From Thermodesulfobacteriota bacterium (GTDB taxonomy: Bacteria; Desulfobacterota; Desulfobacteria; Desulfobacterales; Desulfosudaceae): a DNA stretch of 64,000 nucleotides. The translations under genes were made by a program, and so were the position numbers. Location of the stretch: positions 124,001-188,000 of the forward strand of contig JBFMDX010000004.1 of assembly GCA_040753795.1 (NCBI GenBank), given 5' to 3'. The notes under the pieces are model-generated. The model had not been told where the DNA came from. It saw only the letters and a list, made by a program, of their open reading frames with translations, and did no database searches. Position 1 is the first letter of the stretch. Each line of letters starts with the position of its first letter. Shown in pieces: positions 1-64,000 of this stretch.

Positions 1-531
1 CAGGTAACCGCTACCCAGGTCTTCGGGCCGACCCTGGGCTCGAACAGCTTTACGCTGCTCGGTGAAGTCGGTTACACCCGCGTGCAAGACATGCCGGATA
101 AAAGCGAACTGCGCCTGGAATCCGCCGGTACCTATACCTCCGGTAACCCCTCTCAGGCGGTTCTGCCGCAGACGGATCCCACCAAGCCCTTTGGCGGCGC
201 CCATTACGGGAAGGCGGCCGAATCGTCCGACCATTTCGCCGACGCCGATTCGTGGGGATACCGGTTGATGGCCAAACTCAACTACGAGAACGCCATCGGC
301 CCGGTGGGACTGTCCCCATATTGCGCCTGGCAGCATGATGTTGCGGGAAACTCGCCCGCGCCCGGCGGCAATTTCATCGAGGACCGCAAGGCGGTTACGG
401 TAGGCCTGACGGGGCTTTATTTAAGCGCCTGGTCGGTGGATGTAAGCTATACGAACTTTTTCGGCGCCGACCGGTACAACCTGATTAACGATCGTGACTT
501 TATTCAAACCAACATCAAGTATTCATTCTAA
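1..531 (+). CDS. DUF1302 family outer-membrane protein, C-terminal part
   Basis: The frame is open from the first base of the window, so the N-terminus lies outside it; about 176 residues are visible. The sequence has alternating aromatic and polar residues typical of an outer-membrane beta-barrel and ends in a terminal Phe after Lys-Tyr-Ser, the usual barrel C-terminal signature. Residues such as the GYRLMAKLNYENAIG stretch and the YNLINDRDF segment resemble the C-termini of DUF1302 proteins. The family assignment also rests on the DUF1329, YCF48 and RND genes that follow on the same strand, a recurring gene set. The presumed role is an outer-membrane channel for hydrophobic compounds; the substrate is unknown. 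Confidence 0.8.
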   Translation, partial: QVTATQVFGPTLGSNSFTLLGEVGYTRVQDMPDKSELRLESAGTYTSGNPSQAVLPQTDPTKPFGGAHYGKAAESSDHFADADSWGYRLMAKLNYENAIGPVGLSPYCAWQHDVAGNSPAPGGNFIEDRKAVTVGLTGLYLSAWSVDVSYTNFFGADRYNLINDRDFIQTNIKYSF

Positions 532-553
532 CCAAAAGAATAGGAGATCGATT

Positions 554-1915
554 ATGCTGAAAAAAACGCTTTTACCCATAGGTCTTTTGCTGTTGTTCGC
601 CATGGTCGCTTCTTCAGCCTGGGCCGTGTTATCTTCCGAGGAAATCGCCCGGCTGGGCAAGGATCTGACGCCGCTGGGAGGCGAAAAGGCCGGGAATGCC
701 GCCGGCACCATTCCCGCCTGGGACGGGGGCATTACCACGCCGCCGGCCGAGTATAAGCCCGGCATGCATTATCCGGACCCCTATGCCGGCGACAAAAGCC
801 TGGTTACCATTACCAAGAGCAATATGAGCCAGTACGCCGATAAACTGACAGCCGCCCACAAAGCCATGCTGGAACAGTATGATACGTTTAAAATGAACGT
901 CTACCCGACCCACCGGAGCGCCGCCTGCCCGGAACGGATTTACGAGGCCACCAAAAAATCCGCGGCTACGGCCGAGCTGCTGGACAATGGCTACGGCGTA
1001 AAGAATACCGCTATCGGTATTCCCTTCCCCATTCCCAAAACCGGACTGGATGTGATCTGGAACCACATCCTGCGGTATCGCTGCGATAGAGCTGCCCGCT
1101 CCATCGCTCAGGCGGTGCTGACCCGGGGGGGCGAGTACACCCTGGTCGAAATGAAAGACGAGTTTGACATGCTTTACGCCCATGAAGGGATGACCCCGGA
1201 AACACTGGGGAATGTAATCACTTATTTTAAACAGGAAGTGGTCGCGCCGGCGCGTCTGGCCGGCGGCATCCTGCTGGTACATGAAACCATGGACCAGGTC
1301 AAGGAACCCCGGTCGGCCTGGATTTACAACCCGGGCCAGCGCCGGGTCCGGAGAGCGCCCAATGTCGCCTATGACAATCCCGGGACGGCTTCCGACGGCG
1401 TCAGAACGACGGACCAGTTTGACATGTTCAGCGGGGCCACGGACCGCTATGACTGGAAACTGGTGGGAAAAAAGGAAATCTACGTTCCTTATAACGCCTA
1501 CAAGCTTCACAGCGACAAGCTGACCTACAAGGAAATCCTGACCCCCCTGCACATCAATCCCGATGTCTGCCGGTACGAGCTTCACCGGGTCTGGGTCGTG
1601 GAAGCCACCTTGAAGGACGGCAGCCGTCATATTTATAAGCGCCGGACGTTCTATGTGGATGAAGACTCCTGGCAGATTGTTTTCTCCGATATCTATGATA
1701 ATCGGGATCAGCTCTGGCGTTTTTCCGAAGGCCATGTCATCAACTACTATAACGTGCCGTCCTTATGGACGACCCTGGAAGTCCACGGCGATCTTCAGTC
1801 CGGCCGATATCTCGCCCTGGGTCTGTATAATGAAAGCAGTGTGTATGATTTTGACATCAAACGGACCAAGGAAGACTATATGCCGGCCGCCTTACGGCGC
1901 GAAGGCACCAGGTAG
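554..1915 (+). CDS. DUF1329 family exported protein
   Basis: A 453-residue protein starting at the ATG preceded by AGGAG. It opens with a clear Sec signal peptide (MLKK, then a Leu/Ala-rich core ending SSAWA) at residues 1-24. The mature part has the DUF1329 hallmarks, including the GGIT-PPAEYKPG segment and a C-terminal region rich in Tyr/Trp (YDNRDQLWRF, YNVPSLWTT). DUF1329 proteins are periplasmic with a LolA/LolB-like fold and are nearly always encoded next to DUF1302 porins. It starts 22 bases after the DUF1302 gene, so the two are probably cotranscribed. A longer in-frame start at 494 would overlap that gene and place residues before the signal peptide, so it is unlikely. A role in moving lipid or hydrophobic substrate is inference. 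Confidence 0.88.
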   Translation: MLKKTLLPIGLLLLFAMVASSAWAVLSSEEIARLGKDLTPLGGEKAGNAAGTIPAWDGGITTPPAEYKPGMHYPDPYAGDKSLVTITKSNMSQYADKLTAAHKAMLEQYDTFKMNVYPTHRSAACPERIYEATKKSAATAELLDNGYGVKNTAIGIPFPIPKTGLDVIWNHILRYRCDRAARSIAQAVLTRGGEYTLVEMKDEFDMLYAHEGMTPETLGNVITYFKQEVVAPARLAGGILLVHETMDQVKEPRSAWIYNPGQRRVRRAPNVAYDNPGTASDGVRTTDQFDMFSGATDRYDWKLVGKKEIYVPYNAYKLHSDKLTYKEILTPLHINPDVCRYELHRVWVVEATLKDGSRHIYKRRTFYVDEDSWQIVFSDIYDNRDQLWRFSEGHVINYYNVPSLWTTLEVHGDLQSGRYLALGLYNESSVYDFDIKRTKEDYMPAALRREGTR

Positions 1916-1950
1916 TCAAAGGAGCGCTGCTTCATTGTTGTAAATCACCG

Positions 1951-1981
1951 AACCGGGAGGGCAGATGCCCTCCCGGTTTTA
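1951..1981 (+). terminator. Rho-independent terminator after the DUF1329 gene
   Basis: A perfect 12-bp GC-rich stem (1951-1962 with 1967-1978), a four-base loop and a short T run. It lies between the DUF1329 and YCF48 genes, so the latter may be partly uncoupled or have its own promoter. Confidence 0.8.
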
Positions 1982-2011
1982 TCCTTCAATTTGACGACAG
2001 GACCTTTTTTA

Positions 2012-3007
2012 ATGAACCGGTTATCCTTTTCCCCTCTTTTTACGAGATTTTCCAGAAAAAAGACTGCTGCCGCTGTTCTTCTTGTTGTTTCTGTTTTCTT
2101 TTCCTCTTTTCTTCCTGCTGCCGAACCTCCGCCGGAATACGCCGCCATAGAGCCACTGGCGTCCAAATCGCTTCTACTGTCCGCCTGCCTTGCTGATGGC
2201 CGGATGGTCGTTGTCGGCGAACGGGGCCACATTCTCTATTCCGACGACAAGGGGTCTTCCTGGACTCAGGCTAACGTCCAGACGATCGCCACGCTTACCG
2301 GTGTTTATTTTCATGATAAAAACCTGGGCTGGGCCGTCGGCCATGACGCGGTTATTTTAAAGACCGCCGATGGCGGAAAAACCTGGTCCCGGGTTTATTC
2401 AGCTCCCGAAGAAGAACGGCCGCTGCTTGATGTCTGGTTTAAAGACGCTGAGCAGGGTGTGGCGGTGGGCGCCTACGGCTTGTTTATGACGACGGAGGAC
2501 GGCGGGCTTAACTGGTCCGAAAATCCGATCGGCGAGGAGGACTGGCATTTGAACCAGATCAGACGATCGGACAGTGGAAGACTCTATATCGCCGGAGAGG
2601 CGGGAAACATCTGCCGGTCGGATGATAATGGCCAAACCTGGACGGTGCTGCCGTCGCCGTATGCGGGCTCTTTCTTCGGCGTCCTGCCCCTTGAGGGCGA
2701 TACGGTTCTGGTGTTCGGCTTGAGAGGGCACCTTTACCGTTCGGAAGATGCCGGTGACAACTGGCAGCCGATCGAGTCTCACACGCAAGCCATGCTGACC
2801 GGCGGCGCCAGGATGCCGGACGGCCGCCTTGTTGTGGTGGGGCTCAGCGGGACCGTTCTGGTCAGCGACGATAACGGAAAAAGTTTCAGTCTGCTTCAAC
2901 AGCCGGATCGAATGGCGATAATGTCGGCCTTACCGGTTGAAGGCGGCAAAGTCCTACTTATCGGCGATGGAGGAACAAAAGAACTGTCAATAGCCGTTAA
3001 GGAGTAG
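2012..3007 (+). CDS. YCF48/BNR-repeat exported protein
   Basis: A 331-residue protein from ATG 2012; a TTG at 1991 is a longer alternative. It has a basic N-terminus and a hydrophobic core ending at Ala-Glu, so it is probably exported. The mature protein carries at least six BNR-type motifs of the form DDxGxxW (DDKGSSWT, ADGGKTW, EDGGLNWS, DDNGQTWT, EDAGDNWQ, DDNGKSF), spaced about 42 residues apart, giving a beta-propeller. This matches the YCF48/HCF136-related family. It sits between DUF1329 and RND transporter genes, where such propellers are commonly found. It is likely an accessory or assembly factor of that envelope system; the exact role is unknown. Confidence 0.87.
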   Translation: MNRLSFSPLFTRFSRKKTAAAVLLVVSVFFSSFLPAAEPPPEYAAIEPLASKSLLLSACLADGRMVVVGERGHILYSDDKGSSWTQANVQTIATLTGVYFHDKNLGWAVGHDAVILKTADGGKTWSRVYSAPEEERPLLDVWFKDAEQGVAVGAYGLFMTTEDGGLNWSENPIGEEDWHLNQIRRSDSGRLYIAGEAGNICRSDDNGQTWTVLPSPYAGSFFGVLPLEGDTVLVFGLRGHLYRSEDAGDNWQPIESHTQAMLTGGARMPDGRLVVVGLSGTVLVSDDNGKSFSLLQQPDRMAIMSALPVEGGKVLLIGDGGTKELSIAVKE

Positions 3008-3061
3008 CTCTTTCCGTATCTCCGCAACCACACCTTTTTTTCCGTTTATTAACCCTCCCAA

Positions 3062-5413
3062 ATGGATTCTGTTATGATGAAGAATGCTTCCCTCCAGTCC
3101 CGGTTTGAAGACTTGATTTTCAACAATCGCGCGCTGGTCATCGCTTTTTTTGTCCTTGTCACGGTTTTCATGGTTTTTTCCGTTACCCGCCTGCGTATCG
3201 ATGCCGGCTTCAACAAGATGCTGCCCCTGGAACATGAGTACATGAAAACCTATGTCCAGTATCGTCAGGAGTTCGGCGGCGCCAACCGGGTGCTGATCGC
3301 CGTAATGACGAAAAAGGGGGATATCTTTACGCCGGAGTTCTTTGATCTTCTCAAAAACGTTACCGACGACGTGTTCTTTCTCCCGGGGGTCGATCGTGCG
3401 CTGGTGCAGTCCATTTTTACCCCCAATGTGCGCTATACGGAGGTGGTCGAAGACGGCATCGCCGGAGGCAACGTGATCCCCGACGATTTCCGCCCGACGC
3501 CCGAGGGGCTGGCGCGTGTCAGGGAAAATATCATTAAAGCCGGCATTCTCGGCCGGCTGATTGCCAACGACTTTTCCGGCGCCATCGTCAGCGCCCAGTT
3601 AATGGAGATTGATCCCAATACCGGCCAGCGGCTGGACTATGTCGACGTGGCCCATCGCCTGGAAAAAGAGATCCGGGAAAAATACGACCAGCAAGACGTC
3701 AATGACCTTTACGATATCCACATCATCGGCTTTGCCAAGGTGATCGGCGATATCGCCGACGGGGTCGCCCGGGTGGTGCTGTTCTTCGGCGTTACCTTCC
3801 TGCTGACGGCCGTATTGATCTATCTGTATACCCTTTCGTTCAAGCTTTCGCTGATCCCCCTGTTTTCTTCTCTGATTGTGGTTCTCTGGCAGCTGGGCTT
3901 GCTGACGGTCCTGGGCTTCGGCATCGATCCCATGGGCATTCTGGTGCCGTTTCTGGTTTTCGCCATCAGCGTCAGCCATGGCGTCCAGATGGTCAGCGTG
4001 GTCAAAACCGAAATCCTGTATGGCGCCAGCGGCATGGATGCCGCGAGGGAAAGCTTCCGGCGGCTCCTTATCCCCGGAAGCACCGCCCTGCTCACCGATG
4101 TCATCGGGTTTATCACCATATACTTTATCAAGATCCGTATCATTCAGGAGCTGGCCATAACGGCCAGCATCGGTGTGGCCGTCATTCTGTTGACCAACCT
4201 GATCCTGATCCCGGTACTCATGTCCTATCTGCGGCATGATGAAAAAATTCGCCACCGTATCAACGCCCAGCACCGCTTTCTCCGCCCCCTGTGGAACGGC
4301 CTGGCCAAAGTCACCAACCCCAAAGCCGCCGGCATAACCATTCTGATTGCCGTTTTACTCCTGGTGCTGGGCTGGCAGAGAGCCATGGACGTTAAAATCG
4401 GAGACCTGCACCGGGGCGTGCCTGAACTGCGGGCCCAGTCCCGGTATAACCTTGACAGCGAAATTATCAGCCGCCGCTTTTCCATCGGTGTGGACATCCT
4501 GACGGTAATTGTGGAGACGATTTCGGAAGGGTGCATTGACTACGACGTGATGGAAACCATCGATCGTTTCGGGTGGCACATGAGAAACGTGCCGGGGGTT
4601 CAGTCCGTGATCAACCTGGCGGATATTTCCAAGATCATCAATTCCGGCTGGAATGAGGGAAGCCCGAAATGGCGGGTGTTGCCGAGAAACAAGGACGTGA
4701 TGATTCAGTCGGTCGCCTATGTTCCCACCAGCAGCGGCCTTGCCAATGCCTGCGGCAGCGCCATGCCGGTCATGCTTTTCACGGAAGACCACAAGGCCGA
4801 AACCATCGACCGGATTGTCGCGGAAGTCAAAAACTTCCGTGAAAAATACGAAACCGACAAGGTAAAATTCCGCCTGGCCACCGGTAGCGTCGGGGTCATG
4901 GCGGCCACAAACGAAGAGGTCGCCGCCGAGCAGTTCCCGATCCTCCTCTATGTTTTTGCATCGGTCATCCTGCTGTGCGTGATTTCCTTCCGTTCCATCC
5001 GGGGAATGCTGTGTGTCATCCTGCCCCTGGGGCTGGTTTCGATTCTGGCCTATACGGTGATGAACCTGCTGGAAATCGGCCTCAAGGTCTCGACCCTTCC
5101 GGTGGCGGCCCTGGGAGTCGGGGTTGGCGTTGATTACGGCATTTATATTTTCAGCCGCCTTAAGGCCTTTTTATCCGAGGGTGTCTCCCTTAACGAGGCC
5201 TATAAAAACACCCTCGGTGTTAACGGTATCGGCGTTCTGTTTACCGGGATAACGCTGGCCGCGGGCGTGGGCACCTGGATCTTTTCTCCGCTTAAATTCC
5301 AGGCGGACATGGGCATCCTGCTGACCTTCCTGTTTTTTGTGAATATGCTGGGCGCGCTGTTTTTGTTGCCCGCTCTGGCCCGATTCCTGGTAAAACCGAA
5401 AACCGTGAGTTAA
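3062..5413 (+). CDS. RND superfamily (MMPL-type) transporter
   Basis: A 783-residue integral membrane protein with the duplicated RND layout. There is one TM segment near residues 24-44, a large periplasmic loop to about 225, a block of five to six TM segments (about 230-400), then TM near 420, a second loop, and a final TM block (about 640-775). The second block carries GVGVGVDYGIYIFSRL, matching the conserved acidic TM4-type motif of MMPL/HAE3-like exporters; the first block has the equivalent VPFLVFAISVSHGVQ with the acidic residue replaced. It completes the DUF1302-DUF1329-YCF48-RND set. The expected role is proton-driven movement of hydrophobic substrates (lipids, sterol- or hopanoid-like). 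ATG 3062 is used; Met at residues 5 and 6 are alternatives. Confidence 0.9.
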   Translation: MDSVMMKNASLQSRFEDLIFNNRALVIAFFVLVTVFMVFSVTRLRIDAGFNKMLPLEHEYMKTYVQYRQEFGGANRVLIAVMTKKGDIFTPEFFDLLKNVTDDVFFLPGVDRALVQSIFTPNVRYTEVVEDGIAGGNVIPDDFRPTPEGLARVRENIIKAGILGRLIANDFSGAIVSAQLMEIDPNTGQRLDYVDVAHRLEKEIREKYDQQDVNDLYDIHIIGFAKVIGDIADGVARVVLFFGVTFLLTAVLIYLYTLSFKLSLIPLFSSLIVVLWQLGLLTVLGFGIDPMGILVPFLVFAISVSHGVQMVSVVKTEILYGASGMDAARESFRRLLIPGSTALLTDVIGFITIYFIKIRIIQELAITASIGVAVILLTNLILIPVLMSYLRHDEKIRHRINAQHRFLRPLWNGLAKVTNPKAAGITILIAVLLLVLGWQRAMDVKIGDLHRGVPELRAQSRYNLDSEIISRRFSIGVDILTVIVETISEGCIDYDVMETIDRFGWHMRNVPGVQSVINLADISKIINSGWNEGSPKWRVLPRNKDVMIQSVAYVPTSSGLANACGSAMPVMLFTEDHKAETIDRIVAEVKNFREKYETDKVKFRLATGSVGVMAATNEEVAAEQFPILLYVFASVILLCVISFRSIRGMLCVILPLGLVSILAYTVMNLLEIGLKVSTLPVAALGVGVGVDYGIYIFSRLKAFLSEGVSLNEAYKNTLGVNGIGVLFTGITLAAGVGTWIFSPLKFQADMGILLTFLFFVNMLGALFLLPALARFLVKPKTVS

Positions 5414-5440
5414 GCGCCTTTCTTAAAAGAAACGACTTAT

Positions 5441-5510
5441 TAAGGCCAGCGCTGAAAAATTCGCATGTCGGGAACGCGAACCAGAAGGCTTGTTTTCAGC
5501 GCTGGCCTTA
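5441..5510. terminator. Bidirectional terminator hairpin between convergent genes
   Basis: A perfect 18-bp inverted repeat (5441-5458 with 5493-5510) encloses a 34-base loop that itself contains a TTCGC/GCGAA stem. The right arm overlaps the stop codon of the minus-strand radical SAM gene. Runs of A and T at the loop-side ends of the arms fit termination in both directions. Confidence 0.65.
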
Positions 5511-6521
5511 ATCCTTTACGGAAAGCTCTTCTTTTAACAGGCAGCAGGCAACCCTGTATTCCGGCCGGCCCTTGTCGTCATAAGACAGATTATCCGGTTG
5601 AATCAGCTTGTTCATGACGCAGCCTTCCGGGATCGACAGACGGAAAAAATCCGTTTCGTTCAGGGGCGGGGTTTTTTTCAACCGGTCGTTTTCAAAGACC
5701 AGGCTGTGGAAGGGATAATCCTCGCACAGGGGACATCGATAGACCCGGCCGTTGGGAAAAATAAAATAGTTGTCCGCTACCAGGCCTGCGCATTCAAACG
5801 TTTCGCCGGTCGACAGATACACTCTGGGGTAAGTTACCGTAATTCCCTCCCGCGCGATCGCTTCGGCCGCGGCGGGAACCACCGCCTGCCACTGGCCTGG
5901 CGATACCTGCAGCGGCGCTTTTCCGTCAAACCCTTTTATCGCGGATTTTCCCCTGATACCGATGACCTGGATAAAAAAACGGTCTGTTTTCAGATCCGCC
6001 AGCAGCGGCCGCATTTTTTCCAGTTCATGTATGTTGGCGGCGCTGACGGTATAGATCAGACTGGTTTTAAATCCCCCGGCCACCGACCGGCGGATTCCCG
6101 AGAGACACTGGTCATAACTTCCCCGGCCGCGAATGGCGTCGTTGGTCGTCCGGGTGGCGCCGTCCAGGCTGAAGCTGACGTAGTCCACTTCATCGGGCGA
6201 GACCCGGGAAAGGATATCGTTAAAGAGATAACCGTTGGTGTCGATGGTGATGGAGTGGTAGCCGATTTGCCGGGCGTATCGTACCGCCTCGGAAAGTTCG
6301 GGGTGCAGGGTCGGCTCCCCCCCCAGAAAGATCACGTTGGCGACGGCGGCCTTTTCAATAAAGGCATCCAGCCATCGCCGAATGACGTTGATCGACAGTG
6401 TCTGCTTTCCGTGCTGGTCGGGATTGATATAGCAGTGGGTGCAGTGAAGGTTGCAGCGTGTCAGAATATGGAAAAAAACATTGACCGCATTTTTCGAAAA
6501 ACAAACGGTTCGTCCGGTCAT
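5508..6521 (-). CDS. Radical SAM protein (MoaA/SPASM-like)
   Basis: A 337-residue radical SAM enzyme. The N-terminal cluster motif CNLHCTHC (CxxxCxxC) starts near residue 22 and is followed by FLGGEPTLHPEL, the GGEP SAM-binding motif. A C-terminal cysteine group (FECAGL near 240, RCPLCEDYP near 265, EGCVMNK near 300, ACCL near the end) suggests auxiliary Fe-S ligands as in SPASM or Twitch domains. It lies seven bases downstream of a cyclic-nucleotide-binding gene on the same strand, so the two likely form an operon. No peptide precursor is seen beside it. The substrate is unknown. Confidence 0.85.
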   Translation of the reverse strand: MTGRTVCFSKNAVNVFFHILTRCNLHCTHCYINPDQHGKQTLSINVIRRWLDAFIEKAAVANVIFLGGEPTLHPELSEAVRYARQIGYHSITIDTNGYLFNDILSRVSPDEVDYVSFSLDGATRTTNDAIRGRGSYDQCLSGIRRSVAGGFKTSLIYTVSAANIHELEKMRPLLADLKTDRFFIQVIGIRGKSAIKGFDGKAPLQVSPGQWQAVVPAAAEAIAREGITVTYPRVYLSTGETFECAGLVADNYFIFPNGRVYRCPLCEDYPFHSLVFENDRLKKTPPLNETDFFRLSIPEGCVMNKLIQPDNLSYDDKGRPEYRVACCLLKEELSVKD

Positions 6522-6528
6522 GCCCTGG

Positions 6529-7047
6529 TTACTTTGTCTGATCTTTTACTGCTTTTAATTTTTTCTTTGCTTTAACCAGTTCGTCGTTGGTAATCCGGAG
6601 ACGGGCGCTCATGTATTCCGCGAAAATCTTGTAGAGCATCAGAACAAATTCCACGGCGTCCTCTTTTTCCCCCTTGCCGTGAGCCATGAGCCGCTGCTGG
6701 GCGGTGGTATTGACGGCCAGGCAGATGGTTCGTCCATCGGCGACCACCGAAGCGGATCGGGCCTTGTCGTCCACGATTCTCATTTCACCGAAAATCTCAC
6801 CGGTGGTGGAAATACAGGTGATTTCTTCTCCGCCTTTCTGGACCCGGACCTGACCGGAAAGAAGAAAATAAAGCCAGGGATCGATATCCCCTTCTTTAAT
6901 GATAATCTCTCCGTCCTCATATTCCCGGATTTTGCTCAAGCGCAGGATTTTGGAAAGGTTTCTGGTCTCAAAGGACTTTAAAGCCGGAATCGACATCAGG
7001 CGCTGAATGTTCTGGATATTATCCTTCAGATATTTTGATTCTAACAT
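6529..7047 (-). CDS. Cyclic-nucleotide-binding domain protein
   Basis: A 172-residue protein with a single cNMP-binding (CAP_ED) domain over residues 20-140. Its beta-roll motifs include EDGEIIIKEGDIDPWLYFLL and the phosphate-binding-cassette-like GEIFGEMRIVDDKARSASVV. No helix-turn-helix follows; the C-terminus is a Lys-rich helix (KAKKKLKAVKDQTK). It is therefore not a standard Crp/Fnr regulator but a stand-alone sensor or adaptor. The radical SAM gene begins seven bases after its stop, which suggests a regulatory or physical pairing. The ligand is not predictable from sequence. Confidence 0.87.
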   Translation of the reverse strand: MLESKYLKDNIQNIQRLMSIPALKSFETRNLSKILRLSKIREYEDGEIIIKEGDIDPWLYFLLSGQVRVQKGGEEITCISTTGEIFGEMRIVDDKARSASVVADGRTICLAVNTTAQQRLMAHGKGEKEDAVEFVLMLYKIFAEYMSARLRITNDELVKAKKKLKAVKDQTK

Positions 7048-7203
7048 TAGCGGAATTCCTTTATCTGTTTTTCGATAATAACGAACCCTTCTTTGTTCGC
7101 CGGATTTTGGGAAAATACCCTATCATTGAACAAAAAAAATCGCAACCCTTACGTTTTTCCCGGCTTTTTTAAAAAGCGCCTTTTTCCTCTTTGCCGAAAC
7201 GCA

Positions 7204-10200
7204 TCACCCTCCCAGGGTCGCATGATACTCCTGCAGAGACCGGGTCGTATATTCACCTTCCCTCCGGGCCTTGATGCCCTTGGCCGCGGAAATGGCGGCG
7301 GCGGTGGTCGTTATATAAGGAACCTTGTAGTTAATGGCCGCTTTGCGGATATAGGAGTCATCCTCCTGACTTTCCTTGCCGCTGGGCGTATTAAAAACCA
7401 GCTGCACCTTCCCGCCCTTGATTTCATCGACGATATCCGGATGACCGTGGCCTCTTTTGGTGACCGCTATCGAAGGAATACCGTTTTCCCCCAGAAACTG
7501 TCGGGTCCCCGGCGTGGCCATGATGGTGAAGTTCATGTCGTGGAAAAGGCGCGCCGGCTCCAGCATCCGGGTTTTATCGTCTTCCGCCACCGTAATCAGA
7601 ACCGTCCCCCCCAGGGGCAGCGAGGTTTTGGTGGCTTCCTGGGCCTTGAAATAAGCCAATCCGAAGGAATCGGCCATGCCCAGCACCTCTCCGGTCGACC
7701 TCATTTCCGGGCCCAGCACGGGATCTACTTCGGGGAACATATTGAAGGGGAACACCGCCTCCTTGACCCCGAAGTGGGGAATGGCCCGCTTGGACAGCCG
7801 GCAGTCGGACAGTTTCTTTCCGAGCAGGATCCGGGTAGCGATGCGGGCCATGGACACGTTACAGACCTTTGACACTATCGGTACGGTCCGGGAGGCCCGG
7901 GGGTTGGCCTCGAGAATATAAACCGTATCGCGGGCAATGGCATACTGGACGTTCATCAGACCAACCACGCCTAGCTGCAGGGCGATCTTGCGGGTGTACT
8001 CATTGATGGTGTCCACGTGCTTGACCGGAATGCTCACCGGCGGAATCACGCAGGCCGAATCGCCGGAATGAATTCCGGCCAGCTCGATATGCTCCATGAC
8101 CGCCGGCACAAACGCGTCTGTCCCGTCGGAAATGGCGTCCGCTTCGGCTTCAATGGCGTCCTCCAGAAACTTGTCGATCATTATGGGGCGCTCCGGCGAC
8201 ACGTCAACAGCGCGGTCCATATAGAATTTCAGCATCTCTTCGTCATAGACGATCATCATGGCCCGGCCTCCCAGAACAAAGGATGGCCGCACCATCAGGG
8301 GATATCCTATCCGGGTGGCAGCGGTCAGGGCCTCCTCCACCGAGTGGGCCATATCCGACGCCGGCTGCGGGATGCCCAGGTGGCTGATGACCCGGCGGAA
8401 GCGGTCTCTGTCTTCGGCCTGCTCGATGGTTTCCGGAGACGTCCCCAGGACGTTTACTCCGGCCTCCGCCAGTTCGGCGGCGATGTTTAACGGCGTCTGT
8501 CCGCCGAACTGGACGATAACGCCTTCGGGTCTTTCCTTTTCATAAATGCTGAGCACATCTTCTACGGTCAACGGTTCAAAATAAAGCTTATCAGAGGTGT
8601 CGTAATCCGTGGATACGGTTTCCGGGTTGCAGTTGACCATGATGGATTCATAACCGGCCTCGCGGATGGCGAGGGCCGCGTGAACGCAACAATAATCAAA
8701 TTCTATTCCCTGACCGATACGGTTGGGGCCACCGCCCAGCACCATAATTTTTTTCCTGTCGCTGACGGCCACCTTATCCTTCGCGTTATAAGTGGAATAG
8801 TAGTAAAAGGCATTTTTCACGCCGCTGACCGGAACCGCGTCCCAGGCCTCAACCACCCCTATTCTTTTTCGCTGATTTCGTATATCTTTTTCTGGTGTGC
8901 CGGTCAAAAGGCAAAGATATTTGTCCGAGAAGCCGTCCTGCTTGGCTCTTTTCAAAAGATCATCCGGCAGCGCTCCTTTTGTGCCCGCGGCCGCGAGAAT
9001 CTCTTCTTCCAGCTCCACCAATTCTTTCATTTGCCGGATAAACCATGGTTTGATGTGCGTTTGCCGGTACAGTTCTTCAATATCCGCGCCCTTCCGTAGC
9101 GCTTCGTACATGATGAACTGGCGTTCGCTGGTGGGTGTCTGCAGAAGATTCATTAATTCCGGCAGCTTCTTTTTATTAAAGTCAGCTACAAAACCCAGAC
9201 CGTAACGATCTTTTTCAAGGGATCGAATGGCTTTCTGCAGGGCTTCTTTATAATTTTTTCCAAGACTCATCACCTCGCCTACGGCGCGCATCTGAGTTCC
9301 CAGCCTGTCTTCGACCCCTTCAAATTTTTCAAAAGCCCAGCGGGCGAACTTCACCACCACGTAATCCCCTCCGGGCGTATATTTTTCTAACGAGCCCTCT
9401 TTCCAATAGGGAAGCTCGTCCAGGGTTAGCCCGCCCGCGAGTAAAGCGGAAACATAGGCTATGGGAAATCCGGTCGCTTTGGACGCCAGGGCCGAAGATC
9501 TGGATGTCCGGGGATTGATTTCAATAACCACCACTCTTCCGGTAACGGGATCATGAGCAAACTGGATGTTGGTGCCGCCGATGACTTCGATGGCCTCCAC
9601 TATGGAATAAGAATAATCCTGGAGTTTTTTCTGCAGTTTTTCATCAATGGTCAGCATGGGCGCCGTGCAGTACGAATCCCCGGTATGAACGCCCATGGCA
9701 TCGACATTTTCAATAAAACACACGGTGACCATCTGGTTTTTAGCGTCGCGGACGACTTCCAGCTCAAGCTCTTCCCAGCCGAGAACGGATTCTTCCACCA
9801 GCACCTGATGAACCAGACTGGCGTCCAATCCCCTGGCGGCAATAATCCTTAATTCATCCACATTATAAACCAGTCCTCCGCCTGTTCCTCCCATTGTATA
9901 GGCCGGCCTGATAACAACCGGAAAGCCTATTTCCGTGGCCACTTTTTCGGCGTCTTCAACACTGTTTACGGCTTTGCTCCTGGGCATTTCTATTCCCAGT
10001 CGGGTCATTGTTTCCTTAAAAGCCGTTCGGTCTTCTCCTTTTTTAATCGCCCCTATGTTAACGCCTATTATTTTAACTTTATACTTATCCAGAATCCCGG
10101 CTTCATATAATTCGGACGTTAAATTCAAACCGGACTGTCCTCCCAGATTAGGAAGAAGAGCGTCCGGTCTTTCTTTTTCTATTATTTTTTCCATGGCCTT

Positions 10201-10413
10201 TATATTTAAAGGTTCAATATATGTTATATCGGCCATCTCCGGATCCGTCATAATTGTGGCCGGGTTTGAATTAACCAGAATTATTTTATATCCAAGAGAG
10301 CGAAGGGCTTTACAGGCCTGTGTTCCGGAATAATCAAATTCACAGGCCTGACCGATAATGATGGGTCCGGATCCGATAATCATCACTTTATTTATATTTT
10401 CTATTTTGGGCAT
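7204..10413 (-). CDS. carB: Carbamoyl-phosphate synthase large subunit
   Basis: A 1069-residue protein of full family length. It has two homologous ATP-grasp halves: the first opens with GSGPIIIGQACEFDYSGTQA, the second with GGGPNRIGQGIEFDYCC near residue 560. A C-terminal MGS-like allosteric domain follows (about 935-1069, KGGKVQLVFNTPSG). It makes carbamoyl phosphate from bicarbonate, ATP and glutamine-derived ammonia for pyrimidine and arginine synthesis, with CarA (not in this window). Base composition changes along the gene: the 5' part (about 9900-10413) is clearly AT-rich like dnaN, while the 3' part is GC-rich like the rest of the window. The start faces the candidate origin. Confidence 0.97.
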   Translation of the reverse strand: MPKIENINKVMIIGSGPIIIGQACEFDYSGTQACKALRSLGYKIILVNSNPATIMTDPEMADITYIEPLNIKAMEKIIEKERPDALLPNLGGQSGLNLTSELYEAGILDKYKVKIIGVNIGAIKKGEDRTAFKETMTRLGIEMPRSKAVNSVEDAEKVATEIGFPVVIRPAYTMGGTGGGLVYNVDELRIIAARGLDASLVHQVLVEESVLGWEELELEVVRDAKNQMVTVCFIENVDAMGVHTGDSYCTAPMLTIDEKLQKKLQDYSYSIVEAIEVIGGTNIQFAHDPVTGRVVVIEINPRTSRSSALASKATGFPIAYVSALLAGGLTLDELPYWKEGSLEKYTPGGDYVVVKFARWAFEKFEGVEDRLGTQMRAVGEVMSLGKNYKEALQKAIRSLEKDRYGLGFVADFNKKKLPELMNLLQTPTSERQFIMYEALRKGADIEELYRQTHIKPWFIRQMKELVELEEEILAAAGTKGALPDDLLKRAKQDGFSDKYLCLLTGTPEKDIRNQRKRIGVVEAWDAVPVSGVKNAFYYYSTYNAKDKVAVSDRKKIMVLGGGPNRIGQGIEFDYCCVHAALAIREAGYESIMVNCNPETVSTDYDTSDKLYFEPLTVEDVLSIYEKERPEGVIVQFGGQTPLNIAAELAEAGVNVLGTSPETIEQAEDRDRFRRVISHLGIPQPASDMAHSVEEALTAATRIGYPLMVRPSFVLGGRAMMIVYDEEMLKFYMDRAVDVSPERPIMIDKFLEDAIEAEADAISDGTDAFVPAVMEHIELAGIHSGDSACVIPPVSIPVKHVDTINEYTRKIALQLGVVGLMNVQYAIARDTVYILEANPRASRTVPIVSKVCNVSMARIATRILLGKKLSDCRLSKRAIPHFGVKEAVFPFNMFPEVDPVLGPEMRSTGEVLGMADSFGLAYFKAQEATKTSLPLGGTVLITVAEDDKTRMLEPARLFHDMNFTIMATPGTRQFLGENGIPSIAVTKRGHGHPDIVDEIKGGKVQLVFNTPSGKESQEDDSYIRKAAINYKVPYITTTAAAISAAKGIKARREGEYTTRSLQEYHATLGG

Positions 10414-10710
10414 ATTTCCTTCCTTTTATTTTTAATAACATGGTCCATTTCTTGTTTATATATCAAAAGTTATCGACACTTTTTTTATAATTTTTTAAAT
10501 TATTCTTAAACTGTTTTTATAAAATATTTTTATAATAAAAAAAACTATAATAAAAATAAAAAGTTAAATTTTTATTAGTGTTATCAACAGCCTTTATTTA
10601 TCTTTTATAATTTTATAAAAATAATAATATATTGATCTTTTCATCAAACCGGATTAATCTCATTCTTATTTCTGAATCATTAAATAAAAAAATTATATAA
10701 GGACATTATT
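10414..10710. other. AT-rich intergenic region, candidate oriC
   Basis: A 297-base gap between the divergent carB and dnaN starts, mostly A and T. Two DnaA-box-like 9-mers, each one mismatch from TTATCCACA, are present: TTATCGACA at 10470-10478 and TTATCAACA at 10581-10589. The roughly 100 bases between them are almost pure A/T, as expected of a DNA-unwinding element. The adjacent dnaN-gyrB pair, the nearby rpmH-to-mnmE cluster and parS support origin proximity. No dnaA gene is seen. The gap must also hold promoters for carB and dnaN. Confidence 0.5.
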
Positions 10711-11847
10711 ATGAAATGTTCAATCAAAAAGACAGATATACTTACCATGCTGGCCAATATTCAAGGAATAACAGGTAAAAAATCCTCCCTGGCCATAACT
10801 GAAAATATTTTAATAAAAACAATTAATAAAGGAATTTCTGTTTCCGCAACGGATATTGAAACCGGTTTTGAAGGCATTTATCCGGCGACGGTGCAGACAG
10901 ATGGAGAAATAGCTGTAAATGCAAGGGATTTTTTTGATATTGTTAAAAAATCAGGGAAAGAAAAAATTTATATAAGCGAAAATAAGAAACAATGGATAGA
11001 AATTACCGATTCGAAAGATGCCGGCAGTCTCAAATACAATATAGTAGGTGCTAATACCCTTGAATTTCCAGAACTTCCAAAAATAAAAGATGTTTCATAT
11101 TTTGAGATTGAAGCGGATGTATTTAAAAAAATGATTTCCTGGGCTGTAATGGTGATGTACAGCGGTGATGAAAAGAGAGTTCATATTCTGGGCGCTGATT
11201 TGGAATGTCAGGAAACAGATGATGGCTATAAACTGATGATGATATCCACGGATGGAAAAAGACTAACAAAAACAGAAACGATAATAAAAAACAAAAACAA
11301 CAAAGGAATAGAATCAGGTCAGCAGATTATCATACCGAAAAAAGCATTAAATGAAGTTCAGAAGTTCCTGTATGACAAGGGAAAAATTGGTGTTGGTGTG
11401 AAGGAAAATTATTTTATTGTTAAAAAAGATAATGAAATTATATATATAAATCTTTTCAGTGGAAATTTTCCTGATCTTAAAGGACTATTTGTCGATCAAG
11501 ACAGGATGGTGCTTGAAATAGATAAAAAAGAGTTCAAGGATATGCTGGAAAGAATGTCAATATTAACGTCCGATGATTACAAGGGAGTTATTTTCAGATT
11601 TGAAAACAACAAACTGACCGTTAATGCCGCCAATCCGGAACGGGGAGAATCTTCTGAATTCATGAATATATCATTTGATAAAAAAGCAATTGAAACCATG
11701 TTTAACCCTCATTATTTTATTGACGCCTTAAATGTTATAGATGAAAGTAAAGTTTATTTAAAAATAAAAGATGAACAGACCCCCTGTATAATTTGCGGAA
11801 AAGATTCGGAAACTAATTTTAACATTATCATGCCCATGAAAATATAA
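10711..11847 (+). CDS. dnaN: DNA polymerase III beta subunit (sliding clamp)
   Basis: A 378-residue protein of normal beta-clamp length. The N-terminus (MKCSIKKTDILTMLANIQGI) and the three-domain pattern match DnaN, including SATDIETGFEG near residue 50, STDGKRLTKTE in domain 2 and the C-terminal FNIIMPMKI. It forms the ring that tethers polymerase to DNA. The gene is strikingly AT-rich compared with most of the window. Its stop is three bases before the gyrB ATG, so the two are cotranscribed. The usual recF between dnaN and gyrB and the usual upstream dnaA are absent. Confidence 0.95.
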   Translation: MKCSIKKTDILTMLANIQGITGKKSSLAITENILIKTINKGISVSATDIETGFEGIYPATVQTDGEIAVNARDFFDIVKKSGKEKIYISENKKQWIEITDSKDAGSLKYNIVGANTLEFPELPKIKDVSYFEIEADVFKKMISWAVMVMYSGDEKRVHILGADLECQETDDGYKLMMISTDGKRLTKTETIIKNKNNKGIESGQQIIIPKKALNEVQKFLYDKGKIGVGVKENYFIVKKDNEIIYINLFSGNFPDLKGLFVDQDRMVLEIDKKEFKDMLERMSILTSDDYKGVIFRFENNKLTVNAANPERGESSEFMNISFDKKAIETMFNPHYFIDALNVIDESKVYLKIKDEQTPCIICGKDSETNFNIIMPMKI

Positions 11848-14274
<2,427 letters not shown>

Positions 14275-14416
14275 TTTTTAATAGAATAAACGTAAAAATA
14301 TCTGTAAAAAAGTCCTTTCAAGAAGGCCTCCTTTTTTAACCAAATAACCGCGCGCCGTTACTGATCATAGAGCCTCCCGCCTCATTTGATCCGGAGTGTT
14401 TCTTTTTTTTGCTATT

Positions 14417-16942
14417 ATGAAAGATAAAATTTTTTCAGAGGTTTTACCGTTTGTAAAAAAACCCAGCAGCTATATGGGCGGTGAAATCAACGCCGTCCGT
14501 CCGGACAAACCCTGCCGCGCGTCCTTTGCGCTATGCTTTCCCGACTTATACGAAGTCGGGACAGCCCATTTCGGCCAGCAGATTCTGTATCATCTGCTTA
14601 ACCAAATGGATGGAATCCTGGCTGAACGCGTGTTCGCGCCGGCTCTGGACATGGCCCGGCAGCTGAAAGCCACCGGGCTGCCCCTGTTTTCTCTGGAAAC
14701 CAAAAGGCCCCTGGGTGACTTCGATGTGGTCGGCTTTTCCCTTCTGTATGAATTAAACTACACCAATGTGCTGCTGATGATGGATCTTTCCGGGATTCCT
14801 TTTTACGCCACACAGCGGGACGAGTCCTATCCCCTGGTCATTGCCGGCGGCCCCTGCATGTTTAATCCCGAACCGGTAGCGGATTTTTTTGACGCCATCG
14901 TTGTGGGAGACGGGGAAGAGGCGGTGGTTGAAATGGCCGAGGCGATGATATCACTGCAGCGGGAAGGCGGAAAACCGGATAAAAAGGAGTTGTTGAAACG
15001 ATGGTCAACAATAAAAGGGGTGTATATTCCGCAACTCTATGACGCGCGGTACGATGACAATGGGTTGCAGCACCTGGTTCCAAAAGAAGGTGCACCGGAA
15101 AGGGTTGAACGGGCGGTTTTGTCTTGTTTAAGGAGTGTGGACTTTCCCGACGAGCCGGTTCTTCCTTTTGGTAAACCGATACACGACCGGTTGCGGCTGG
15201 AAATTGCCCGGGGCTGCTCGCGGGGCTGCCGGTTCTGTCAGGCCGGCATGATTTACCGGCCGGTTCGAGAGCGTTCGGTGGAGGCCGTTCTGGCCCTGGC
15301 CGAAGCCGCGCTAAAGGCCACCGGGTATGAAGATCTCTCTCTGCTGTCGTTAAGCACCGGTGATTACAGCGGCTTGAATTGCCTGATGGAACAACTGGTG
15401 AACCGATACGGCGGGAAAAACATTTCGATTTCCGTACCGTCTTTCCGGGCCGGGTCGTTGAATCCGGGCGCCATGAAACTGATTCAAAGCGTCAGAAAAA
15501 CGGGCTTTACCATCGCCCCGGAAGCGGGTAGCCAGCGGTTGCGGGACGTGATCAATAAAAATGTCACCGAGGAAGAGATTACCAAAACCATTCAGGACGC
15601 CTTCGGGCTGGGGTGGAACCTGGTCAAGCTTTATTTCATGATCGGCCTGCCGACGGAGACGGAACAGGACGTGGAAGAAATGATTTCGCTGGTTCGGCGT
15701 CTGTCCAGGCTTGGCGGAAGACCGGGGCGAAAAGAGAACCTTCATGTCAGCGTAGCGACCTTTGTTCCCAAAGCCCATACGCCTTTTCAGTGGGAGCGGC
15801 AAATACCTATTGAAAAAGCAAAAGAAACGCTTTTTTTTCTCAACAAGAAACTGAACGGCCGGCAGATTGGTTTTAAATGGCAGAACCCGGAAGTCAGTTT
15901 TCTCGAGGGGGTTTTTGCCCGCGGTGACCGGCGCCTGTCGAAACTGATAAAAGCCGCTTATGACAAAGGCTGCCGGTTCGACGGCTGGACGGATTGTTTT
16001 GCTTTCAAGAACTGGATGGCGGCGGCGGAAGAAGCGGCCATCAATCTTGATTTTTATACCCGGCGGGTAAGAGATGTTGGTGAACCCCTGCCGTGGGACC
16101 TTGTTTCAAGCGGTATCTCAAGGGAGTTTTTAATTAAAGAGCGGTCTCGGGCCTATAACCAGGAGCGGACGCCGGATTGTCGGGATGGTATCTGCAACCA
16201 GTGTGGCATCTGTGATTTTGCAGCGATTGCTCCCCGCCTGAATCGGCCGGGAAAAGATAGCCTGGAAGGCGGCTCTTTTTTTCAGACGGACTCAAAAAAA
16301 CCCGAAACCCGGCGAAAAATGGAACTGGTGTATTCAAAAACAGGACCGGCCAGATTTTTCGGTCATCTGGAACTGATGAATATATTGATCCGGGCGATGA
16401 ACCGGGCCGGTATCCCGGTCGTCTATTCACAGGGATTTCATCCCATGCCCAGGATCGCCTTTCCCGAGCCGTTGCCGGTAGGCCTTGAAAGCGAAGGGGA
16501 AACACTGGTGATGACCGTAACCGACGATGCCGGGCCGATGGAACACCTTCAGGCAGAATTGAACCGGCAGCTTCCGGAAGGGATAAGGATAAAAGCCTGC
16601 CGCTTGATATCGGATGCCGGACGGAAGCCAGGATCGGAAAAGAAAAAGATTTTATACGGGATGGACTGTACCAAGGCGGTTTTTGATAATGAAAAGGCGA
16701 CTCTTTTTTCCTTGTCCGGCCGAGTCCTGCTTGAAAAAAAGAATAAAGACGGTTTGATTAAAACCGTAGACCTCAAGGAAATCGTTGACCGCCTGACCGT
16801 TATCGACTCGATGCATGCGCAGCTTGAGGTAAACGACCTGCCGGGGAAAAAAGCACGTCCGGCCGATATCATCGGTGTTATTTTCGGACTGGATGAGGTC
16901 ACGGTAAAGAAAGTAAGGATTGTTAAAGTTTTAACGGCATAA
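14417..16942 (+). CDS. B12-binding radical SAM protein fused to DUF2344 (TIGR03960/TIGR03936)
   Basis: About 841 residues from ATG 14417; a GTG at 14396 is an upstream alternative. The N-terminal part resembles a cobalamin-binding domain (FALCFPDLYEVGTAHFG, VVGDGEEAV). The radical SAM cluster CSRGCRFC (CxxxCxxC) lies near residue 265. A Cys-rich linker follows (CRDGICNQCGICDF near 590). The last 210 residues form the DUF2344 domain (LVYSKTGPARFFGHLELM, GFHPMPRIAFPEPLPVG). Fused proteins of this kind are often encoded just before RNase G, as here (46 bases). The substrate is unknown; a link to RNA or ribosome modification is only suggested by context. Confidence 0.87.
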   Translation: MKDKIFSEVLPFVKKPSSYMGGEINAVRPDKPCRASFALCFPDLYEVGTAHFGQQILYHLLNQMDGILAERVFAPALDMARQLKATGLPLFSLETKRPLGDFDVVGFSLLYELNYTNVLLMMDLSGIPFYATQRDESYPLVIAGGPCMFNPEPVADFFDAIVVGDGEEAVVEMAEAMISLQREGGKPDKKELLKRWSTIKGVYIPQLYDARYDDNGLQHLVPKEGAPERVERAVLSCLRSVDFPDEPVLPFGKPIHDRLRLEIARGCSRGCRFCQAGMIYRPVRERSVEAVLALAEAALKATGYEDLSLLSLSTGDYSGLNCLMEQLVNRYGGKNISISVPSFRAGSLNPGAMKLIQSVRKTGFTIAPEAGSQRLRDVINKNVTEEEITKTIQDAFGLGWNLVKLYFMIGLPTETEQDVEEMISLVRRLSRLGGRPGRKENLHVSVATFVPKAHTPFQWERQIPIEKAKETLFFLNKKLNGRQIGFKWQNPEVSFLEGVFARGDRRLSKLIKAAYDKGCRFDGWTDCFAFKNWMAAAEEAAINLDFYTRRVRDVGEPLPWDLVSSGISREFLIKERSRAYNQERTPDCRDGICNQCGICDFAAIAPRLNRPGKDSLEGGSFFQTDSKKPETRRKMELVYSKTGPARFFGHLELMNILIRAMNRAGIPVVYSQGFHPMPRIAFPEPLPVGLESEGETLVMTVTDDAGPMEHLQAELNRQLPEGIRIKACRLISDAGRKPGSEKKKILYGMDCTKAVFDNEKATLFSLSGRVLLEKKNKDGLIKTVDLKEIVDRLTVIDSMHAQLEVNDLPGKKARPADIIGVIFGLDEVTVKKVRIVKVLTA

Positions 16943-16987
16943 TAAAATAAAAGGCTATCTCTTAAAAAACCAGACAGGAGACAGCGG

Positions 16988-18547
16988 ATGTCAAAGGAAC
17001 TGATCATAAACGCCACGGAAAATGAAACCCGGGTGGCCCTTCTTGAGGACGGGACCGTGGTGGAATTTTTTATGGAGCGGGGCGATCATTTTAATATTTC
17101 CGGCAATATTTACAAGGCCCGGGTTCAGCGGGTTCTGCCGGGAATGCAGGCGGCTTTTGTTGATCTGGGCATGGAACAGGCGGCGTTTATCTATGTCAAT
17201 GATGTTATCACCGGAGCCCCCTGGGATTTGGATGAGATGTTTTCCGGTACAGTATATAATGAGAACACGGAAAACAATACGGAAAACAACGGCGGCTCAA
17301 CATACAACGAGACGCCGCCGCCGCCGCGGTCGGTTAATATCAGCGAATTGATCATGGATGGGCAGGAGCTTCTGGTCCAGGTGTCCAAATCGGCCATCGG
17401 CAGCAAGGGCGCGCGGATCACAACGCGCATTTCTCTTCCCGGACGTTTTCTGGTGATGATGCCGACGGTGGAGCACGTCGGGGTTTCCAAGCGGATTATC
17501 GATGAAAAAGAAAGAACACGGTTAAAGGATCTGATTCTTTCCATGCAGCAGGAAAGTTTCGGTTTTATCGTCCGAACCGCGGCGGAAAACATCGACGAAC
17601 AGACATTGAAAAAGGAAATGAATTTTCTGGTAAATCTCTGGAAGAAAATTCAGGACCGTTACGGCAAGGTTTCCGCGCCCAGTCTTCTGCACCGGGAAAT
17701 GTCGGTTTCCCTGCGGGCGGTCCGTGACTATTTAACCCACGAGGCGGACTGCGTGATCGTTGATTCCGACGCGGTTTACAACGAAATCATCGCTTTTCTG
17801 GATGAAGTCATGCCGCAGATGAAGGTGTCTGTTGAACGGTATTCCGGAAACGAACCGCTTTTTGATGCCTATAACATTGAAGGGGATCTTTCCCGGGCGC
17901 TGAAAAACAAGGTCTGGCTGAAGTCCGGCGGCTATATTATCATTGACCAGACGGAAGCGCTGGTGGTGATTGACGTGAATACCGGCCGATACGTGGGTAA
18001 GCACAATTTTGAAGAGACGGTGTTTAAAACCAACCTGGAAGCGGCCCGGGAGATTGCCTACCAGATCCGGCTGCGCAACCTGGGCGGCATTATCATCATC
18101 GACTTTATTGATATGGCCAAGGAGGCCAACCGGGACAAGGTATTCAGTACCCTGAAGGAATACCTGGACAAGGATAAAAACAAGACAACGGTTCTTCCCT
18201 TTTCGGAACTGGGCCTGATTCAAATGACCCGGAAAAGAACCAGAAACTCCGTTGCCAGCATGCTGTGTGAGCCCTGTTTTTATTGTGAAGGTAACGGCTA
18301 CCTGCTATCCAAACAGACCATTTGCAATAACATTTATCGAGAAGCCCTCAGGGGCGCCAGTGATATTACCGGAGAGAAAGTGACCATCAAGGTTCATCCG
18401 TACATCGCCGAAGTGCTTCACGGAGAGGAGAGTCAACTGGTCAATTCCCTGGAGCGATTACTGGGCCGGCAGATCATTATTTATCCCATGCCCAAGTTTC
18501 ACCTGGAGCAATTTGAAATAGAGGAAATCATGCCGGCTATCCGGTAG
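16988..18547 (+). CDS. rng: Ribonuclease G/E family endoribonuclease
   Basis: A 519-residue protein with the RNase E/G catalytic core. An N-terminal S1 domain (about 35-130) is interrupted by a low-complexity Asn/Thr/Glu loop and a run of prolines near residues 92-115. The RNase H-like and DNase I-like parts follow, including VIDVNTGRYVG with the catalytic Asp and IIIIDFIDM with the second acidic site. The Zn-link motif CEPCFYCEGNGYL is near residue 430. It lacks the long RNase E tail, so it is RNase G-like, acting in rRNA maturation and mRNA decay. The start ATG is preceded by CAGGAGA. It lies upstream of rpmH-rnpA. Confidence 0.93.
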   Translation: MSKELIINATENETRVALLEDGTVVEFFMERGDHFNISGNIYKARVQRVLPGMQAAFVDLGMEQAAFIYVNDVITGAPWDLDEMFSGTVYNENTENNTENNGGSTYNETPPPPRSVNISELIMDGQELLVQVSKSAIGSKGARITTRISLPGRFLVMMPTVEHVGVSKRIIDEKERTRLKDLILSMQQESFGFIVRTAAENIDEQTLKKEMNFLVNLWKKIQDRYGKVSAPSLLHREMSVSLRAVRDYLTHEADCVIVDSDAVYNEIIAFLDEVMPQMKVSVERYSGNEPLFDAYNIEGDLSRALKNKVWLKSGGYIIIDQTEALVVIDVNTGRYVGKHNFEETVFKTNLEAAREIAYQIRLRNLGGIIIIDFIDMAKEANRDKVFSTLKEYLDKDKNKTTVLPFSELGLIQMTRKRTRNSVASMLCEPCFYCEGNGYLLSKQTICNNIYREALRGASDITGEKVTIKVHPYIAEVLHGEESQLVNSLERLLGRQIIIYPMPKFHLEQFEIEEIMPAIR

Positions 18548-18580
18548 TTTTGTTTTGATTTTATTGGATATTTATAAGCC

Positions 18581-18609
18581 TTGACTTTTGGTTTTGCCGG
18601 TCATATATA
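18581..18609 (+). promoter_or_regulatory. Sigma70-type promoter for rpmH-rnpA
   Basis: TTGACT at 18581-18586, a 17-base spacer and TATATA at 18604-18609, about 50 bases ahead of the rpmH start. It lies in the gap after rng and fits independent transcription of the rpmH cluster. Confidence 0.6.
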
Positions 18610-18659
18610 TGAAAAACTGTTTTTTGGGTTGATGATCATGATAGAGAGGATGTTGAACG

Positions 18660-18794
18660 ATGAAACGTACTTATCAGCCGAGTCGCATCAAGCGGGCGAG
18701 AACGCATGGGTTTAGAAAACGACTATCCACCAAGCAGGGGAGAAATATTCTTAAAAGGAGGAGAGCAAAAGGAAGAAAACGGCTTTCTGTTTAA
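18660..18794 (+). CDS. rpmH: 50S ribosomal protein L34
   Basis: A 44-residue, highly basic protein beginning [18 protein letters not shown] and ending GRKRLSV, matching L34 along its whole length. GAGGATG lies just ahead of the start. It is followed by rnpA after 81 bases, the almost universal bacterial order, and a consensus-like promoter lies upstream. It is a structural component of the large ribosomal subunit. Confidence 0.97.
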
Positions 18795-18875
18795 TGAACT
18801 GGTATGGAAAAGGAAAAATACGCAACCATTAAGAATAAAAACAATAAAACACCATTTTGATTCGATTCGATATGG

Positions 18876-19268
18876 ATGGTGGCGGTTGCAATAAAACAGT
18901 TGCTGGCTCTGTTGACAGATTTTATCTTTTCAAAACAATACAGGCTGTTAGATCAGGCCGATTTTATTCTGCTGAAGAATACCGGTAAAAAAATACATTC
19001 GGATTGTTTTGTTGCCCAAATCAGAAAAAACGATTTACCCAACAGCCGGTTGGGATTAACCATATCCAAAAAAGCAGCAGGTAAGGCCGTCACTCGCAAT
19101 CGTTTGAAGCGATTGATTCGAGAGAATTTCAGAGCAAAAAGGCACATGCTTTCCGGTTTCTGGGATATAAACATAATTGCCAAAAAAAATGTCACGCAAT
19201 GCTCTTCGGAACAGGTTTTTGCATCACTGGATAAAATATTTGCTTCTATTGCAAGCAAGTTTAATTAG
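18876..19268 (+). CDS. rnpA: Ribonuclease P protein component
   Basis: About 130 residues from ATG 18876. The core matches Rnp[10 protein letters not shown] near residue 22, then [20 protein letters not shown] with the conserved RNR basic motif and [10 protein letters not shown]. It binds RNase P RNA and helps process tRNA 5' leaders. The N-terminal dozen residues are not typical, so the true start could be slightly downstream. It lies between rpmH and yidD as expected, and its 3' end overlaps yidD. Confidence 0.94.
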
Positions 19269-19473
19269 AAAAAGCCTTCTTCTGACAATAAGGGCTTATC
19301 AAACATGCCTATCCCCTTTTTTGGGGCCAGCCTGTCGATTTTATCCTACCTGTTCGGACTATGCTTACGAAGCTGTTCGTCGTCATGGCATCATAAAGGG
19401 TGTCAGGCTTTCCGTCATCAGGCTTTTAAAGTGTCAGCCATTTCATCCCGGTGGTTATGATCCTGTCCCATAG
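19240..19473 (+). CDS. yidD: Membrane protein insertion efficiency factor YidD
   Basis: The protein contains the diagnostic stretch [20 protein letters not shown], then [12 protein letters not shown] and a C-terminal [13 protein letters not shown]. An amphipathic/hydrophobic N-terminal helix precedes it. The frame is open back to an ATG at 19177, but that would overlap rnpA by 92 bases and add non-family residues. TTG 19240 or 19249 gives 77 or 74 residues, the usual length, with a short overlap with rnpA. It aids YidC/Sec membrane insertion. The exact start is uncertain. Confidence 0.9.
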
Positions 19474-19652
19474 GCCGCAAACAAGCCGTCTGTCTTTTTT
19501 CCAGTCATTTTTATTCCGGACATGATTTTAAACGGTCTTTGCCCGGAGCCTTTTGTTGCCGTTAAATGCGGATACCCCGTGATGGGGTTACCGGTTTGCC
19601 GTCGATGTGGAGACGTATTTTACACAACAGGAAAAAAGGGTCTGTTTTAAAA

Positions 19653-21314
19653 ATGGAACAACAGTTTCGAATTATTCTTGCCGTAATATTATCGCTTATT
19701 ATTTTGCTGGCCTGGCAGTATTTTTTTATACCGGAAACACCGCCGCAACCTGTTTCGCAGCAACCCCGGGAAGCTGTTGAGCCGACCAATAAGCAACCGG
19801 TTGAGGAGGCAAGGCAAGACGTGCCTCTTTCTGTTGGGCCTACGGCAACCATACAGGAGAACCTTGTCAGCGAGGAAACGGCGCCGACCTTTCTTGTGGA
19901 AACAACGTTGTATTCGGCACGGCTGTCTGGCCGGGGGGGCTGTTTCACGGAGTTTGACTTAAAAAAATATCGGGAAACACCGGAAGAGGGGGCGCCCCTT
20001 AAACGCCTGGTTTCAGAAAAAAACGGCCAGGGAACCGGATGTGTCTCGTTTGCCGGAGCCGGGGCGGCCGGGGACCGGGTTGGCGTTTATACTTCGGATC
20101 AGACTTCGGGAAGACTTGAGGTGATCGGATCCCCCCAGACGCTCTCTTTTTACCGACAGGTGAACGATTCCGTGGTGATTGAAAAAACGTATACCTTTCA
20201 TCCGGATTCCTATGCCATTGACCTTGAGGTGGTGATCAGGAACGGTTCGTCCTCCCCGATAAACGGAAATATCGGCGTTTCTCTGAACCAGAATTTTTCC
20301 GAGAAAGCGAGCCAGTTTTTGTTTGAAGGACCCTGTGCCCTTAAGGACGGCCGCCTGGAAGAAGTGAAGCTGGAAGATATCAAGGAAGCGGGAACGCTTT
20401 CAGGGCGCATACCCTGGATCGCCATCCAGACCCGATATTTTATGAGCGCTGTTATCGACAAGCAGAGCCAGGAGGCGAGCATGGTGCTTGCCTATGGGGA
20501 CGACGGCGTGGTAACCGCGGAATACCGGCCGGTCTTTCAGACCGTTTTACCGCAGACTATGGCCACATATCGTTTTACACTATACCTGGGCCCGAAAGAT
20601 CTCGGCGTGCTTTCGTCCATCGGCAGCGATCTGGACAAAGCCGTTGATTTCGGCTGGTTTGATGTCATCGCCATTCCCTGCCTGTGGTTGATGAACCAAA
20701 TATACCGCCTGATTCCCAACTACGGGATTTCCATTATGCTGGTGACGATCATCATTAAGCTTATTTTGTGGCCCCTGGGGACAAAAAGCTACAAATCCAT
20801 GGGGGAGATGAAGAAGATACAACCGTTAATGGCTGAAATCAGAGATAAATATAAGAACGACCGAAAGAAAATGAACGAGGAGATGATGGGGCTGTATAAG
20901 ACCTACAAGGTGAACCCCCTGGGCGGCTGCCTGCCCATGCTGGCTCAGATACCGGTCTTTATCGCCTTCTACCGGATGCTTTATCAGGCCATAGAGCTCC
21001 GGCACGCCCCGTTTTTGCTCTGGATCAAGGATCTGTCGGCGCCGGAACGGCTTTTTTCCGTCGACGTGTCCATACCGTTCATGCAACCCCCGGCGGGTAT
21101 TCCCGTGCTGACCATTATCATGGGCGCGACCATGTTTTTACAGCAGAAAATGCAACCGCCGCCCGGGGATCCGGCTCAGGCAAAAATGATGATGCTGATG
21201 CCGATCTTTTTAACGGTAATTTTTATTAATTTTCCTTCCGGACTGGTGCTGTACTTTATTGTAAACAACCTTTTTTCCATCTTCCAGCAGCATTATGTTA
21301 CCCGGAAGACTTAA
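19653..21314 (+). CDS. yidC: Membrane protein insertase YidC
   Basis: A 553-residue protein from ATG 19653, preceded by GGAAAAAAGGG. An N-terminal TM anchor (residues 6-26) leads into a Pro/Gln-rich linker and the periplasmic beta-sandwich domain (about 85-330). The conserved 60KD_IMP insertase core follows (about 350-545), including YGISIMLVTIIIKLILWPL, MGLYKTYKVNPLGGCLPML and a C-terminal FPSGLVLYFIVNNLFS. The length fits Gram-negative YidC. It inserts and folds inner-membrane proteins alone or with SecYEG. It is immediately followed by jag. Confidence 0.96.
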   Translation: MEQQFRIILAVILSLIILLAWQYFFIPETPPQPVSQQPREAVEPTNKQPVEEARQDVPLSVGPTATIQENLVSEETAPTFLVETTLYSARLSGRGGCFTEFDLKKYRETPEEGAPLKRLVSEKNGQGTGCVSFAGAGAAGDRVGVYTSDQTSGRLEVIGSPQTLSFYRQVNDSVVIEKTYTFHPDSYAIDLEVVIRNGSSSPINGNIGVSLNQNFSEKASQFLFEGPCALKDGRLEEVKLEDIKEAGTLSGRIPWIAIQTRYFMSAVIDKQSQEASMVLAYGDDGVVTAEYRPVFQTVLPQTMATYRFTLYLGPKDLGVLSSIGSDLDKAVDFGWFDVIAIPCLWLMNQIYRLIPNYGISIMLVTIIIKLILWPLGTKSYKSMGEMKKIQPLMAEIRDKYKNDRKKMNEEMMGLYKTYKVNPLGGCLPMLAQIPVFIAFYRMLYQAIELRHAPFLLWIKDLSAPERLFSVDVSIPFMQPPAGIPVLTIIMGATMFLQQKMQPPPGDPAQAKMMMLMPIFLTVIFINFPSGLVLYFIVNNLFSIFQQHYVTRKT

Positions 21315-21329
21315 GCGAGGAGGTAACCG

Positions 21330-22304
21330 ATGACTTCCTGGTCGTTTTTTGAAGGAAAGACCGTTGATGTTGCTTTAAAAAATGCCGCCAGGGAACTGGG
21401 TGTTCCCATAGAAAAGCTGGAATACGAAATCGTCTTTGCGGGCGCCAGCGGAATTTTCGGGCTGGTGGGAGCCAAGAACGCCAAGATCCGCGTGGCCGCA
21501 CCGCCTTCGGATGCGACAACCTCTGCCAAACACACAACGGAACGGCAGGAGATTCTTTCTTTAGTTGATGAAACCTTCGCGGAAGCCGGCAGCGCCCGGA
21601 AAGAGCACAAAGAGCACAAAGAACAGAAAGAGCACAAAGAGCCTAGAGAACCTAAACCGCATAAGGCGCATAAACCATCAAAACGCGGGGAATCGGCGAG
21701 GTCGACTAAGCCGGTGGAGGCGATAGCGGCGCAGGAGGCTGAAGAACCGCAGGAGGCTGAAGAACCGCAGGAGCCGGCTGAACCGGATGCGGTGGAAACA
21801 GAACCGGAAAGAGTTTATACCGAGGCGGATTTTGAGGCAGGAAACACAGCGCTTACCAGAATTGTCGAAAGCGTTGTCGACGACGCTGCCATCTCCGTGC
21901 AGATAAAGAAGAACCAGGTTCTTTTTAATATTGAAGGGGGTAATGCCGCCGTGCTGATAGGAAAGCACGGGCAGACCCTCAAGGCCATGCAGCATCTTGT
22001 GGAAAAAATCATTCACAAATCCTGTGGGGAGAGAATCAGGGTTCTGGTGGATGTGGAACAATATATGGAAAAAAGGCGAGCGTCATTAAAATCACTGGCC
22101 ACGAAACTGGCGGACAAGGCCAAGCAGACGGGAAAACCCACCACGATCAACCGGATGGATGCTTTTGAACGAAAGATTATTCACGACACACTGAGAAAAG
22201 ACCGTCATGTTAAGACCCGAAGTGCGGGAGGCGGTGAAATCCGGAATATCGTTATTCATCCCGGGAAAAAAGGCGGACGACCGAAAAAAGCGTCCGGCAA
22301 GTAA
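21330..22304 (+). CDS. khpB: Jag/KhpB RNA-binding protein (Jag_N, KH, R3H)
   Basis: A 324-residue protein starting 16 bases after yidC with a strong GAGGAGG site. Residues 1-52 form the Jag_N domain (SWSFFEGKTVDVALKNAARE). A long charged low-complexity linker (about 85-165) contains His-Lys-Glu repeats and a Glu-Glu-Pro-Gln-Glu-Ala repeat. A KH domain follows (VLIGKHGQTLKAMQHLV), then an R3H domain (MDAFERKIIHDTL). The linker is encoded by short DNA repeats, including two exact 18-base copies at 21732-21767. The family binds RNA and affects cell envelope processes. Confidence 0.93.
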   Translation: MTSWSFFEGKTVDVALKNAARELGVPIEKLEYEIVFAGASGIFGLVGAKNAKIRVAAPPSDATTSAKHTTERQEILSLVDETFAEAGSARKEHKEHKEQKEHKEPREPKPHKAHKPSKRGESARSTKPVEAIAAQEAEEPQEAEEPQEPAEPDAVETEPERVYTEADFEAGNTALTRIVESVVDDAAISVQIKKNQVLFNIEGGNAAVLIGKHGQTLKAMQHLVEKIIHKSCGERIRVLVDVEQYMEKRRASLKSLATKLADKAKQTGKPTTINRMDAFERKIIHDTLRKDRHVKTRSAGGGEIRNIVIHPGKKGGRPKKASGK

Positions 22305-22320
22305 GCGAAGTTCTGGCTGA

Positions 22321-23739
22321 ATGGAAAACACCACCATCGCCGCCATTGCCACGCCCGTCGCCGCGGGAGGCGTGGGGGTTATACGGGTGTCCGGACCGCG
22401 GGCGATGGATATTCTTGTCCATGTATTCCGCCAAATTCCAGCGACCGGTCAGAACGGAAAAAAGACGGCCGCGGTTCCTGTGATTGCCGAAAACCTGACC
22501 TCCCACCGGTTTTATCACGGCTTTATTACGGATGGTGATCAGCCGCTGGACGAAGTGCTGGTGGTTTTCATGCGGGGCCCCCGATCCTATACCGGAGAGG
22601 ATGTGGTCGAAATCCATGCCCACAGCGGGCCCCTGGTGCTGCGCACTATTCTTCAGCTGCTGCTCAACTCCGGTGCCAGGCTGGCCGAGCCTGGTGAATT
22701 TACCCGCCGGGCGGTGATAAACGGCAGAATGGATCTGACCCAGGCGGAAGCAGTGGCCGATATCATTGAGGCCCGATCGATCCAGTCGCTTTCTTCCGCT
22801 GTTTATCAGGCCACCGGAATGATGCGGCGGGAGATCGAGGCCCTTTTAAATGAGTTGACCGGTATTCTGGCGGAGCTCGAGGCGGCCATTGATTTTTCGG
22901 ATCAGGTACCGGTCCCGGTATGCCTGGCAGATGTTCAGCGCCGCCTGAAAACAACTGTCGCCGGCCCCATTCGGCGGTTGATCAGCCGGCATGACGAATA
23001 TGTATGGCTGAAAACCGGTGTGACGGTTGCCTTGGCAGGGATTCCCAATGTCGGAAAATCCACCCTGCTAAATAGCCTTTTGGACCGGCCCCGGGCAATT
23101 GTTTCCGCCATACCGGGAACAACCCGGGACTTTATTGAAGAAACGGTTTTGCTGGAAGGGATTCCTTTTGTTTTCACGGATACGGCCGGGTTGAGACGGT
23201 CGGCGACTGATGAAGTTGAAAAAATCGGGATCCAGCGGACCCGCGATATTCTTTCACAGGCAGATACCGTTGTTTTCATGGTGGATGCGGATACAGGCGT
23301 GTTACCGGAAGAGCTGACGCTGCTGGAGACACTGAAACCGTGCAACGTCATTCTTGTGGCCAACAAGGGCGATCTTCCCGGAGCCAGAACCTTTTCGTTC
23401 CCTCCGGAATGGAAGGAGGCTTTTCCCGGTGTTATTATTTCCGCTTTGACGGGAGAAGGACTCCCTGTGCTGAAAGAAATGCTGGTGGCCAGGTATCGGA
23501 AGCGGCTTGACAGGCAGGAGGGCGATGTCTTGATTCCCAACCTTCGCCAGAAAATTGCCCTGGAGGAATCTCTTGAGGCGGTTTCTTCCGCCCTGGGCGC
23601 CATCGACAGCCATTATCCGGAAGATCTGGTCGCGATAGATTTACGAAGGGCCGTTGATGCGTTATACAAAGTAACCGGCCGCAACACCGGGTGGGACGTT
23701 CTGGATGATATTTTTAACCGGTTCTGTGTCGGAAAATAA
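22321..23739 (+). CDS. mnmE: tRNA modification GTPase MnmE
   Basis: A 472-residue protein of full MnmE length. The N-terminal formyl-THF-binding domain starts TTIAAIATPVAAGGVGVIRVSG and contains RSYTGEDVVEIHAH. A helical domain holds an inserted G domain with P-loop GIPNVGKSTLLN, DTAG and NKGD. The C-terminus carries the conserved CVGK tail. With MnmG it modifies U34 of certain tRNAs. mnmG, normally adjacent in origin clusters, is not present here; instead a parS site follows immediately. Confidence 0.96.
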   Translation: MENTTIAAIATPVAAGGVGVIRVSGPRAMDILVHVFRQIPATGQNGKKTAAVPVIAENLTSHRFYHGFITDGDQPLDEVLVVFMRGPRSYTGEDVVEIHAHSGPLVLRTILQLLLNSGARLAEPGEFTRRAVINGRMDLTQAEAVADIIEARSIQSLSSAVYQATGMMRREIEALLNELTGILAELEAAIDFSDQVPVPVCLADVQRRLKTTVAGPIRRLISRHDEYVWLKTGVTVALAGIPNVGKSTLLNSLLDRPRAIVSAIPGTTRDFIEETVLLEGIPFVFTDTAGLRRSATDEVEKIGIQRTRDILSQADTVVFMVDADTGVLPEELTLLETLKPCNVILVANKGDLPGARTFSFPPEWKEAFPGVIISALTGEGLPVLKEMLVARYRKRLDRQEGDVLIPNLRQKIALEESLEAVSSALGAIDSHYPEDLVAIDLRRAVDALYKVTGRNTGWDVLDDIFNRFCVGK

Positions 23740-23751
23740 AATGGATCCGAA

Positions 23752-23767
23752 TGTTTCACGTGAAACA
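23752..23767. other. parS centromere-like site
   Basis: The perfect 16-bp palindrome TGTTTCACGTGAAACA lies 12 bases after the mnmE stop. It matches the widely conserved ParB-binding parS consensus. Position within an origin-proximal cluster is where parS sites are expected. parA and parB are not in the window. Confidence 0.88.
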
Positions 23768-23800
23768 TTAACAGGAAAAAATTAAAGAAGAGGGTGCCAT

Positions 23801-24481
23801 ATGGATTTTGATTTGACGCCATATTTTAAGAAATATGAAGCGCTGGCCAAACAGGCGGACCAGATTTTTGATCGAGTAAAAAACGAGTATCCCGCCTGCG
23901 TCAACTGCAAAAAAGGATGCACCGACTGTTGTTATGCCCTTTTTGACCTTACCCTGGTGGAGGCCCTCTATATTAACCACCATTTTAAAAAAACTTTCGG
24001 GGCCGACGCGGAACTGATGGAAAAGGCAAATAAAGCGGACCGGGCGATTTTTCGCCTAAAAAAAAGGGCCTACCGGGACGTGAAAGAAAACAACAAGGAC
24101 GAAGTGGCGGTTTTATACGAACTGGGACGGGAGCGGATTCGCTGTCCGTTTCTCAACGAAAGAGAGCTGTGCGCTCTGTATGAACACCGGCCGATTACCT
24201 GCCGGCTGTATGGAATTCCCACCGCTATTCAGGGCATGGGGCACACGTGCGGAAAAAGCGGATTCAATGAAGGCGAAAAATATCCCATGGTCAATATGGA
24301 CAGGATTTTTGATCAACTGAAGGCCATTTCCTCGGAAATCGTTGCCGATATCAAAACGCCGCACACGCGGCTGGACGAATTGCTGGTACCCTTGTCCATG
24401 GCGATTCTGACCGATTATGATGACGTTTTCTTCGGATTTGCCGAAGAAAAGGAAAAAGAAGAAGAAAAAGGGCAGTCGTAA
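23801..24481 (+). CDS. YkgJ-family Cys-cluster protein
   Basis: A 226-residue soluble protein with the YkgJ (CxxCxxxCC) zinc/iron-chelating cluster: CVNCKKGCTDCC near residue 45, then RCPFLNERELCALYEHRPITC with the second cysteine set. The C-terminus is rich in Glu and Lys. The family is predicted to bind Fe-S or zinc; no reaction can be assigned. It begins a tight four-gene run and starts 33 bases after parS. An AGAAGAGGG sequence precedes the ATG. Confidence 0.87.
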   Translation: MDFDLTPYFKKYEALAKQADQIFDRVKNEYPACVNCKKGCTDCCYALFDLTLVEALYINHHFKKTFGADAELMEKANKADRAIFRLKKRAYRDVKENNKDEVAVLYELGRERIRCPFLNERELCALYEHRPITCRLYGIPTAIQGMGHTCGKSGFNEGEKYPMVNMDRIFDQLKAISSEIVADIKTPHTRLDELLVPLSMAILTDYDDVFFGFAEEKEKEEEKGQS

Positions 24482-24494
24482 AGGGAGTGGGGCG

Positions 24495-24851
24495 ATGACA
24501 GCAAAAGTTTTTTCTGAAGAAGCGGAAAAACAAAAAAAGGCCATTTTTGACAGCATGGCGGAGAGAAGCCGGAAGCGAATTCTGAAAATGGGATACGCCG
24601 CCTGGAATCCCTTTGAAGAGCCCAAGGATCCCATTGATATCCGCAAGGATGTGACCAAACGCACCAGCCAGGCCTTGATCAGCGAATTTCTGCAGAGCCG
24701 GAACATGGAGACATACAGCAACCAGTACGGCCGGGGCGTGGTGGAAATCTGTCTCGGCCTGATCAACAAGGAAGACCGTTTCCTGGCCATGTTCGAGTTT
24801 TCCTGCTGGTACAAAGAACTGCTGGAAAAAGAAGGTGCGACGCTTCGCTGA
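24495..24851 (+). CDS. Conserved protein of unknown function
   Basis: A 118-residue soluble protein starting 13 bases after the YkgJ gene, with GGAGTGGGG ahead of the ATG. It is charged and predicted helical, with EEAEKQKKAIFDSMAERSRK at the N-terminus and a C-terminal part rich in Trp/Tyr (EFSCWYKELLEKEG). I do not recognise the family. The position suggests joint work with the YkgJ and methyltransferase genes; its 3' end overlaps the latter by 17 bases. A longer in-frame ATG at 24417 lies inside the YkgJ gene and adds a poly-Lys stretch, so it was not used. Confidence 0.75.
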   Translation: MTAKVFSEEAEKQKKAIFDSMAERSRKRILKMGYAAWNPFEEPKDPIDIRKDVTKRTSQALISEFLQSRNMETYSNQYGRGVVEICLGLINKEDRFLAMFEFSCWYKELLEKEGATLR

Positions 24852-25668
24852 ACCAAATTTTTTAGAAGAAATCACCAAAGAGATCCTTTCCCTCCTGGAA
24901 TCTTCCCACGGCCGTATTGCCTGTTGCCAGGCGGTGAAACTGGCGGCGGACAAATCAGGCGCAAATATCCGGACGGCCGGGGCGGTCATTAACCGCCTGG
25001 TTACCGCTGGTAATTTTCGCTATGTTTATGAATATGGCCAGAGCTACCTTGAAAAAAGCTTTGCCGGTCTGGTTCGCCTGTCCGACAAGGTTATGGTCGC
25101 TCCTCCGGGGTATGATGTTGCAATTCCGGTAGGGATGGTTATGTTACGAATCAACCCGGGCGCCGCTTTTGGTGACTGCCGCCACCCGACCACGCGCCTG
25201 TCCGTCCGGGCCGTTGATTTTGTCTTTGCGGGCGGCCGGGGCGGCCGCTACGGTCTGGATATCGGCACCGGCTCGGGTATTCTGGCCATGGCCGCGGCGG
25301 CTTTGGGAATGAGCCGGGTTCTGGCAACTGACATCGATTCCTGCGCCAGACAAGAGGCAAGAGAGAATATACGGATAAACCGGCTGGCTAACAGGATTGA
25401 AGTAAGCGACCAGCCTTTGGAAAAAATATCCGGACGGTTTGATTTAACGATAGCAAACTTAAGACCGCCGACACTGATCCGATACGCAAAGCGTATCGCC
25501 GCGAAGACGGAACCGGGCGGTGCTGCTGTGCTTTCCGGCATGAAGGAAGAAGAGGTTGCCGGGGTGCTGGCGGCGTTTCAGCCGTTTTTTGACGTTGTCT
25601 GGAACGCGACGGAAGGTGGATGGTGTGCTGTCGTTCTGCAAAGAAAAGAGGAAAATAATGGTAATTGA
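24835..25668 (+). CDS. PrmA-like class I SAM methyltransferase
   Basis: A 277-residue protein from GTG 24835. Residues 1-70 look like a winged-helix-type helical domain. The methyltransferase domain has motif I GLDIGTGSGILAMAAAALG (about 139-157), ATDIDSCARQEARENI for the acidic ribose-binding residue, and IANLRPPTLI in the position of the PrmA-type NIL/NLRP motif. It resembles L11 methyltransferase and protein-glutamine methyltransferases, but the N-terminal domain differs from canonical PrmA. The substrate is unassigned. It overlaps both neighbours (17 bases upstream, 11 downstream), indicating translational coupling. Confidence 0.82.
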   Translation: MRRFAEPNFLEEITKEILSLLESSHGRIACCQAVKLAADKSGANIRTAGAVINRLVTAGNFRYVYEYGQSYLEKSFAGLVRLSDKVMVAPPGYDVAIPVGMVMLRINPGAAFGDCRHPTTRLSVRAVDFVFAGGRGGRYGLDIGTGSGILAMAAAALGMSRVLATDIDSCARQEARENIRINRLANRIEVSDQPLEKISGRFDLTIANLRPPTLIRYAKRIAAKTEPGGAAVLSGMKEEEVAGVLAAFQPFFDVVWNATEGGWCAVVLQRKEENNGN

Positions 25669-26335
25669 GACCAAAGAACAGTTTCTGGAAAAAATGCTGG
25701 CCCGCAAAAGGCCCCAATGTCCGGCCTGTCATCAGGATATGGAAATATGGGAAATCCCCCCCATGACCTTCAGCGACGGACTGGGGTGGGGCGTGCCATA
25801 TCTGTTTGTCTGCTTCAATGAAGAGTGTCCTACTTATAAGCAGGGCTGGGATCATTTCGGCGGATCGTATGGACACACCGCCTCCTGCCGGAATGTCTGT
25901 TATCCGGACTCGGACACGTTTGAGTGTATGCCGGTCTTCAGCCCCCAGGGCGGGACCGGTCAGATCGTGACCGAAGACGTGCTGGCCGAGGAAGACCGCA
26001 TCCGGGAGGCGACCAAACAGGGATTTTATCTGCTGGCCGGGTTTTACACGGAAAAGCGCTGGATAGAGGTGCTGCGGCTGCTGGTGGATGTGGCCCAGCC
26101 CGCCCGTGTCCGGCTCAAGGCCGCGGAAATGATGGGAGACATCGGGGATCCGGAAGCCGTTGAGCCGTTACGCAATTTTACCAGCGGCAACAACGCCATC
26201 GATACCAAGGTCGGTCAGTCCATTGACAAAATTCACGAGCGGAATTTTACCATGGACTGCCCGTATTGCGCCGAAATCATCAAAAAGCGGGCCAAGGTGT
26301 GCAAGCACTGCGGTAAGGAATTAGGGCAGAGCTGA
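25658..26335 (+). CDS. Zinc-ribbon protein with HEAT-like segment
   Basis: A 225-residue protein from ATG 25658, preceded by AGAGGAAAAT and overlapping the methyltransferase stop. The N-terminal CPACHQDMEIW and a nearby CFNEECPTY could bind zinc. The middle part (about 125-200) has helix pairs resembling a HEAT repeat (ARVRLKAAEMMGDIGDPEAV). The C-terminus is a clear double zinc ribbon, CPYCAEIIKKRAKVCKHCG. It is last in a four-gene run and convergent with gpmI 12 bases away. A scaffold or adaptor role is plausible; the function is unknown. Confidence 0.82.
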   Translation: MVIETKEQFLEKMLARKRPQCPACHQDMEIWEIPPMTFSDGLGWGVPYLFVCFNEECPTYKQGWDHFGGSYGHTASCRNVCYPDSDTFECMPVFSPQGGTGQIVTEDVLAEEDRIREATKQGFYLLAGFYTEKRWIEVLRLLVDVAQPARVRLKAAEMMGDIGDPEAVEPLRNFTSGNNAIDTKVGQSIDKIHERNFTMDCPYCAEIIKKRAKVCKHCGKELGQS

Positions 26336-26347
26336 ACGCCCGTCGCT

Positions 26348-27889
26348 TTATTCGATCAGGGAGGCCCCGGTCATTTCCGCCGGCTTGGCGAGATCCATGA
26401 GAGACAGGATCGTCGGTGCGATATCGCCAAGCCGTCCTTTCCGTAAAACCGCTTTTTTACGGCTGTCGTCCACCAGAATCAGCGGCACCGGATTGACGGT
26501 GTGGGCCGTGTGGGGCGCGCCGTTCTCGTCCATCATCTGTTCGGCGTTGCCGTGATCGGCGGTGATCAGGGCGATGCCGTTTTTTGCGGAAAACTCGCTC
26601 ATCACCATTCCCACGCATCGGTCCACTTCTTCGCAGGCGGTCACGGCGGCCTCAAAGACGCCGGTATGCCCGACCATGTCCAGGTTGGCGAAATTGACGA
26701 CGATCAGGTCGTGTTTGTCCTGCCTGATCTGCTCCACCAGGGCTCCGGCCACGGCCGCGGCGCTCATCTCCGGTTTCAGATCATAGGTGGCGACGTCCCG
26801 GGGGGAGGGGATCAGAACCCGTTCTTCCCCGGCAAACGGGGTTTCCACGCCGCCGTTGAAAAAATAGGTGACATGGGCGTATTTTTCCGTTTCCGCGATG
26901 CGCAACTGGGCATAGTTTAAATGGGCCATGGTTTCACCCAGGGTGTGGGTGAGATAAACCGGCGGAAAGGCCACCGGCAGGGCCATGGTTTTATCATACT
27001 GAGTCATGCAGACCAGGTCGCAAAGCCGGGGGATAACCGCCCGAGAAAATCCGGAGAATTCTTTTTCTGTAAAGGCGCGGACAATCTGCCGGGCCCGGTC
27101 GGAACGGAAATTAAAGAAGATCAGACCGTCTTTTTCGGCCAGAACACCGGCGGGAGAACTCGAGGCGCCGGGGATGGTCACCGGGACGACAAACTCGTCG
27201 GTTTCACCCCGGTTGTAGGCGTTTGCAATGGCGGTTACCGGATCGGATTCGACTATTCCTTCTCCGGTGGTATAGAGCCGAAAGGCTTTTTCCGTGCGGT
27301 CCCAGCGGGTATCACGGTCCATGGCGTAAAAGCGGCCGCAGATGGTGGCGATCCGGGCCTGGGGGAAAGACGCCAGAAATTCCTGCAGGTTGGCCAGGTA
27401 GGTTTTGCCGCTGTCCGGCGGGGTATCCCGGCCGTCCAGGATGGCGTGGATAAGAACCGGTATTTTTCTTGCCGCGGCCATTTTCACCAGCGCCTGAAGA
27501 TGGTCCACGTGGCTGTGAACCCCGCCGTCGGAAAGCAGGCCCATCAGATGGAGAGAGGTGTTCCGGGCTTTAATGGAGTCCATTAAGGAACCGAAGACCC
27601 GGTTGTTGAAAAAAGAACCGTCCCGTATGGACAGGTTGATGCGCATCAGGTCCTGGTAAACCACTCTACCCGCGCCGAGATTGAGATGACCGACCTCGGA
27701 GTTGCCCATATAACCCTCGGGCAGGCCGACCGCCTCTCCGGAACAGAGCAGTTGCGTGTGGGCGTATTCGGAAAAAAGCCGGTCCAGGTTCGGCGTTCTG
27801 GCGGCGGCTATGGCGTTTCCTTCCCGGGAGGGGTTGATGCCCCATCCGTCCAGTATCATCAGCATCAGGGGTCGTTTTGTTTTTAACAT
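26348..27889 (-). CDS. gpmI: 2,3-bisphosphoglycerate-independent phosphoglycerate mutase
   Basis: A 513-residue protein of the iPGM length. The N-terminus has MLMILDGWGINP with the metal-binding Asp. The phosphoserine nucleophile region is YMGNSEVGHLNLGAGRVVYQ. Later motifs are GRFYAMDRDTRWDR and the metal sites NFANLDMVGHTG and LITADHGNAEQM. It interconverts 3- and 2-phosphoglycerate with Mn2+. It lies 30 bases downstream of rsfS on the same strand and may end that operon. Confidence 0.96.
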   Translation of the reverse strand: MLKTKRPLMLMILDGWGINPSREGNAIAAARTPNLDRLFSEYAHTQLLCSGEAVGLPEGYMGNSEVGHLNLGAGRVVYQDLMRINLSIRDGSFFNNRVFGSLMDSIKARNTSLHLMGLLSDGGVHSHVDHLQALVKMAAARKIPVLIHAILDGRDTPPDSGKTYLANLQEFLASFPQARIATICGRFYAMDRDTRWDRTEKAFRLYTTGEGIVESDPVTAIANAYNRGETDEFVVPVTIPGASSSPAGVLAEKDGLIFFNFRSDRARQIVRAFTEKEFSGFSRAVIPRLCDLVCMTQYDKTMALPVAFPPVYLTHTLGETMAHLNYAQLRIAETEKYAHVTYFFNGGVETPFAGEERVLIPSPRDVATYDLKPEMSAAAVAGALVEQIRQDKHDLIVVNFANLDMVGHTGVFEAAVTACEEVDRCVGMVMSEFSAKNGIALITADHGNAEQMMDENGAPHTAHTVNPVPLILVDDSRKKAVLRKGRLGDIAPTILSLMDLAKPAEMTGASLIE

Positions 27890-27919
27890 GAGCGGCAGTT
27901 CCCTTCTTAACCGTCCAGA

Positions 27920-28270
27920 TCAGCCGGCAATGTCGATTCGCCTGGCATCCGACCAGAGACCTTCTATATCATAGAAAGCGCGGACGGACTCATAAAAAAC
28001 GTGAATAATCACGTGGCCGTAATCAAGCAGCGCCCAGCGGCCGTCCTCCAGCCCTTCGCTGGAAAGGGGACGAATGCCCTGTTTTTTCAGCGTGGTAACA
28101 ATGTGGTCCGCCAGGGCGGTAACTTGTCGGCTGGAGTTTCCGCAGCAGATGATGAAGGCATCGGCGATGCTGGTGAGTCCCCTCACGTCGAGCAGCACCA
28201 CGTTTTCGGCTTTTTTTCCGGTAACCGCGGCGATATAGGGTTCAACCTCCGCGAGAATATCCGTCGTCAT
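27920..28270 (-). CDS. rsfS: Ribosomal silencing factor RsfS
   Basis: A 116-residue protein matching RsfS (Iojap family), with VVLLDVRGLTSIADAFIICC, GNSSRQVTALADHI and a C-terminal WALLDYGHVIIHVF segment. It binds L14 and blocks subunit joining under nutrient limitation. Its start overlaps the nadD stop by four bases, the usual pairing in this family. Confidence 0.95.
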   Translation of the reverse strand: MTTDILAEVEPYIAAVTGKKAENVVLLDVRGLTSIADAFIICCGNSSRQVTALADHIVTTLKKQGIRPLSSEGLEDGRWALLDYGHVIIHVFYESVRAFYDIEGLWSDARRIDIAG

Positions 28271-28920
28271 TGATATAAGCCCTTTTTCTTAATGAATTGT
28301 TCAACGGAATCCGGCACCATCCCGCGGATGGGGCGTCCCTGTTTCAGACGCTCGCGGATTTCCGTGGAAGAAATGTGAATGGCCGGCCTTTCATAAAGAA
28401 AAACCGGCCGCAATGTTTCGTGCTCATAGCAGGCCTTGTCCGGAGAAAAGGTGTACCGGTCGGAGATTTTCAAAGACAGAAACGTTTTCAGCGCTTCTTT
28501 TTCCGGCGAATCCGGCACAGGCCGCGTGATGACGATAAAAGGAATGGTTTCCATTAACGCCAGGTAGTCTTTCCAGGTGTCCAGCTCCAGGAACGCGTCC
28601 AGCCCGGCGATAAAGAACAGGTCGGTTCCGGCGGGCAGGGTTTTCCGGAAATGATTCACCGTGTCAATCGTGTAGGAGCGGCCGACGCGCCGGGTCTCGA
28701 TGTCCGACACGGTGCAGCCCGGCTGACCGTTAAAGGCCAGCCGCGTCATCTCCAGCCGCAGGGAAATGTCCGCCATGAACTCGGCTGTTTTGTGGGGCGG
28801 TGAGGCGGCGGGAATAATGATGATGCCGTCCAGGGCAAAACAGGAGAGGATATCGGTTGCGATCATCACATGTCCGGAATGAACCGGATTAAAGGTTCCG
28901 CCGAAAAGGCCTGTTTTCAT
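28267..28920 (-). CDS. nadD: Nicotinate-nucleotide adenylyltransferase
   Basis: A 217-residue protein with the nucleotidyltransferase motif GLFGGTFNPVHSGHVMIA at the N-terminus, IIIPAASPPHK in the middle, FFIAGLDAFLELDTWKDY, and the C-terminal ISSTEIRERLKQG. It adenylates nicotinate mononucleotide in NAD synthesis. It sits between proA and rsfS, a common order in proteobacteria, and overlaps rsfS by four bases. Confidence 0.95.
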   Translation of the reverse strand: MKTGLFGGTFNPVHSGHVMIATDILSCFALDGIIIIPAASPPHKTAEFMADISLRLEMTRLAFNGQPGCTVSDIETRRVGRSYTIDTVNHFRKTLPAGTDLFFIAGLDAFLELDTWKDYLALMETIPFIVITRPVPDSPEKEALKTFLSLKISDRYTFSPDKACYEHETLRPVFLYERPAIHISSTEIRERLKQGRPIRGMVPDSVEQFIKKKGLYQ

Positions 28921-28929
28921 GGAGCGCCT

Positions 28930-30189
28930 TTATTCTCTAATCTGCCCGTCGCCCAGCACCACGAATTTGGCGGTCGTCAGTTCGTCCACGCCCATGGGGC
29001 CGAAGGCGTGAAGCTTGGAGGTGCTGATGCCGATTTCCGCCCCAAGACCCAGCTGACCGCCGTCGTTAAACCGCGTAGATGCATTGACCAGCACCACCGA
29101 CGAGTCGGCTTCCCGTAAAAAGCGCCGGGATCTTTCATAGTTGCGGGTGACAATGGCTTCGGTGTGCGAGGAACCGTATCTGGCGATATGGGCCAGGGCT
29201 TCGTCCATGTCCCGGACGACGCGGATGGCCAGGATCAGATCCAGGTATTCCGCGTACCAGTCCTCTTCGGTGGCAATCTCGGCGGTCGGGATGATTTCCC
29301 GGGTGGCGGGACAGCCCCTCAGGACAACGCCGGCCGCGGCAAACTGATTGGCCATTTCCGGCAGAAACGCCCGGGCAACGCCTTCATGGACCAGCAGGGT
29401 TTCCATGGCGTTGCACACGCCCGGTCGCTGGACCTTGGCGTTTATGCAGATCGCCCGGGCCATGGCCAGGTCGGCGTCTTCATCCACATAGACATGACAG
29501 ACGCCTTTGTAGTGTTTTAAGACCGGGATGGCCGAATGCCGGACCACGAACCGGATCAACCCTTCTCCGCCCCGGGGAATGATCAGGTCGATGTACTCCT
29601 CCAGGGACAGCAGATGGGTGACCGCTTCCCGGTCCGTTACCGGAACGACCTGGACCGCCGCCTCCGGCAGGCCGGCTTCGGCCAGGGCCAGGCGAATGCT
29701 TTCCGCCAGGGCCCGGTTGGAGTGCAGGGCTTCCGATCCGCCGCGTAAGATAACGGCATTTCCGGCCTTCAGGCAGAGTCCGGCGGCGTCCACGGTGACA
29801 TTGGGCCGGGATTCGTAAATAATGCCGATGACCCCGAGAGGAATCCGCATCCGCGCCACTTCCAGTCCGTTGGGCCGGCGCCAGGAGGCGCTGAAGGACC
29901 CGACCGGATCATTCAGGGCGGCGACTTCCAGAAGGCCGGCGGCCATGGACTGGATGACCTTATCGGTGACCCGCAGGCGGTCGATCATGGCCGCCGAAAG
30001 ACCGCTTTGCTCGGCCAGACGGATGTCCTTTTCATTTTCCTGTTTGATGCGGACGGCATCTTTTTCCAGTTGCCGGGCGATGTTATTCAGCGCCAGGTTT
30101 TTCTTAACGGTGGGGCATTTGGCCATGAGCCCGGCTGCCGCCCGGGCGTTTTTAGCCATGTTCAGTATCGTTTCTTCAATGGTCATCAT
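28930..30189 (-). CDS. proA: Glutamate-5-semialdehyde (gamma-glutamyl phosphate) dehydrogenase
   Basis: A 419-residue protein of full ProA length. Motifs include [47 protein letters not shown] and the catalytic-Cys region [14 protein letters not shown]. The C-terminus has [20 protein letters not shown]. It reduces gamma-glutamyl phosphate to the semialdehyde in proline synthesis. It begins 17 bases downstream of proB. There are two adjacent Met codons at the start. Confidence 0.96.
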
Positions 30190-30206
30190 TTTGGTCCTTT
30201 TGCCGG

Positions 30207-31352
30207 TTATGCGCAGGTATCCGTGTCCGCAACTACCAGATTATCCCGGTGAATCACCTCATCATAGGATTTGTGGCCCAGCTTTTTTTCAATCTGGCTT
30301 GATTTTAATCCCATGATGGCACGAATGTCATCAGCGGAATAGTTCACCAGGCCGGTGGCAATGACGGCGCCGGTGCTGTTCTTGATCACTACCGGGGCGC
30401 CTTCGGTAAATTCACCGGAGACCGCCGTGATGCCGCTGGCCAGCAGGCTCTTTCCCCGGCCGGTGACGGCTCCGGCGGCGCCGTCGTCAATGGTGATCTC
30501 GCCTCTGGCTTTGACGCTGAAGGCGATCCAGCGTTTTTTTCCGCACATTTTCCGGGTCCTGGGCTCAAAGAAGGTGCCGGTCTCCACCCCGGAAAAAAGG
30601 CGGGTCAGGATGTCGTTTTTCCGGCCGTTGGCGATGATCATGGGCACGCCGGCGGCCATGACTTTTTTGGCCGCCCTGACTTTGCTCAGCATGCCGCCCC
30701 GGCCCAGGGGGCCGGGAATATCGCCAGCCGCCTGCTCCATTTTCGGTGTAATGGCGGACACATGATCCAGCAGCCGGGCGCCGGTGTCTTTGCGCGGATC
30801 CCGGTCATACAGACCGTCGGTATCCGTCAGGTTGATGAGGATGTCCGCGTCCATGAGCAGGGTGATCATGGCCGAGAGATTGTCGTTGTCCCCCAGCTTG
30901 ATCTCCTCCGTGGCTACGGTGTCGTTTTCGTTGATGATCGGCAAAACCTGCCAGGCCAGCAGGGTGTTGATGGTATTGCGGGCGTTGAGGTAGCGCTTGC
31001 GGTTGGTCAGGTCATCACTGGTCAGCAGGATCTGGGCCACCTGCCGGCCGAACCGGGCAAAGGCGTTTTCATATTCCATGATCAGGCCGGCCTGGCCCGT
31101 TGCCGCCACGGCCTGCCGTTTGGGCAGCTCCGAAGGCCGTTTGGCCAGGCCGAGCTTTTTTTCGCCGGCCGCCATGGCGCCGGAGGTCACGTAAATTATT
31201 TCAAGGCCGCGGTCCATCAGCGCGCTGATATCCTTGCTGATGGATTTGATGGTGGTCTCGTTGAGGCCGCGCTCTCCGGTCAGCACGCCGCTGCCGGCCT
31301 TGACGACGATTCTTCTGGCGCTATTCAGAAAGGTCTGTCGGGTCTGGTTCAT
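30207..31352 (-). CDS. proB: Glutamate 5-kinase
   Basis: A 381-residue protein with the amino-acid kinase domain ([70 protein letters not shown]). A C-terminal PUA domain (about 285-370) is included, as in the long ProB form. It phosphorylates glutamate in the first step of proline synthesis. Its 5' end overlaps the obgE 3' end by 32 bases. Feedback control by proline is known for the family. Confidence 0.96.
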
Positions 31353-32346
31353 GATGTGTTGATACTATCGTAAATAAATGTTTTTTTAAATCCTCAATGC
31401 CTTTCCGGGCGGCCGCGGAAATCCGGAAGCAGGTTTGGAGCCCGGCGGCTTCGACGAACAGATCCGCCAGCTCGGCCGCCCCGGTGATATCCATCTTGTT
31501 TAACACCACCACCTGCGGCTTTTCAAGCAGATGCTTTCCGTACATGGCCAGCTCGTTGTTTATCGTCCGGTAGCCCCGCAGCGGGTCGTCTATATCAATG
31601 GCGGCCGCGTCAATGAGATGGACCAGGCAGCGCGTCCGCTCGATGTGCTTGAGAAACTGGATACCGAGCCCGGTGCCCGCGTGGGCGCCCTCGATCAGAC
31701 CCGGAATGTCCGCCACCGCGAAGGGTTCGCTGTCCCTGATCTGGACCATGCCGAGGTTGGGGGAAAGGGTGGTGAAGGGATAATCCCTGATGGCCGGGCG
31801 GGCTGCCGAAATGACGGAAAGCAGGGTGGATTTGCCGGCATTGGGAAGACCGATAATGCCGACATCGGCCAGCAGCTTAAGCTCGAGTTTTACCCTGGCC
31901 GACTGACCGGGTTCCCCGGGCTGGGCGAATTTCGGGGAGCGGTTGGTGGAGGTGGTGAAATGTTTGTTTCCTTTACCGCCCCGGCCGCCCTTAAGGAAAG
32001 TAAACGATTCGTTGGCCACGACCATGTCCGCGATAACCTGACCGGTTTCCGCGTCGGTTATGATGGTTCCGGGAGGGATGGGGACAATGGTGTCCTGGCC
32101 GTTTTTTCCGGTCTGCTGCCGGCCTTTGCCCGGGGCGCCGTTCTGGGCGGCGAAACTTCTTCTGGTTTTAAAGTAGTGAAGGGTGCGTTTGCCCGGGTCG
32201 GCTTTGAAGATGATGTCGCCGCCGTCACCGCCGTTGCCGCCGTCAGGACCTCCCAGGGGAATGTACTTTTCACGCCTGAAGCTGACGCAACCACTGCCGC
32301 CGTGACCGGAGCTGACAGAGATAATGGCTTCGTCAATAAATTTCAA
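31321..32346 (-). CDS. obgE: GTPase ObgE/CgtA
   Basis: A 341-residue protein. The glycine-rich Obg fold (about 1-158) has [20 protein letters not shown] and [18 protein letters not shown]. The G domain has [25 protein letters not shown] and NKMD. The variable C-terminal extension is short. It is an essential ribosome-associated GTPase. The start codon is TTG and overlaps the rpmA stop by four bases (TTGA), so translation is coupled to rpmA. The order rplU-rpmA-obgE-proB-proA is a classic one. Confidence 0.96.
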
Positions 32347-32594
32347 GCTGCATAAACGCTGATTTTTTTCCGCTTGCCGGAGGCCTCAAAGGCAACCACG
32401 CCGTCAATTTTGGAAAACAGGGTATAGTCCTTGCCCAGCCCGACGTTGTTTCCGGGATGAAACTGGGTTCCCAGCTGGCGGACGATGATGCTGCCCGCCG
32501 TTACTTTCTGTCCGCCGAATCTTTTAACGCCCCGTCTCTGGCCCCGGCTGTCCCGGCCGTTTCTTGAGCTTCCGGCTGCTTTTTTATGAGCCAT
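32343..32594 (-). CDS. rpmA: 50S ribosomal protein L27
   Basis: An 83-residue basic protein beginning [20 protein letters not shown], the diagnostic L27 N-terminus, followed by [15 protein letters not shown] and [14 protein letters not shown]. It lies between rplU and obgE. It has no Firmicutes-style cleaved N-terminal extension. Confidence 0.97.
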
Positions 32595-32647
32595 GTGTAC
32601 ACCTCAACAGTATGCTTAACTTTTATGACAACAATAAATCAGTCGTA

Positions 32648-32962
32648 TCAAGCGGCTTCGATGGCATCGACCTTGACGGCCGTGAAGGACTGTCGGTGTC
32701 CCTGGGTCTTTCGAAACCGTTTTCTTCGCCTGAACTTGAAAATAAGGACTTTTTTCGCCCTGTCCTGCTCAACGATGTGCGCCCGAACGGAAACGTTTTT
32801 CAGCAGGGGTTGCCCGATGCTGACCTTGTCGGCATCGGCAAACATAAGAACCTGGTCAAAAGAAACGGAATCCCCCACATCCCCGGGGATTTTTTCAATT
32901 CGCAAAACCTCGTCTTTTTCCACCCGGTACTGTTTTCCACCGGAAGCAATTACCGCGTACAT
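32648..32962 (-). CDS. rplU: 50S ribosomal protein L21
   Basis: A 104-residue protein starting MYAVIASGGKQYRVEKDEVL, the L21 signature, with KVLIFKFRRRKRFRKTQGHR near the C-terminus. It is first in the rplU-rpmA-obgE-proB-proA-nadD-rsfS-gpmI minus-strand run. The L27 gene follows after 53 bases. Confidence 0.97.
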   Translation of the reverse strand: MYAVIASGGKQYRVEKDEVLRIEKIPGDVGDSVSFDQVLMFADADKVSIGQPLLKNVSVRAHIVEQDRAKKVLIFKFRRRKRFRKTQGHRQSFTAVKVDAIEAA

Positions 32963-33077
32963 GACAACTCCTTACCCTTTTGATAACGATCTTTCGTTTT
33001 ATAAAAACACCTTATATTATTTAATAAACATGGATTGTCAAGCAAAAACTGCCTGAAGAGTGATTTTGAAACAGGGA

Positions 33078-33698
33078 TTAGAGATTCAGTGCTTCTGTCC
33101 GGAATATACCCGGCGCGAACAGATCGACAATTTCGTCGGCCAGGCTTTCGGTGTTGATTTTTAGCGCGTCCTTGTTCGCTTTTAAAAGGGCAAAATAAAC
33201 CGAACTGAAAATAGCGCCGACCATCATTTCACCGACATGGGTCACGTTCAGGTTTTCTTTGATGTGGTTATTGTGCATGCCCAGCTTGAAGTCATTGTAA
33301 GCGATGATGATAATTTTTTCTTCGAGTTTCCGGGTGGCTTCAGCCAGTTCCGTCGGCAATCCAAATCCCATGGTCATGGCGATATTGAAGATGTCCGGGT
33401 CGGCCACCAGGAACGCCACCGTTGTTCTGATGCGAAGCCGCAGGTAGTTGATCGGCGTGATCGTTTTGAGGTCAACCGCCGATATATCCTTTAAAATGGA
33501 TATCTCCCATTGCTGGTAGGCGTTTTCCAGCAGGGTGATAAAAATATCCTGTTTGTTTTTAAAATACTGATAGATCGTTCCCCGGGCGATCTGGGCTTCC
33601 TTGGTAATATCCGAAATCTGGGTGCGGTAATAACCGTAGGTTGAAAAAAGCCGTTTGGAGCAATCCAGAATCAGTTGTTTGCGTTCTTCCGCTTTCAT
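33078..33698 (-). CDS. TetR/AcrR family transcriptional regulator
   Basis: A 206-residue regulator. The N-terminal helix-turn-helix is KEAQIARGTIYQYFKNKQDI (about residues 31-50), in standard TetR context with an RKQLILDCSKRLFSTYGYY first helix. The C-terminal domain is all-helical ligand-binding. It is divergent from the SCP2/acyl-CoA synthetase/thiolase genes and faces a 417-base gap containing an 18-bp perfect palindrome. Control of that lipid unit in response to an acyl-CoA-like ligand is a reasonable inference. Confidence 0.9.
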   Translation of the reverse strand: MKAEERKQLILDCSKRLFSTYGYYRTQISDITKEAQIARGTIYQYFKNKQDIFITLLENAYQQWEISILKDISAVDLKTITPINYLRLRIRTTVAFLVADPDIFNIAMTMGFGLPTELAEATRKLEEKIIIIAYNDFKLGMHNNHIKENLNVTHVGEMMVGAIFSSVYFALLKANKDALKINTESLADEIVDLFAPGIFRTEALNL

Positions 33699-33812
33699 TT
33701 TATATATATCCTTGATGTCTCTGTTTTTAATTCGTCAAAAACATGTTCCCGAGTTTTAGTGCCAAGTCGCCTCCAAGTCCAGAGCGAAACATAAACGAGC
33801 GTATTTTTTTTG

Positions 33813-33855
33813 TTGACAAGCGAACAACAAAAACATAGAACTGACATGTCAGTTC
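33813..33855 (+). promoter_or_regulatory. Promoter overlapped by a perfect 18-bp palindromic operator
   Basis: TTGACA at 33813-33818, a 17-base spacer and TAGAAC at 33836-33841. The perfect palindrome GAACTGACATGTCAGTTC occupies 33838-33855, covering the -10 element and likely start point. Size and symmetry fit a TetR-family dimer site, and the regulator gene is next door. It would control plus-strand transcription toward the SCP2 gene. Confidence 0.65.
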
Positions 33856-34037
33856 AATTTTTATGAATTGTAAACTGCCAAAAAACAAAAGTCAACATAC
33901 GGAGGCATCCTTTTTTTCAAATTGCAGGATGAACTCGTAAAAAAATTAAAAATGGACGGAAGGAGGTGGTAAAGCAGGCAGTTTGACATGTCCATGCGCC
34001 GATCCGGCAGTCGGCGGGTGAACATAAGATTTTCTGG

Positions 34038-34067
34038 TTGACAGATACCATATGGGATGAATATAAC
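34038..34067 (+). promoter_or_regulatory. Second promoter with CCATATGG operator-like element
   Basis: TTGACA at 34038-34043, an 18-base spacer and TATAAC at 34062-34067, about 50 bases ahead of the SCP2 start. The spacer holds a CCATATGG core at 34048-34055. The 17 bases 34046-34062 recur as an exact inverted copy at 34708-34724, ahead of the acyl-CoA synthetase gene. Confidence 0.55.
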
Positions 34068-34116
34068 TTAAAAATTTTAGGACATTCAACAATGTCCGGA
34101 CAGGAGAAAAGGTATT

Positions 34117-34677
34117 ATGGATATTCCGACGGGATTGAGTATTAAAGATTTACTGCTGGATTTTTCACCCAAAATGGCCAAAGAAATGATCGCCAAGAGC
34201 GGCGCTGCCGCTGAACTGGCGGACACCGAGTTTTCCATGGTGGTGGATGTTTCCGGAACCAAGTATAGCTATGTGGTTAAAAACGGAAAGGATTTTGACG
34301 TCAAGGAAGGTTCTCTGGACAAGCCCATGGTGGTTATCGGCATTGCCGAAGAAGACCTGAAGAAGATGATCGAAACCAACAGCCTGGATATGCTCCTGGG
34401 CATTCAGAGCGACCTGAACAAGAGAAAGTATCAGGCCCTCAAGAGCCTGAAGGGAAAAATGACGGCGAAACTGGCCAATGCCGATGGTAGCGTCGTTACC
34501 ATCTCCACGGTCTTCAACGGATCGGAAACCCCGGCGGCGACATTCAAGATGAAGATGTCCGATTCCATCGCCCTGGTCAAAAAAGAGACCAACCCGGTCA
34601 ATCTGTTCATGTCCGGCGGCATGCAGATCGAAGGCGACATGGCCTTTGCCATGCAGACCCAGCCGCTGTTTACTTAA
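34117..34677 (+). CDS. SCP2 sterol-binding domain protein
   Basis: A 186-residue soluble protein with an AGGAGAAAAGG site ahead of the ATG. The pattern FSMVVDVSGTKYSYVVKNGK, the acidic linker EEDLKKMIETNSLDMLLG, and the C-terminal NLFMSGGMQIEGDMAFAM match the SCP2 fold; the last is the G-x-M-x-I-x-G-D motif of the family. SCP2 domains bind sterols, fatty acids or acyl-CoAs. Placement before an acyl-CoA ligase and thiolase supports a lipid carrier role in beta-oxidation. There is no signal peptide. Confidence 0.85.
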   Translation: MDIPTGLSIKDLLLDFSPKMAKEMIAKSGAAAELADTEFSMVVDVSGTKYSYVVKNGKDFDVKEGSLDKPMVVIGIAEEDLKKMIETNSLDMLLGIQSDLNKRKYQALKSLKGKMTAKLANADGSVVTISTVFNGSETPAATFKMKMSDSIALVKKETNPVNLFMSGGMQIEGDMAFAMQTQPLFT

Positions 34678-34707
34678 TAAGAAGTGGTTTTTGGAAGTTT
34701 TTATTTC

Positions 34708-34724
34708 ATTCATCCCATATGGTA
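34708..34724 (-). promoter_or_regulatory. Inverted copy of the CCATATGG operator-like element
   Basis: The sequence ATTCATCCCATATGGTA is the exact reverse complement of 34046-34062. It lies 46 bases ahead of the acyl-CoA synthetase start, in the gap after the SCP2 gene. A shared regulator site is the simplest reading. Confidence 0.5.
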
Positions 34725-34770
34725 ATTCAACAGAACGTTTTATGAACCTGCCGACAGAAGGAGATGCGCC

Positions 34771-36636
34771 TTGACTGCGAAAATGCCGTGGCTCAAAGAG
34801 TACAAGGTCTTTGGTATCCCCGAAACGCTGGCCCCTTATCCGGACAAACCGGTCGGCTCCATTCTGGATGAAGCCGCCCGCATGTTCAAGCGGACCGGGG
34901 TGATCCAGAACAATTTTAAAATGACCTATCCCGAGGTGAAGGATCATGCCGATCGACTGGCCTGTGCCCTGGTCGACAAAGGACTGAAAAAAGGCGACCG
35001 GGTGGCGACGATTCTGCCCACGTCCATTCAGTTCTTCATCGCGGATTATGCCATTGCCAAGGCAGGGCTGGTTCAGATACCGAGCAGCAATCTGGAGCCG
35101 CCGGCCCATCTGGAGCATAAATTTTCCAAGGGAACGCCCCGGGCCATTATCTGCCTGGACGAGGACCTGGCCGAGGTGAAGCAGGTCATGGAAAAGGTGA
35201 AAATCGAATACCTGATTGTCACCAGGCTGGATGACTACTCCCTGGCGCCGCCGGCAAAACATGCCGATCTGGGTATGGCCAACGCCTTCTGGATGACCGA
35301 TCTGATCCGGGCAACCGAACCGAGGCCGCTGAATATCACCTTTGACGTGGAGAAAGACCTGGAACTGCTGCTGTTCACCGGCGGCACCACCGGGCTTCCC
35401 AAGGGTTGCATGCTGACGCACCGGAATATTTACGCCAACGCGATCCAGTCCAGCTGGGCCCAGGGTGCGGCCAGCCGGGTGGTCAGAGGGGCCATTTCGG
35501 TTCTGTTCGGCCTGCCCATGTTTCACTCTTACGGTCATATTATTCTGCATGTTCTGACTATCCTGGGAGCCGACCAGATTCTGATTACCGACGCCCGGGA
35601 CACCAAGACCATGGTGGATATGATCAAAAAGTACCGGCCGCTCATGCAGATGGGCGTGCCCACGCAGTTTCTGAAAATTGCTCATGAAGAACTGCAGGGC
35701 ATGGGCATGCTCGGCATTTCGGGCTCCGCGCCCCTGCCGCCGAGTACCCAGGCGGAGTTTGAGAAAAAATCCAGTGGCGCCATCATGGAAGGCTACGGCC
35801 TTTCGGAGATGTCACCCTGTACGCACCTGAACACGTCGTTTCTCGTCAGGCTGGCCGGCGGCCGGCTGCCGCAACAGCTCAACAGCGCCTTTTTGAGCTT
35901 TCCGGGCGTGGCGCCGGTCGTCAATCAGGGGCTGCGACTGGTGGGCAGCAAGACCATCGGCACCGTGGCCGGCAAGTTTATCTCCTTCAAGGTCAAGAGC
36001 ACCGGCGGGGAAAAGAAGAAGAAATCCTCCGGCGAGAAAAGAGGCGCGGTGGGCATTCCCTTTCCGGACACGGAGATCATGCTGATCGACGTGGATTCGG
36101 GCGTGCCGCTGACCGACGAAGAAATTCTGGCCGGTAAAAGAGGCGAAATGTGCCTGAAAGGACCCCAGCGGATGCTGGGCTACTGGCCGGACCCCGGCAA
36201 CGGGCTGGACGAGAACGGTTATGTCCGTACCGGAGACGTGGTGACCGTGGACAAGGACGGCTATTTTTATATCGTTGACCGGACCAAGGACATGGTCAAT
36301 GTTTCCGGATATAAAGTATATACCAGAGAAATCGATGATATCCTGTGTTCCCATCCCAAGGTGGAAATGGCGGCAACCGTCGGCATTCCCGACCCGGACC
36401 GGGAAGGCAGCGAGCGGGTGGTCGCCTACGTGCAGCCCAAAGCCGCCTACATGGACACGCTGAAACCCGATGAAATCATAGACTTTTTAAAAGAGCAGGT
36501 GGCCAAATACGCTGTTCCCAAAGCGGTTCAGATCGTGGAAACCATGCCCCTGACGGAGGTCCAGAAGCTGGACAAAAAGCGGGTAAGGGCCCTGGCCACG
36601 GAAATGTTTGCGGACAGAATAAAAAGTCACCCATAA
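34771..36636 (+). CDS. AMP-binding long-chain acyl-CoA synthetase
   Basis: About 621 residues; the TTG start is chosen because GAAGGAG lies at ideal spacing, with ATG 34783 as the alternative. ANL-family motifs are visible: the P-loop-like LLLFTGGTTGLPKGCMLTH, MEGYGLSEMSPCTH (A5), GYVRTGDVVTVDKDGYFYIV (A8 hinge) and VQKLDKKRVR with the catalytic Lys (A10). An unusual Lys-rich stretch (GEKKKKSSGEKR) precedes the A6-A7 region near residue 415. The enzyme activates fatty or other carboxylic acids to CoA thioesters. It lies between SCP2 and thiolase genes. Confidence 0.9.
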   Translation: MTAKMPWLKEYKVFGIPETLAPYPDKPVGSILDEAARMFKRTGVIQNNFKMTYPEVKDHADRLACALVDKGLKKGDRVATILPTSIQFFIADYAIAKAGLVQIPSSNLEPPAHLEHKFSKGTPRAIICLDEDLAEVKQVMEKVKIEYLIVTRLDDYSLAPPAKHADLGMANAFWMTDLIRATEPRPLNITFDVEKDLELLLFTGGTTGLPKGCMLTHRNIYANAIQSSWAQGAASRVVRGAISVLFGLPMFHSYGHIILHVLTILGADQILITDARDTKTMVDMIKKYRPLMQMGVPTQFLKIAHEELQGMGMLGISGSAPLPPSTQAEFEKKSSGAIMEGYGLSEMSPCTHLNTSFLVRLAGGRLPQQLNSAFLSFPGVAPVVNQGLRLVGSKTIGTVAGKFISFKVKSTGGEKKKKSSGEKRGAVGIPFPDTEIMLIDVDSGVPLTDEEILAGKRGEMCLKGPQRMLGYWPDPGNGLDENGYVRTGDVVTVDKDGYFYIVDRTKDMVNVSGYKVYTREIDDILCSHPKVEMAATVGIPDPDREGSERVVAYVQPKAAYMDTLKPDEIIDFLKEQVAKYAVPKAVQIVETMPLTEVQKLDKKRVRALATEMFADRIKSHP

Positions 36637-36670
36637 TAAAAGAAAATATTCCAAGAGAGGAGCTGTTGTC

Positions 36671-37849
36671 ATGCAAGAATGTGTCATTGTTGATGGCGTA
36701 AGAACACCCAACGGTAGAGCCCACGCGGAAAAAGGCTGGTTCAGGAAAAAACGTCCGGATGAGCTACTGACGGCCGCCTATGACGGTCTGTTTGCCCGTA
36801 ACCAGCAGGTCAAACCCGAGGATGTGGATGCGGTTCTGGTCGGCTGCGCCAATCCATCCGGTATGCAGAACGATATCGGCCGGCTGGGCTGGCTGGCCGG
36901 AGGGTATCCGGACAGCGTTCCCAGCAACACCATTACCAACCAGTGCCCCTCCGGCATGTCCGCCACCATGCACGCCGCCCGGGCCATCATGACCGGTGAA
37001 GCCGACATCATGATTGCCGCCGGCGTCGAGGACATGGAAAAAGTGGCCATGGGCGCCAACATGGATTTCCCGCCCCGGCTGTTCAACCGCTACAACCTCA
37101 TGGAATTCCCCATGGGCGCCACCGCGGAAAAAGTGGCCGAGCTGTATAAGATCGCCCGTGAGGACATGGACAACATGGCCGCCTGGTCAAACATCAAAGC
37201 CGCGGCCGCCCGCAATGCCGGCAAGTTCAAGAACGAGATCATCCCGGTCATGGGCGTTAACGATGCCGGTGAGGAATTCCTGGTGGAGCATGACCAGTGG
37301 ATCCGCGACAAGGTCGACCGGGAAAAGATGAAGACCATGGCCTCCCCCTTCAAGCCGGGCGGAAACGTCACCGCGGCGACCTCCTCCCCGCTGACCCAGG
37401 GCGCCTGCTGCCTGCTGCTCATGAGCCGCAAGAAAGCCGATCAGCTGGGCTGCTCCTACACCTACAAATACAGCTACGGCGTTCTCGGCGGCTGCGATCC
37501 CTCCATCATGGGCGTGGCGCCGGTTCCGGCCGTTCAGAAACTGTTCAAGAGAACCGGCCTGTCCCCCAAGGATATCGGCGCGGTTGAATTAAACGAAGCC
37601 TTTGCCAGCCAGGCCCTGGCCTGCATCAGGGAGCTGAAGCTGGACAAGGACAACGCCCCCTTTGACAAGGTCAATGTCTGGGGCGGCGCCATCGCCCTGG
37701 GCCATCCCCTGGGAGAATCCGGGGCCCGTATCATCATCACCCTGCTTAATGTGCTGAAGACGGAATTCCCCAACGAGAAATACGGCCTGGCTTCCCTGTG
37801 CGGCGCCTTCGGCAACGGCGCGGCCCTGCTGGTCGAAAAAGTTTCGTAA
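36671..37849 (+). CDS. Thiolase (acetyl-CoA acyltransferase)
   Basis: A 392-residue thiolase with GAGAGGAG ahead of the start. The nucleophilic Cys lies in NTITNQCPSGMSATMHAA near residue 90. ELNEAFASQALACIREL, WGGAIALGHPLGESGAR with the catalytic His, and ASLCGAFGNGAALLVE with the second catalytic Cys are present. Note the CGAFGNG motif in place of the usual CIGGGQG, as in some FadA-like enzymes. It catalyses thiolytic cleavage in beta-oxidation. A strong terminator follows. Confidence 0.93.
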   Translation: MQECVIVDGVRTPNGRAHAEKGWFRKKRPDELLTAAYDGLFARNQQVKPEDVDAVLVGCANPSGMQNDIGRLGWLAGGYPDSVPSNTITNQCPSGMSATMHAARAIMTGEADIMIAAGVEDMEKVAMGANMDFPPRLFNRYNLMEFPMGATAEKVAELYKIAREDMDNMAAWSNIKAAAARNAGKFKNEIIPVMGVNDAGEEFLVEHDQWIRDKVDREKMKTMASPFKPGGNVTAATSSPLTQGACCLLLMSRKKADQLGCSYTYKYSYGVLGGCDPSIMGVAPVPAVQKLFKRTGLSPKDIGAVELNEAFASQALACIRELKLDKDNAPFDKVNVWGGAIALGHPLGESGARIIITLLNVLKTEFPNEKYGLASLCGAFGNGAALLVEKVS

Positions 37850-37874
37850 TCACCATCTGTAATTTGTAGGCAAT

Positions 37875-37913
37875 AAAAGCCGGCCGGCGCGGAATCAGTA
37901 CCGGCCGGCTTTT
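37875..37913 (+). terminator. Rho-independent terminator after the thiolase gene
   Basis: A perfect 13-bp stem (37875-37887 with 37901-37913) with a GC-rich core, a 13-base loop and a trailing T tract. It ends the SCP2-ligase-thiolase unit before the TonB receptor gene. Confidence 0.85.
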
Positions 37914-37940
37914 TGCTTTTCAACTTTGAGGAGAGCCCTG

Positions 37941-39776
37941 ATGAACCGACTGGTTTTCATGCTGATACTGATCGTTGTTCCGCTGACCTGGATACAGACC
38001 GTCGCCTCCGTCCGCGCCGAGGAAACCGCTGATAACAGTTACCGGCTGGAAGACATGGTGGTCACCGCCACCCGACAGGAAACCTCCAGGCAGGACGTGG
38101 CGGCGAACATCACGGTGATCGACCGGGCGGCCATCGAGCGCATACCCGCGGCCACGGTCGGGGAAGTGCTTCAGTATATACCCGGCGTTTCCATGGAATT
38201 TGCCGGGGGGCCGGGGGCCCTGGCCACGACCCGGATCCAGGGGTCTGAAACCCGGCACGTGGCGGTCTATGTGGACGGCGTACCTCAAAACACGCTGGCC
38301 AACCCCCTGACGGACCTCAGCAGCCTGACGGTCGAGAACATCGAGCGGATCGAGGTTTACAAAGGCGCGGCCTCCTCGGCCTGGGGGTCGTCCCTGGGCG
38401 GGGTCATCAACATCATCACCAGAACGCCGGACCCGGGCAAAGCCATCGGGGCGGTTGCCCGATCCTCCTATGGCAAGGCCGACACCACCAAAAACTCGGT
38501 CCAGATCAGCGGCTCACCGGACCGGTTCGGGTATTTTCTGTCCGCGACCGGTAATCAGAGCGATGGATTCGAGGACCATTCCGCCTATGATCAGACCGCT
38601 TTCTATGGCAAGTTCAACTATGATCTCACGGATGCCAGCCGGGTGAATTTTGTCTGGAGCGACGATGACCTGCACAATGATGCGGCTTACGTCAGTTATC
38701 CGGATTTCTGGGACGACATCGACCAGGACCAGTCCTACCAGCGACTGCTTTTTGAAACCCGGTTCTCCGACCGGCTCGGCCTCTCGGTGGAAGGCCGCCA
38801 TCATTATTATGACACCCACATCGAAGATGTTTACGCCGACCACCGGGAAATCTACAATGATTATGATGAAACCACCTGGGGCGGGAGCGCCAGGCTCAAC
38901 TGGACCCCGAGCGAGGCCCATGACCTCAACCTGGGGTTCGACGGCGACTCCGGGCGGTTTGACTGGATCAATTACGCCGAAACATATTCCACCCGGAACT
39001 GGGCAACCTATGCCAACGACACCTTCACCCGGGACCAGTTCACGGTAAACGCCGGGCTGCGCTATGACGACAACCAGGATTTCGGGTCGGCCGTGAGCCC
39101 CGCGGCCGGGGTTGTCTATCGCCTGTTAAACGATCAGGCCCTGGTGCGGGCCCAGGTGGCCAGGGGATTTTCCGCGCCGCCCGCCGCCTGGGTCAAGGAC
39201 CCCGTTTACGGCACCGAAGACCTGGACCCGGAAACCGCCACCAATTATCAGGTGGGCACGGAGTTTCGCTTCTGCCGGATCCTGCGGCTGGAAATCAACA
39301 CCTTTTACGCGGACGTGGAAGACCTCATCCGGTATGTTCCGGACACCCGGAAATACGAAAATATCGATGAGGTCACCCGGAAGGGGCTGGAAAGCACCCT
39401 TTCCGCGGCCTTTGACTTCGGCCTGAGCCTGGCCGTTTCCGCAAGCTTTACCGACGTGGAGGATGAAACCACCCATAAGGAGGTGAAGGACATCCCCACG
39501 GATCAGTACCAGGTGTCCGCGCTTTACAACTGGCGGTGGATGACCCATTCCCTGCTCGGCAAATATATGGATTACAACTCCACCTTCCCGGAAACCAAAG
39601 ACAGAAAATTCGTGTTCGACTATCTGTTCAAGGCCCGGCTGCCCCAAATCCGGTATCTGGATCAGGCGGAGGTGTTCTGCGCCGTCTACAACCTGTTTGA
39701 CGCCACCACCATCTACCGGTACGACTGGCCCCAGCCGGACCGGTGGGCGGAGGCGGGGATCCGGCTGGCGTTGTAG
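37941..39776 (+). CDS. TonB-dependent outer-membrane receptor
   Basis: A 611-residue protein starting at ATG 37941 behind GAGGAG. The signal peptide ends near residue 27 (SVRAEE). A TonB-box-like EDMVVTATR is followed by the plug domain (about 35-150), including IPAATVGEVLQYIPGVSM, VAVYVDGVPQN and SAWGSSLGGVINIITRTP. The remaining 450 residues form the beta-barrel. It most resembles BtuB/FepA-type receptors of corrinoids, siderophores or metals. The substrate cannot be read from sequence. A solute-binding lipoprotein gene is convergent 12 bases downstream. Confidence 0.92.
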   Translation: MNRLVFMLILIVVPLTWIQTVASVRAEETADNSYRLEDMVVTATRQETSRQDVAANITVIDRAAIERIPAATVGEVLQYIPGVSMEFAGGPGALATTRIQGSETRHVAVYVDGVPQNTLANPLTDLSSLTVENIERIEVYKGAASSAWGSSLGGVINIITRTPDPGKAIGAVARSSYGKADTTKNSVQISGSPDRFGYFLSATGNQSDGFEDHSAYDQTAFYGKFNYDLTDASRVNFVWSDDDLHNDAAYVSYPDFWDDIDQDQSYQRLLFETRFSDRLGLSVEGRHHYYDTHIEDVYADHREIYNDYDETTWGGSARLNWTPSEAHDLNLGFDGDSGRFDWINYAETYSTRNWATYANDTFTRDQFTVNAGLRYDDNQDFGSAVSPAAGVVYRLLNDQALVRAQVARGFSAPPAAWVKDPVYGTEDLDPETATNYQVGTEFRFCRILRLEINTFYADVEDLIRYVPDTRKYENIDEVTRKGLESTLSAAFDFGLSLAVSASFTDVEDETTHKEVKDIPTDQYQVSALYNWRWMTHSLLGKYMDYNSTFPETKDRKFVFDYLFKARLPQIRYLDQAEVFCAVYNLFDATTIYRYDWPQPDRWAEAGIRLAL

Positions 39777-39788
39777 TATCTGTCTGGA

Positions 39789-41373
39789 TCACTCATTTTT
39801 CAAACGGGCATATTGCAACCAGTAAAAACCGTAATGAGAAAAGGAAAAAGGGTACTTCAAGGTAAACCGTTTGGACATGGCGTCGATATAGCGTTTCTGG
39901 AACAAAAAACTCCCCGGCTGCAGATCGGCGATCAGGCGATCAAACTCATGAGACAGGGCTTTCCGCTGTTCCAGGTCCCTGGCATCAAGGATCCGGCCGG
40001 CAAGGGCGGCCGTTTCCGGGGAATAAAAGACACGGGAATAGGACACGGCATTACCCAGGCCCCATAAATTGAGAACTACTTCCAAATTGCGAGGACTCGG
40101 GGTCAATTCCGTCTGTACGGCGTCGAAATCCGTGTTCATGAGTTGACGATGACTGAGGTCTTCCAGCGGTACGGCTTTTAAATGGACCCGAATGCCCACA
40201 TCGTTCAGGCAGAGCTGGATGTACCGGGCGAGCTTAAGGTCGGTTTCGCTGCCGGAAGGCAGCAGCAGTTCAAACTCAAAAAGCGCTCCGTTTTTCATCA
40301 GGCAGCGGGCTTGCGGATCCATGGTCCAGCCCGCCTTTTTAAAGCAGCTCCAGGGCATGGGCCGGATCATAGGGCAGGGGCTTTAGATCCGGGTCGTGCC
40401 AGATAGACCCGTTGCCCATGGGGCCGGCAATCACCTCGGCCAGGCCGTTTAATATGTTTTGAACGATATAGTCCCGGTCAATGGCCTGGGTCAGGGCCCG
40501 TCGCACCATTGGGGTCTCAAACAAAGGATGGCGGGTGTTATACAGCAGGATCGTGTAATACGGGTAAAGTGCCTGCGAAAAATAAAACCGGTCGGTATAC
40601 TGCTCAATGATTTTATAGTCTTTAAAGGTCAAGTTCCCGACCACATCGGTTTGGCCTTTGATCAAACGGATCCAGGACGCTTCGCGGTCGGGAATATAAT
40701 ACAACACCACCCGGTCAATGGCGGGACGGCCGTTGTAATAGTTCTCATTGGCCGAAAGGACCACCCGGCCGTCATCCGTCCGGCTCACAAATTTAAACGG
40801 GCCGGACCCGATGGGTGATTCATCCGGATTCAGGCTTGCCTGTCGAGCCGGAGAAGGGATAATTTCAATATCCCAGATGCTTTTTAAAAAAGACGGGTCA
40901 TCCCTTTTCAAGCGGATTTCCAGCGCATAAGAATTAATTGCCTGCATGGTATCGATGATATTGCCCAGGCTTTTATCTCTATTTTCAATAGTCGACCGGA
41001 TGGAAAATAAGGCGTCATCGGCTGTTACCGGTTCGCCATTGTGAAACCGGGCGTCGTCGCGCAACCGGATTCGCCAGGTAAAGGTCTTCGGATCATAGTC
41101 CCAGGCCGCGGCCAGGTCCGGTTCCAGTTCGCCTGCCGTGTTCTGGACGCAAAGGAAGCTGAAAATAAATGGAAAAACAAGCGTAGACCCGGAACAGCCG
41201 ACCTTGTGTGGGTTAAATAAGCCGAAATCGCAGTCCACATCGATTCGCAGGATATTGCCGGGATCGCCGGTCGCGGGATGATTATCGGAATTTTCCTTTG
41301 AGGAGCAGGCCGTCAGGAGCAGGAGCGCCAGAAGCCATAAAAGATAAAATATCCGCCGGGGGAATGTCTTCAC
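39789..41373 (-). CDS. ABC-type family 5 solute-binding lipoprotein, interrupted by a +1 frameshift
   Basis: Two overlapping frames make one protein. The first (41373 to 40339) gives 344 residues: a lipoprotein signal (LLLLTACSS), then SBP family 5 features such as TWRIRLRDDARFHNGEPVTA and IGSGPFKF. It stops at TAA (40341-40339) within the conserved segment preceding KKAGW. Reading +1 from there restores KKAGWTMDP and continues about 183 residues to 39789, for about 527 residues in all, the normal family length. The site reads GAG CTG CTT TAA, like the prfB CTT TGA recoding site. It could be programmed frameshifting, a pseudogene or a sequencing error. No permease or ATPase genes are adjacent. 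Confidence 0.8.
40339..40353 (-). promoter_or_regulatory. Candidate +1 recoding site (prfB-like)
   Basis: On the minus strand the codons are CTG GAG CTG CTT TAA followed by AAA. CTT can slip to TTT, the stop follows at once, and a GGAG Shine-Dalgarno-like element ends three bases before CTT. That spacing equals the one in prfB. Slippage restores the family reading frame exactly. Confidence 0.45.
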
Positions 41374-41427
41374 GATGAACCAGGGTCCTTTTTATATTAA
41401 AAGTATGCGTCCCAACGACCAAGGCGT

Positions 41428-41706
41428 TTACACCGCCGGCCTTTTCAAATCCACCAGGGTCGCCCCCCAGCCGCCGCCGGTCGGCTCGGCGTCCTGAAAG
41501 GCGGCCACCAGAGGGTTCCGTTTCAAGGCCGCCTGCACCTTTCGTTTCAGGGCGCCGGTGCCCTTGCCGTGAACGACCCGGACCTGATAAATGCGATGGT
41601 CAATACATTCTTTAAAATAATCCAGCAGCAGGTCTTCCACCTCTTCCGGACGGAAAGTGTGCAGGTCGATTTCATCCTGGATAGGAATTCTGACAGGACC
41701 GGTCAT
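41428..41706 (-). CDS. Smr domain protein
   Basis: A 92-residue single-domain protein. It has the Smr signature: IDLHTFRPEEVEDLLLDYF near the start, then VRVVHGKGTGALKRKV (the HGxGxG-type motif) and a C-terminal GGWGATLVDL. Smr domains are found at the MutS2 C-terminus and in stand-alone nucleases that cleave nicked DNA, mRNA or collided ribosomes. The stand-alone form here lacks the MutS parts. It is divergent from plsY, 88 bases away. Confidence 0.9.
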   Translation of the reverse strand: MTGPVRIPIQDEIDLHTFRPEEVEDLLLDYFKECIDHRIYQVRVVHGKGTGALKRKVQAALKRNPLVAAFQDAEPTGGGWGATLVDLKRPAV

Positions 41707-41794
41707 GACGGCTTGTTCTCCAGAAAAAGGTTTGATAAGAAAAAGAATAAGGGTACGCGACTACGGGTTCAAGGAAATTCTTTCAGGGGGCAGC

Positions 41795-42436
41795 ATGGAA
41801 ATATCGGAACTGTTCGCTTTTGCGGTCATCATTATCGGCGCTTACCTGGCCGGATCCATACCGTCCGGCGTGATTCTGACAAAAGTGTTTGCCGGCCAGG
41901 ACATCCGCCAGCAGGGCAGCGGCAACATCGGCGCCACTAATGTGGCCCGGGTGGCCGGCATGCGGCTGGGTCTGCTGACCCTGGCGCTGGATATGCTCAA
42001 AGGCGGTGCGCCGGTCTATCTGGCCGGACGGTTCGGGCCGGGGACCGGCGAGGCGGCCATGACTCTGGCGGCCCTGGCGGCTGTCGGCGGCCATATGTAT
42101 CCGGCGTATTCCGGATTCAAAGGCGGCGGCAAGGGCGTGGCCACGGCCGGCGGCTGCTTTCTGGTGCTGTCGCCCGCGTCCTGCCTGGCGGCTATCGGTG
42201 TGTTCGCGCTGGTTGCTTTTCTGACCCGCCGGGTGTCGGCCGGGTCTCTGGCCGCCGCTCTGTCTCTGCCGGTATGCGTCTGGTTTTTTTCCGGCCAGGC
42301 GGGTTTTGTGGCCGGCGCCGGCCTGGTCAGCCTGTTTGTCATTATCCGCCACCGGGAAAACATTGTCCGGCTGATCAGCGGGAAAGAATCGGCCTTCGCG
42401 TTCAAGCGGAATAAAAGCACGGACAAACCGTCGTAG
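41795..42436 (+). CDS. plsY: Glycerol-3-phosphate acyltransferase PlsY
   Basis: About 213 residues from ATG 41795; an upstream in-frame Met at 41657 would overlap the divergent Smr gene. Motifs include YLAGSIPSGVILTK, DIRQQGSGNIGATNVAR (family GSGNxGATN) and YSGFKGGGKGVATAGG. Five TM segments fit the family. It transfers acyl groups from acyl phosphate to glycerol-3-phosphate, the first step of phospholipid synthesis; PlsX is not seen here. Confidence 0.95.
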   Translation: MEISELFAFAVIIIGAYLAGSIPSGVILTKVFAGQDIRQQGSGNIGATNVARVAGMRLGLLTLALDMLKGGAPVYLAGRFGPGTGEAAMTLAALAAVGGHMYPAYSGFKGGGKGVATAGGCFLVLSPASCLAAIGVFALVAFLTRRVSAGSLAAALSLPVCVWFFSGQAGFVAGAGLVSLFVIIRHRENIVRLISGKESAFAFKRNKSTDKPS

Positions 42437-42494
42437 GGGCGACCCGCCGGTCGCTTTGTATTACGCTCACCCCAGATTGCAGGGGCACATGGAA

Positions 42495-43163
42495 TTATTG
42501 TTTTTCACCCAGAAAAGCCACCCCCCACCAGTTCACATGAGCAAACCACCAGGGAAAATATAGCCGCTGGATGTTATGAATACCGACATCAGCCATGCAG
42601 GCTTTTATGTATTCAGGTTGATAAACGGTGTTTTGCCAGGTTGCTCCGATGAACCGTCCCATCAGGCTGTCGCGCGTTGTAATGGCCAGCAGTTTGCCGC
42701 CCGGCCTCAATACGCGGCTGAACTCTTTAAACCCGTCTTCCACCCTGGGCAGGTATTCGATGGCCGCGGAAGTCATGACCAGATCAAACTCCCCGTCGGA
42801 GAAGGGCATGCCGCGCATATCCCCCATTTGCAGGGTCACTTTGTCCTCAAGGCCCAGGCGCCGCAACCGGTTACGCAGGGCACTGACCATCCCATCCGAG
42901 AAGTCCAGACCGGTAACGGTCAGGGAAACGGGGGCTTCGGTCAGAAGATTGATGGTTAAAAATCCCGTACCGATGCCGGCATCGAGAATACGCATGCCTT
43001 TCACCAGAGCCAGTCGGTGCTGATGACGCCGGACAAAATACTTCAGGGAAGACCGGTAGCCGGCAAGTTGAAAAAAGAACGAATAAAACCAGGGACCGGT
43101 TTTGTTAAAAAAAGACTGAATCGCCGGCGGTATGAGTTCTTTCGTCTGATGAGAATTGGTCAT
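42495..43163 (-). CDS. Class I SAM-dependent methyltransferase (UbiE-like)
   Basis: A 222-residue protein. Motif I is RILDAGIGTGFLTINLL (about 56-72), motif II VTGLDFSDGMVSALR, then LQMGDMRGMPFSDGEFDLVM and LRPGGKLLAITTRD. The N-terminal 50 residues include an aromatic helix (FYSFFFQLAGY). The closest general type is UbiE/Coq5-like. It lies downstream of the IspH-UbiA fusion on the same strand (about 70 bases), so a role in quinone or isoprenoid methylation is possible but unproven. Confidence 0.85.
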   Translation of the reverse strand: MTNSHQTKELIPPAIQSFFNKTGPWFYSFFFQLAGYRSSLKYFVRRHQHRLALVKGMRILDAGIGTGFLTINLLTEAPVSLTVTGLDFSDGMVSALRNRLRRLGLEDKVTLQMGDMRGMPFSDGEFDLVMTSAAIEYLPRVEDGFKEFSRVLRPGGKLLAITTRDSLMGRFIGATWQNTVYQPEYIKACMADVGIHNIQRLYFPWWFAHVNWWGVAFLGEKQ

Positions 43164-43235
43164 CGGTTGTTTCCTCTTAACAGATGGTAAGCGCTCATTG
43201 TTGCATGACGAGCCCGTTTTTTACCTGCCTTGGTA

Positions 43236-44963
43236 TCAGGTCAGGGCTGACCAGATCAGACAGAGAAACCCGGCCAGGATAAACTGGCTCTCCACCAGAA
43301 ATTCAAGCAGGGCGCCGCTCTGCAGCGAATGCTCCTTGTAGGCCGACAGGAGCAGAAAGCCGGTCACGGGCAGGATCAGCAGAACGTATCCCAGGCCGGA
43401 GACCACCTTGAACAGGGTGGCGAGCAGCAGCAGAACCAACAGGCCGGCCACGACATATTTCAAGAACCGCAGGGCCCGCTCCGCGCCCATGCGGATCGGG
43501 ATGGTCTCCTTGCCGGCGATCCGGTCTCCCTGCATGTCGATGATGTCAAAAAAGGCCGACCGTACGAATACCAGTCCCGTGCACCACAGGGTCACCACCG
43601 CCGCGGAAAGATTGACCGATTTGGTTGCCGCCGCCGGAAAGGCGCAGACCGCGATCCCCCAGGCCGCCGATATCAGCAGGGTCTTGGATCCGGGAATGTC
43701 CTTGATGCGCCGGATCTTCAGAAAAGGGACCCCTTCCGGCACCAGGTAAATATTGTAGGAAAGCCCCAGCAGGCTCATGATCAGCAGCAGCAGAAAGGGA
43801 AACAGGCCCAGGGCCAGGGCCACCATCAGCCCCAGTCCGCCGGCGCAAATGGCCATGACCGCCAGAGTGAACATGTTTTTTTCATAAAACACCGCCCGGT
43901 AGGGATCATTGTAGCGGTCTTCCTCAATCCCGGTCAGGCGGTTCAAGGTGTGCATGGAAAAGATATACAGCATGGCGATAAATATGTGCGGCACAAAATG
44001 TTCGGCGTTTCGCAGAACCGAGGCGCAATAGCACAAAAACCCCGCGCCCACGGCCAGGTAGATGTTGGTCAACAGCAGCAGCCGCTGCAGCATGAAGAGG
44101 CGGCGGGCGACCGGGCCTTTGGACTGGTAGTGGGCGGCCTCCAGCTCCCGGTATATTTTTTTGATGATCCAGTTGGGTGTGGAGGCGCCGGCGGTGATGC
44201 CGATATGGCGCGCTCCGGACAGGGCCGGAAAATCAATGTCCTGGCTGGTTTCCACATGATAAACCGGCTTGCCGCTCTGCCTGGAAATCTGGGCCAGCCG
44301 CTGGGTATTGCCGCTGTTCTGTCCGCCCACCACGATGACGGCGTCCACGGAGTCGGCCAGTCGTTTGACTTCCGCCTGCCGGTCCCGGGTGGAGGGGCAG
44401 ATGGTATTGAACACCTTGTAATGGGGCCGGATCTCGGCGGCCCAGGCCGTGACTTCCTCGAACAGGGACACGCTCTGGGTGGTCTGGGCCACGATAATGG
44501 CCTTGTCAAAGGCCGGCAGGGCTTTCAGTTTTTCCAGGGAATTGACGGCATATCCGTTGTTTCCGGCAAAACCGAGCAGGCCGATCACCTCGGGATGATC
44601 CTCATCCCCGATAATAATACTGGCATAGCCCTGATCGGCATATTTGCGGATGATGGTCTGGACCCGGATGACCCGGGGGCAGGTGGCGTCAATGACCGTG
44701 TACCCGGCTTTTTCCAGGGCCGCGATGGTTTCCGGGGGCACGCCGTGGGCCCGGATGAGCATAATGCCCGAGCCGTGTTCCGGGATGGTTTCCATTACGG
44801 AAATGCGCTTTTCGGCCAGAAGGGCGAGCACCTGGGGATTGTGAATGAGGGGACCGAAGGTCTGGATGGGGCCGCTGTATTTGTTGGCCGCGTCCAGGAC
44901 CATGTCAACGGCCCGGCGAACCCCCATGCAAAAACCGGATGTTTTTGCGATTGAGACTTTCAT
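43236..44963 (-). CDS. ispH: HMB-PP reductase (IspH) fused to a UbiA-type prenyltransferase
   Basis: A 575-residue fusion. Residues 1-280 are IspH (LytB): the three Fe-S cysteines are in SGFCMGVRRAVD, IDATCPRVIRVQ and NTICPSTRDRQ, with GDEDHPEVIG and TAGASTPNWIIKK present. Residues 290-575 form a polytopic domain of about eight TM segments resembling the UbiA family, with Asp-rich motifs NRLTGIEEDRYND and DIIDMQGDR on opposite halves. IspH makes IPP and DMAPP at the end of the MEP pathway; UbiA enzymes transfer prenyl chains to aromatic acceptors. No stop or frameshift separates the parts. The UbiA acceptor is unknown. Confidence 0.9.
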   Translation of the reverse strand: MKVSIAKTSGFCMGVRRAVDMVLDAANKYSGPIQTFGPLIHNPQVLALLAEKRISVMETIPEHGSGIMLIRAHGVPPETIAALEKAGYTVIDATCPRVIRVQTIIRKYADQGYASIIIGDEDHPEVIGLLGFAGNNGYAVNSLEKLKALPAFDKAIIVAQTTQSVSLFEEVTAWAAEIRPHYKVFNTICPSTRDRQAEVKRLADSVDAVIVVGGQNSGNTQRLAQISRQSGKPVYHVETSQDIDFPALSGARHIGITAGASTPNWIIKKIYRELEAAHYQSKGPVARRLFMLQRLLLLTNIYLAVGAGFLCYCASVLRNAEHFVPHIFIAMLYIFSMHTLNRLTGIEEDRYNDPYRAVFYEKNMFTLAVMAICAGGLGLMVALALGLFPFLLLLIMSLLGLSYNIYLVPEGVPFLKIRRIKDIPGSKTLLISAAWGIAVCAFPAAATKSVNLSAAVVTLWCTGLVFVRSAFFDIIDMQGDRIAGKETIPIRMGAERALRFLKYVVAGLLVLLLLATLFKVVSGLGYVLLILPVTGFLLLSAYKEHSLQSGALLEFLVESQFILAGFLCLIWSALT

Positions 44964-44986
44964 GGATGACCGGAACAGAGATCGAA

Positions 44987-45178
44987 TTAGGGGTTTTCTT
45001 TCAGGAAAATCTTATGATCAACCAGGGAGAGGGCGTGAATATGGGCTTTCAAAAACTTCTGTTCGCCGAAGATGCTGATCAGCTTGACGCCGCCCTCATC
45101 CGGCTCCACCAGATCGACCGACTCCATGACCAGTTCGTCTCCTGTTTCTTTTTTTATATAGGCGTTGGCTTCACACAT
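44987..45178 (-). CDS. CooT family small nickel-binding-type protein
   Basis: A 63-residue protein beginning MCEANAYIKKETGDELVMES, the CooT signature with a nickel-ligating Cys at position 2. CooT from the CO dehydrogenase system binds Ni(II) as a dimer. No cooS, cooC or cooJ lies nearby; DUF3842 is five bases upstream and IspH-UbiA 23 bases downstream. A metallochaperone role for a nickel enzyme elsewhere is an inference from family. Confidence 0.85.
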   Translation of the reverse strand: MCEANAYIKKETGDELVMESVDLVEPDEGGVKLISIFGEQKFLKAHIHALSLVDHKIFLKENP

Positions 45179-45183
45179 GATGA

Positions 45184-45606
45184 CTACTCCTCACGGCAAA
45201 AAGTCTTTAAATGTTTTTCCACCAGATCGTCCAGCAGGTGCGGCAGCGGGTCGGCGCTCAGCCCGACGATCTCCATGTTTTCCTGGGAAAGGGGGATCAG
45301 CAGTTTTTTTGCCCGGCATCCGGCCACGGCCTCGGCCATTTTCGGGGTCACCTCGCCCATCATGGCGTGAGCCATGATGATGCCGAAGGGGCCGACGACC
45401 ACATCCGCCTCCAAAACGGTCCGGACGATGGCGTTCTCTCCCGAGGCCCCGCGATTGGCCCTGGCTTTGAGCATCTGGGCCGTGGCAATAGCGTTGGTGC
45501 CCAGGGCGATCACTTCCACGGATTCGCCGAAAGCGGCTTTCAACCGCTTGATAATGGCGGCGCCGATGCCGCCGCCCTGCCCGTCTATCACGCAGATTCG
45601 TTTCAT
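45184..45606 (-). CDS. DUF3842 family protein
   Basis: About 140 residues from ATG 45606. It starts KRICVIDGQGGGIGAAIIKR, a Rossmann-like glycine-rich loop, and contains ALGTNAIATAQMLKARANRG and VVVGPFGIIMAHAMMGEVTP. This matches the DUF3842 family, common in strict anaerobes and usually next to CooT-like genes, as here. The function is unknown. A longer upstream frame to 45822 overlaps the DUF3795 gene and was not used. Confidence 0.85.
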   Translation of the reverse strand: MKRICVIDGQGGGIGAAIIKRLKAAFGESVEVIALGTNAIATAQMLKARANRGASGENAIVRTVLEADVVVGPFGIIMAHAMMGEVTPKMAEAVAGCRAKKLLIPLSQENMEIVGLSADPLPHLLDDLVEKHLKTFCREE

Positions 45607-45661
45607 GTGGCCACTGTAGCTTACCAACTGCCGGATATCAAATGAAAAAAGGCCGCGAAAA

Positions 45662-46183
45662 CTATAGCGAACCGTCCAGCTCCTCGGCGACCGATTTCCT
45701 GCAGACCCGGCAGGTTTGGGCGCCGCGGAAGAGGGGGGTGCCGCAGCTGGAACAGTGATAGCGCTCGCATTCTCCCCGGGCCCATTCAACGCTTCCCTGT
45801 TCATCACCGTGCTCGGCGACATGAGCCCGCCAGAGCGGGATAGCCCGTTTCATAACCCGCCTTCCGGTAGCCAGACTGAAGCTGTCGATTCTCTGGCAAG
45901 GCCAGTCAGCGCATTGATGGCAGGAGTAATAACCCTTGCTTTGAACGCATTCGCGTATCGGACAGGCGGTGCAGTATTTATAAAGTTTTCCCGCGGGCTC
46001 CTTCTGCATACAGCCCAGGCACTCGGTTTCCCTGGGGTCGGTCCCGTAAAGGCCGCCCAAAGCGGCCTTGAATTTTTCATTGTTGTCGCGGGTGGCAATA
46101 TAGACGCCGCACACGCCGCAATATAATCCGCAAGGCGCCATCAATTCTTTTTTCCGGATTTCCTCTTCAGTCCAACCTTCCAT
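45662..46183 (-). CDS. DUF3795 domain Cys-rich protein
   Basis: A 173-residue protein. The first 100 residues match DUF3795: APCGLYCGVCGVYIATRDNN, ECLGCMQ, YCTACPIRECVQSKGYYSC and HQCADWPCQRI, with paired cysteines likely binding zinc or Fe-S. The C-terminus adds another CxxC zinc ribbon, YHCSSCGTPLFRGAQTCRVC. The function is unknown. It is the first gene of the minus-strand run to IspH-UbiA. Confidence 0.85.
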   Translation of the reverse strand: MEGWTEEEIRKKELMAPCGLYCGVCGVYIATRDNNEKFKAALGGLYGTDPRETECLGCMQKEPAGKLYKYCTACPIRECVQSKGYYSCHQCADWPCQRIDSFSLATGRRVMKRAIPLWRAHVAEHGDEQGSVEWARGECERYHCSSCGTPLFRGAQTCRVCRKSVAEELDGSL

Positions 46184-46256
46184 CTGTAAACTCCTTTTCC
46201 ATTTTTAAAAGTATACCATACCATCTGATGATGAAATCGCAAAAAGTCATTACATC

Positions 46257-46325
46257 GTCATTCCGGCGAACGCCGGAAGCCAGAACCACCTGATTTCACT
46301 GGACCCCGGCTTTCGCCGGGGTGAC
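46257..46325. repeat. Dispersed palindromic repeat element
   Basis: An imperfect inverted repeat of about 27-base arms. The left begins GTCATTCCGGCG and ends CCAG; the right begins CTGGACCCCGGC and ends GGGGTGAC. This GTCATTCC...CTGG family is a common extragenic palindrome in proteobacterial genomes. Its right end abuts the truncated J-domain gene. Confidence 0.75.
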
Positions 46326-46801
46326 GAAACGATGGAAAGGCGTTTCATCCGGATTATTATTCAGGCAGCACGGATATTTTTCTGGAAATCCAGGAAGCAG
46401 ACTCGGGGCTGCAAGCTTTTCAGACATTTACGCCGTCGTTTGATGAGATTTTTGACTGGTTGTGGCGCAACTATTCAAGTGTGGGGTCACCGAAATCGGG
46501 AAGAATCGAAAACTTAACGCTGGAAGTTCCCCTGACGGCTGACCAGGCAAGACGAGGCGGTAACACCAGAATCATGGTACCGGTAATGGCGGTCTGTCCG
46601 ACTTGTGGCGGAAACGGCGGGGTTGGTCCTTATGTGTGTGTCCGATGCGCCGGCGAAGGGGCGATAACCGGAGAGATGCCGGTATCCATCGCTTTTCCGG
46701 CGGGGCTGACCGGATCACACGCCGTAAGAGTCCCCCTGGAACGCTTCGGCATTAAAAACATTCATCTGACGGTAATGTTCAAAACCACGGGTACACGGTA
46801 G
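46325..46801 (+). pseudogene. J-domain (DnaJ-like) protein remnant, N-terminus lost
   Basis: The frame opens at 46325, right after a TGA inside the repeat. It reads KAFHPDYYSGSTDIFLEIQE, retaining the HPD motif and third helix of a J domain. A linker follows, then a DnaJ-C-like region with CPTCGGNGG and CVRCAGEG, resembling the first two CxxCxGxG arms of the DnaJ zinc finger. It ends with a substrate-binding-like sheet (GSHAVRVPLERFG). Helices I and II of the J domain are missing, and the repeat sits at the break. The only in-frame starts are internal (TTG 46460), so it is probably non-functional. Confidence 0.6.
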
Positions 46802-47442
46802 GGGCGGTTTCCGGCAAGAGCTATTGTCAAGCCGCCACCAAGCCGGAAAAATTCATCCGGGCGCAACGAAACGTCAGGTGGGTGGCGTTATAAACGATTT
46901 GCGGCGAAAAACGGTTTTCAGCCCTGTCGAAACATATACCGTCAGCAGCATTATTGTTGACAGCGTCAGAATGGACATCGATAAAATTATTAGTCTTAGT
47001 TGCATCATTTATTGTCTGTTTACCTCATAATCTACAAAACCAATCCGTTGAATCCCGTTCCCTGGTAACCATGGCCATAAACAAAGGCGGCCGCCGGGGT
47101 TTCCTGAAAAACATTGTTGCAATAAAAGCAAGAACCAGGCCGACAATCATGGTTTTATACAAAAACGGAACCGATTATTGAATGTTGTGTAAAAACAGAC
47201 AGATGAAATTTAGCCACGGTGTTTATCGACAATAATTCTGTCTGGATTCATGTAGAATCAGGATTAAAATTACGAAAATTGTTCACAAAAAACGGACTTC
47301 GTCCTAATAAAACGGACAGAGGGGTATCTTTGCCGTCCCGCCTTTTAATCTCCATCGGAATTTACACGCGAGTTTTTCTGACCCCTTGACCCCTCGGTCC
47401 CCTGAATCCTTGGCGTCAACCAAGCTGGAAAAAACCTAAAAA
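46802..47442. other. 641-base stretch with no supported gene
   Basis: Between the J-domain remnant and the corrinoid gene. Short open frames exist (for example near 46824-47030 and 46954-47181), but they lack ribosome-binding sites, family features and consistent codon use. No RNA gene was recognised. Confidence 0.6.
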
Positions 47443-48093
47443 TTAAGCCAGCCCCAGCTCTCGTTTAAACCGATCGAATATATCCACCGCCGCCACGGCC
47501 GACTCGCCGAAAGCGTCCACGCCCATTTCATCGGCCAGTTGCTGGGAGCAGCAGGCCCCGCCGATGGCGATTTTGACTTTATTCCGGAGGCCTCTGGCGG
47601 TAAGCAGAGCGACCACTTCCTTTATGGCCGGCACCATGGTGGTCAGGAGGACGGACAGCCCCAGCAGCGGTATTCCCGTATTGCTGACGGCATCGACGAT
47701 CTTGTTAGACGCGACGTCGACACCGAGATCGACGATTTCATACCCCTGGGCCGAAAGAATCATGGCCACGATGTTCTTGCCGATATCGTGAACATCGCCC
47801 TTGACGGTGGCCAGGATCACTTTGCCTTTTTTTCCCATGTCACCCGGGTCCATCTTGTCTTTGAGCATACGGGTCGCCCCGGTGACCACCTCGCCCGCCA
47901 TGATGAGCTCCGCCAGATAATAGTCCCCGGCTTCGAACTTCTGCCCGACGACGTCCAGTCCTCCGCTGAGGCCTTCCTCTATTATCTGTATGGGCGTGAG
48001 CCCCTCATCGAGACATTTTTTAACGGCAGCGATGATGACATCGTCCTTCATGTTGATAACGGCATCCTGCACAACGGCGATGCATTCTTTCAT
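47443..48093 (-). CDS. Corrinoid (B12-binding) methyltransferase-associated protein
   Basis: A 216-residue protein with the MetH-like two-part layout. A helical cap (about 1-90) precedes the Rossmann cobalamin domain containing ATVKGDVHDIGKNIVAMIL, with the DxHxxG cobalt-ligating His, then DLGVDVASNKIV and IGGACCSQQLADEMG. It carries methyl groups on cobalamin for methylotrophic or demethylating systems (MtbC/MtmC type). A UroD/MtaA-like methyltransferase lies upstream on the same strand, 139 bases away. No corrinoid reactivase (RamA/RamQ) is visible in the window. Confidence 0.93.
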   Translation of the reverse strand: MKECIAVVQDAVINMKDDVIIAAVKKCLDEGLTPIQIIEEGLSGGLDVVGQKFEAGDYYLAELIMAGEVVTGATRMLKDKMDPGDMGKKGKVILATVKGDVHDIGKNIVAMILSAQGYEIVDLGVDVASNKIVDAVSNTGIPLLGLSVLLTTMVPAIKEVVALLTARGLRNKVKIAIGGACCSQQLADEMGVDAFGESAVAAVDIFDRFKRELGLA

Positions 48094-48232
48094 TATTTAT
48101 CTCCTTATCTGAAATGATTTGTTTGTTTTTCGCGGTAATGTTTATGCCTTATATCTCACGACTTGATCGGGGACGATAATGCAGGAAAAACCTTCAGGTT
48201 TCCCGATCTTGAAGGCGGCCTGAAGGCCGCCC

Positions 48233-49396
48233 CTACGCGAGCGGATACGAACCGTACTTTCTGGCCGCGTCCAGCATGACCCGCAGCTTGTGCGCCGGCA
48301 TGCTGTCCTCACTGTGGGTGGGGCCGATGATGAAACGCCCGCCGGGGCCGAGCCGGCTGATCAGCTCCTTGACCTTGTCGACGACTTCCCCGTCTTTGGA
48401 CCGCTCCGTCAGGAGGTAATCGATGCCGACGCCGCCCATAATGGTAAATCGCTCACCGTGTGATTTCTTGATGCTGAAAATATCGACGTTGGACGTGTTC
48501 TCAAAGGCATGAAGTCCGTCCACCCCCCATCCCGCGAAAACATCAAACAGCTTGGTGTTGTCCCCGCAGGAGTGAAGCACCACTTTCCTGCCCCGCTGAT
48601 GGATATTCCTGAACAGGCGTTTGTAGCGCTCGCCGAAAACATCTTCCACCATTTTGGGGCTCATGAAGGGCCCGGTCTTGAAGGCAAAATCATCGGTGAT
48701 GATGATGACCGGCGTGCCGGCGTCCATCATGGCGGTGTGGGTCTTGAAATTGATCTCTTCGACGATATCCAGGAACCGCTTGGTGTAATCCGGGTGCTTC
48801 TTGATCCATATCGGGACCTTGGCGATGCCAAAGGTCCAGTTCATGGATTCCTGGAGGCCGCCGAAAAACCCCTGGGTCATGACGCAGGTCTTGTCGCCGT
48901 TTTCAGCCAGGAATTTTTTATAATAAGTATAGACCCGGTGGGCCATTTCATCGGTGTCCGGCCAGTAGGGCCAGGCGTCGAACTCTTCCGGGGTATTGAT
49001 GCCGGGCCCCCGGTACATGTACGTCATGCTGCCGAACCCGTCCGGAATCATGTTGTATATAGAGCCGGTGGTAAACACGATGGTTTTTGAGTCCGGATAA
49101 TGCCAGGAATCATCATAATAGGCCCAGACCAGGTCAAAGCCCATCTTCACCTGGGCCAGGTTCCGCCGTTTGATCGTTCTGACCAGGGTGCTTCTGGCTA
49201 TCGGCCGGGTCAGTTTTTCAGGCAGGTTGTCCAGCAGAAACCGGTTAACCGGGAAATTCGCGAATTTTTCTTCGGATATGAACGGCTTGCCGATGATTTC
49301 ATTGGCGGTCCGGCTTTCCATCATGGCGCAGAAACAGGGAACCCTGTCCACCGGCTTACCTTCGAACGTCTTGTAAATTCTTTCAACCGGATGCAT
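48233..49396 (-). CDS. Uroporphyrinogen decarboxylase (MtaA/CmuA)-type methyltransferase
   Basis: About 387 residues from ATG 49396, chosen for the GGAGG five bases ahead; the frame is open further upstream to 49567. It begins MHPVERIYKTFEGKPVDRVP, the typical start of the UroD superfamily. VVLHSCGDNTKLFDVFAGWG holds the His and Cys zinc-site residues of MtaA-like enzymes, and GGRFIIGPTHSED lies near the C-terminus. Such proteins transfer methyl groups to or from a corrinoid protein, which is encoded just downstream. The methyl donor is unknown; methoxylated aromatics are one candidate. Confidence 0.88.
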   Translation of the reverse strand: MHPVERIYKTFEGKPVDRVPCFCAMMESRTANEIIGKPFISEEKFANFPVNRFLLDNLPEKLTRPIARSTLVRTIKRRNLAQVKMGFDLVWAYYDDSWHYPDSKTIVFTTGSIYNMIPDGFGSMTYMYRGPGINTPEEFDAWPYWPDTDEMAHRVYTYYKKFLAENGDKTCVMTQGFFGGLQESMNWTFGIAKVPIWIKKHPDYTKRFLDIVEEINFKTHTAMMDAGTPVIIITDDFAFKTGPFMSPKMVEDVFGERYKRLFRNIHQRGRKVVLHSCGDNTKLFDVFAGWGVDGLHAFENTSNVDIFSIKKSHGERFTIMGGVGIDYLLTERSKDGEVVDKVKELISRLGPGGRFIIGPTHSEDSMPAHKLRVMLDAARKYGSYPLA

Positions 49397-49616
49397 CGCT
49401 TCCTCCATAATTGATTGTTGACGTGCCGCTATGGTTGTCTTCAGGATACGTTTTCCGTAGATGGCGTCAATTGCCGAAGATATCAATATATTGTCATTTG
49501 ATATCATCTTAGCGCCGGTCCACGCACACCCCGGGCCCGCTGACCGGCCTGCTGGAAGAACCCACACCCCGGTTGCCGGCGAAAGCCCGCGCCGACCGGC
49601 GGCAGCCGGGAAAGCG

Positions 49617-49645
49617 TTGACACACCCGCCTGATCTTGTTACAGA
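49617..49645 (+). promoter_or_regulatory. Candidate promoter for the ThDP enzyme pair
   Basis: TTGACA at 49617-49622, a 17-base spacer and TACAGA at 49640-49645, about 95 bases before the first ThDP gene. It is the only clear signal in the 343-base gap 49397-49739 besides a GGGAGG ribosome-binding site. The -10 is weak. Confidence 0.4.
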
Positions 49646-49739
49646 TATTGGTCAAGAATTAAGCTTCTCCCCTTAAATTCCGGTTTTTAAAATCGATACC
49701 CGTAAAAGAGAAACTTCACCTTTTAGTCGGGAGGTCAAT

Positions 49740-51602
49740 ATGCAAAAGGATGTTTCAGGAGCCCAGGTGCTGGCGCGTTGTTTTGCCTCCCAGGGCATAA
49801 AATTCTTCTTCACGGTGCCGACGCCCAGGCTGGCGCCGTTGATCCGGGCGCTGGAAGATGAAAAGGAGGTCCGCGTCATCACCGCGCACAATGAAACCGC
49901 GGCGGCTTTAATGGCCGATGGTTACATCCGGCGGTCAAGGCTTCAGGCGGCGGTGCTCACGGACGCCAGAGCCCGGGCCATTTCCCAGATCTGCGGGGTA
50001 ACCAACGCCTGGGCGGACAAGGTCCCCCTGGTGTCGCTGTCTTTGTGCGAAAACGACGAGCCGGACGGCAACAAAAGCGTCGAGCGGTGGCGTTATGATC
50101 AGCGCGCCGCCTTTCAGGCGGTCACCAGCTGGAATATCCGGCTGACTTCCCTGGAAGAAGCGCCGGACCGGATCGCCAAATGCCTGCGGGAATCCGTCAA
50201 CAATAAAATGGGACCGGTTCACATTGATATTCCCTTCCGGCTGCTCGGTCAGAGCCTGCCGGAAAGCGCCGTCAGCAGCCCGCCGGAGATGCGTCCGCGG
50301 CCGGTGGAGCCGTTGCGCCTGAGGGCCGAAGCCGCCGCCGTGGCCCGGGCGGCAAAGCTCTTGATGGCGGCCCGGAAGCCGCTGATCTTCTGCGGCGGCG
50401 GCGTCAAGGCGTCGGATGCCTGCGCCGACCTGGTCCGTTTTCTGGAAACCTATAACATTCCCATTGCCACTTCCATGGCCGGCATCGGCAGCCTGCCCTT
50501 GAGCCATCCGCTGTGCCTGGGCGGCCCCAGTTACACGTCCGGCGAGGTGTTTCACGTGGCCGTCAGGGAAGCGGACGTGGTGCTGGCGCTGGGCGCGGCC
50601 TTCAGCGGGCTGGACGGCTTCGGGTTGCCGCCGGTCTGGTCCGGGGCCATCCAATTCATTCATGTGGATATTGATCCCCGGCAGCTGGGACTGAACGTGC
50701 AGCCGGAGGTTCCGGTCCAGGCGGATGCCGGAACTTTTTTAAAACAGCTTGCGGCGGAAATGGAGAAAAGCAATTTTCACAGCGGCCCAAGGTGGAACGC
50801 CTGGAACAACCGGCTGCAAAAGCTCAAGCAAACCCGCCTGGCGCGCCTGGAAAAAGACGCCGAGAGCAAGGGTCGGCTCATGCATCAGGCGAAGTTTGCC
50901 AAGGAACTGGGCAGAATGAAATCGCAACTGCCGGATGACCCGGTAATCGTCATGGACGGCGGCAACACGGTTTTATACATGGCCATGTACGCGCCGGATA
51001 TCGACCCCTGGCAGATTCTCTTTCCTTACGGCATGGCGGCCCTGGGCGGCGGCATCCCCTACGCCATCGGCGCGGCCCTGGCCGCGCCCGGCAAGCCGGT
51101 GTTCCTGGTCACGGGTGACGGGTCCTTCCTGTATAACATTCAGGAGCTGGAAACCATCAAGCGCCTGAATCTGCCCATTACGGTTTTTGTCAATAATGAC
51201 AGCGCCTGGAACATGATCCGTTCCATGCAGAATTCCTTTTTCGCCCAGAATTTCGTGGGCACGGACATCGAAGGCGTTGAGTATGCTCGCATCGCCCGGG
51301 GGTTTGGCTGGAACGCGGAGAAGGTGACCGAGGCCGCGGATATTCTGGCCGCTTTTGAGAAACTGGGCCGGGAGCCCGGCCCCGGGCTGATTGAATGCAT
51401 CACCGACAAGGCCAACACGCCGGACAGCCTGCTGAGCTTCGCGCTGGTGGAGTTTGAGGGGGCGCTGCGATACCTTAATCCGCTCAAGGTCCTGCAAAGT
51501 TTCTGGTTGATGCGCCGACTGGGCTGGTGGCGCAATTTTTACCAGCTGACCTATATCAGAAAAGCATTGCTTCGAATCAACCCCATGGCAAGGAGGGTGT
51601 AA
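49740..51602 (+). CDS. Thiamine-diphosphate-dependent enzyme (acetolactate synthase-like)
   Basis: A 620-residue protein with the three-domain ThDP layout. The PYR domain has ITAHNETAAALMADGY with the catalytic Glu. A central domain follows (GPVHIDIPFRLLG, PLIFCGGGVKAS). The PP domain has an intact cofactor motif, TGDGSFLYNIQELETIK followed by FVNND. About 45 extra basic and aromatic residues trail the C-terminus. It resembles acetolactate synthase or benzoylformate decarboxylase-type enzymes; the reaction is unassigned. The second ThDP gene starts one base after its stop, so the two products may form a heteromer. Confidence 0.88.
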   Translation: MQKDVSGAQVLARCFASQGIKFFFTVPTPRLAPLIRALEDEKEVRVITAHNETAAALMADGYIRRSRLQAAVLTDARARAISQICGVTNAWADKVPLVSLSLCENDEPDGNKSVERWRYDQRAAFQAVTSWNIRLTSLEEAPDRIAKCLRESVNNKMGPVHIDIPFRLLGQSLPESAVSSPPEMRPRPVEPLRLRAEAAAVARAAKLLMAARKPLIFCGGGVKASDACADLVRFLETYNIPIATSMAGIGSLPLSHPLCLGGPSYTSGEVFHVAVREADVVLALGAAFSGLDGFGLPPVWSGAIQFIHVDIDPRQLGLNVQPEVPVQADAGTFLKQLAAEMEKSNFHSGPRWNAWNNRLQKLKQTRLARLEKDAESKGRLMHQAKFAKELGRMKSQLPDDPVIVMDGGNTVLYMAMYAPDIDPWQILFPYGMAALGGGIPYAIGAALAAPGKPVFLVTGDGSFLYNIQELETIKRLNLPITVFVNNDSAWNMIRSMQNSFFAQNFVGTDIEGVEYARIARGFGWNAEKVTEAADILAAFEKLGREPGPGLIECITDKANTPDSLLSFALVEFEGALRYLNPLKVLQSFWLMRRLGWWRNFYQLTYIRKALLRINPMARRV

Positions 51603-51603
51603 G

Positions 51604-53202
51604 ATGAACCTGATAACGGGTGGAGAAGTGCTGGTTGACTGTCTGCGGGCCCAGGGGGTGCGTCAGGTGTTTTCCATCATCGGCGGGCAGATGGGCACGA
51701 TTTACGATACCATCGGCCGCAGGGAGGATATGGACCTGTTTGTTCCCCGCTGCGAAACAACCGTACCGCTCATGGCCGCCGGTTATGTCGCCTCCACCGG
51801 ACGACCGGCGGTTTCCCTGACCACGGTGGGCGCGGGGGTGGTTTACGAAGTGGCGGGCCTGGCCTGTGCCTGGTTTGATTATCTGCCGGTCATTTCATTG
51901 GCGCCGCAGGTGCAGAGCTGGAAAACAAAACCCCATCAGGAAAGCCTGCAGGCCTGCAACCAGGATGAGATTTATTTTCCGCTGACCAAATGGAACACCA
52001 TCGTCTATCACTGGAAACGGATTCCGCAACTGCTGACGCGCGCTTTCCGGGAAGCCTACACCGGTCTTCCCGGGCCGGTCCATCTGGATTTTCCGGTGGA
52101 TATACTGTTCCGGCGGGGTATTTGGGGTCCAAAAGATCTGCAAAAAGTGCCCCTCGTAAAAAGGGAGGCCGTCATTCCCGGCGCGGCCGCGCAGATCGAT
52201 AACGCCGCCGCGGCCTTGAAAAACGCCGGGCGCGGCCTGGTCATCGTGGGGCAGGGAATCGGCCGGAAGGGGCGCTATCGCGGTATCCGCCGGCTTTTAA
52301 ACCAGTGGGGATGGCCGGTTATCACCACGCGCCTGAGCGCGGGAATTCTGCGCGGAACGGATGCGGCCTATGCCGGGCCGGCCGCTCTTCTGGCTGAAAC
52401 CGGAAAAGGCCGGGAACTGCTGAAAAATGCCGACGCGATTGTTGTTATCGGCCTTGATCCGGAAACGGTCGCCCTGGCAGAAGCGTTCGGCTGGGGCGAA
52501 AAACCGCTGGTCCAGATCGAGACCGATCCGTCCGCCCTGCTGACCGCCGCGCGGTTTCCGGTTTATGCCGATCCGATCAGCGCCGTCACCGGCCTGATGA
52601 CTTCGGGCCTGGCCGCTGAACCGGCCGGGAACCGGTTGGCGTCTTTCCGGAGCATTTTTGCCGAACGTGTCGAACAACTGGCCGGTGATGAGAAGGGCAT
52701 CAACCGGGCCATCACCGCCCTGGGCAAGACAACCGGCGAAAAAGATATTATCGTCGCCGACGGCCCCGGCATCGGACGGGCCGCTGCCGGTCTGCTCGGA
52801 GAGGCTGAATATCGCGATTTGTTCTGCCTGGACGAAAACGAAATGCCGGGCGCGGGCCTGCCGTTTGCCATCGGCGCCGCCATCGGCAATCCCGACGCCA
52901 GGGTAACGCTGATTTGCGATAAGGAATCGCTTTTCGCCCATGTGCGCGAAATATCACCCGCGGCCCTGGCCGGCGTGGCGCTGCGCCTTATTGTGGCCGA
53001 TAACCGCAACGCGGCCGTTAACTGCGCCGATACCGCGGCGGTGCTGGAAGGATTGACCTGTTCCGTGGTAAACCGCTCTTCCACCGACGCGATGGAAATA
53101 CCGGAATTCAAAGCCCGGCCCATCACTGCCGTGGTGGTGGCGCCGGACCCGGAAAAAGCGGCAATCACGGCGGACCGGCGGGCCGTGGCTCTGGCATCAT
53201 GA
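51604..53202 (+). CDS. ThDP-enzyme paralogue with degraded cofactor-binding motif
   Basis: A 532-residue protein of the same three-domain family. The PYR domain keeps the Glu (FVPRCETTVPLMAAGYVAST), and the central domain has LVIVGQGIGRKG. In the PP domain the GDGS motif is replaced by CDKES (VTLICDKESLFAHVREIS), and the following NN is DNRN. This should weaken Mg-diphosphate binding at its own PP site. A start one base after the preceding stop implies translational coupling. A partner subunit of the first enzyme is a reasonable inference. Confidence 0.85.
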   Translation: MNLITGGEVLVDCLRAQGVRQVFSIIGGQMGTIYDTIGRREDMDLFVPRCETTVPLMAAGYVASTGRPAVSLTTVGAGVVYEVAGLACAWFDYLPVISLAPQVQSWKTKPHQESLQACNQDEIYFPLTKWNTIVYHWKRIPQLLTRAFREAYTGLPGPVHLDFPVDILFRRGIWGPKDLQKVPLVKREAVIPGAAAQIDNAAAALKNAGRGLVIVGQGIGRKGRYRGIRRLLNQWGWPVITTRLSAGILRGTDAAYAGPAALLAETGKGRELLKNADAIVVIGLDPETVALAEAFGWGEKPLVQIETDPSALLTAARFPVYADPISAVTGLMTSGLAAEPAGNRLASFRSIFAERVEQLAGDEKGINRAITALGKTTGEKDIIVADGPGIGRAAAGLLGEAEYRDLFCLDENEMPGAGLPFAIGAAIGNPDARVTLICDKESLFAHVREISPAALAGVALRLIVADNRNAAVNCADTAAVLEGLTCSVVNRSSTDAMEIPEFKARPITAVVVAPDPEKAAITADRRAVALAS

Positions 53203-53236
53203 AACAGACAGGAGGATAATCATCCGGGGTGAATTT

Positions 53237-54268
53237 ATGGGAATCTGTATAAAAACCGAGCCGATTATCCCGCAGCACCGGTCCATGCACGCCACGCGCA
53301 TTCTGATCGATCTCGCGGAAAAACGCGGGATAGCGGTGAACGAGATCCTGGAAGAAGCCGGGCTTGATTATGCCGACCTGGACAATCCCGACAAATGGAT
53401 ATCCTTTGAGCAGGAACTGACTGTTTACCTGCGGATCGCGGACCGCGCCACCGATCCGGGTTTCGGTTTGCTGCTGGGCCAAAACTACAATATCGGTCAT
53501 CTGGGAAAATGGGTGATGGCCGTGAACTGCTGCACCACGGCCATCGAGGCGATTAAAACAGCCTTTGGGCTCATCGAGTTAGCGCCGGTTTATTTTCAAT
53601 ATATTCTGGAGACAAAGGGTGATACCGCTTTTTTCCGGTTCCGCGAGATATTTGATCCCGGTAAATACCGGCGGTTTATCCATGAAGCCCATACGGTCGG
53701 CTTTTATTATATCTGCCGCGAAATAATGAAAGAGCCGCTCCCGCTGACGGAAGCCCGGTTCGCCTATCCCAAACCCGATTATGTCGAAAAATATCAAAAA
53801 ATTTTCAATTGCCCGATCATTTTCAATGCCGAAGAGACCCAGGCGCTTTTTGCCGGCCGCTATCTGGAAAAACCACTGCCCTGCTCCAATGTGCTGACCA
53901 GAAATCTTTATGAAAAAGAGTGTCGGCACCTGTTGCAGGATTTGGACCGGTTTTCCACAACTGCCGGGCGCGTCAGGCAGTTGCTGCTCTCCTGTGATAA
54001 CGGGTTTGCCGGAATGACCGAGATTGCCCGGCAATTGAATATTAGCCCTCAGACGCTGGGCCGTCGTCTGGCCGCCGAGGGGACTGATTATAAAACCGTG
54101 TCCCGCCTGGTGCGCGAAAACAAAGCCCGCGCTTTCTTAAAAACAACCGATTTATCCATCGAAGCAATCGCCGGCAAACTCGGCTACAGCGATACGGCCA
54201 ATTTCTACCGGGCCTTTAAATCATGGACCGGTCAAACACCGCTTGATTTCCGCCGCAAAAACAGTTGA
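53237..54268 (+). CDS. AraC family transcriptional regulator
   Basis: A 343-residue regulator. The N-terminal 200 residues match the Arabinose_bd-type (PF12625) sensor domain seen in OruR/MmoR-like AraC proteins (DKWISFEQELTVYLRIADRA, FGLLLGQNYNIGHLG). The C-terminal pair of HTHs includes MTEIARQLNISPQTLGRRLA and IEAIAGKLGYSDTANFYRAF. It lies 34 bases after the ThDP pair on the same strand, so it probably regulates that unit. The ligand is unknown. Confidence 0.92.
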   Translation: MGICIKTEPIIPQHRSMHATRILIDLAEKRGIAVNEILEEAGLDYADLDNPDKWISFEQELTVYLRIADRATDPGFGLLLGQNYNIGHLGKWVMAVNCCTTAIEAIKTAFGLIELAPVYFQYILETKGDTAFFRFREIFDPGKYRRFIHEAHTVGFYYICREIMKEPLPLTEARFAYPKPDYVEKYQKIFNCPIIFNAEETQALFAGRYLEKPLPCSNVLTRNLYEKECRHLLQDLDRFSTTAGRVRQLLLSCDNGFAGMTEIARQLNISPQTLGRRLAAEGTDYKTVSRLVRENKARAFLKTTDLSIEAIAGKLGYSDTANFYRAFKSWTGQTPLDFRRKNS

Positions 54269-54306
54269 ATTCAAATTTTTGATTGTTCAAGTGATCAATA
54301 AATATG

Positions 54307-54335
54307 TTGACACCCCGTCCGGCCCGGACTATAGA
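54307..54335 (+). promoter_or_regulatory. Promoter of the second TetR gene, flanked by TGATCA repeats
   Basis: TTGACA at 54307-54312, a 17-base spacer and TATAGA at 54330-54335. TGATCA occurs at 54292-54297 and 54337-54342, each followed by an ATAAATAT-like stretch. The arrangement suggests an autoregulatory operator around the promoter. Confidence 0.6.
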
Positions 54336-54368
54336 TTGATCAGACGATAAATATATGTGGAGGCGGCC

Positions 54369-54968
54369 ATGGGGAGAAAAAGCATTGCTCCGCAACGGCA
54401 AGAGGAAATTTTAGATGCCTTTGAACGGACGATTGAGCAGCATGGTTTTAGCGGCAGCTCTACCCGGAACATTGCCGAAGCAGCCAAAATGAAACAGGCG
54501 ATGATCGCTCATTATTTCGGCAGCAAAAAAGAACTGGTCGATGCGCTGGTCCGTCGGATTACGGATGACTATGTCTTGCGAATGCAGCAAGCCCTGGGAA
54601 ACACATCCGGTGATGTTCGCGTGAAAAGGCTTCTGGGATTTTTGTTCGGTCCCGGTCTGCTGGGGAATAAGACGAAAAGAAACCTGATCGGGCAGCTGCT
54701 GGCAGCCGCCATTAATGATGAAACACTGCGGGCACAGATGCATTTCATGTACCAGTCTTTTATTGAAATCGGCATCCGTGAGCTGAGCCAGACCTTACCG
54801 GAAATACCGGTCCATAAACATAAAGAGTGCGTTTACGGCATCTTGTGCCTGGCTGTCGGAAACGACGCGGTTCTATCCGTTGACTTGCCATATTCCAACC
54901 GGATACTTGCCAGGCAGTGTGCTGAAGTGTTGATCAACAGGTTGAGGATGTCATTAGGTCCTCATTAA
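54369..54968 (+). CDS. TetR family transcriptional regulator
   Basis: About 199 residues from ATG 54369, which has GGAGG at good spacing; GTG 54357 is the upstream alternative. The HTH is STRNIAEAAKMKQAMIAHYF (about 31-50) followed by GSKKELVDALVRR. The C-terminal domain is helical. It precedes a beta-lactamase-fold lipoprotein by 26 bases on the same strand and has a consensus promoter flanked by TGATCA repeats, so autoregulation and control of the lipoprotein are likely. Confidence 0.9.
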   Translation: MGRKSIAPQRQEEILDAFERTIEQHGFSGSSTRNIAEAAKMKQAMIAHYFGSKKELVDALVRRITDDYVLRMQQALGNTSGDVRVKRLLGFLFGPGLLGNKTKRNLIGQLLAAAINDETLRAQMHFMYQSFIEIGIRELSQTLPEIPVHKHKECVYGILCLAVGNDAVLSVDLPYSNRILARQCAEVLINRLRMSLGPH

Positions 54969-54994
54969 CCATAACAAGCCCCGGCGGAGCGCGT

Positions 54995-56227
54995 ATGCAA
55001 AACATTAATTTAAACAAAGTTAAGGCCTGCGGAATGTGCGGTGTTCTGAAACACCTTATCCTGATCATGATGATCGCGTTCATGGCCGGATGCGGCATAT
55101 CCCGTAAAGTGAACCGTTTATGGCAGTTTAATTCTTTGTTTGATGAAGATCGTATTGTCGAAAATTTCCGCAGACTACCCGAATATGTCCCTTATCATAC
55201 CATTCATAAGGGAGACCGGTTGTTTGAGTTCGGCACGGCTTACCGGGAACTGCCGGAATCTTTTGAGTTCCGGGGTAAAACCTGGAACATGAAGGAGCTG
55301 CTGAAAGACACCTGGACCACCGGTTTGATTGTGATAAAAAATGATCAGATCCTGTTTGAAGAATACTATCTGGGCAATACGCCGGATACGCTCAGCATCT
55401 CATGGTCTGTGGGAAAATCCTTTGTGTCAGCTTTGATCGGCATTGCCATTGACGAAGGCTTTATTGAAAATGTTCAGGTCCCGGTATCCGATATCGTCCC
55501 GGAGCTGAAAAATACAGGCTATGACGGCGTTAAGCTAAAAGATGTTCTGCAGATGTCCTCGGGTGTGAAATTCAACGAAGATTACGATGCCTTTTTTTCC
55601 GATATCAATCGCATGGGCCGGACGGTTGCCTTCGGGAAATCCATTAATGAATTTGCCGCCAGCCTTGAAAGGGAAAGAGCGCCCGGAACCGTCAACCATT
55701 ATGTGAGCATGGATACCCAGGTTCTGGGCATGGTATTAAAAGCAGCCACCGGGAAAACGCCATCTGAATATCTTGAAGAAAAGATCTGGAAGCAAATCGG
55801 CATGCAGTCGGATGCCAAATGGCTGGTGGACGATGAAGATATGGAGCTGGTTTTCGGGACACTGAACGTCACCCTCAGGGATTATGCACGGTTTGGCCGC
55901 TTGTACGCCAATAACGGCAACTGGGAAGGGAACCAGGTGGTTCCCGCCCAATGGGTTAAAGCGTCCACAACGCCGGACGCCCCTCATCTGATGCCGGGAG
56001 CAAAGCCCCTGTCGAAATATAAAATGGGATATGGGTATCAATGGTGGATACCGGAAAATCCAAAAGGAGACTTCATGGCTCTGGGGGTTTACGGACAGTA
56101 TATCTATGTGAACCCTGCCAAAAAGGTGGTCATCGCGCAAACTTCGGCCTTCCCTTTCTGGAAAGATGAACTTGAAACCAATGACGTGACCATGGCCTGG
56201 TTTCAATACCTGGCCGATTATTTGTAA
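54995..56227 (+). CDS. Serine hydrolase lipoprotein (class C beta-lactamase fold)
   Basis: A 410-residue protein with a lipoprotein-type signal: a hydrophobic stretch ending FMAGC, Cys at residue 33. The catalytic SxxK is in SISWSVGKSFVSALIG (Ser138, Lys141). VNHYVSMDTQVLG supplies the second-motif Tyr near residue 228. A conserved YGYQWWIPE segment follows. Family members are esterases, DD-peptidases or 6-aminohexanoate-type hydrolases rather than true beta-lactamases. It is probably membrane-anchored and facing the periplasm. The TetR gene just upstream likely regulates it. Confidence 0.9.
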   Translation: MQNINLNKVKACGMCGVLKHLILIMMIAFMAGCGISRKVNRLWQFNSLFDEDRIVENFRRLPEYVPYHTIHKGDRLFEFGTAYRELPESFEFRGKTWNMKELLKDTWTTGLIVIKNDQILFEEYYLGNTPDTLSISWSVGKSFVSALIGIAIDEGFIENVQVPVSDIVPELKNTGYDGVKLKDVLQMSSGVKFNEDYDAFFSDINRMGRTVAFGKSINEFAASLERERAPGTVNHYVSMDTQVLGMVLKAATGKTPSEYLEEKIWKQIGMQSDAKWLVDDEDMELVFGTLNVTLRDYARFGRLYANNGNWEGNQVVPAQWVKASTTPDAPHLMPGAKPLSKYKMGYGYQWWIPENPKGDFMALGVYGQYIYVNPAKKVVIAQTSAFPFWKDELETNDVTMAWFQYLADYL

Positions 56228-56602
56228 TTATTCTTACCGGATAACGGCTTCGCTCTTTATTTATTCATCTTGGCCAATTGGATTGGGGTTGTTTTTTTTG
56301 TTTGCGCTGCAAGGCCAGCTTTAGTTCGATATATTTCACCAAAATGTGTTCGGCTCTCTGGTTAGCTCCAAAAGTTTTCGGAAACCGACCAAAAAATTCT
56401 CCAAGTGTGACCGTATCTGTCACAAAGGCAGGTTATCATGCAATCAAGGTTGAAGAGTTGTGACCGCAAAATATAAAATCAACCAGAACCGGCAAGAAGG
56501 AGTTGACATCTTCAACCGCTCGCATTAAATTGTTAAATACAAATTTGCTTGTGATGCCGTTTTAAATGGCTAGAAACAGGCCCTACGAGATCTGAAAAAG
56601 TT

Positions 56603-56645
56603 GGTCTCCTTGAGTATCAGTTAAACTCATGGAGACCATTTTTAT
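56603..56645 (+). terminator. Rho-independent terminator before the accessory run
   Basis: GGTCTCC (56603-56609) pairs with GGAGACC (56631-56637), extended inward by GAGT/ACTC, then an ATTTTTATTTT tract. It lies in the 508-base gap 56228-56735, which otherwise holds only a short open frame without support. It separates the hydrolase from the small-protein cluster. Confidence 0.8.
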
Positions 56646-56735
56646 TTTAGAGCCTCCTTGAATTGATACTCATCATTTCCGGGAGGTTTTTTATTTTGGG
56701 CAAAAGGGACGGGCAAAACCTAAAGGGGGAAGATC

Positions 56736-56942
56736 ATGAACCTTGACTCTGGTTGGTTCTGGGGCATGGCCGCTTATCGGATATTGTTTTTTGTTTACGT
56801 AACAATAGGATTCAGCGGAGACGCGGACATGTTTCTGTTTGCGGGGGTTGCATCGTTTTTTGACCTGGTCGTATGCAGGACGTTTTATCAAAAGTCTAAA
56901 AGAAAAGATGCACAGGATAAAAAGAATAGGACAGAGATTTAA
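56736..56942 (+). CDS. Small membrane protein, unknown
   Basis: A 68-residue protein with a strong GGGGGAAG site. Two hydrophobic segments are visible (WFWGMAAYRILFFVYVTIGF and MFLFAGVASFFDLVV), followed by a Lys-rich tail. I do not recognise the family. It opens a run of closely spaced plus-strand genes with good ribosome-binding sites. Confidence 0.6.
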   Translation: MNLDSGWFWGMAAYRILFFVYVTIGFSGDADMFLFAGVASFFDLVVCRTFYQKSKRKDAQDKKNRTEI

Positions 56943-56971
56943 TACAACAACCATAACCATGGGAGACCATC

Positions 56972-57118
56972 ATGCTGATGTGGCCGCTTGAGAATATAGA
57001 GTATGAACTGCATCACCCGTTCATTGTTTTGGGTTACAGGGTTTTGGTTCTCATTCTGGCCTTACTGATTGTAGCCAGAATAAAAGCCTCCGGAAAAAAT
57101 AAGAGAACAGGACCGTAA
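56972..57118 (+). CDS. Very small single-TM protein, unknown
   Basis: A 48-residue frame starting behind GGGAGACC. It is MLMWPLENIEYEL at the N-terminus, one TM helix (VLGYRVLVLILALLIVARI) and a basic tail (KASGKNKRTGP). It lies 29 bases after the preceding small protein and 41 before the SemiSWEET-like gene. The positive-inside pattern supports a real membrane peptide. Confidence 0.5.
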   Translation: MLMWPLENIEYELHHPFIVLGYRVLVLILALLIVARIKASGKNKRTGP

Positions 57119-57159
57119 CAAGAAACAAGGGACGCAAGGGGAAAAGGATTCTAACGCTA

Positions 57160-57435
57160 ATGGAAATCGAAAATATCTTTGAACTGATGGGAACAACCGG
57201 CTCTTTAATCCTGTGCGTCAGTGCCGTTCCCCAGATTTTAAAAACCTACCGGCTTAAATGCGCTGACGGTTTGAGCGGGCTGTATCTTCTGGTGCTGGTT
57301 ATCGGAATGGCCCTGATCCAGCTTTATGCCATTCACATAAAAGACGCCGTATTCATCTGGGGCAATGGCATCTCGCTTCTATTAACCTCAATATTGCTGG
57401 GGCTCAGGTGTCAGTACGGAAAAAAAGCAGGATAA
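57160..57435 (+). CDS. PQ-loop/SemiSWEET-like half transporter
   Basis: A 91-residue protein with three predicted TM helices. It carries one PQ motif, CVSAVPQILKTYRLKCADGL, with SGLYLLVLVIGMALIQLYAI as the second helix. That is the layout of bacterial SemiSWEETs, which dimerise into a sugar or small-solute uniporter. The substrate is not predictable. It is embedded among small unknown genes, which is unusual for a housekeeping transporter. Confidence 0.75.
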   Translation: MEIENIFELMGTTGSLILCVSAVPQILKTYRLKCADGLSGLYLLVLVIGMALIQLYAIHIKDAVFIWGNGISLLLTSILLGLRCQYGKKAG

Positions 57436-57458
57436 ACCAACCATAAAAGGAGACGAAA

Positions 57459-57647
57459 ATGACCATAAGAATACCGCCTGAAAACATTCTGGACAGAGTG
57501 CTCCGGCTCTTCGGGAAGGAAAGAAAAATTATTTTTCCGGAGGGTGCCGGAAAAACCTACAGGGAAACAGGGCCTTATGTGCAGATAAAGGCAAGAAAAG
57601 AAAGTTTTTTAAAGGCCCTGTTCCGGAGGAAAACAGACAATCATTAA
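57459..57647 (+). CDS. Small basic protein, unknown
   Basis: A 62-residue protein with AAAAGGAGACG ahead of the ATG. It is soluble, basic and likely helical at both ends (ENILDRVLRLFGKERK, KESFLKALFRRK). No family is recognised. It lies 23 bases after the SemiSWEET-like gene and 35 before the next gene. Confidence 0.55.
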   Translation: MTIRIPPENILDRVLRLFGKERKIIFPEGAGKTYRETGPYVQIKARKESFLKALFRRKTDNH

Positions 57648-57682
57648 AACCGCTAAACTGGAGGTTTGGCAAGGAGGTGCCC

Positions 57683-58861
57683 ATGAGAACCCTTTCATTT
57701 GTCTTTTCCCACAAGCTCCCAGTTGTAAAAAAGCGCGTCAAAGCAGGCAGTCCGACATCCTTTCCGGAAAACAAGTCCGGCAAAGGATCGTTTGGCGCAG
57801 GAATTCTTCTCTTGGCGGTCTCGGTACTCACGATATATGTCGCTTACAACATAGCAACCGAAGACAGGATCGTCCCTCAAACGCCTTCAGTCTCTCGTGC
57901 GGACAAAATCGACAGCCGGCTGTCCGAATTTATGGATGAAAAAATAGACCCGGTCCTGAAGGACAACCACAACCGCAACCTTGATGCCGTCAAAAGAGCG
58001 GTTCAGGATGTTAATGATCTCTTCAGCCAGTATGAGCAAGGCGTCGCCCCCTTTGTGGATGATGTTACCAGTTGGGGCACACGCTTTGGAATTATCGGGC
58101 GCTATGCCGGGGAAAAATACGATACCTGGTGGAAAGACAAAGAAAGCACAACCAGAGTGGCCGACTATATCAGCGAAAAATTTGGAAAGCATGTGTTTGC
58201 CGGTAATAAGATCGAGGGGGATTTACAGCTCATCGTCAACAATTTCCTGCAAGATGTCGAAGCCAATCAGAACCTCATGCTTTCCGAAATAACCGAACAG
58301 ATTGAAATGTCCGGCCTGCCAATCGATAAGAATTTATTTAAACCGGAAAACTTCACCCCTAAATTCAAGCAGGATCTTGAGCCGGTCTTAAAGGAAATGG
58401 CGAAAGATTCCATGAATGTCGGCCTCCTGAGTATTCTGGGCGGATTTATATTAGAAGAATCAGCCACAAAAATTGTTCAAAGCGTATTGGCAGCGGTATC
58501 GTCCGGAATAGCGGCTACAACCGCCTCTTCAGCCGCCTCGTCCGCTGTATCCACCGGCGTGATTCAGGGGGGAAATATGCTGTCCATTTCAGCAGCCGGC
58601 GGCGGCGCAGGCAGTTTCGGCGGTCCGGCGGGCATGATCATAGGTGCGGTTGTAGGCCTGACCGTCGGTGTGATCATTGACTGGTGGGCCACGGAGAAGC
58701 TGCAGGAAAAGCTGACCGACCAATGTGTGTCTTTTCTGAACAACACAAAGACCGCGATTCTAAGCAGCGAAGAGGGGCTGATTCCCAGTCTTTACCAGTC
58801 GTTATCAATTACCGGTGAATCCTACCGGCGGGTGATCAACGCAAATTTACGAAAGGAGTAG
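57683..58861 (+). CDS. Glycine-rich membrane protein, unknown
   Basis: About 392 residues from ATG 57683, which has AAGGAGG at five bases. One N-terminal TM helix lies near residues 36-56 (FGAGILLLAVSVLTIYVAYN). A charged helical region (about 65-255) follows. The block at about 255-335 is Ala/Ser/Gly-rich and hydrophobic (SAAGGGAGSFGG, GMIIGAVVGLTVGVIIDWW), with glycine-zipper spacing as in membrane-inserting proteins. The C-terminus is polar. It ends two bases before the next gene. Function is unknown; a membrane partner or channel for the downstream exported proteins is speculation. Confidence 0.7.
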   Translation: MRTLSFVFSHKLPVVKKRVKAGSPTSFPENKSGKGSFGAGILLLAVSVLTIYVAYNIATEDRIVPQTPSVSRADKIDSRLSEFMDEKIDPVLKDNHNRNLDAVKRAVQDVNDLFSQYEQGVAPFVDDVTSWGTRFGIIGRYAGEKYDTWWKDKESTTRVADYISEKFGKHVFAGNKIEGDLQLIVNNFLQDVEANQNLMLSEITEQIEMSGLPIDKNLFKPENFTPKFKQDLEPVLKEMAKDSMNVGLLSILGGFILEESATKIVQSVLAAVSSGIAATTASSAASSAVSTGVIQGGNMLSISAAGGGAGSFGGPAGMIIGAVVGLTVGVIIDWWATEKLQEKLTDQCVSFLNNTKTAILSSEEGLIPSLYQSLSITGESYRRVINANLRKE

Positions 58862-58863
58862 CC

Positions 58864-59802
58864 ATGAAATCATGTCGATTAACCATTTATCCTTTTGTCC
58901 TTCTGTTTATAGTGGGTGTTTGTTCGACCTCTTATGGAAACCCTCTTATCCGGGAATCCCTTGAACAGATCATTGAATTTTCTGTCAAAAAAAGCGGTCA
59001 AACCGCTGCCAAGGAATTTGTCGAATTCGGGGGTGAGACGGCTGCCAGAGAAGTCCTTGAAAAAGCATACCAGGAAGGCGGTGAAGCGCTAACGAAAAAG
59101 GTTGTGCAATATAGCGAAAAATATGGGATAATTGCTTTGAGAGGTATACGGCAATCTCCAAAAATCTTTCTGCAAGCACTTGATGATATGCCGGATAATT
59201 TAATCAGATCGGCACTGCAATCCGTAAAGAGAGAACCTGAGCTATTAGCACGGTTGACCTCTGAATACGGCTCCAAAGCCCTGAAAGTCGCGGCACAACA
59301 TCCCGGGGTTGGTCCTCAGATAGCATCTAAGCTGGGTAAGGAAGGAATCGACCTGGCGCTTGAGCTTCCGACAGAATCCGCAATCAAACTCAATAAGATC
59401 GCCGGCCCTTTACAGAAATTAGACTCAACGCAAAGGTCGGCCATCATAGACATAATAAAAAAAGCGCCGGGGAAGGCCCTGGACCTGCTGGAGAATCATC
59501 CACGGGTATTATATACATCCGCGGCTGTCGCGAGTTTTCTGGCCGCAAAGGATCAAATCCTTGGGGACAGCGAGGTCCATATCGACGATAACGGCCAGGT
59601 CCAGGTAGTTGATAAGCATGGACTGATCGGCAGGACCGTCAATTGCTTACTGAATACAAAAGAAACCCGAAACGCCATATCCGCTGTCTTTTATGTGATT
59701 GCTCTGGTTATCGGCTGCGGGGGGGTGAGTATTATAGTCGGTGGGTTCAGAAAAAGGAAGGTTAAGGAAGAGCGTCTCAAGCAAAAGCTAACCAAAAACT
59801 GA
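58864..59802 (+). CDS. Exported helical protein with C-terminal TM anchor, unknown
   Basis: A 312-residue protein behind GGAGTAGCC. A signal peptide (residues 1 to about 25, ending SYG) is followed by a long region of short amphipathic helices resembling irregular repeats (SEKYGIIALRGIRQSPKIFL, TSEYGSKALKVAAQHPGVG). A C-terminal TM helix (VIALVIGCGGVSIIVGG) ends in a strongly basic tail, so the topology is periplasmic with an inner-membrane anchor. No known family is recognised. From residue 24 on it is duplicated just downstream by the 1,010-bp tandem repeat. It precedes the MORN-AHH gene in the ancestral order. Confidence 0.72.
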   Translation: MKSCRLTIYPFVLLFIVGVCSTSYGNPLIRESLEQIIEFSVKKSGQTAAKEFVEFGGETAAREVLEKAYQEGGEALTKKVVQYSEKYGIIALRGIRQSPKIFLQALDDMPDNLIRSALQSVKREPELLARLTSEYGSKALKVAAQHPGVGPQIASKLGKEGIDLALELPTESAIKLNKIAGPLQKLDSTQRSAIIDIIKKAPGKALDLLENHPRVLYTSAAVASFLAAKDQILGDSEVHIDDNGQVQVVDKHGLIGRTVNCLLNTKETRNAISAVFYVIALVIGCGGVSIIVGGFRKRKVKEERLKQKLTKN

Positions 59803-59940
59803 AATTTCTACGCATGTTTTGTCATTTTACAACCAAAGCCGCCCACAATGAATAAACATAAAAAAAAAATAGCATTAAGCATATTGATATTATTTTTAAT
59901 CAATCAATTTTCTGTTGTTTCGGCTGGCTGCTGGATTCCC
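58931..59940 (+). repeat. 1,010-bp direct tandem repeat, copy 1
   Basis: This copy runs from codon 23 of the exported helical gene through its stop, the 45-base gap and the first 31 codons of the MORN gene. It appears identical to 59941-60950. Two further bases (CT) are shared at the junctions. Confidence 0.93.
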
Positions 59941-60102
59941 CTTATGGAAACCCTCTTATCCGGGAATCCCTTGAACAGATCATTGAATTTTCTGTCAAAA
60001 AAAGCGGTCAAACCGCTGCCAAGGAATTTGTCGAATTCGGGGGTGAGACGGCTGCCAGAGAAGTCCTTGAAAAAGCATACCAGGAAGGCGGTGAAGCGCT
60101 AA
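59848..60102 (+). pseudogene. Chimeric truncated frame: MORN-gene signal peptide joined out of frame
   Basis: The first 32 codons equal the N-terminus of the MORN gene (signal peptide to GCWIPL). At 59941 the frame runs into the helical gene in a non-native frame and stops at 60102. It is a by-product of the tandem duplication. A -1 shift at the junction would join the MORN signal peptide to the helical protein's mature part. Confidence 0.8.
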
Positions 60103-60950
60103 CGAAAAAGGTTGTGCAATATAGCGAAAAATATGGGATAATTGCTTTGAGAGGTATACGGCAATCTCCAAAAATCTTTCTGCAAGCACTTGATGATATG
60201 CCGGATAATTTAATCAGATCGGCACTGCAATCCGTAAAGAGAGAACCTGAGCTATTAGCACGGTTGACCTCTGAATACGGCTCCAAAGCCCTGAAAGTCG
60301 CGGCACAACATCCCGGGGTTGGTCCTCAGATAGCATCTAAGCTGGGTAAGGAAGGAATCGACCTGGCGCTTGAGCTTCCGACAGAATCCGCAATCAAACT
60401 CAATAAGATCGCCGGCCCTTTACAGAAATTAGACTCAACGCAAAGGTCGGCCATCATAGACATAATAAAAAAAGCGCCGGGGAAGGCCCTGGACCTGCTG
60501 GAGAATCATCCACGGGTATTATATACATCCGCGGCTGTCGCGAGTTTTCTGGCCGCAAAGGATCAAATCCTTGGGGACAGCGAGGTCCATATCGACGATA
60601 ACGGCCAGGTCCAGGTAGTTGATAAGCATGGACTGATCGGCAGGACCGTCAATTGCTTACTGAATACAAAAGAAACCCGAAACGCCATATCCGCTGTCTT
60701 TTATGTGATTGCTCTGGTTATCGGCTGCGGGGGGGTGAGTATTATAGTCGGTGGGTTCAGAAAAAGGAAGGTTAAGGAAGAGCGTCTCAAGCAAAAGCTA
60801 ACCAAAAACTGAAATTTCTACGCATGTTTTGTCATTTTACAACCAAAGCCGCCCACAATGAATAAACATAAAAAAAAAATAGCATTAAGCATATTGATAT
60901 TATTTTTAATCAATCAATTTTCTGTTGTTTCGGCTGGCTGCTGGATTCCC
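59941..60950 (+). repeat. 1,010-bp direct tandem repeat, copy 2
   Basis: It directly abuts copy 1 with no spacer. Comparison of the printed sequence shows no differences. The sequences diverge after 60952, where the intact MORN gene continues. Confidence 0.93.
59943..60812 (+). pseudogene. Second copy of the helical gene, lacking its start and signal peptide
   Basis: It encodes residues 24-312 of the upstream 312-residue protein without change. The breakpoint removes just the signal peptide. The frame is open back to about 59862, but no ATG, GTG or TTG start exists before GTG 60114, which would give 232 residues without export signal. It is probably silent unless reached by frameshifting or restart. 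Confidence 0.75.
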
Positions 60951-63668
60951 CTAAAAAATAGCCCATGTAAGGTATGGTTTGATGAATATACAACAAGGGA
61001 CGGGAAAGACTGCGGCGAGCCTTCATATGAGTTTGAGTGGGAGGGAGGTTGTTTTGATAACTACGCCCATGGCCCCGGAGTTTTAAAAACATATCGTTCA
61101 GGAACGCATATTAATACGGAAGCAACGGAGTTGTATTATGGATCAATCAACAAACAGTCCATACAAAAGGTTGGAGAAGATGAATACATTGGCGAGACTA
61201 ATAGGGGCTCCTTGGATGGAAACGGCATTTTAATCAAACATGATGGGCGAAAATATATTGGTGGATTTAACGAAAGTTTGCCACATGGCAAATTGTCAGA
61301 ATATATCGGCGAACAGATACTTTATGACGGTCAATGGATAAACGGGAAGAAAGAGGGCTCTGGGACCATTTATTATAGCAATGGCATAAGGTACGAAGGG
61401 CCGGTTCTTGACGGCAAGCCTCACGGAGAAGGCCTCAGGTATGAAGATGGTAATGTGGTTACTTCCGGGACATGGGATTATGGCGTTTTAAACGGACCGG
61501 TAACAATCAATTACCCGGACGGTAAAAAGGTAGAAACAACCTTTACAAATGATATCAGAGGGGCTGAAGTTGTTATTTATTATCCGAATTATGACAAATA
61601 TGAAGGCGTCATAAATGAAGAGGGCCAGAAGAGCGGCCCTGGAAAATACTACTACGCTAATGGCGATTTATATGTAGGTGCTTGGGCAAGTGACACGCCA
61701 GACGGACTCGGCAAATTGATTTTTAAGGATGGCACAACCCTTGAAGGCGTTTGGAAGAACGGGCAATTAACAGAAAACGACAAAAATTTAATAATATATG
61801 AAAATAATGAGAAATATTTAGGCTCATTAAAAAACGGAATAAGATGCGGCCGTGGAACACTCTATTATAGTAATGGAAACAAATACGAAGGCGAATGGTC
61901 TGATAATGAAAAAAATGGAGAGGGGACATTCCATTTTTCCGATGGAGGCACATATACCGGGAGTTGGTTAAAGGGTAAAAAAAACGGGTCAGGAAGATAT
62001 GACCTTCCGACCGGGGCTTTTTACGAAGGCAATTGGGTTGATGACGAAAGGTCAGGGCTTGGCGTTTTCGTATTCCGCGGCGGATCCAAGTTTGAAGGTC
62101 AATGGGCTAATGACAAAAGAAACGGGCATGGAAAATTACAAACCGTTAGCGGGGCAGAGTATGAAGGTGACTGGAAAGACGATAAAATTAACGGTAAAGG
62201 GAAAATGTCTTTACCGGACGGAGAATATTATGACGGCGAATGGATAGACAATAAAAAGAACGGAAAGGGCGTTTATTACTGGAAAGATGGCTCCGCATAT
62301 ATTGGAGACTGGCAGGACGATCTTCCTCATGGTGGGGGGAACTTTTTCTGGATTAATGGGGATGTTTATGATGGCGAATGGGAATCCGGTTTACCGAATG
62401 GTGAGGGAACGCTGTTTTACGAAAACGGAGACCACTACGAAGGAAGCTGGGTTGACGGGAGCAAGGAAGGTGAGGGCACGTATGTTTTTGAAAACGGTAA
62501 TATTTACAAGGGATTTTTCTTAAACGGTCAGCCCAATGGTTTCGGTACATTCATATTCACCAATGATAGCTTTTACGAGGGCAGTTTTAAAGAAGGACGA
62601 TTTAATGGAGAGGGCTCGCTTCATATATGGCAGGATGACTCATACGTTATTTACACTAGTCTCTGGGATGGCTCCGAAAAATTACCAAAACATGGAAGCA
62701 TTTTGTTTGAAAATGGGGATTTGTTTGAGGGTGAGATCGAAGAGGACGGAGCGCCAACAGCAAATGGTGTATGGTCGACGGATGAAGAAAGACAAGATAG
62801 TGTCGAACCTGACAATGCAAAGCCTGTCCAGTCCCAACTCCAGGAAGATAAACCACAGCAGGAAGCGTCACGAATACGGCGAGCAAATGAGTTCTATAAA
62901 AAGCATGAATCAACTATATCTACTGCTGTTAACGTAGTAAGTCTGGTTCTAACAGTCGCCAGTTTTTTTCCCGCCACCGCTCCGGTTGCGGTTCCGGCAC
63001 TGATGGCACTGAATATTGCGGATGCAGCTATTACAACCACTTCTAAATCGATAGATGCTTATGACGCTTATAAAGAGGGCGACCGGGAAAAGATCAAGGA
63101 AGCGGGGTCCGATTTAATAGTAGAAGTTGGTGTAAATGTTCTTTTTATATACGCACCAAAATTTGTTAAAAAGGGGGTTAAAAAATTTAGTGAAAAACAT
63201 TTGAAAGAGGCGACTTCTGAATTATTAGGAAAAGCACTTTCAAAAGTATTGCGTGGGGCGAAAGCTCCTCTTAGAAGAAAAATAAAGAAAGAAATCAAAG
63301 AAGGTTTCGAAGGGGTAAGAGATTTAGCAAGGATGCAATTCTGTCCTCCTGGAAAATCTTGTGGGAAAATATTTAACGAGCAATACCAGTGCCATCATAT
63401 AGTTGCTCAAGGGGAGCCAGAAGCAGAACCGGCACGAATAATATTGGAAACGTATGGTATTGATGTTAAAAATGATGCTTGCAATAAAGTGTGTTTACCT
63501 CATAGTGGCCCTCACTCTAGCCAATATTATGCTTTTGTAAATATGTGCATCAATGAAGCCGCCAAAAAGGCAGCAGGTAAAAAGGACGGAAGAAATGAAA
63601 TTTTTAAAGCGCTTCTAAAATTACGTATAGGCTTAATAGCTAAAGAAATTCTTTTGTACAACAAATAA
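60858..63668 (+). CDS. Exported MORN-repeat protein with C-terminal AHH-type nuclease-like domain
   Basis: A 936-residue protein. Residues 1-26 form a signal peptide. About 20 MORN repeats of 22-24 residues (YEGEWSDNEKNGEGTF, YEGDWKDDKINGKGKM type) fill residues 110-620. A Gln/Glu-rich linker (about 635-675) precedes a hydrophobic segment (VVSLVLTVASFFPATAPVAV, about 690-720) and charged helices. The C-terminus has CHHIVAQG (His846-His847), then ARIILETYGIDVKNDACNKV and LPHSGPHSSQYY (His882, His886). This pattern resembles the AHH (His-His) nuclease toxin domain. A polymorphic-toxin-like role is inferred; catalysis is unproven. No clear Shine-Dalgarno precedes the ATG. Confidence 0.78.
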   Translation: MNKHKKKIALSILILFLINQFSVVSAGCWIPLKNSPCKVWFDEYTTRDGKDCGEPSYEFEWEGGCFDNYAHGPGVLKTYRSGTHINTEATELYYGSINKQSIQKVGEDEYIGETNRGSLDGNGILIKHDGRKYIGGFNESLPHGKLSEYIGEQILYDGQWINGKKEGSGTIYYSNGIRYEGPVLDGKPHGEGLRYEDGNVVTSGTWDYGVLNGPVTINYPDGKKVETTFTNDIRGAEVVIYYPNYDKYEGVINEEGQKSGPGKYYYANGDLYVGAWASDTPDGLGKLIFKDGTTLEGVWKNGQLTENDKNLIIYENNEKYLGSLKNGIRCGRGTLYYSNGNKYEGEWSDNEKNGEGTFHFSDGGTYTGSWLKGKKNGSGRYDLPTGAFYEGNWVDDERSGLGVFVFRGGSKFEGQWANDKRNGHGKLQTVSGAEYEGDWKDDKINGKGKMSLPDGEYYDGEWIDNKKNGKGVYYWKDGSAYIGDWQDDLPHGGGNFFWINGDVYDGEWESGLPNGEGTLFYENGDHYEGSWVDGSKEGEGTYVFENGNIYKGFFLNGQPNGFGTFIFTNDSFYEGSFKEGRFNGEGSLHIWQDDSYVIYTSLWDGSEKLPKHGSILFENGDLFEGEIEEDGAPTANGVWSTDEERQDSVEPDNAKPVQSQLQEDKPQQEASRIRRANEFYKKHESTISTAVNVVSLVLTVASFFPATAPVAVPALMALNIADAAITTTSKSIDAYDAYKEGDREKIKEAGSDLIVEVGVNVLFIYAPKFVKKGVKKFSEKHLKEATSELLGKALSKVLRGAKAPLRRKIKKEIKEGFEGVRDLARMQFCPPGKSCGKIFNEQYQCHHIVAQGEPEAEPARIILETYGIDVKNDACNKVCLPHSGPHSSQYYAFVNMCINEAAKKAAGKKDGRNEIFKALLKLRIGLIAKEILLYNK

Positions 63669-63696
63669 TATTTTTTAAAATGAGGAAGGCTAAAAA

Positions 63697-64000
63697 ATGG
63701 AAAACAATGATCAAAAAAAATCAGGCAATGGAAAATGGATTGTTGTGGCTGTATGTATTGCGTTTGTTATTGCAATTGTTTTTTACCTTAACAAAACGAC
63801 CGACAACAAATCGGAAATTTCTCCATCAGCACAACAGAATGCCTCGTTAAATGGTTATGAAGGAACAGGAGACGGCCCAGGTGCTTCTAAAAAGATCGGT
63901 GATATCGGGGGCGATCCCGCCAACCCAGATGGGATAGGAGGAAAAGATTCTGACAGCGGTAAAATGACTGAAACTGACGACACTATGCTTGGAGGTGCCA
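63697..64000 (+). CDS. Membrane-anchored Gly/Asp-rich protein, truncated by the window end
   Basis: It starts at ATG 63697 behind GAGGAAGG, 28 bases after the MORN-AHH gene. About 101 residues are visible. A short charged N-terminus precedes one TM helix (WIVVAVCIAFVIAIVFYL, about 14-31), then a polar Gly/Asp/Ser-rich region (GTGDGPGASKKIGDIGGDP). Its place after a nuclease-like gene makes it a candidate partner or immunity gene, but composition suggests a periplasmic linker. No assignment is possible without the rest. Confidence 0.65.
   Translation, partial: MENNDQKKSGNGKWIVVAVCIAFVIAIVFYLNKTTDNKSEISPSAQQNASLNGYEGTGDGPGASKKIGDIGGDPANPDGIGGKDSDSGKMTETDDTMLGGA

Follow-up and report, generated by a model that had tools for sequence, protein, structure and literature searches.

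A MORN-repeat protein with a predicted export signal and a C-terminal AHH-type nuclease domain, an unusual combination of known parts

Toxin tips move between carrier proteins. In the portion of the standard survey available here, the AHH motif is listed as HH, N, H, H and Y, with an Ala or Gly ahead of the HH pair, and MORN is not among the repeat carriers given for the Sec route (PMC3482391). AHH proteins are reported to act as nuclease toxins of kin discrimination in Myxococcus (PMC12077131, PMC12077181), and the SitA lipoprotein toxins of the same genus, which are associated with outer-membrane exchange, are reported to include an exported AHH nuclease (PMC8546572). MORN arrays are described as protein-protein interaction modules in one structural study, in which the repeats bound individual phospholipids and not membranes or vesicles (PMC7725318). 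The first-pass annotation of the locus examined here had appealed to MORN binding of membranes or lipids; in view of that study, membrane binding is a weak premise.

We analyzed a window of 64,000 nucleotides (contig JBFMDX010000004.1 of assembly GCA_040753795.1) that contains an ORF joining a MORN array to an AHH domain, hereafter MORN-AHH. The features of the locus are as follows.

57677..58861, + strand: gene for a 394-aa membrane protein with two hydrophobic segments and a glycine-zipper-like stretch
58864..59802, + strand: gene for a 312-aa protein with a signal-like segment, a helical-repeat body and a C-terminal transmembrane segment
58931..59942, + strand: copy 1 of a tandem duplication with a period of 1,010 and 1,012 bp of unbroken identity
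59941..60952, + strand: copy 2, holding a 5'-truncated copy of the 312-aa gene and then the true MORN-AHH start
60858..63668, + strand: MORN-AHH ORF, ATG start, 936 aa
60858..60935, + strand: probable Sec signal peptide, residues 1-26 (from hydropathy; VSA-G cleavage inferred)
60936..61322, + strand: N-terminal module, residues 27-155, with four Cys (28, 37, 52, 65)
61323..62645, + strand: MORN array, residues 156-596, 16 units detected
62910..63170, + strand: hydrophobic neck upstream of the tip, stretches at residues 685-728 and 752-771
63381..63623, + strand: AHH nuclease domain, residues 842-922, with H846, H847, N876, H882, H886 and Y890
63697..64000, + strand: start of the gene for a 301-aa protein with one transmembrane segment and an OmpA domain (whole gene at L021:697-1602)

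The earlier assignment of an AHH/HNH-type C-terminus, made from the letters alone, was confirmed by profile search. MORN-AHH matched the Pfam AHH family (PF14412) with an E-value of 3.4e-11 and 43.6 bits, about 21 bits above the curated cut-off of 22.3, and the C-terminal part alone scored 46.4 bits. This was the sole AHH match in the 4.75-Mb genome. The motif segments lie at residue 845 (CHHIV), at 867 (GIDVKNDACNKV) and from 880 (LPHSGPHSS), and the tip retains HH, N, H, H and Y in full. MORN-AHH thus resembles the family in profile score, in the order of the motif residues and in the C-terminal placement of the domain, and differs from it in carrying Cys845 where the motif has Ala or Gly, in its six cysteines and in having no known immunity partner adjoining. 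The residue ahead of HH does not appear to be strict, since L, I and P also occur there in other AHH proteins, three of which (L085, L088 and L043) still pass PF14412.

The six cysteines were counted from 20 residues before HH to 85 after it, an interval in which 11 other AHH proteins, comprising nine other AHH ORFs together with L044 and L055, have 0-3. The argument from cysteines is weak: when the count starts at the AHH region and runs on to the protein end, L043, L052, L053 and L054 carry 4-6 Cys, and L048, another AHH protein with a signal-like start, has none. A structure model of the C-terminal 269-aa piece placed strands at HH and NKV followed by a helix, the elements sought for a His-Me (beta-beta-alpha) fold, but at a pLDDT of only 51 overall (block means of 48 at HH and 56-86 over positions 181-250). 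Fold searches with this model returned mostly helical matches, and the lack of an AHH or His-Me chain among those listed is no evidence of absence.

Export was deduced from the character of the N-terminal residues, in agreement with the first-pass annotation: by hydropathy, residues 6-32 are basic and hydrophobic with a plausible VSA-G cleavage site, which suggests a Sec signal. MORN-AHH very probably belongs to the AHH family and bears an export signal. The array matched Pfam MORN (PF02493) with an E-value of 2.5e-72 over 15 stretches at E<=1. The span of residues 156-596 has space for approximately 19 units, of which 16 were detected, so that the array itself was correctly recognized and the previously given number of about 20 was slightly high. 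The N-terminal module (query residues 27-156) had matches in 16 of 194 genomes of the same order, its own included, nearly all starting at module residue 69 or beyond, the MORN-like end; no match was found in plasmids. The neck is helical in the low-confidence model, and its similarity to pre-toxin segments is one of position only.

We then compared the tip with its relatives, ranked among 1,141 stop-to-stop frames of at least 90 aa at loci other than its own, a number that includes chance frames and duplicates. The best comprised an RHS-HINT protein from an IMG/VR contig (37% identical), a plasmid-borne HINT toxin of Streptomyces (41%) and, from within the same order, two RHS proteins (35%). 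The tip is shared with other carriers, at 35-41% identity to those of the RHS/HINT polymorphic toxins L044, L055, L085 and L088. MORN-AHH differs from this group in having a MORN array in place of RHS repeats and no HINT domain, and L085 and L088 are adjoined downstream by Imm11, which MORN-AHH is not. Within the same order, AHH also terminates a second protein with a signal-like start (L048/L086). The tip found one match in plasmids and none in phages, and the C-terminal 269 aa searched against the phylum sample found its own genome and one chance match with in-frame stops. Viral-contig scans with the MORN-AHH tip gave no match, and the Streptomyces tip as query found L055.

Like the SitA toxins with AHH domains, MORN-AHH would be an exported AHH nuclease, by its predicted signal. 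The SitA toxins are lipoproteins, whereas no convincing lipobox was seen by eye in MORN-AHH, and SitA toxins are not known to carry a MORN array. PF09533, the family named for SitA6 (PMC12077181), had no match in the Pfam scan.

Among the MORN proteins sampled, AHH occurred in 1 of 36, leaving 0 of the 35 other MORN ORFs, and a MORN array occurred in 0 of the nine other AHH ORFs. The fusion is rare in this sample, as the first-pass annotation had expected of MORN as a carrier. These counts exclude L060, L067, L078, L079 and L082, which have no ORF of at least 150 aa with at least three units, as well as G040:C468; where several loci carried the same gene they were merged by hand into a single count, and H1, H4 and H11 were examined among the 27 plasmid records with MORN matches. 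A second MORN protein of the same genome (712 aa), outside the 35, has no toxin domain, and a search of the genome contigs gave one MORN-TPR match. Signal-like starts are found in the majority of the MORN proteins surveyed; export of a MORN protein is thus nothing unusual here, and it is the nuclease tip that stands out. Those with such starts, mostly of the same order, share with MORN-AHH the start, N-terminal cysteines and the array, but a loose N-terminal cysteine motif seen in 26 of the 36 is missing from it. The others end shortly after the array or continue into TPR, PEGA, coupling-protein or unrecognised tails. Of the 28 Pfam families matched on the MORN carriers, 25 were listed and these included no toxin family other than AHH; five of the nine long tails went unrecognised. 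The idea of MORN carriers with variable C-terminal toxins was thus not borne out in the 35 others. Of the two observations that, taken together, had been named as contrary to the toxin assignment, the lack of a His-Me profile match and the lack of C-terminal variation, only the second was seen. Because the fusion is a single occurrence, no argument from conservation can be made.

MORN-AHH possesses the layout of a polymorphic toxin, namely an export signal (by hydropathy only), repeats and a C-terminal toxin domain, and two further features are missing: a recognised adjacent immunity gene and varied tips on MORN carriers. Profile scans recognised no immunity family in the neighbours, which runs against their suggested role as a protection set, given the Imm11 beside two RHS-AHH relatives; an immunity gene of an undescribed kind may still be present. 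Imm11 had no match in the genome itself, and control genomes were likewise silent. Three known systems were set aside. For T6SS delivery, the single marker TssF was not found in the genome, with a positive E. coli control. For Zorya defence, the 301-aa protein resembles ZorB in its OmpA part alone (E 1.1e-8), and no ZorA was present among the seven proteins scanned. For outer-membrane exchange, the same protein scored 31.9 bits against a TraB cut-off of 700, again in the OmpA part.

We propose that MORN-AHH is an exported scaffold with a C-terminal AHH-type (HNH/Endo VII superfamily) nuclease and, with about an even chance of being right, that it serves as an envelope-held antibacterial toxin. 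The chain would be exported by Sec, and the MORN rod would bind a partner or self-associate and so keep the protein attached to the envelope. The hydrophobic neck may aid passage of the tip through the membrane of a neighbouring cell, whose DNA the tip would then cleave. As a guess, the six-cysteine tip may fold only after export, sparing the producer, which would fit the missing known immunity gene; the neighbours, all three of them membrane-anchored, may hold the protein in place or keep it in check. This reading is favoured by the PF14412 match with its motif residues, the RHS/HINT-borne relatives, the neck before the tip, the cysteine-rich AHH region, the L048/L086 layout, the Myxococcus AHH toxins and the low G+C. 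The last is 0.39-0.415 across the segment that spans the toxin and propeller genes, compared to 0.52 for the window, and is consistent with acquired DNA. The toxin reading is weakened by the lack of a recognised adjacent immunity gene, of an Imm11 match and of varied tips, by the TssF result, the Cys for Ala or Gly, the low-confidence fold model and the single occurrence. The AHH-family nuclease is known and MORN would be a new carrier for it; the parts are known and their combination is unusual. Should the fusion prove functional, presentation rods would become a possible role for exported MORN proteins, and the lack of a recognised immunity gene beside the nuclease would pose a clear question of self-protection.

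The alternative that survives best, which we consider unlikely, is an envelope nuclease cutting DNA outside the cytoplasm. Its substrate would be phage or plasmid DNA on the way in, or extracellular DNA used as food. Placement at the cell wall would come from the MORN protein together with its OmpA-domain neighbour, and the nuclease would need no immunity gene. The export-type start and the cysteine-rich tip agree with this, as do the neighbours, which have one or two membrane segments each and include the OmpA-domain protein; however, the nearest AHH tips are borne by RHS or HINT toxins, and PADLOC gave no family for MORN-AHH or its two upstream neighbours, the only resemblances being the ZorB-like OmpA part and weak repeat-type matches of the propeller protein. 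Ranking behind it, and doubtful, is the view that a toxin tip became joined by chance, in a single event, to an exported MORN protein already resident, and that the product is drifting with no function of its own. The single case in the samples, the Cys ahead of HH, and the duplication and transposase-like ORF nearby would suit such an event, but the ORF is unbroken across 936 codons with the remaining motif residues kept, and the adjoining genes for the 394-, 312- and 301-aa proteins are also intact ORFs. That the protein is structural or adhesive, its AHH fold turned into a binding module, is improbable given the retained nuclease motif residues, even with other MORN proteins stopping near the array end or bearing TPR, PEGA or unrecognised tails.

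The surrounding membrane genes had been called small; at 394, 312 and 301 aa they are not, and one is partly duplicated. There is a slim chance that these three proteins form with MORN-AHH one new envelope system. In it, a MORN rod held at the wall by its partners would present a nuclease activated only by cysteine oxidation outside the cytoplasm and so in no need of a classical immunity protein. Its target would be DNA located at the envelope or past it, either inside neighbouring cells or while entering. By sequence comparison, the 394- and 312-aa proteins appear to be without convincing relatives. Searches with the former found its own genome and two weak matches, one of them to a membrane protein of 623 aa with a comparable layout, and with the latter its own genome and one weak match (29%), by eye a short-chain-dehydrogenase-type ORF; a further search found only the own genome. 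The matches retrieved with the structure model of the 312-aa protein were mostly to helical proteins, designed ones among them, and none reached E<=0.001; viral-contig scans with the neighbour proteins gave no match. In a PHROGs scan the matches were all of repeat, OmpA, tape-measure or propeller type. The 1,010-bp tandem duplication lies upstream of the MORN-AHH gene. A transposase-like ORF was also noted near this gene, and the 301-aa protein contains, by eye, two near-identical repeats.

The gene considered here lies toward the end of the window, and its product was rated as an unusual carrier that ends in a known nuclease tip.

60858-63668, + strand, MORN-AHH open reading frame (ORF), 936 aa

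Residues 6-32 are basic and hydrophobic, with a plausible VSA-G cleavage site by hydropathy, and four cysteines fall within residues 27-155. With a repeat model derived from this protein itself, 16 MORN units were detected in an array spanning residues 156-596 (15 MORN stretches at E ≤ 1 in a Pfam scan), beyond which hydrophobic stretches were found at 685-728 and 752-771. The AHH-type nuclease-like C-terminus proposed by the first-pass annotation appears sound at the sequence level, as residues 842-922 scored 43.6 bits with the AHH profile (PF14412), above its cut-off of 22.3, and the tip contains Cys845, H846, H847, N876, H882, H886 and Y890. Compared with the Tox-AHH motif in the accessible text of PMC3482391 ([AG]HH, N, H, H, Y), the sole departure is the residue preceding HH, which also varies among relatives.

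Relatives of the tip were sought among 1,141 stop-to-stop frames of at least 90 aa from loci outside the genome itself. The best matches included the tips of L055, an RHS, pretoxin HINT and AHH protein (36.8% over 87 aa), and of L044, annotated as a HINT-type polymorphic toxin (41.0% over 78 aa). The tips of L085 (SpvB/TcdB-middle/RHS plus AHH) and L088 (RHS plus AHH) each gave 34.8% over 69 aa and are counted twice among the matches through the overlapping loci L050 and L051, respectively. Because the best matches, at 34.8-41.0%, are AHH tips of RHS/HINT toxins, the tip is, judged by its sequence, of an interchangeable toxin kind. It was also noted that a 191-codon open frame from the same order (L086:3406-4487) combines a signal-like start with AHH (72.0 bits); the ORF after it has no Pfam match and may be its immunity gene.

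We found AHH in 3 of 345 genomes in the phylum sample (Desulfobacterota) and 6 of 340 in the order sample (Desulfobacterales), both counts including the genome itself. None of the nine other AHH ORFs from these samples had three or more MORN units, and a profile search of the own genome returned no second AHH match. The whole protein was matched in 26 of 58 genomes, its own included; in one other genome (G011) the match falls on the AHH part. AHH was likewise carried by none of the 35 other MORN ORFs surveyed (31 from the order, one from Chitinophagales and three plasmid-borne), which agrees with the first-pass view of a MORN array as an uncommon toxin carrier. The accompanying expectation of MORN arrays with variable toxin C-termini was not borne out in these 35, where the recognised long tails were TPR (L023, L065), a conjugation coupling protein (L047) and PEGA (L056). 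Tails exceeded 60 aa in nine ORFs, and the five without a recognised domain (L028, L045, L061, L063, L081) could conceal novel ones. A strong N-terminal hydrophobic stretch was present in 32 of 36 MORN sequences, this protein among them, at a cut-off of our choosing, and a loose N-terminal Cys motif (C-x2-GDC-x-NG type) occurred in 26 of the 36, this protein lacking it. Given the N-terminal stretches and the absence of AHH from the other 35, what stands out within the sample is the AHH tip; being an exported MORN protein is ordinary there.

Several other MORN ORFs were recorded. The own genome has one further long example, of 712 aa and without a toxin domain (L022:5940-8078), consisting almost throughout of repeats, with a serine/threonine-kinase-like ORF nearby by eye. 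A Methylomonas plasmid protein (L047:3074-6967) joins a signal-like start and MORN repeats to a type IV secretion coupling protein (PF02534, E 1.3e-86), and the longest array in unit count, 87 detected units, occupies a 2,243-codon open frame (L075:4213-10941).

A search confined to open-licence papers found no report of a MORN and AHH fusion, and one may exist elsewhere. In the accessible portions of work on MORN with bacterial nucleases, toxins or type VI effectors, MORN is present only as a fold annotation. In the available part of a toxin/immunity architecture paper (PMC12419801), it figures only as a repeat that binds ligands next to a Lipocone domain.

Upstream, a 394-aa glycine-zipper-like protein with two hydrophobic segments is followed after 2 bp by the gene of a 312-aa protein, which begins with a signal-like segment and ends in a transmembrane one. 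Between these it has a helical-repeat body in a single-sequence model (block pLDDT 74-94 over residues 101-240, 62.5 overall). Downstream, 28 bp past the MORN-AHH stop, begins the gene of a 301-aa protein that contains a single transmembrane segment, an OmpA domain (46.7 bits; cut-off 27.2) and, by eye, a pair of near-identical repeats. Next come a beta-propeller gene and, further on, a transposase-like ORF (by eye). At L021:2884-4603 in the same genome, a 149-aa ORF ends just ahead of the transposase-like ORF (by eye), possibly as a gene disrupted by the insertion. Searches of 241, 241 and 213 genomes gave no convincing relatives of the 394-aa protein, the 312-aa protein and the N-terminal portion of the 301-aa one, respectively. 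As the genes share a strand and are separated by short gaps, they may form one transcription unit with the MORN-AHH gene, but promoter-like sites showed no excess over shuffles (12 vs 11.8). Terminator-like sites did show one (15 vs 7.9, sd 3.3), and the + strand sites among them fall within ORFs.

A 1,012-bp run at 58931-59942 is repeated in tandem at 59941-60952 with zero mismatches (period 1,010), extending from within the 312-aa gene to within the MORN-AHH gene. The downstream copy thus holds a 5'-truncated 312-aa gene without its start, and in the upstream copy the beginning of the MORN-AHH gene breaks off; the full MORN-AHH ORF is intact. Because the copies are perfectly identical, the duplication either happened very recently or is an error of assembly.

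The surrounding membrane genes had been read as a delivery or protection set. The protection role found no support, as none of the 394-, 312- and 301-aa proteins or the propeller protein matched an immunity family, unlike the RHS-AHH ORFs of L085 and L088, each followed directly by Imm11 (34.8 and 59.8 bits, cut-off 22.1). YwqK of B. subtilis presumably has MORN-type repeats. PMC8321402 presents ywqJ-ywqK of that species as a putative toxin-antitoxin pair.

In the mode of action proposed as the best reading, the protein would be exported by Sec, the MORN rod would act at the envelope as a protein-binding or self-associating scaffold, the hydrophobic neck would serve membrane passage and the AHH tip would cut DNA of a neighbouring cell. 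MORN proteins dimerise according to the available part of PMC7725318, in which one such protein bound individual phospholipids, with binding to membranes not seen; this weighs against the earlier idea of the repeats as membrane binders. Delivery by a type VI secretion system is unlikely, with TssF, the one marker considered, absent from the genome. Six cysteines lie in the AHH region (829, 835, 845, 875, 879, 897), where 11 other AHH proteins have 0-3, and we would guess from this that the tip folds outside the cytoplasm, which would account for the absence of a known immunity gene. Against this idea, four of the 11 have 4-6 cysteines when counted to their ends, and L048, the other AHH protein with a signal-like start, has none in that stretch.

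Between the toxin and propeller genes, both included, G+C drops to 0.39-0.415, compared with 0.52 for the window. Elsewhere in the window, 10711-14274 holds two ORFs identified by eye, one dnaN-like (378 aa) and one gyrB-like (807 aa); G+C there is 0.32-0.40, with flanks at about 0.51-0.53.
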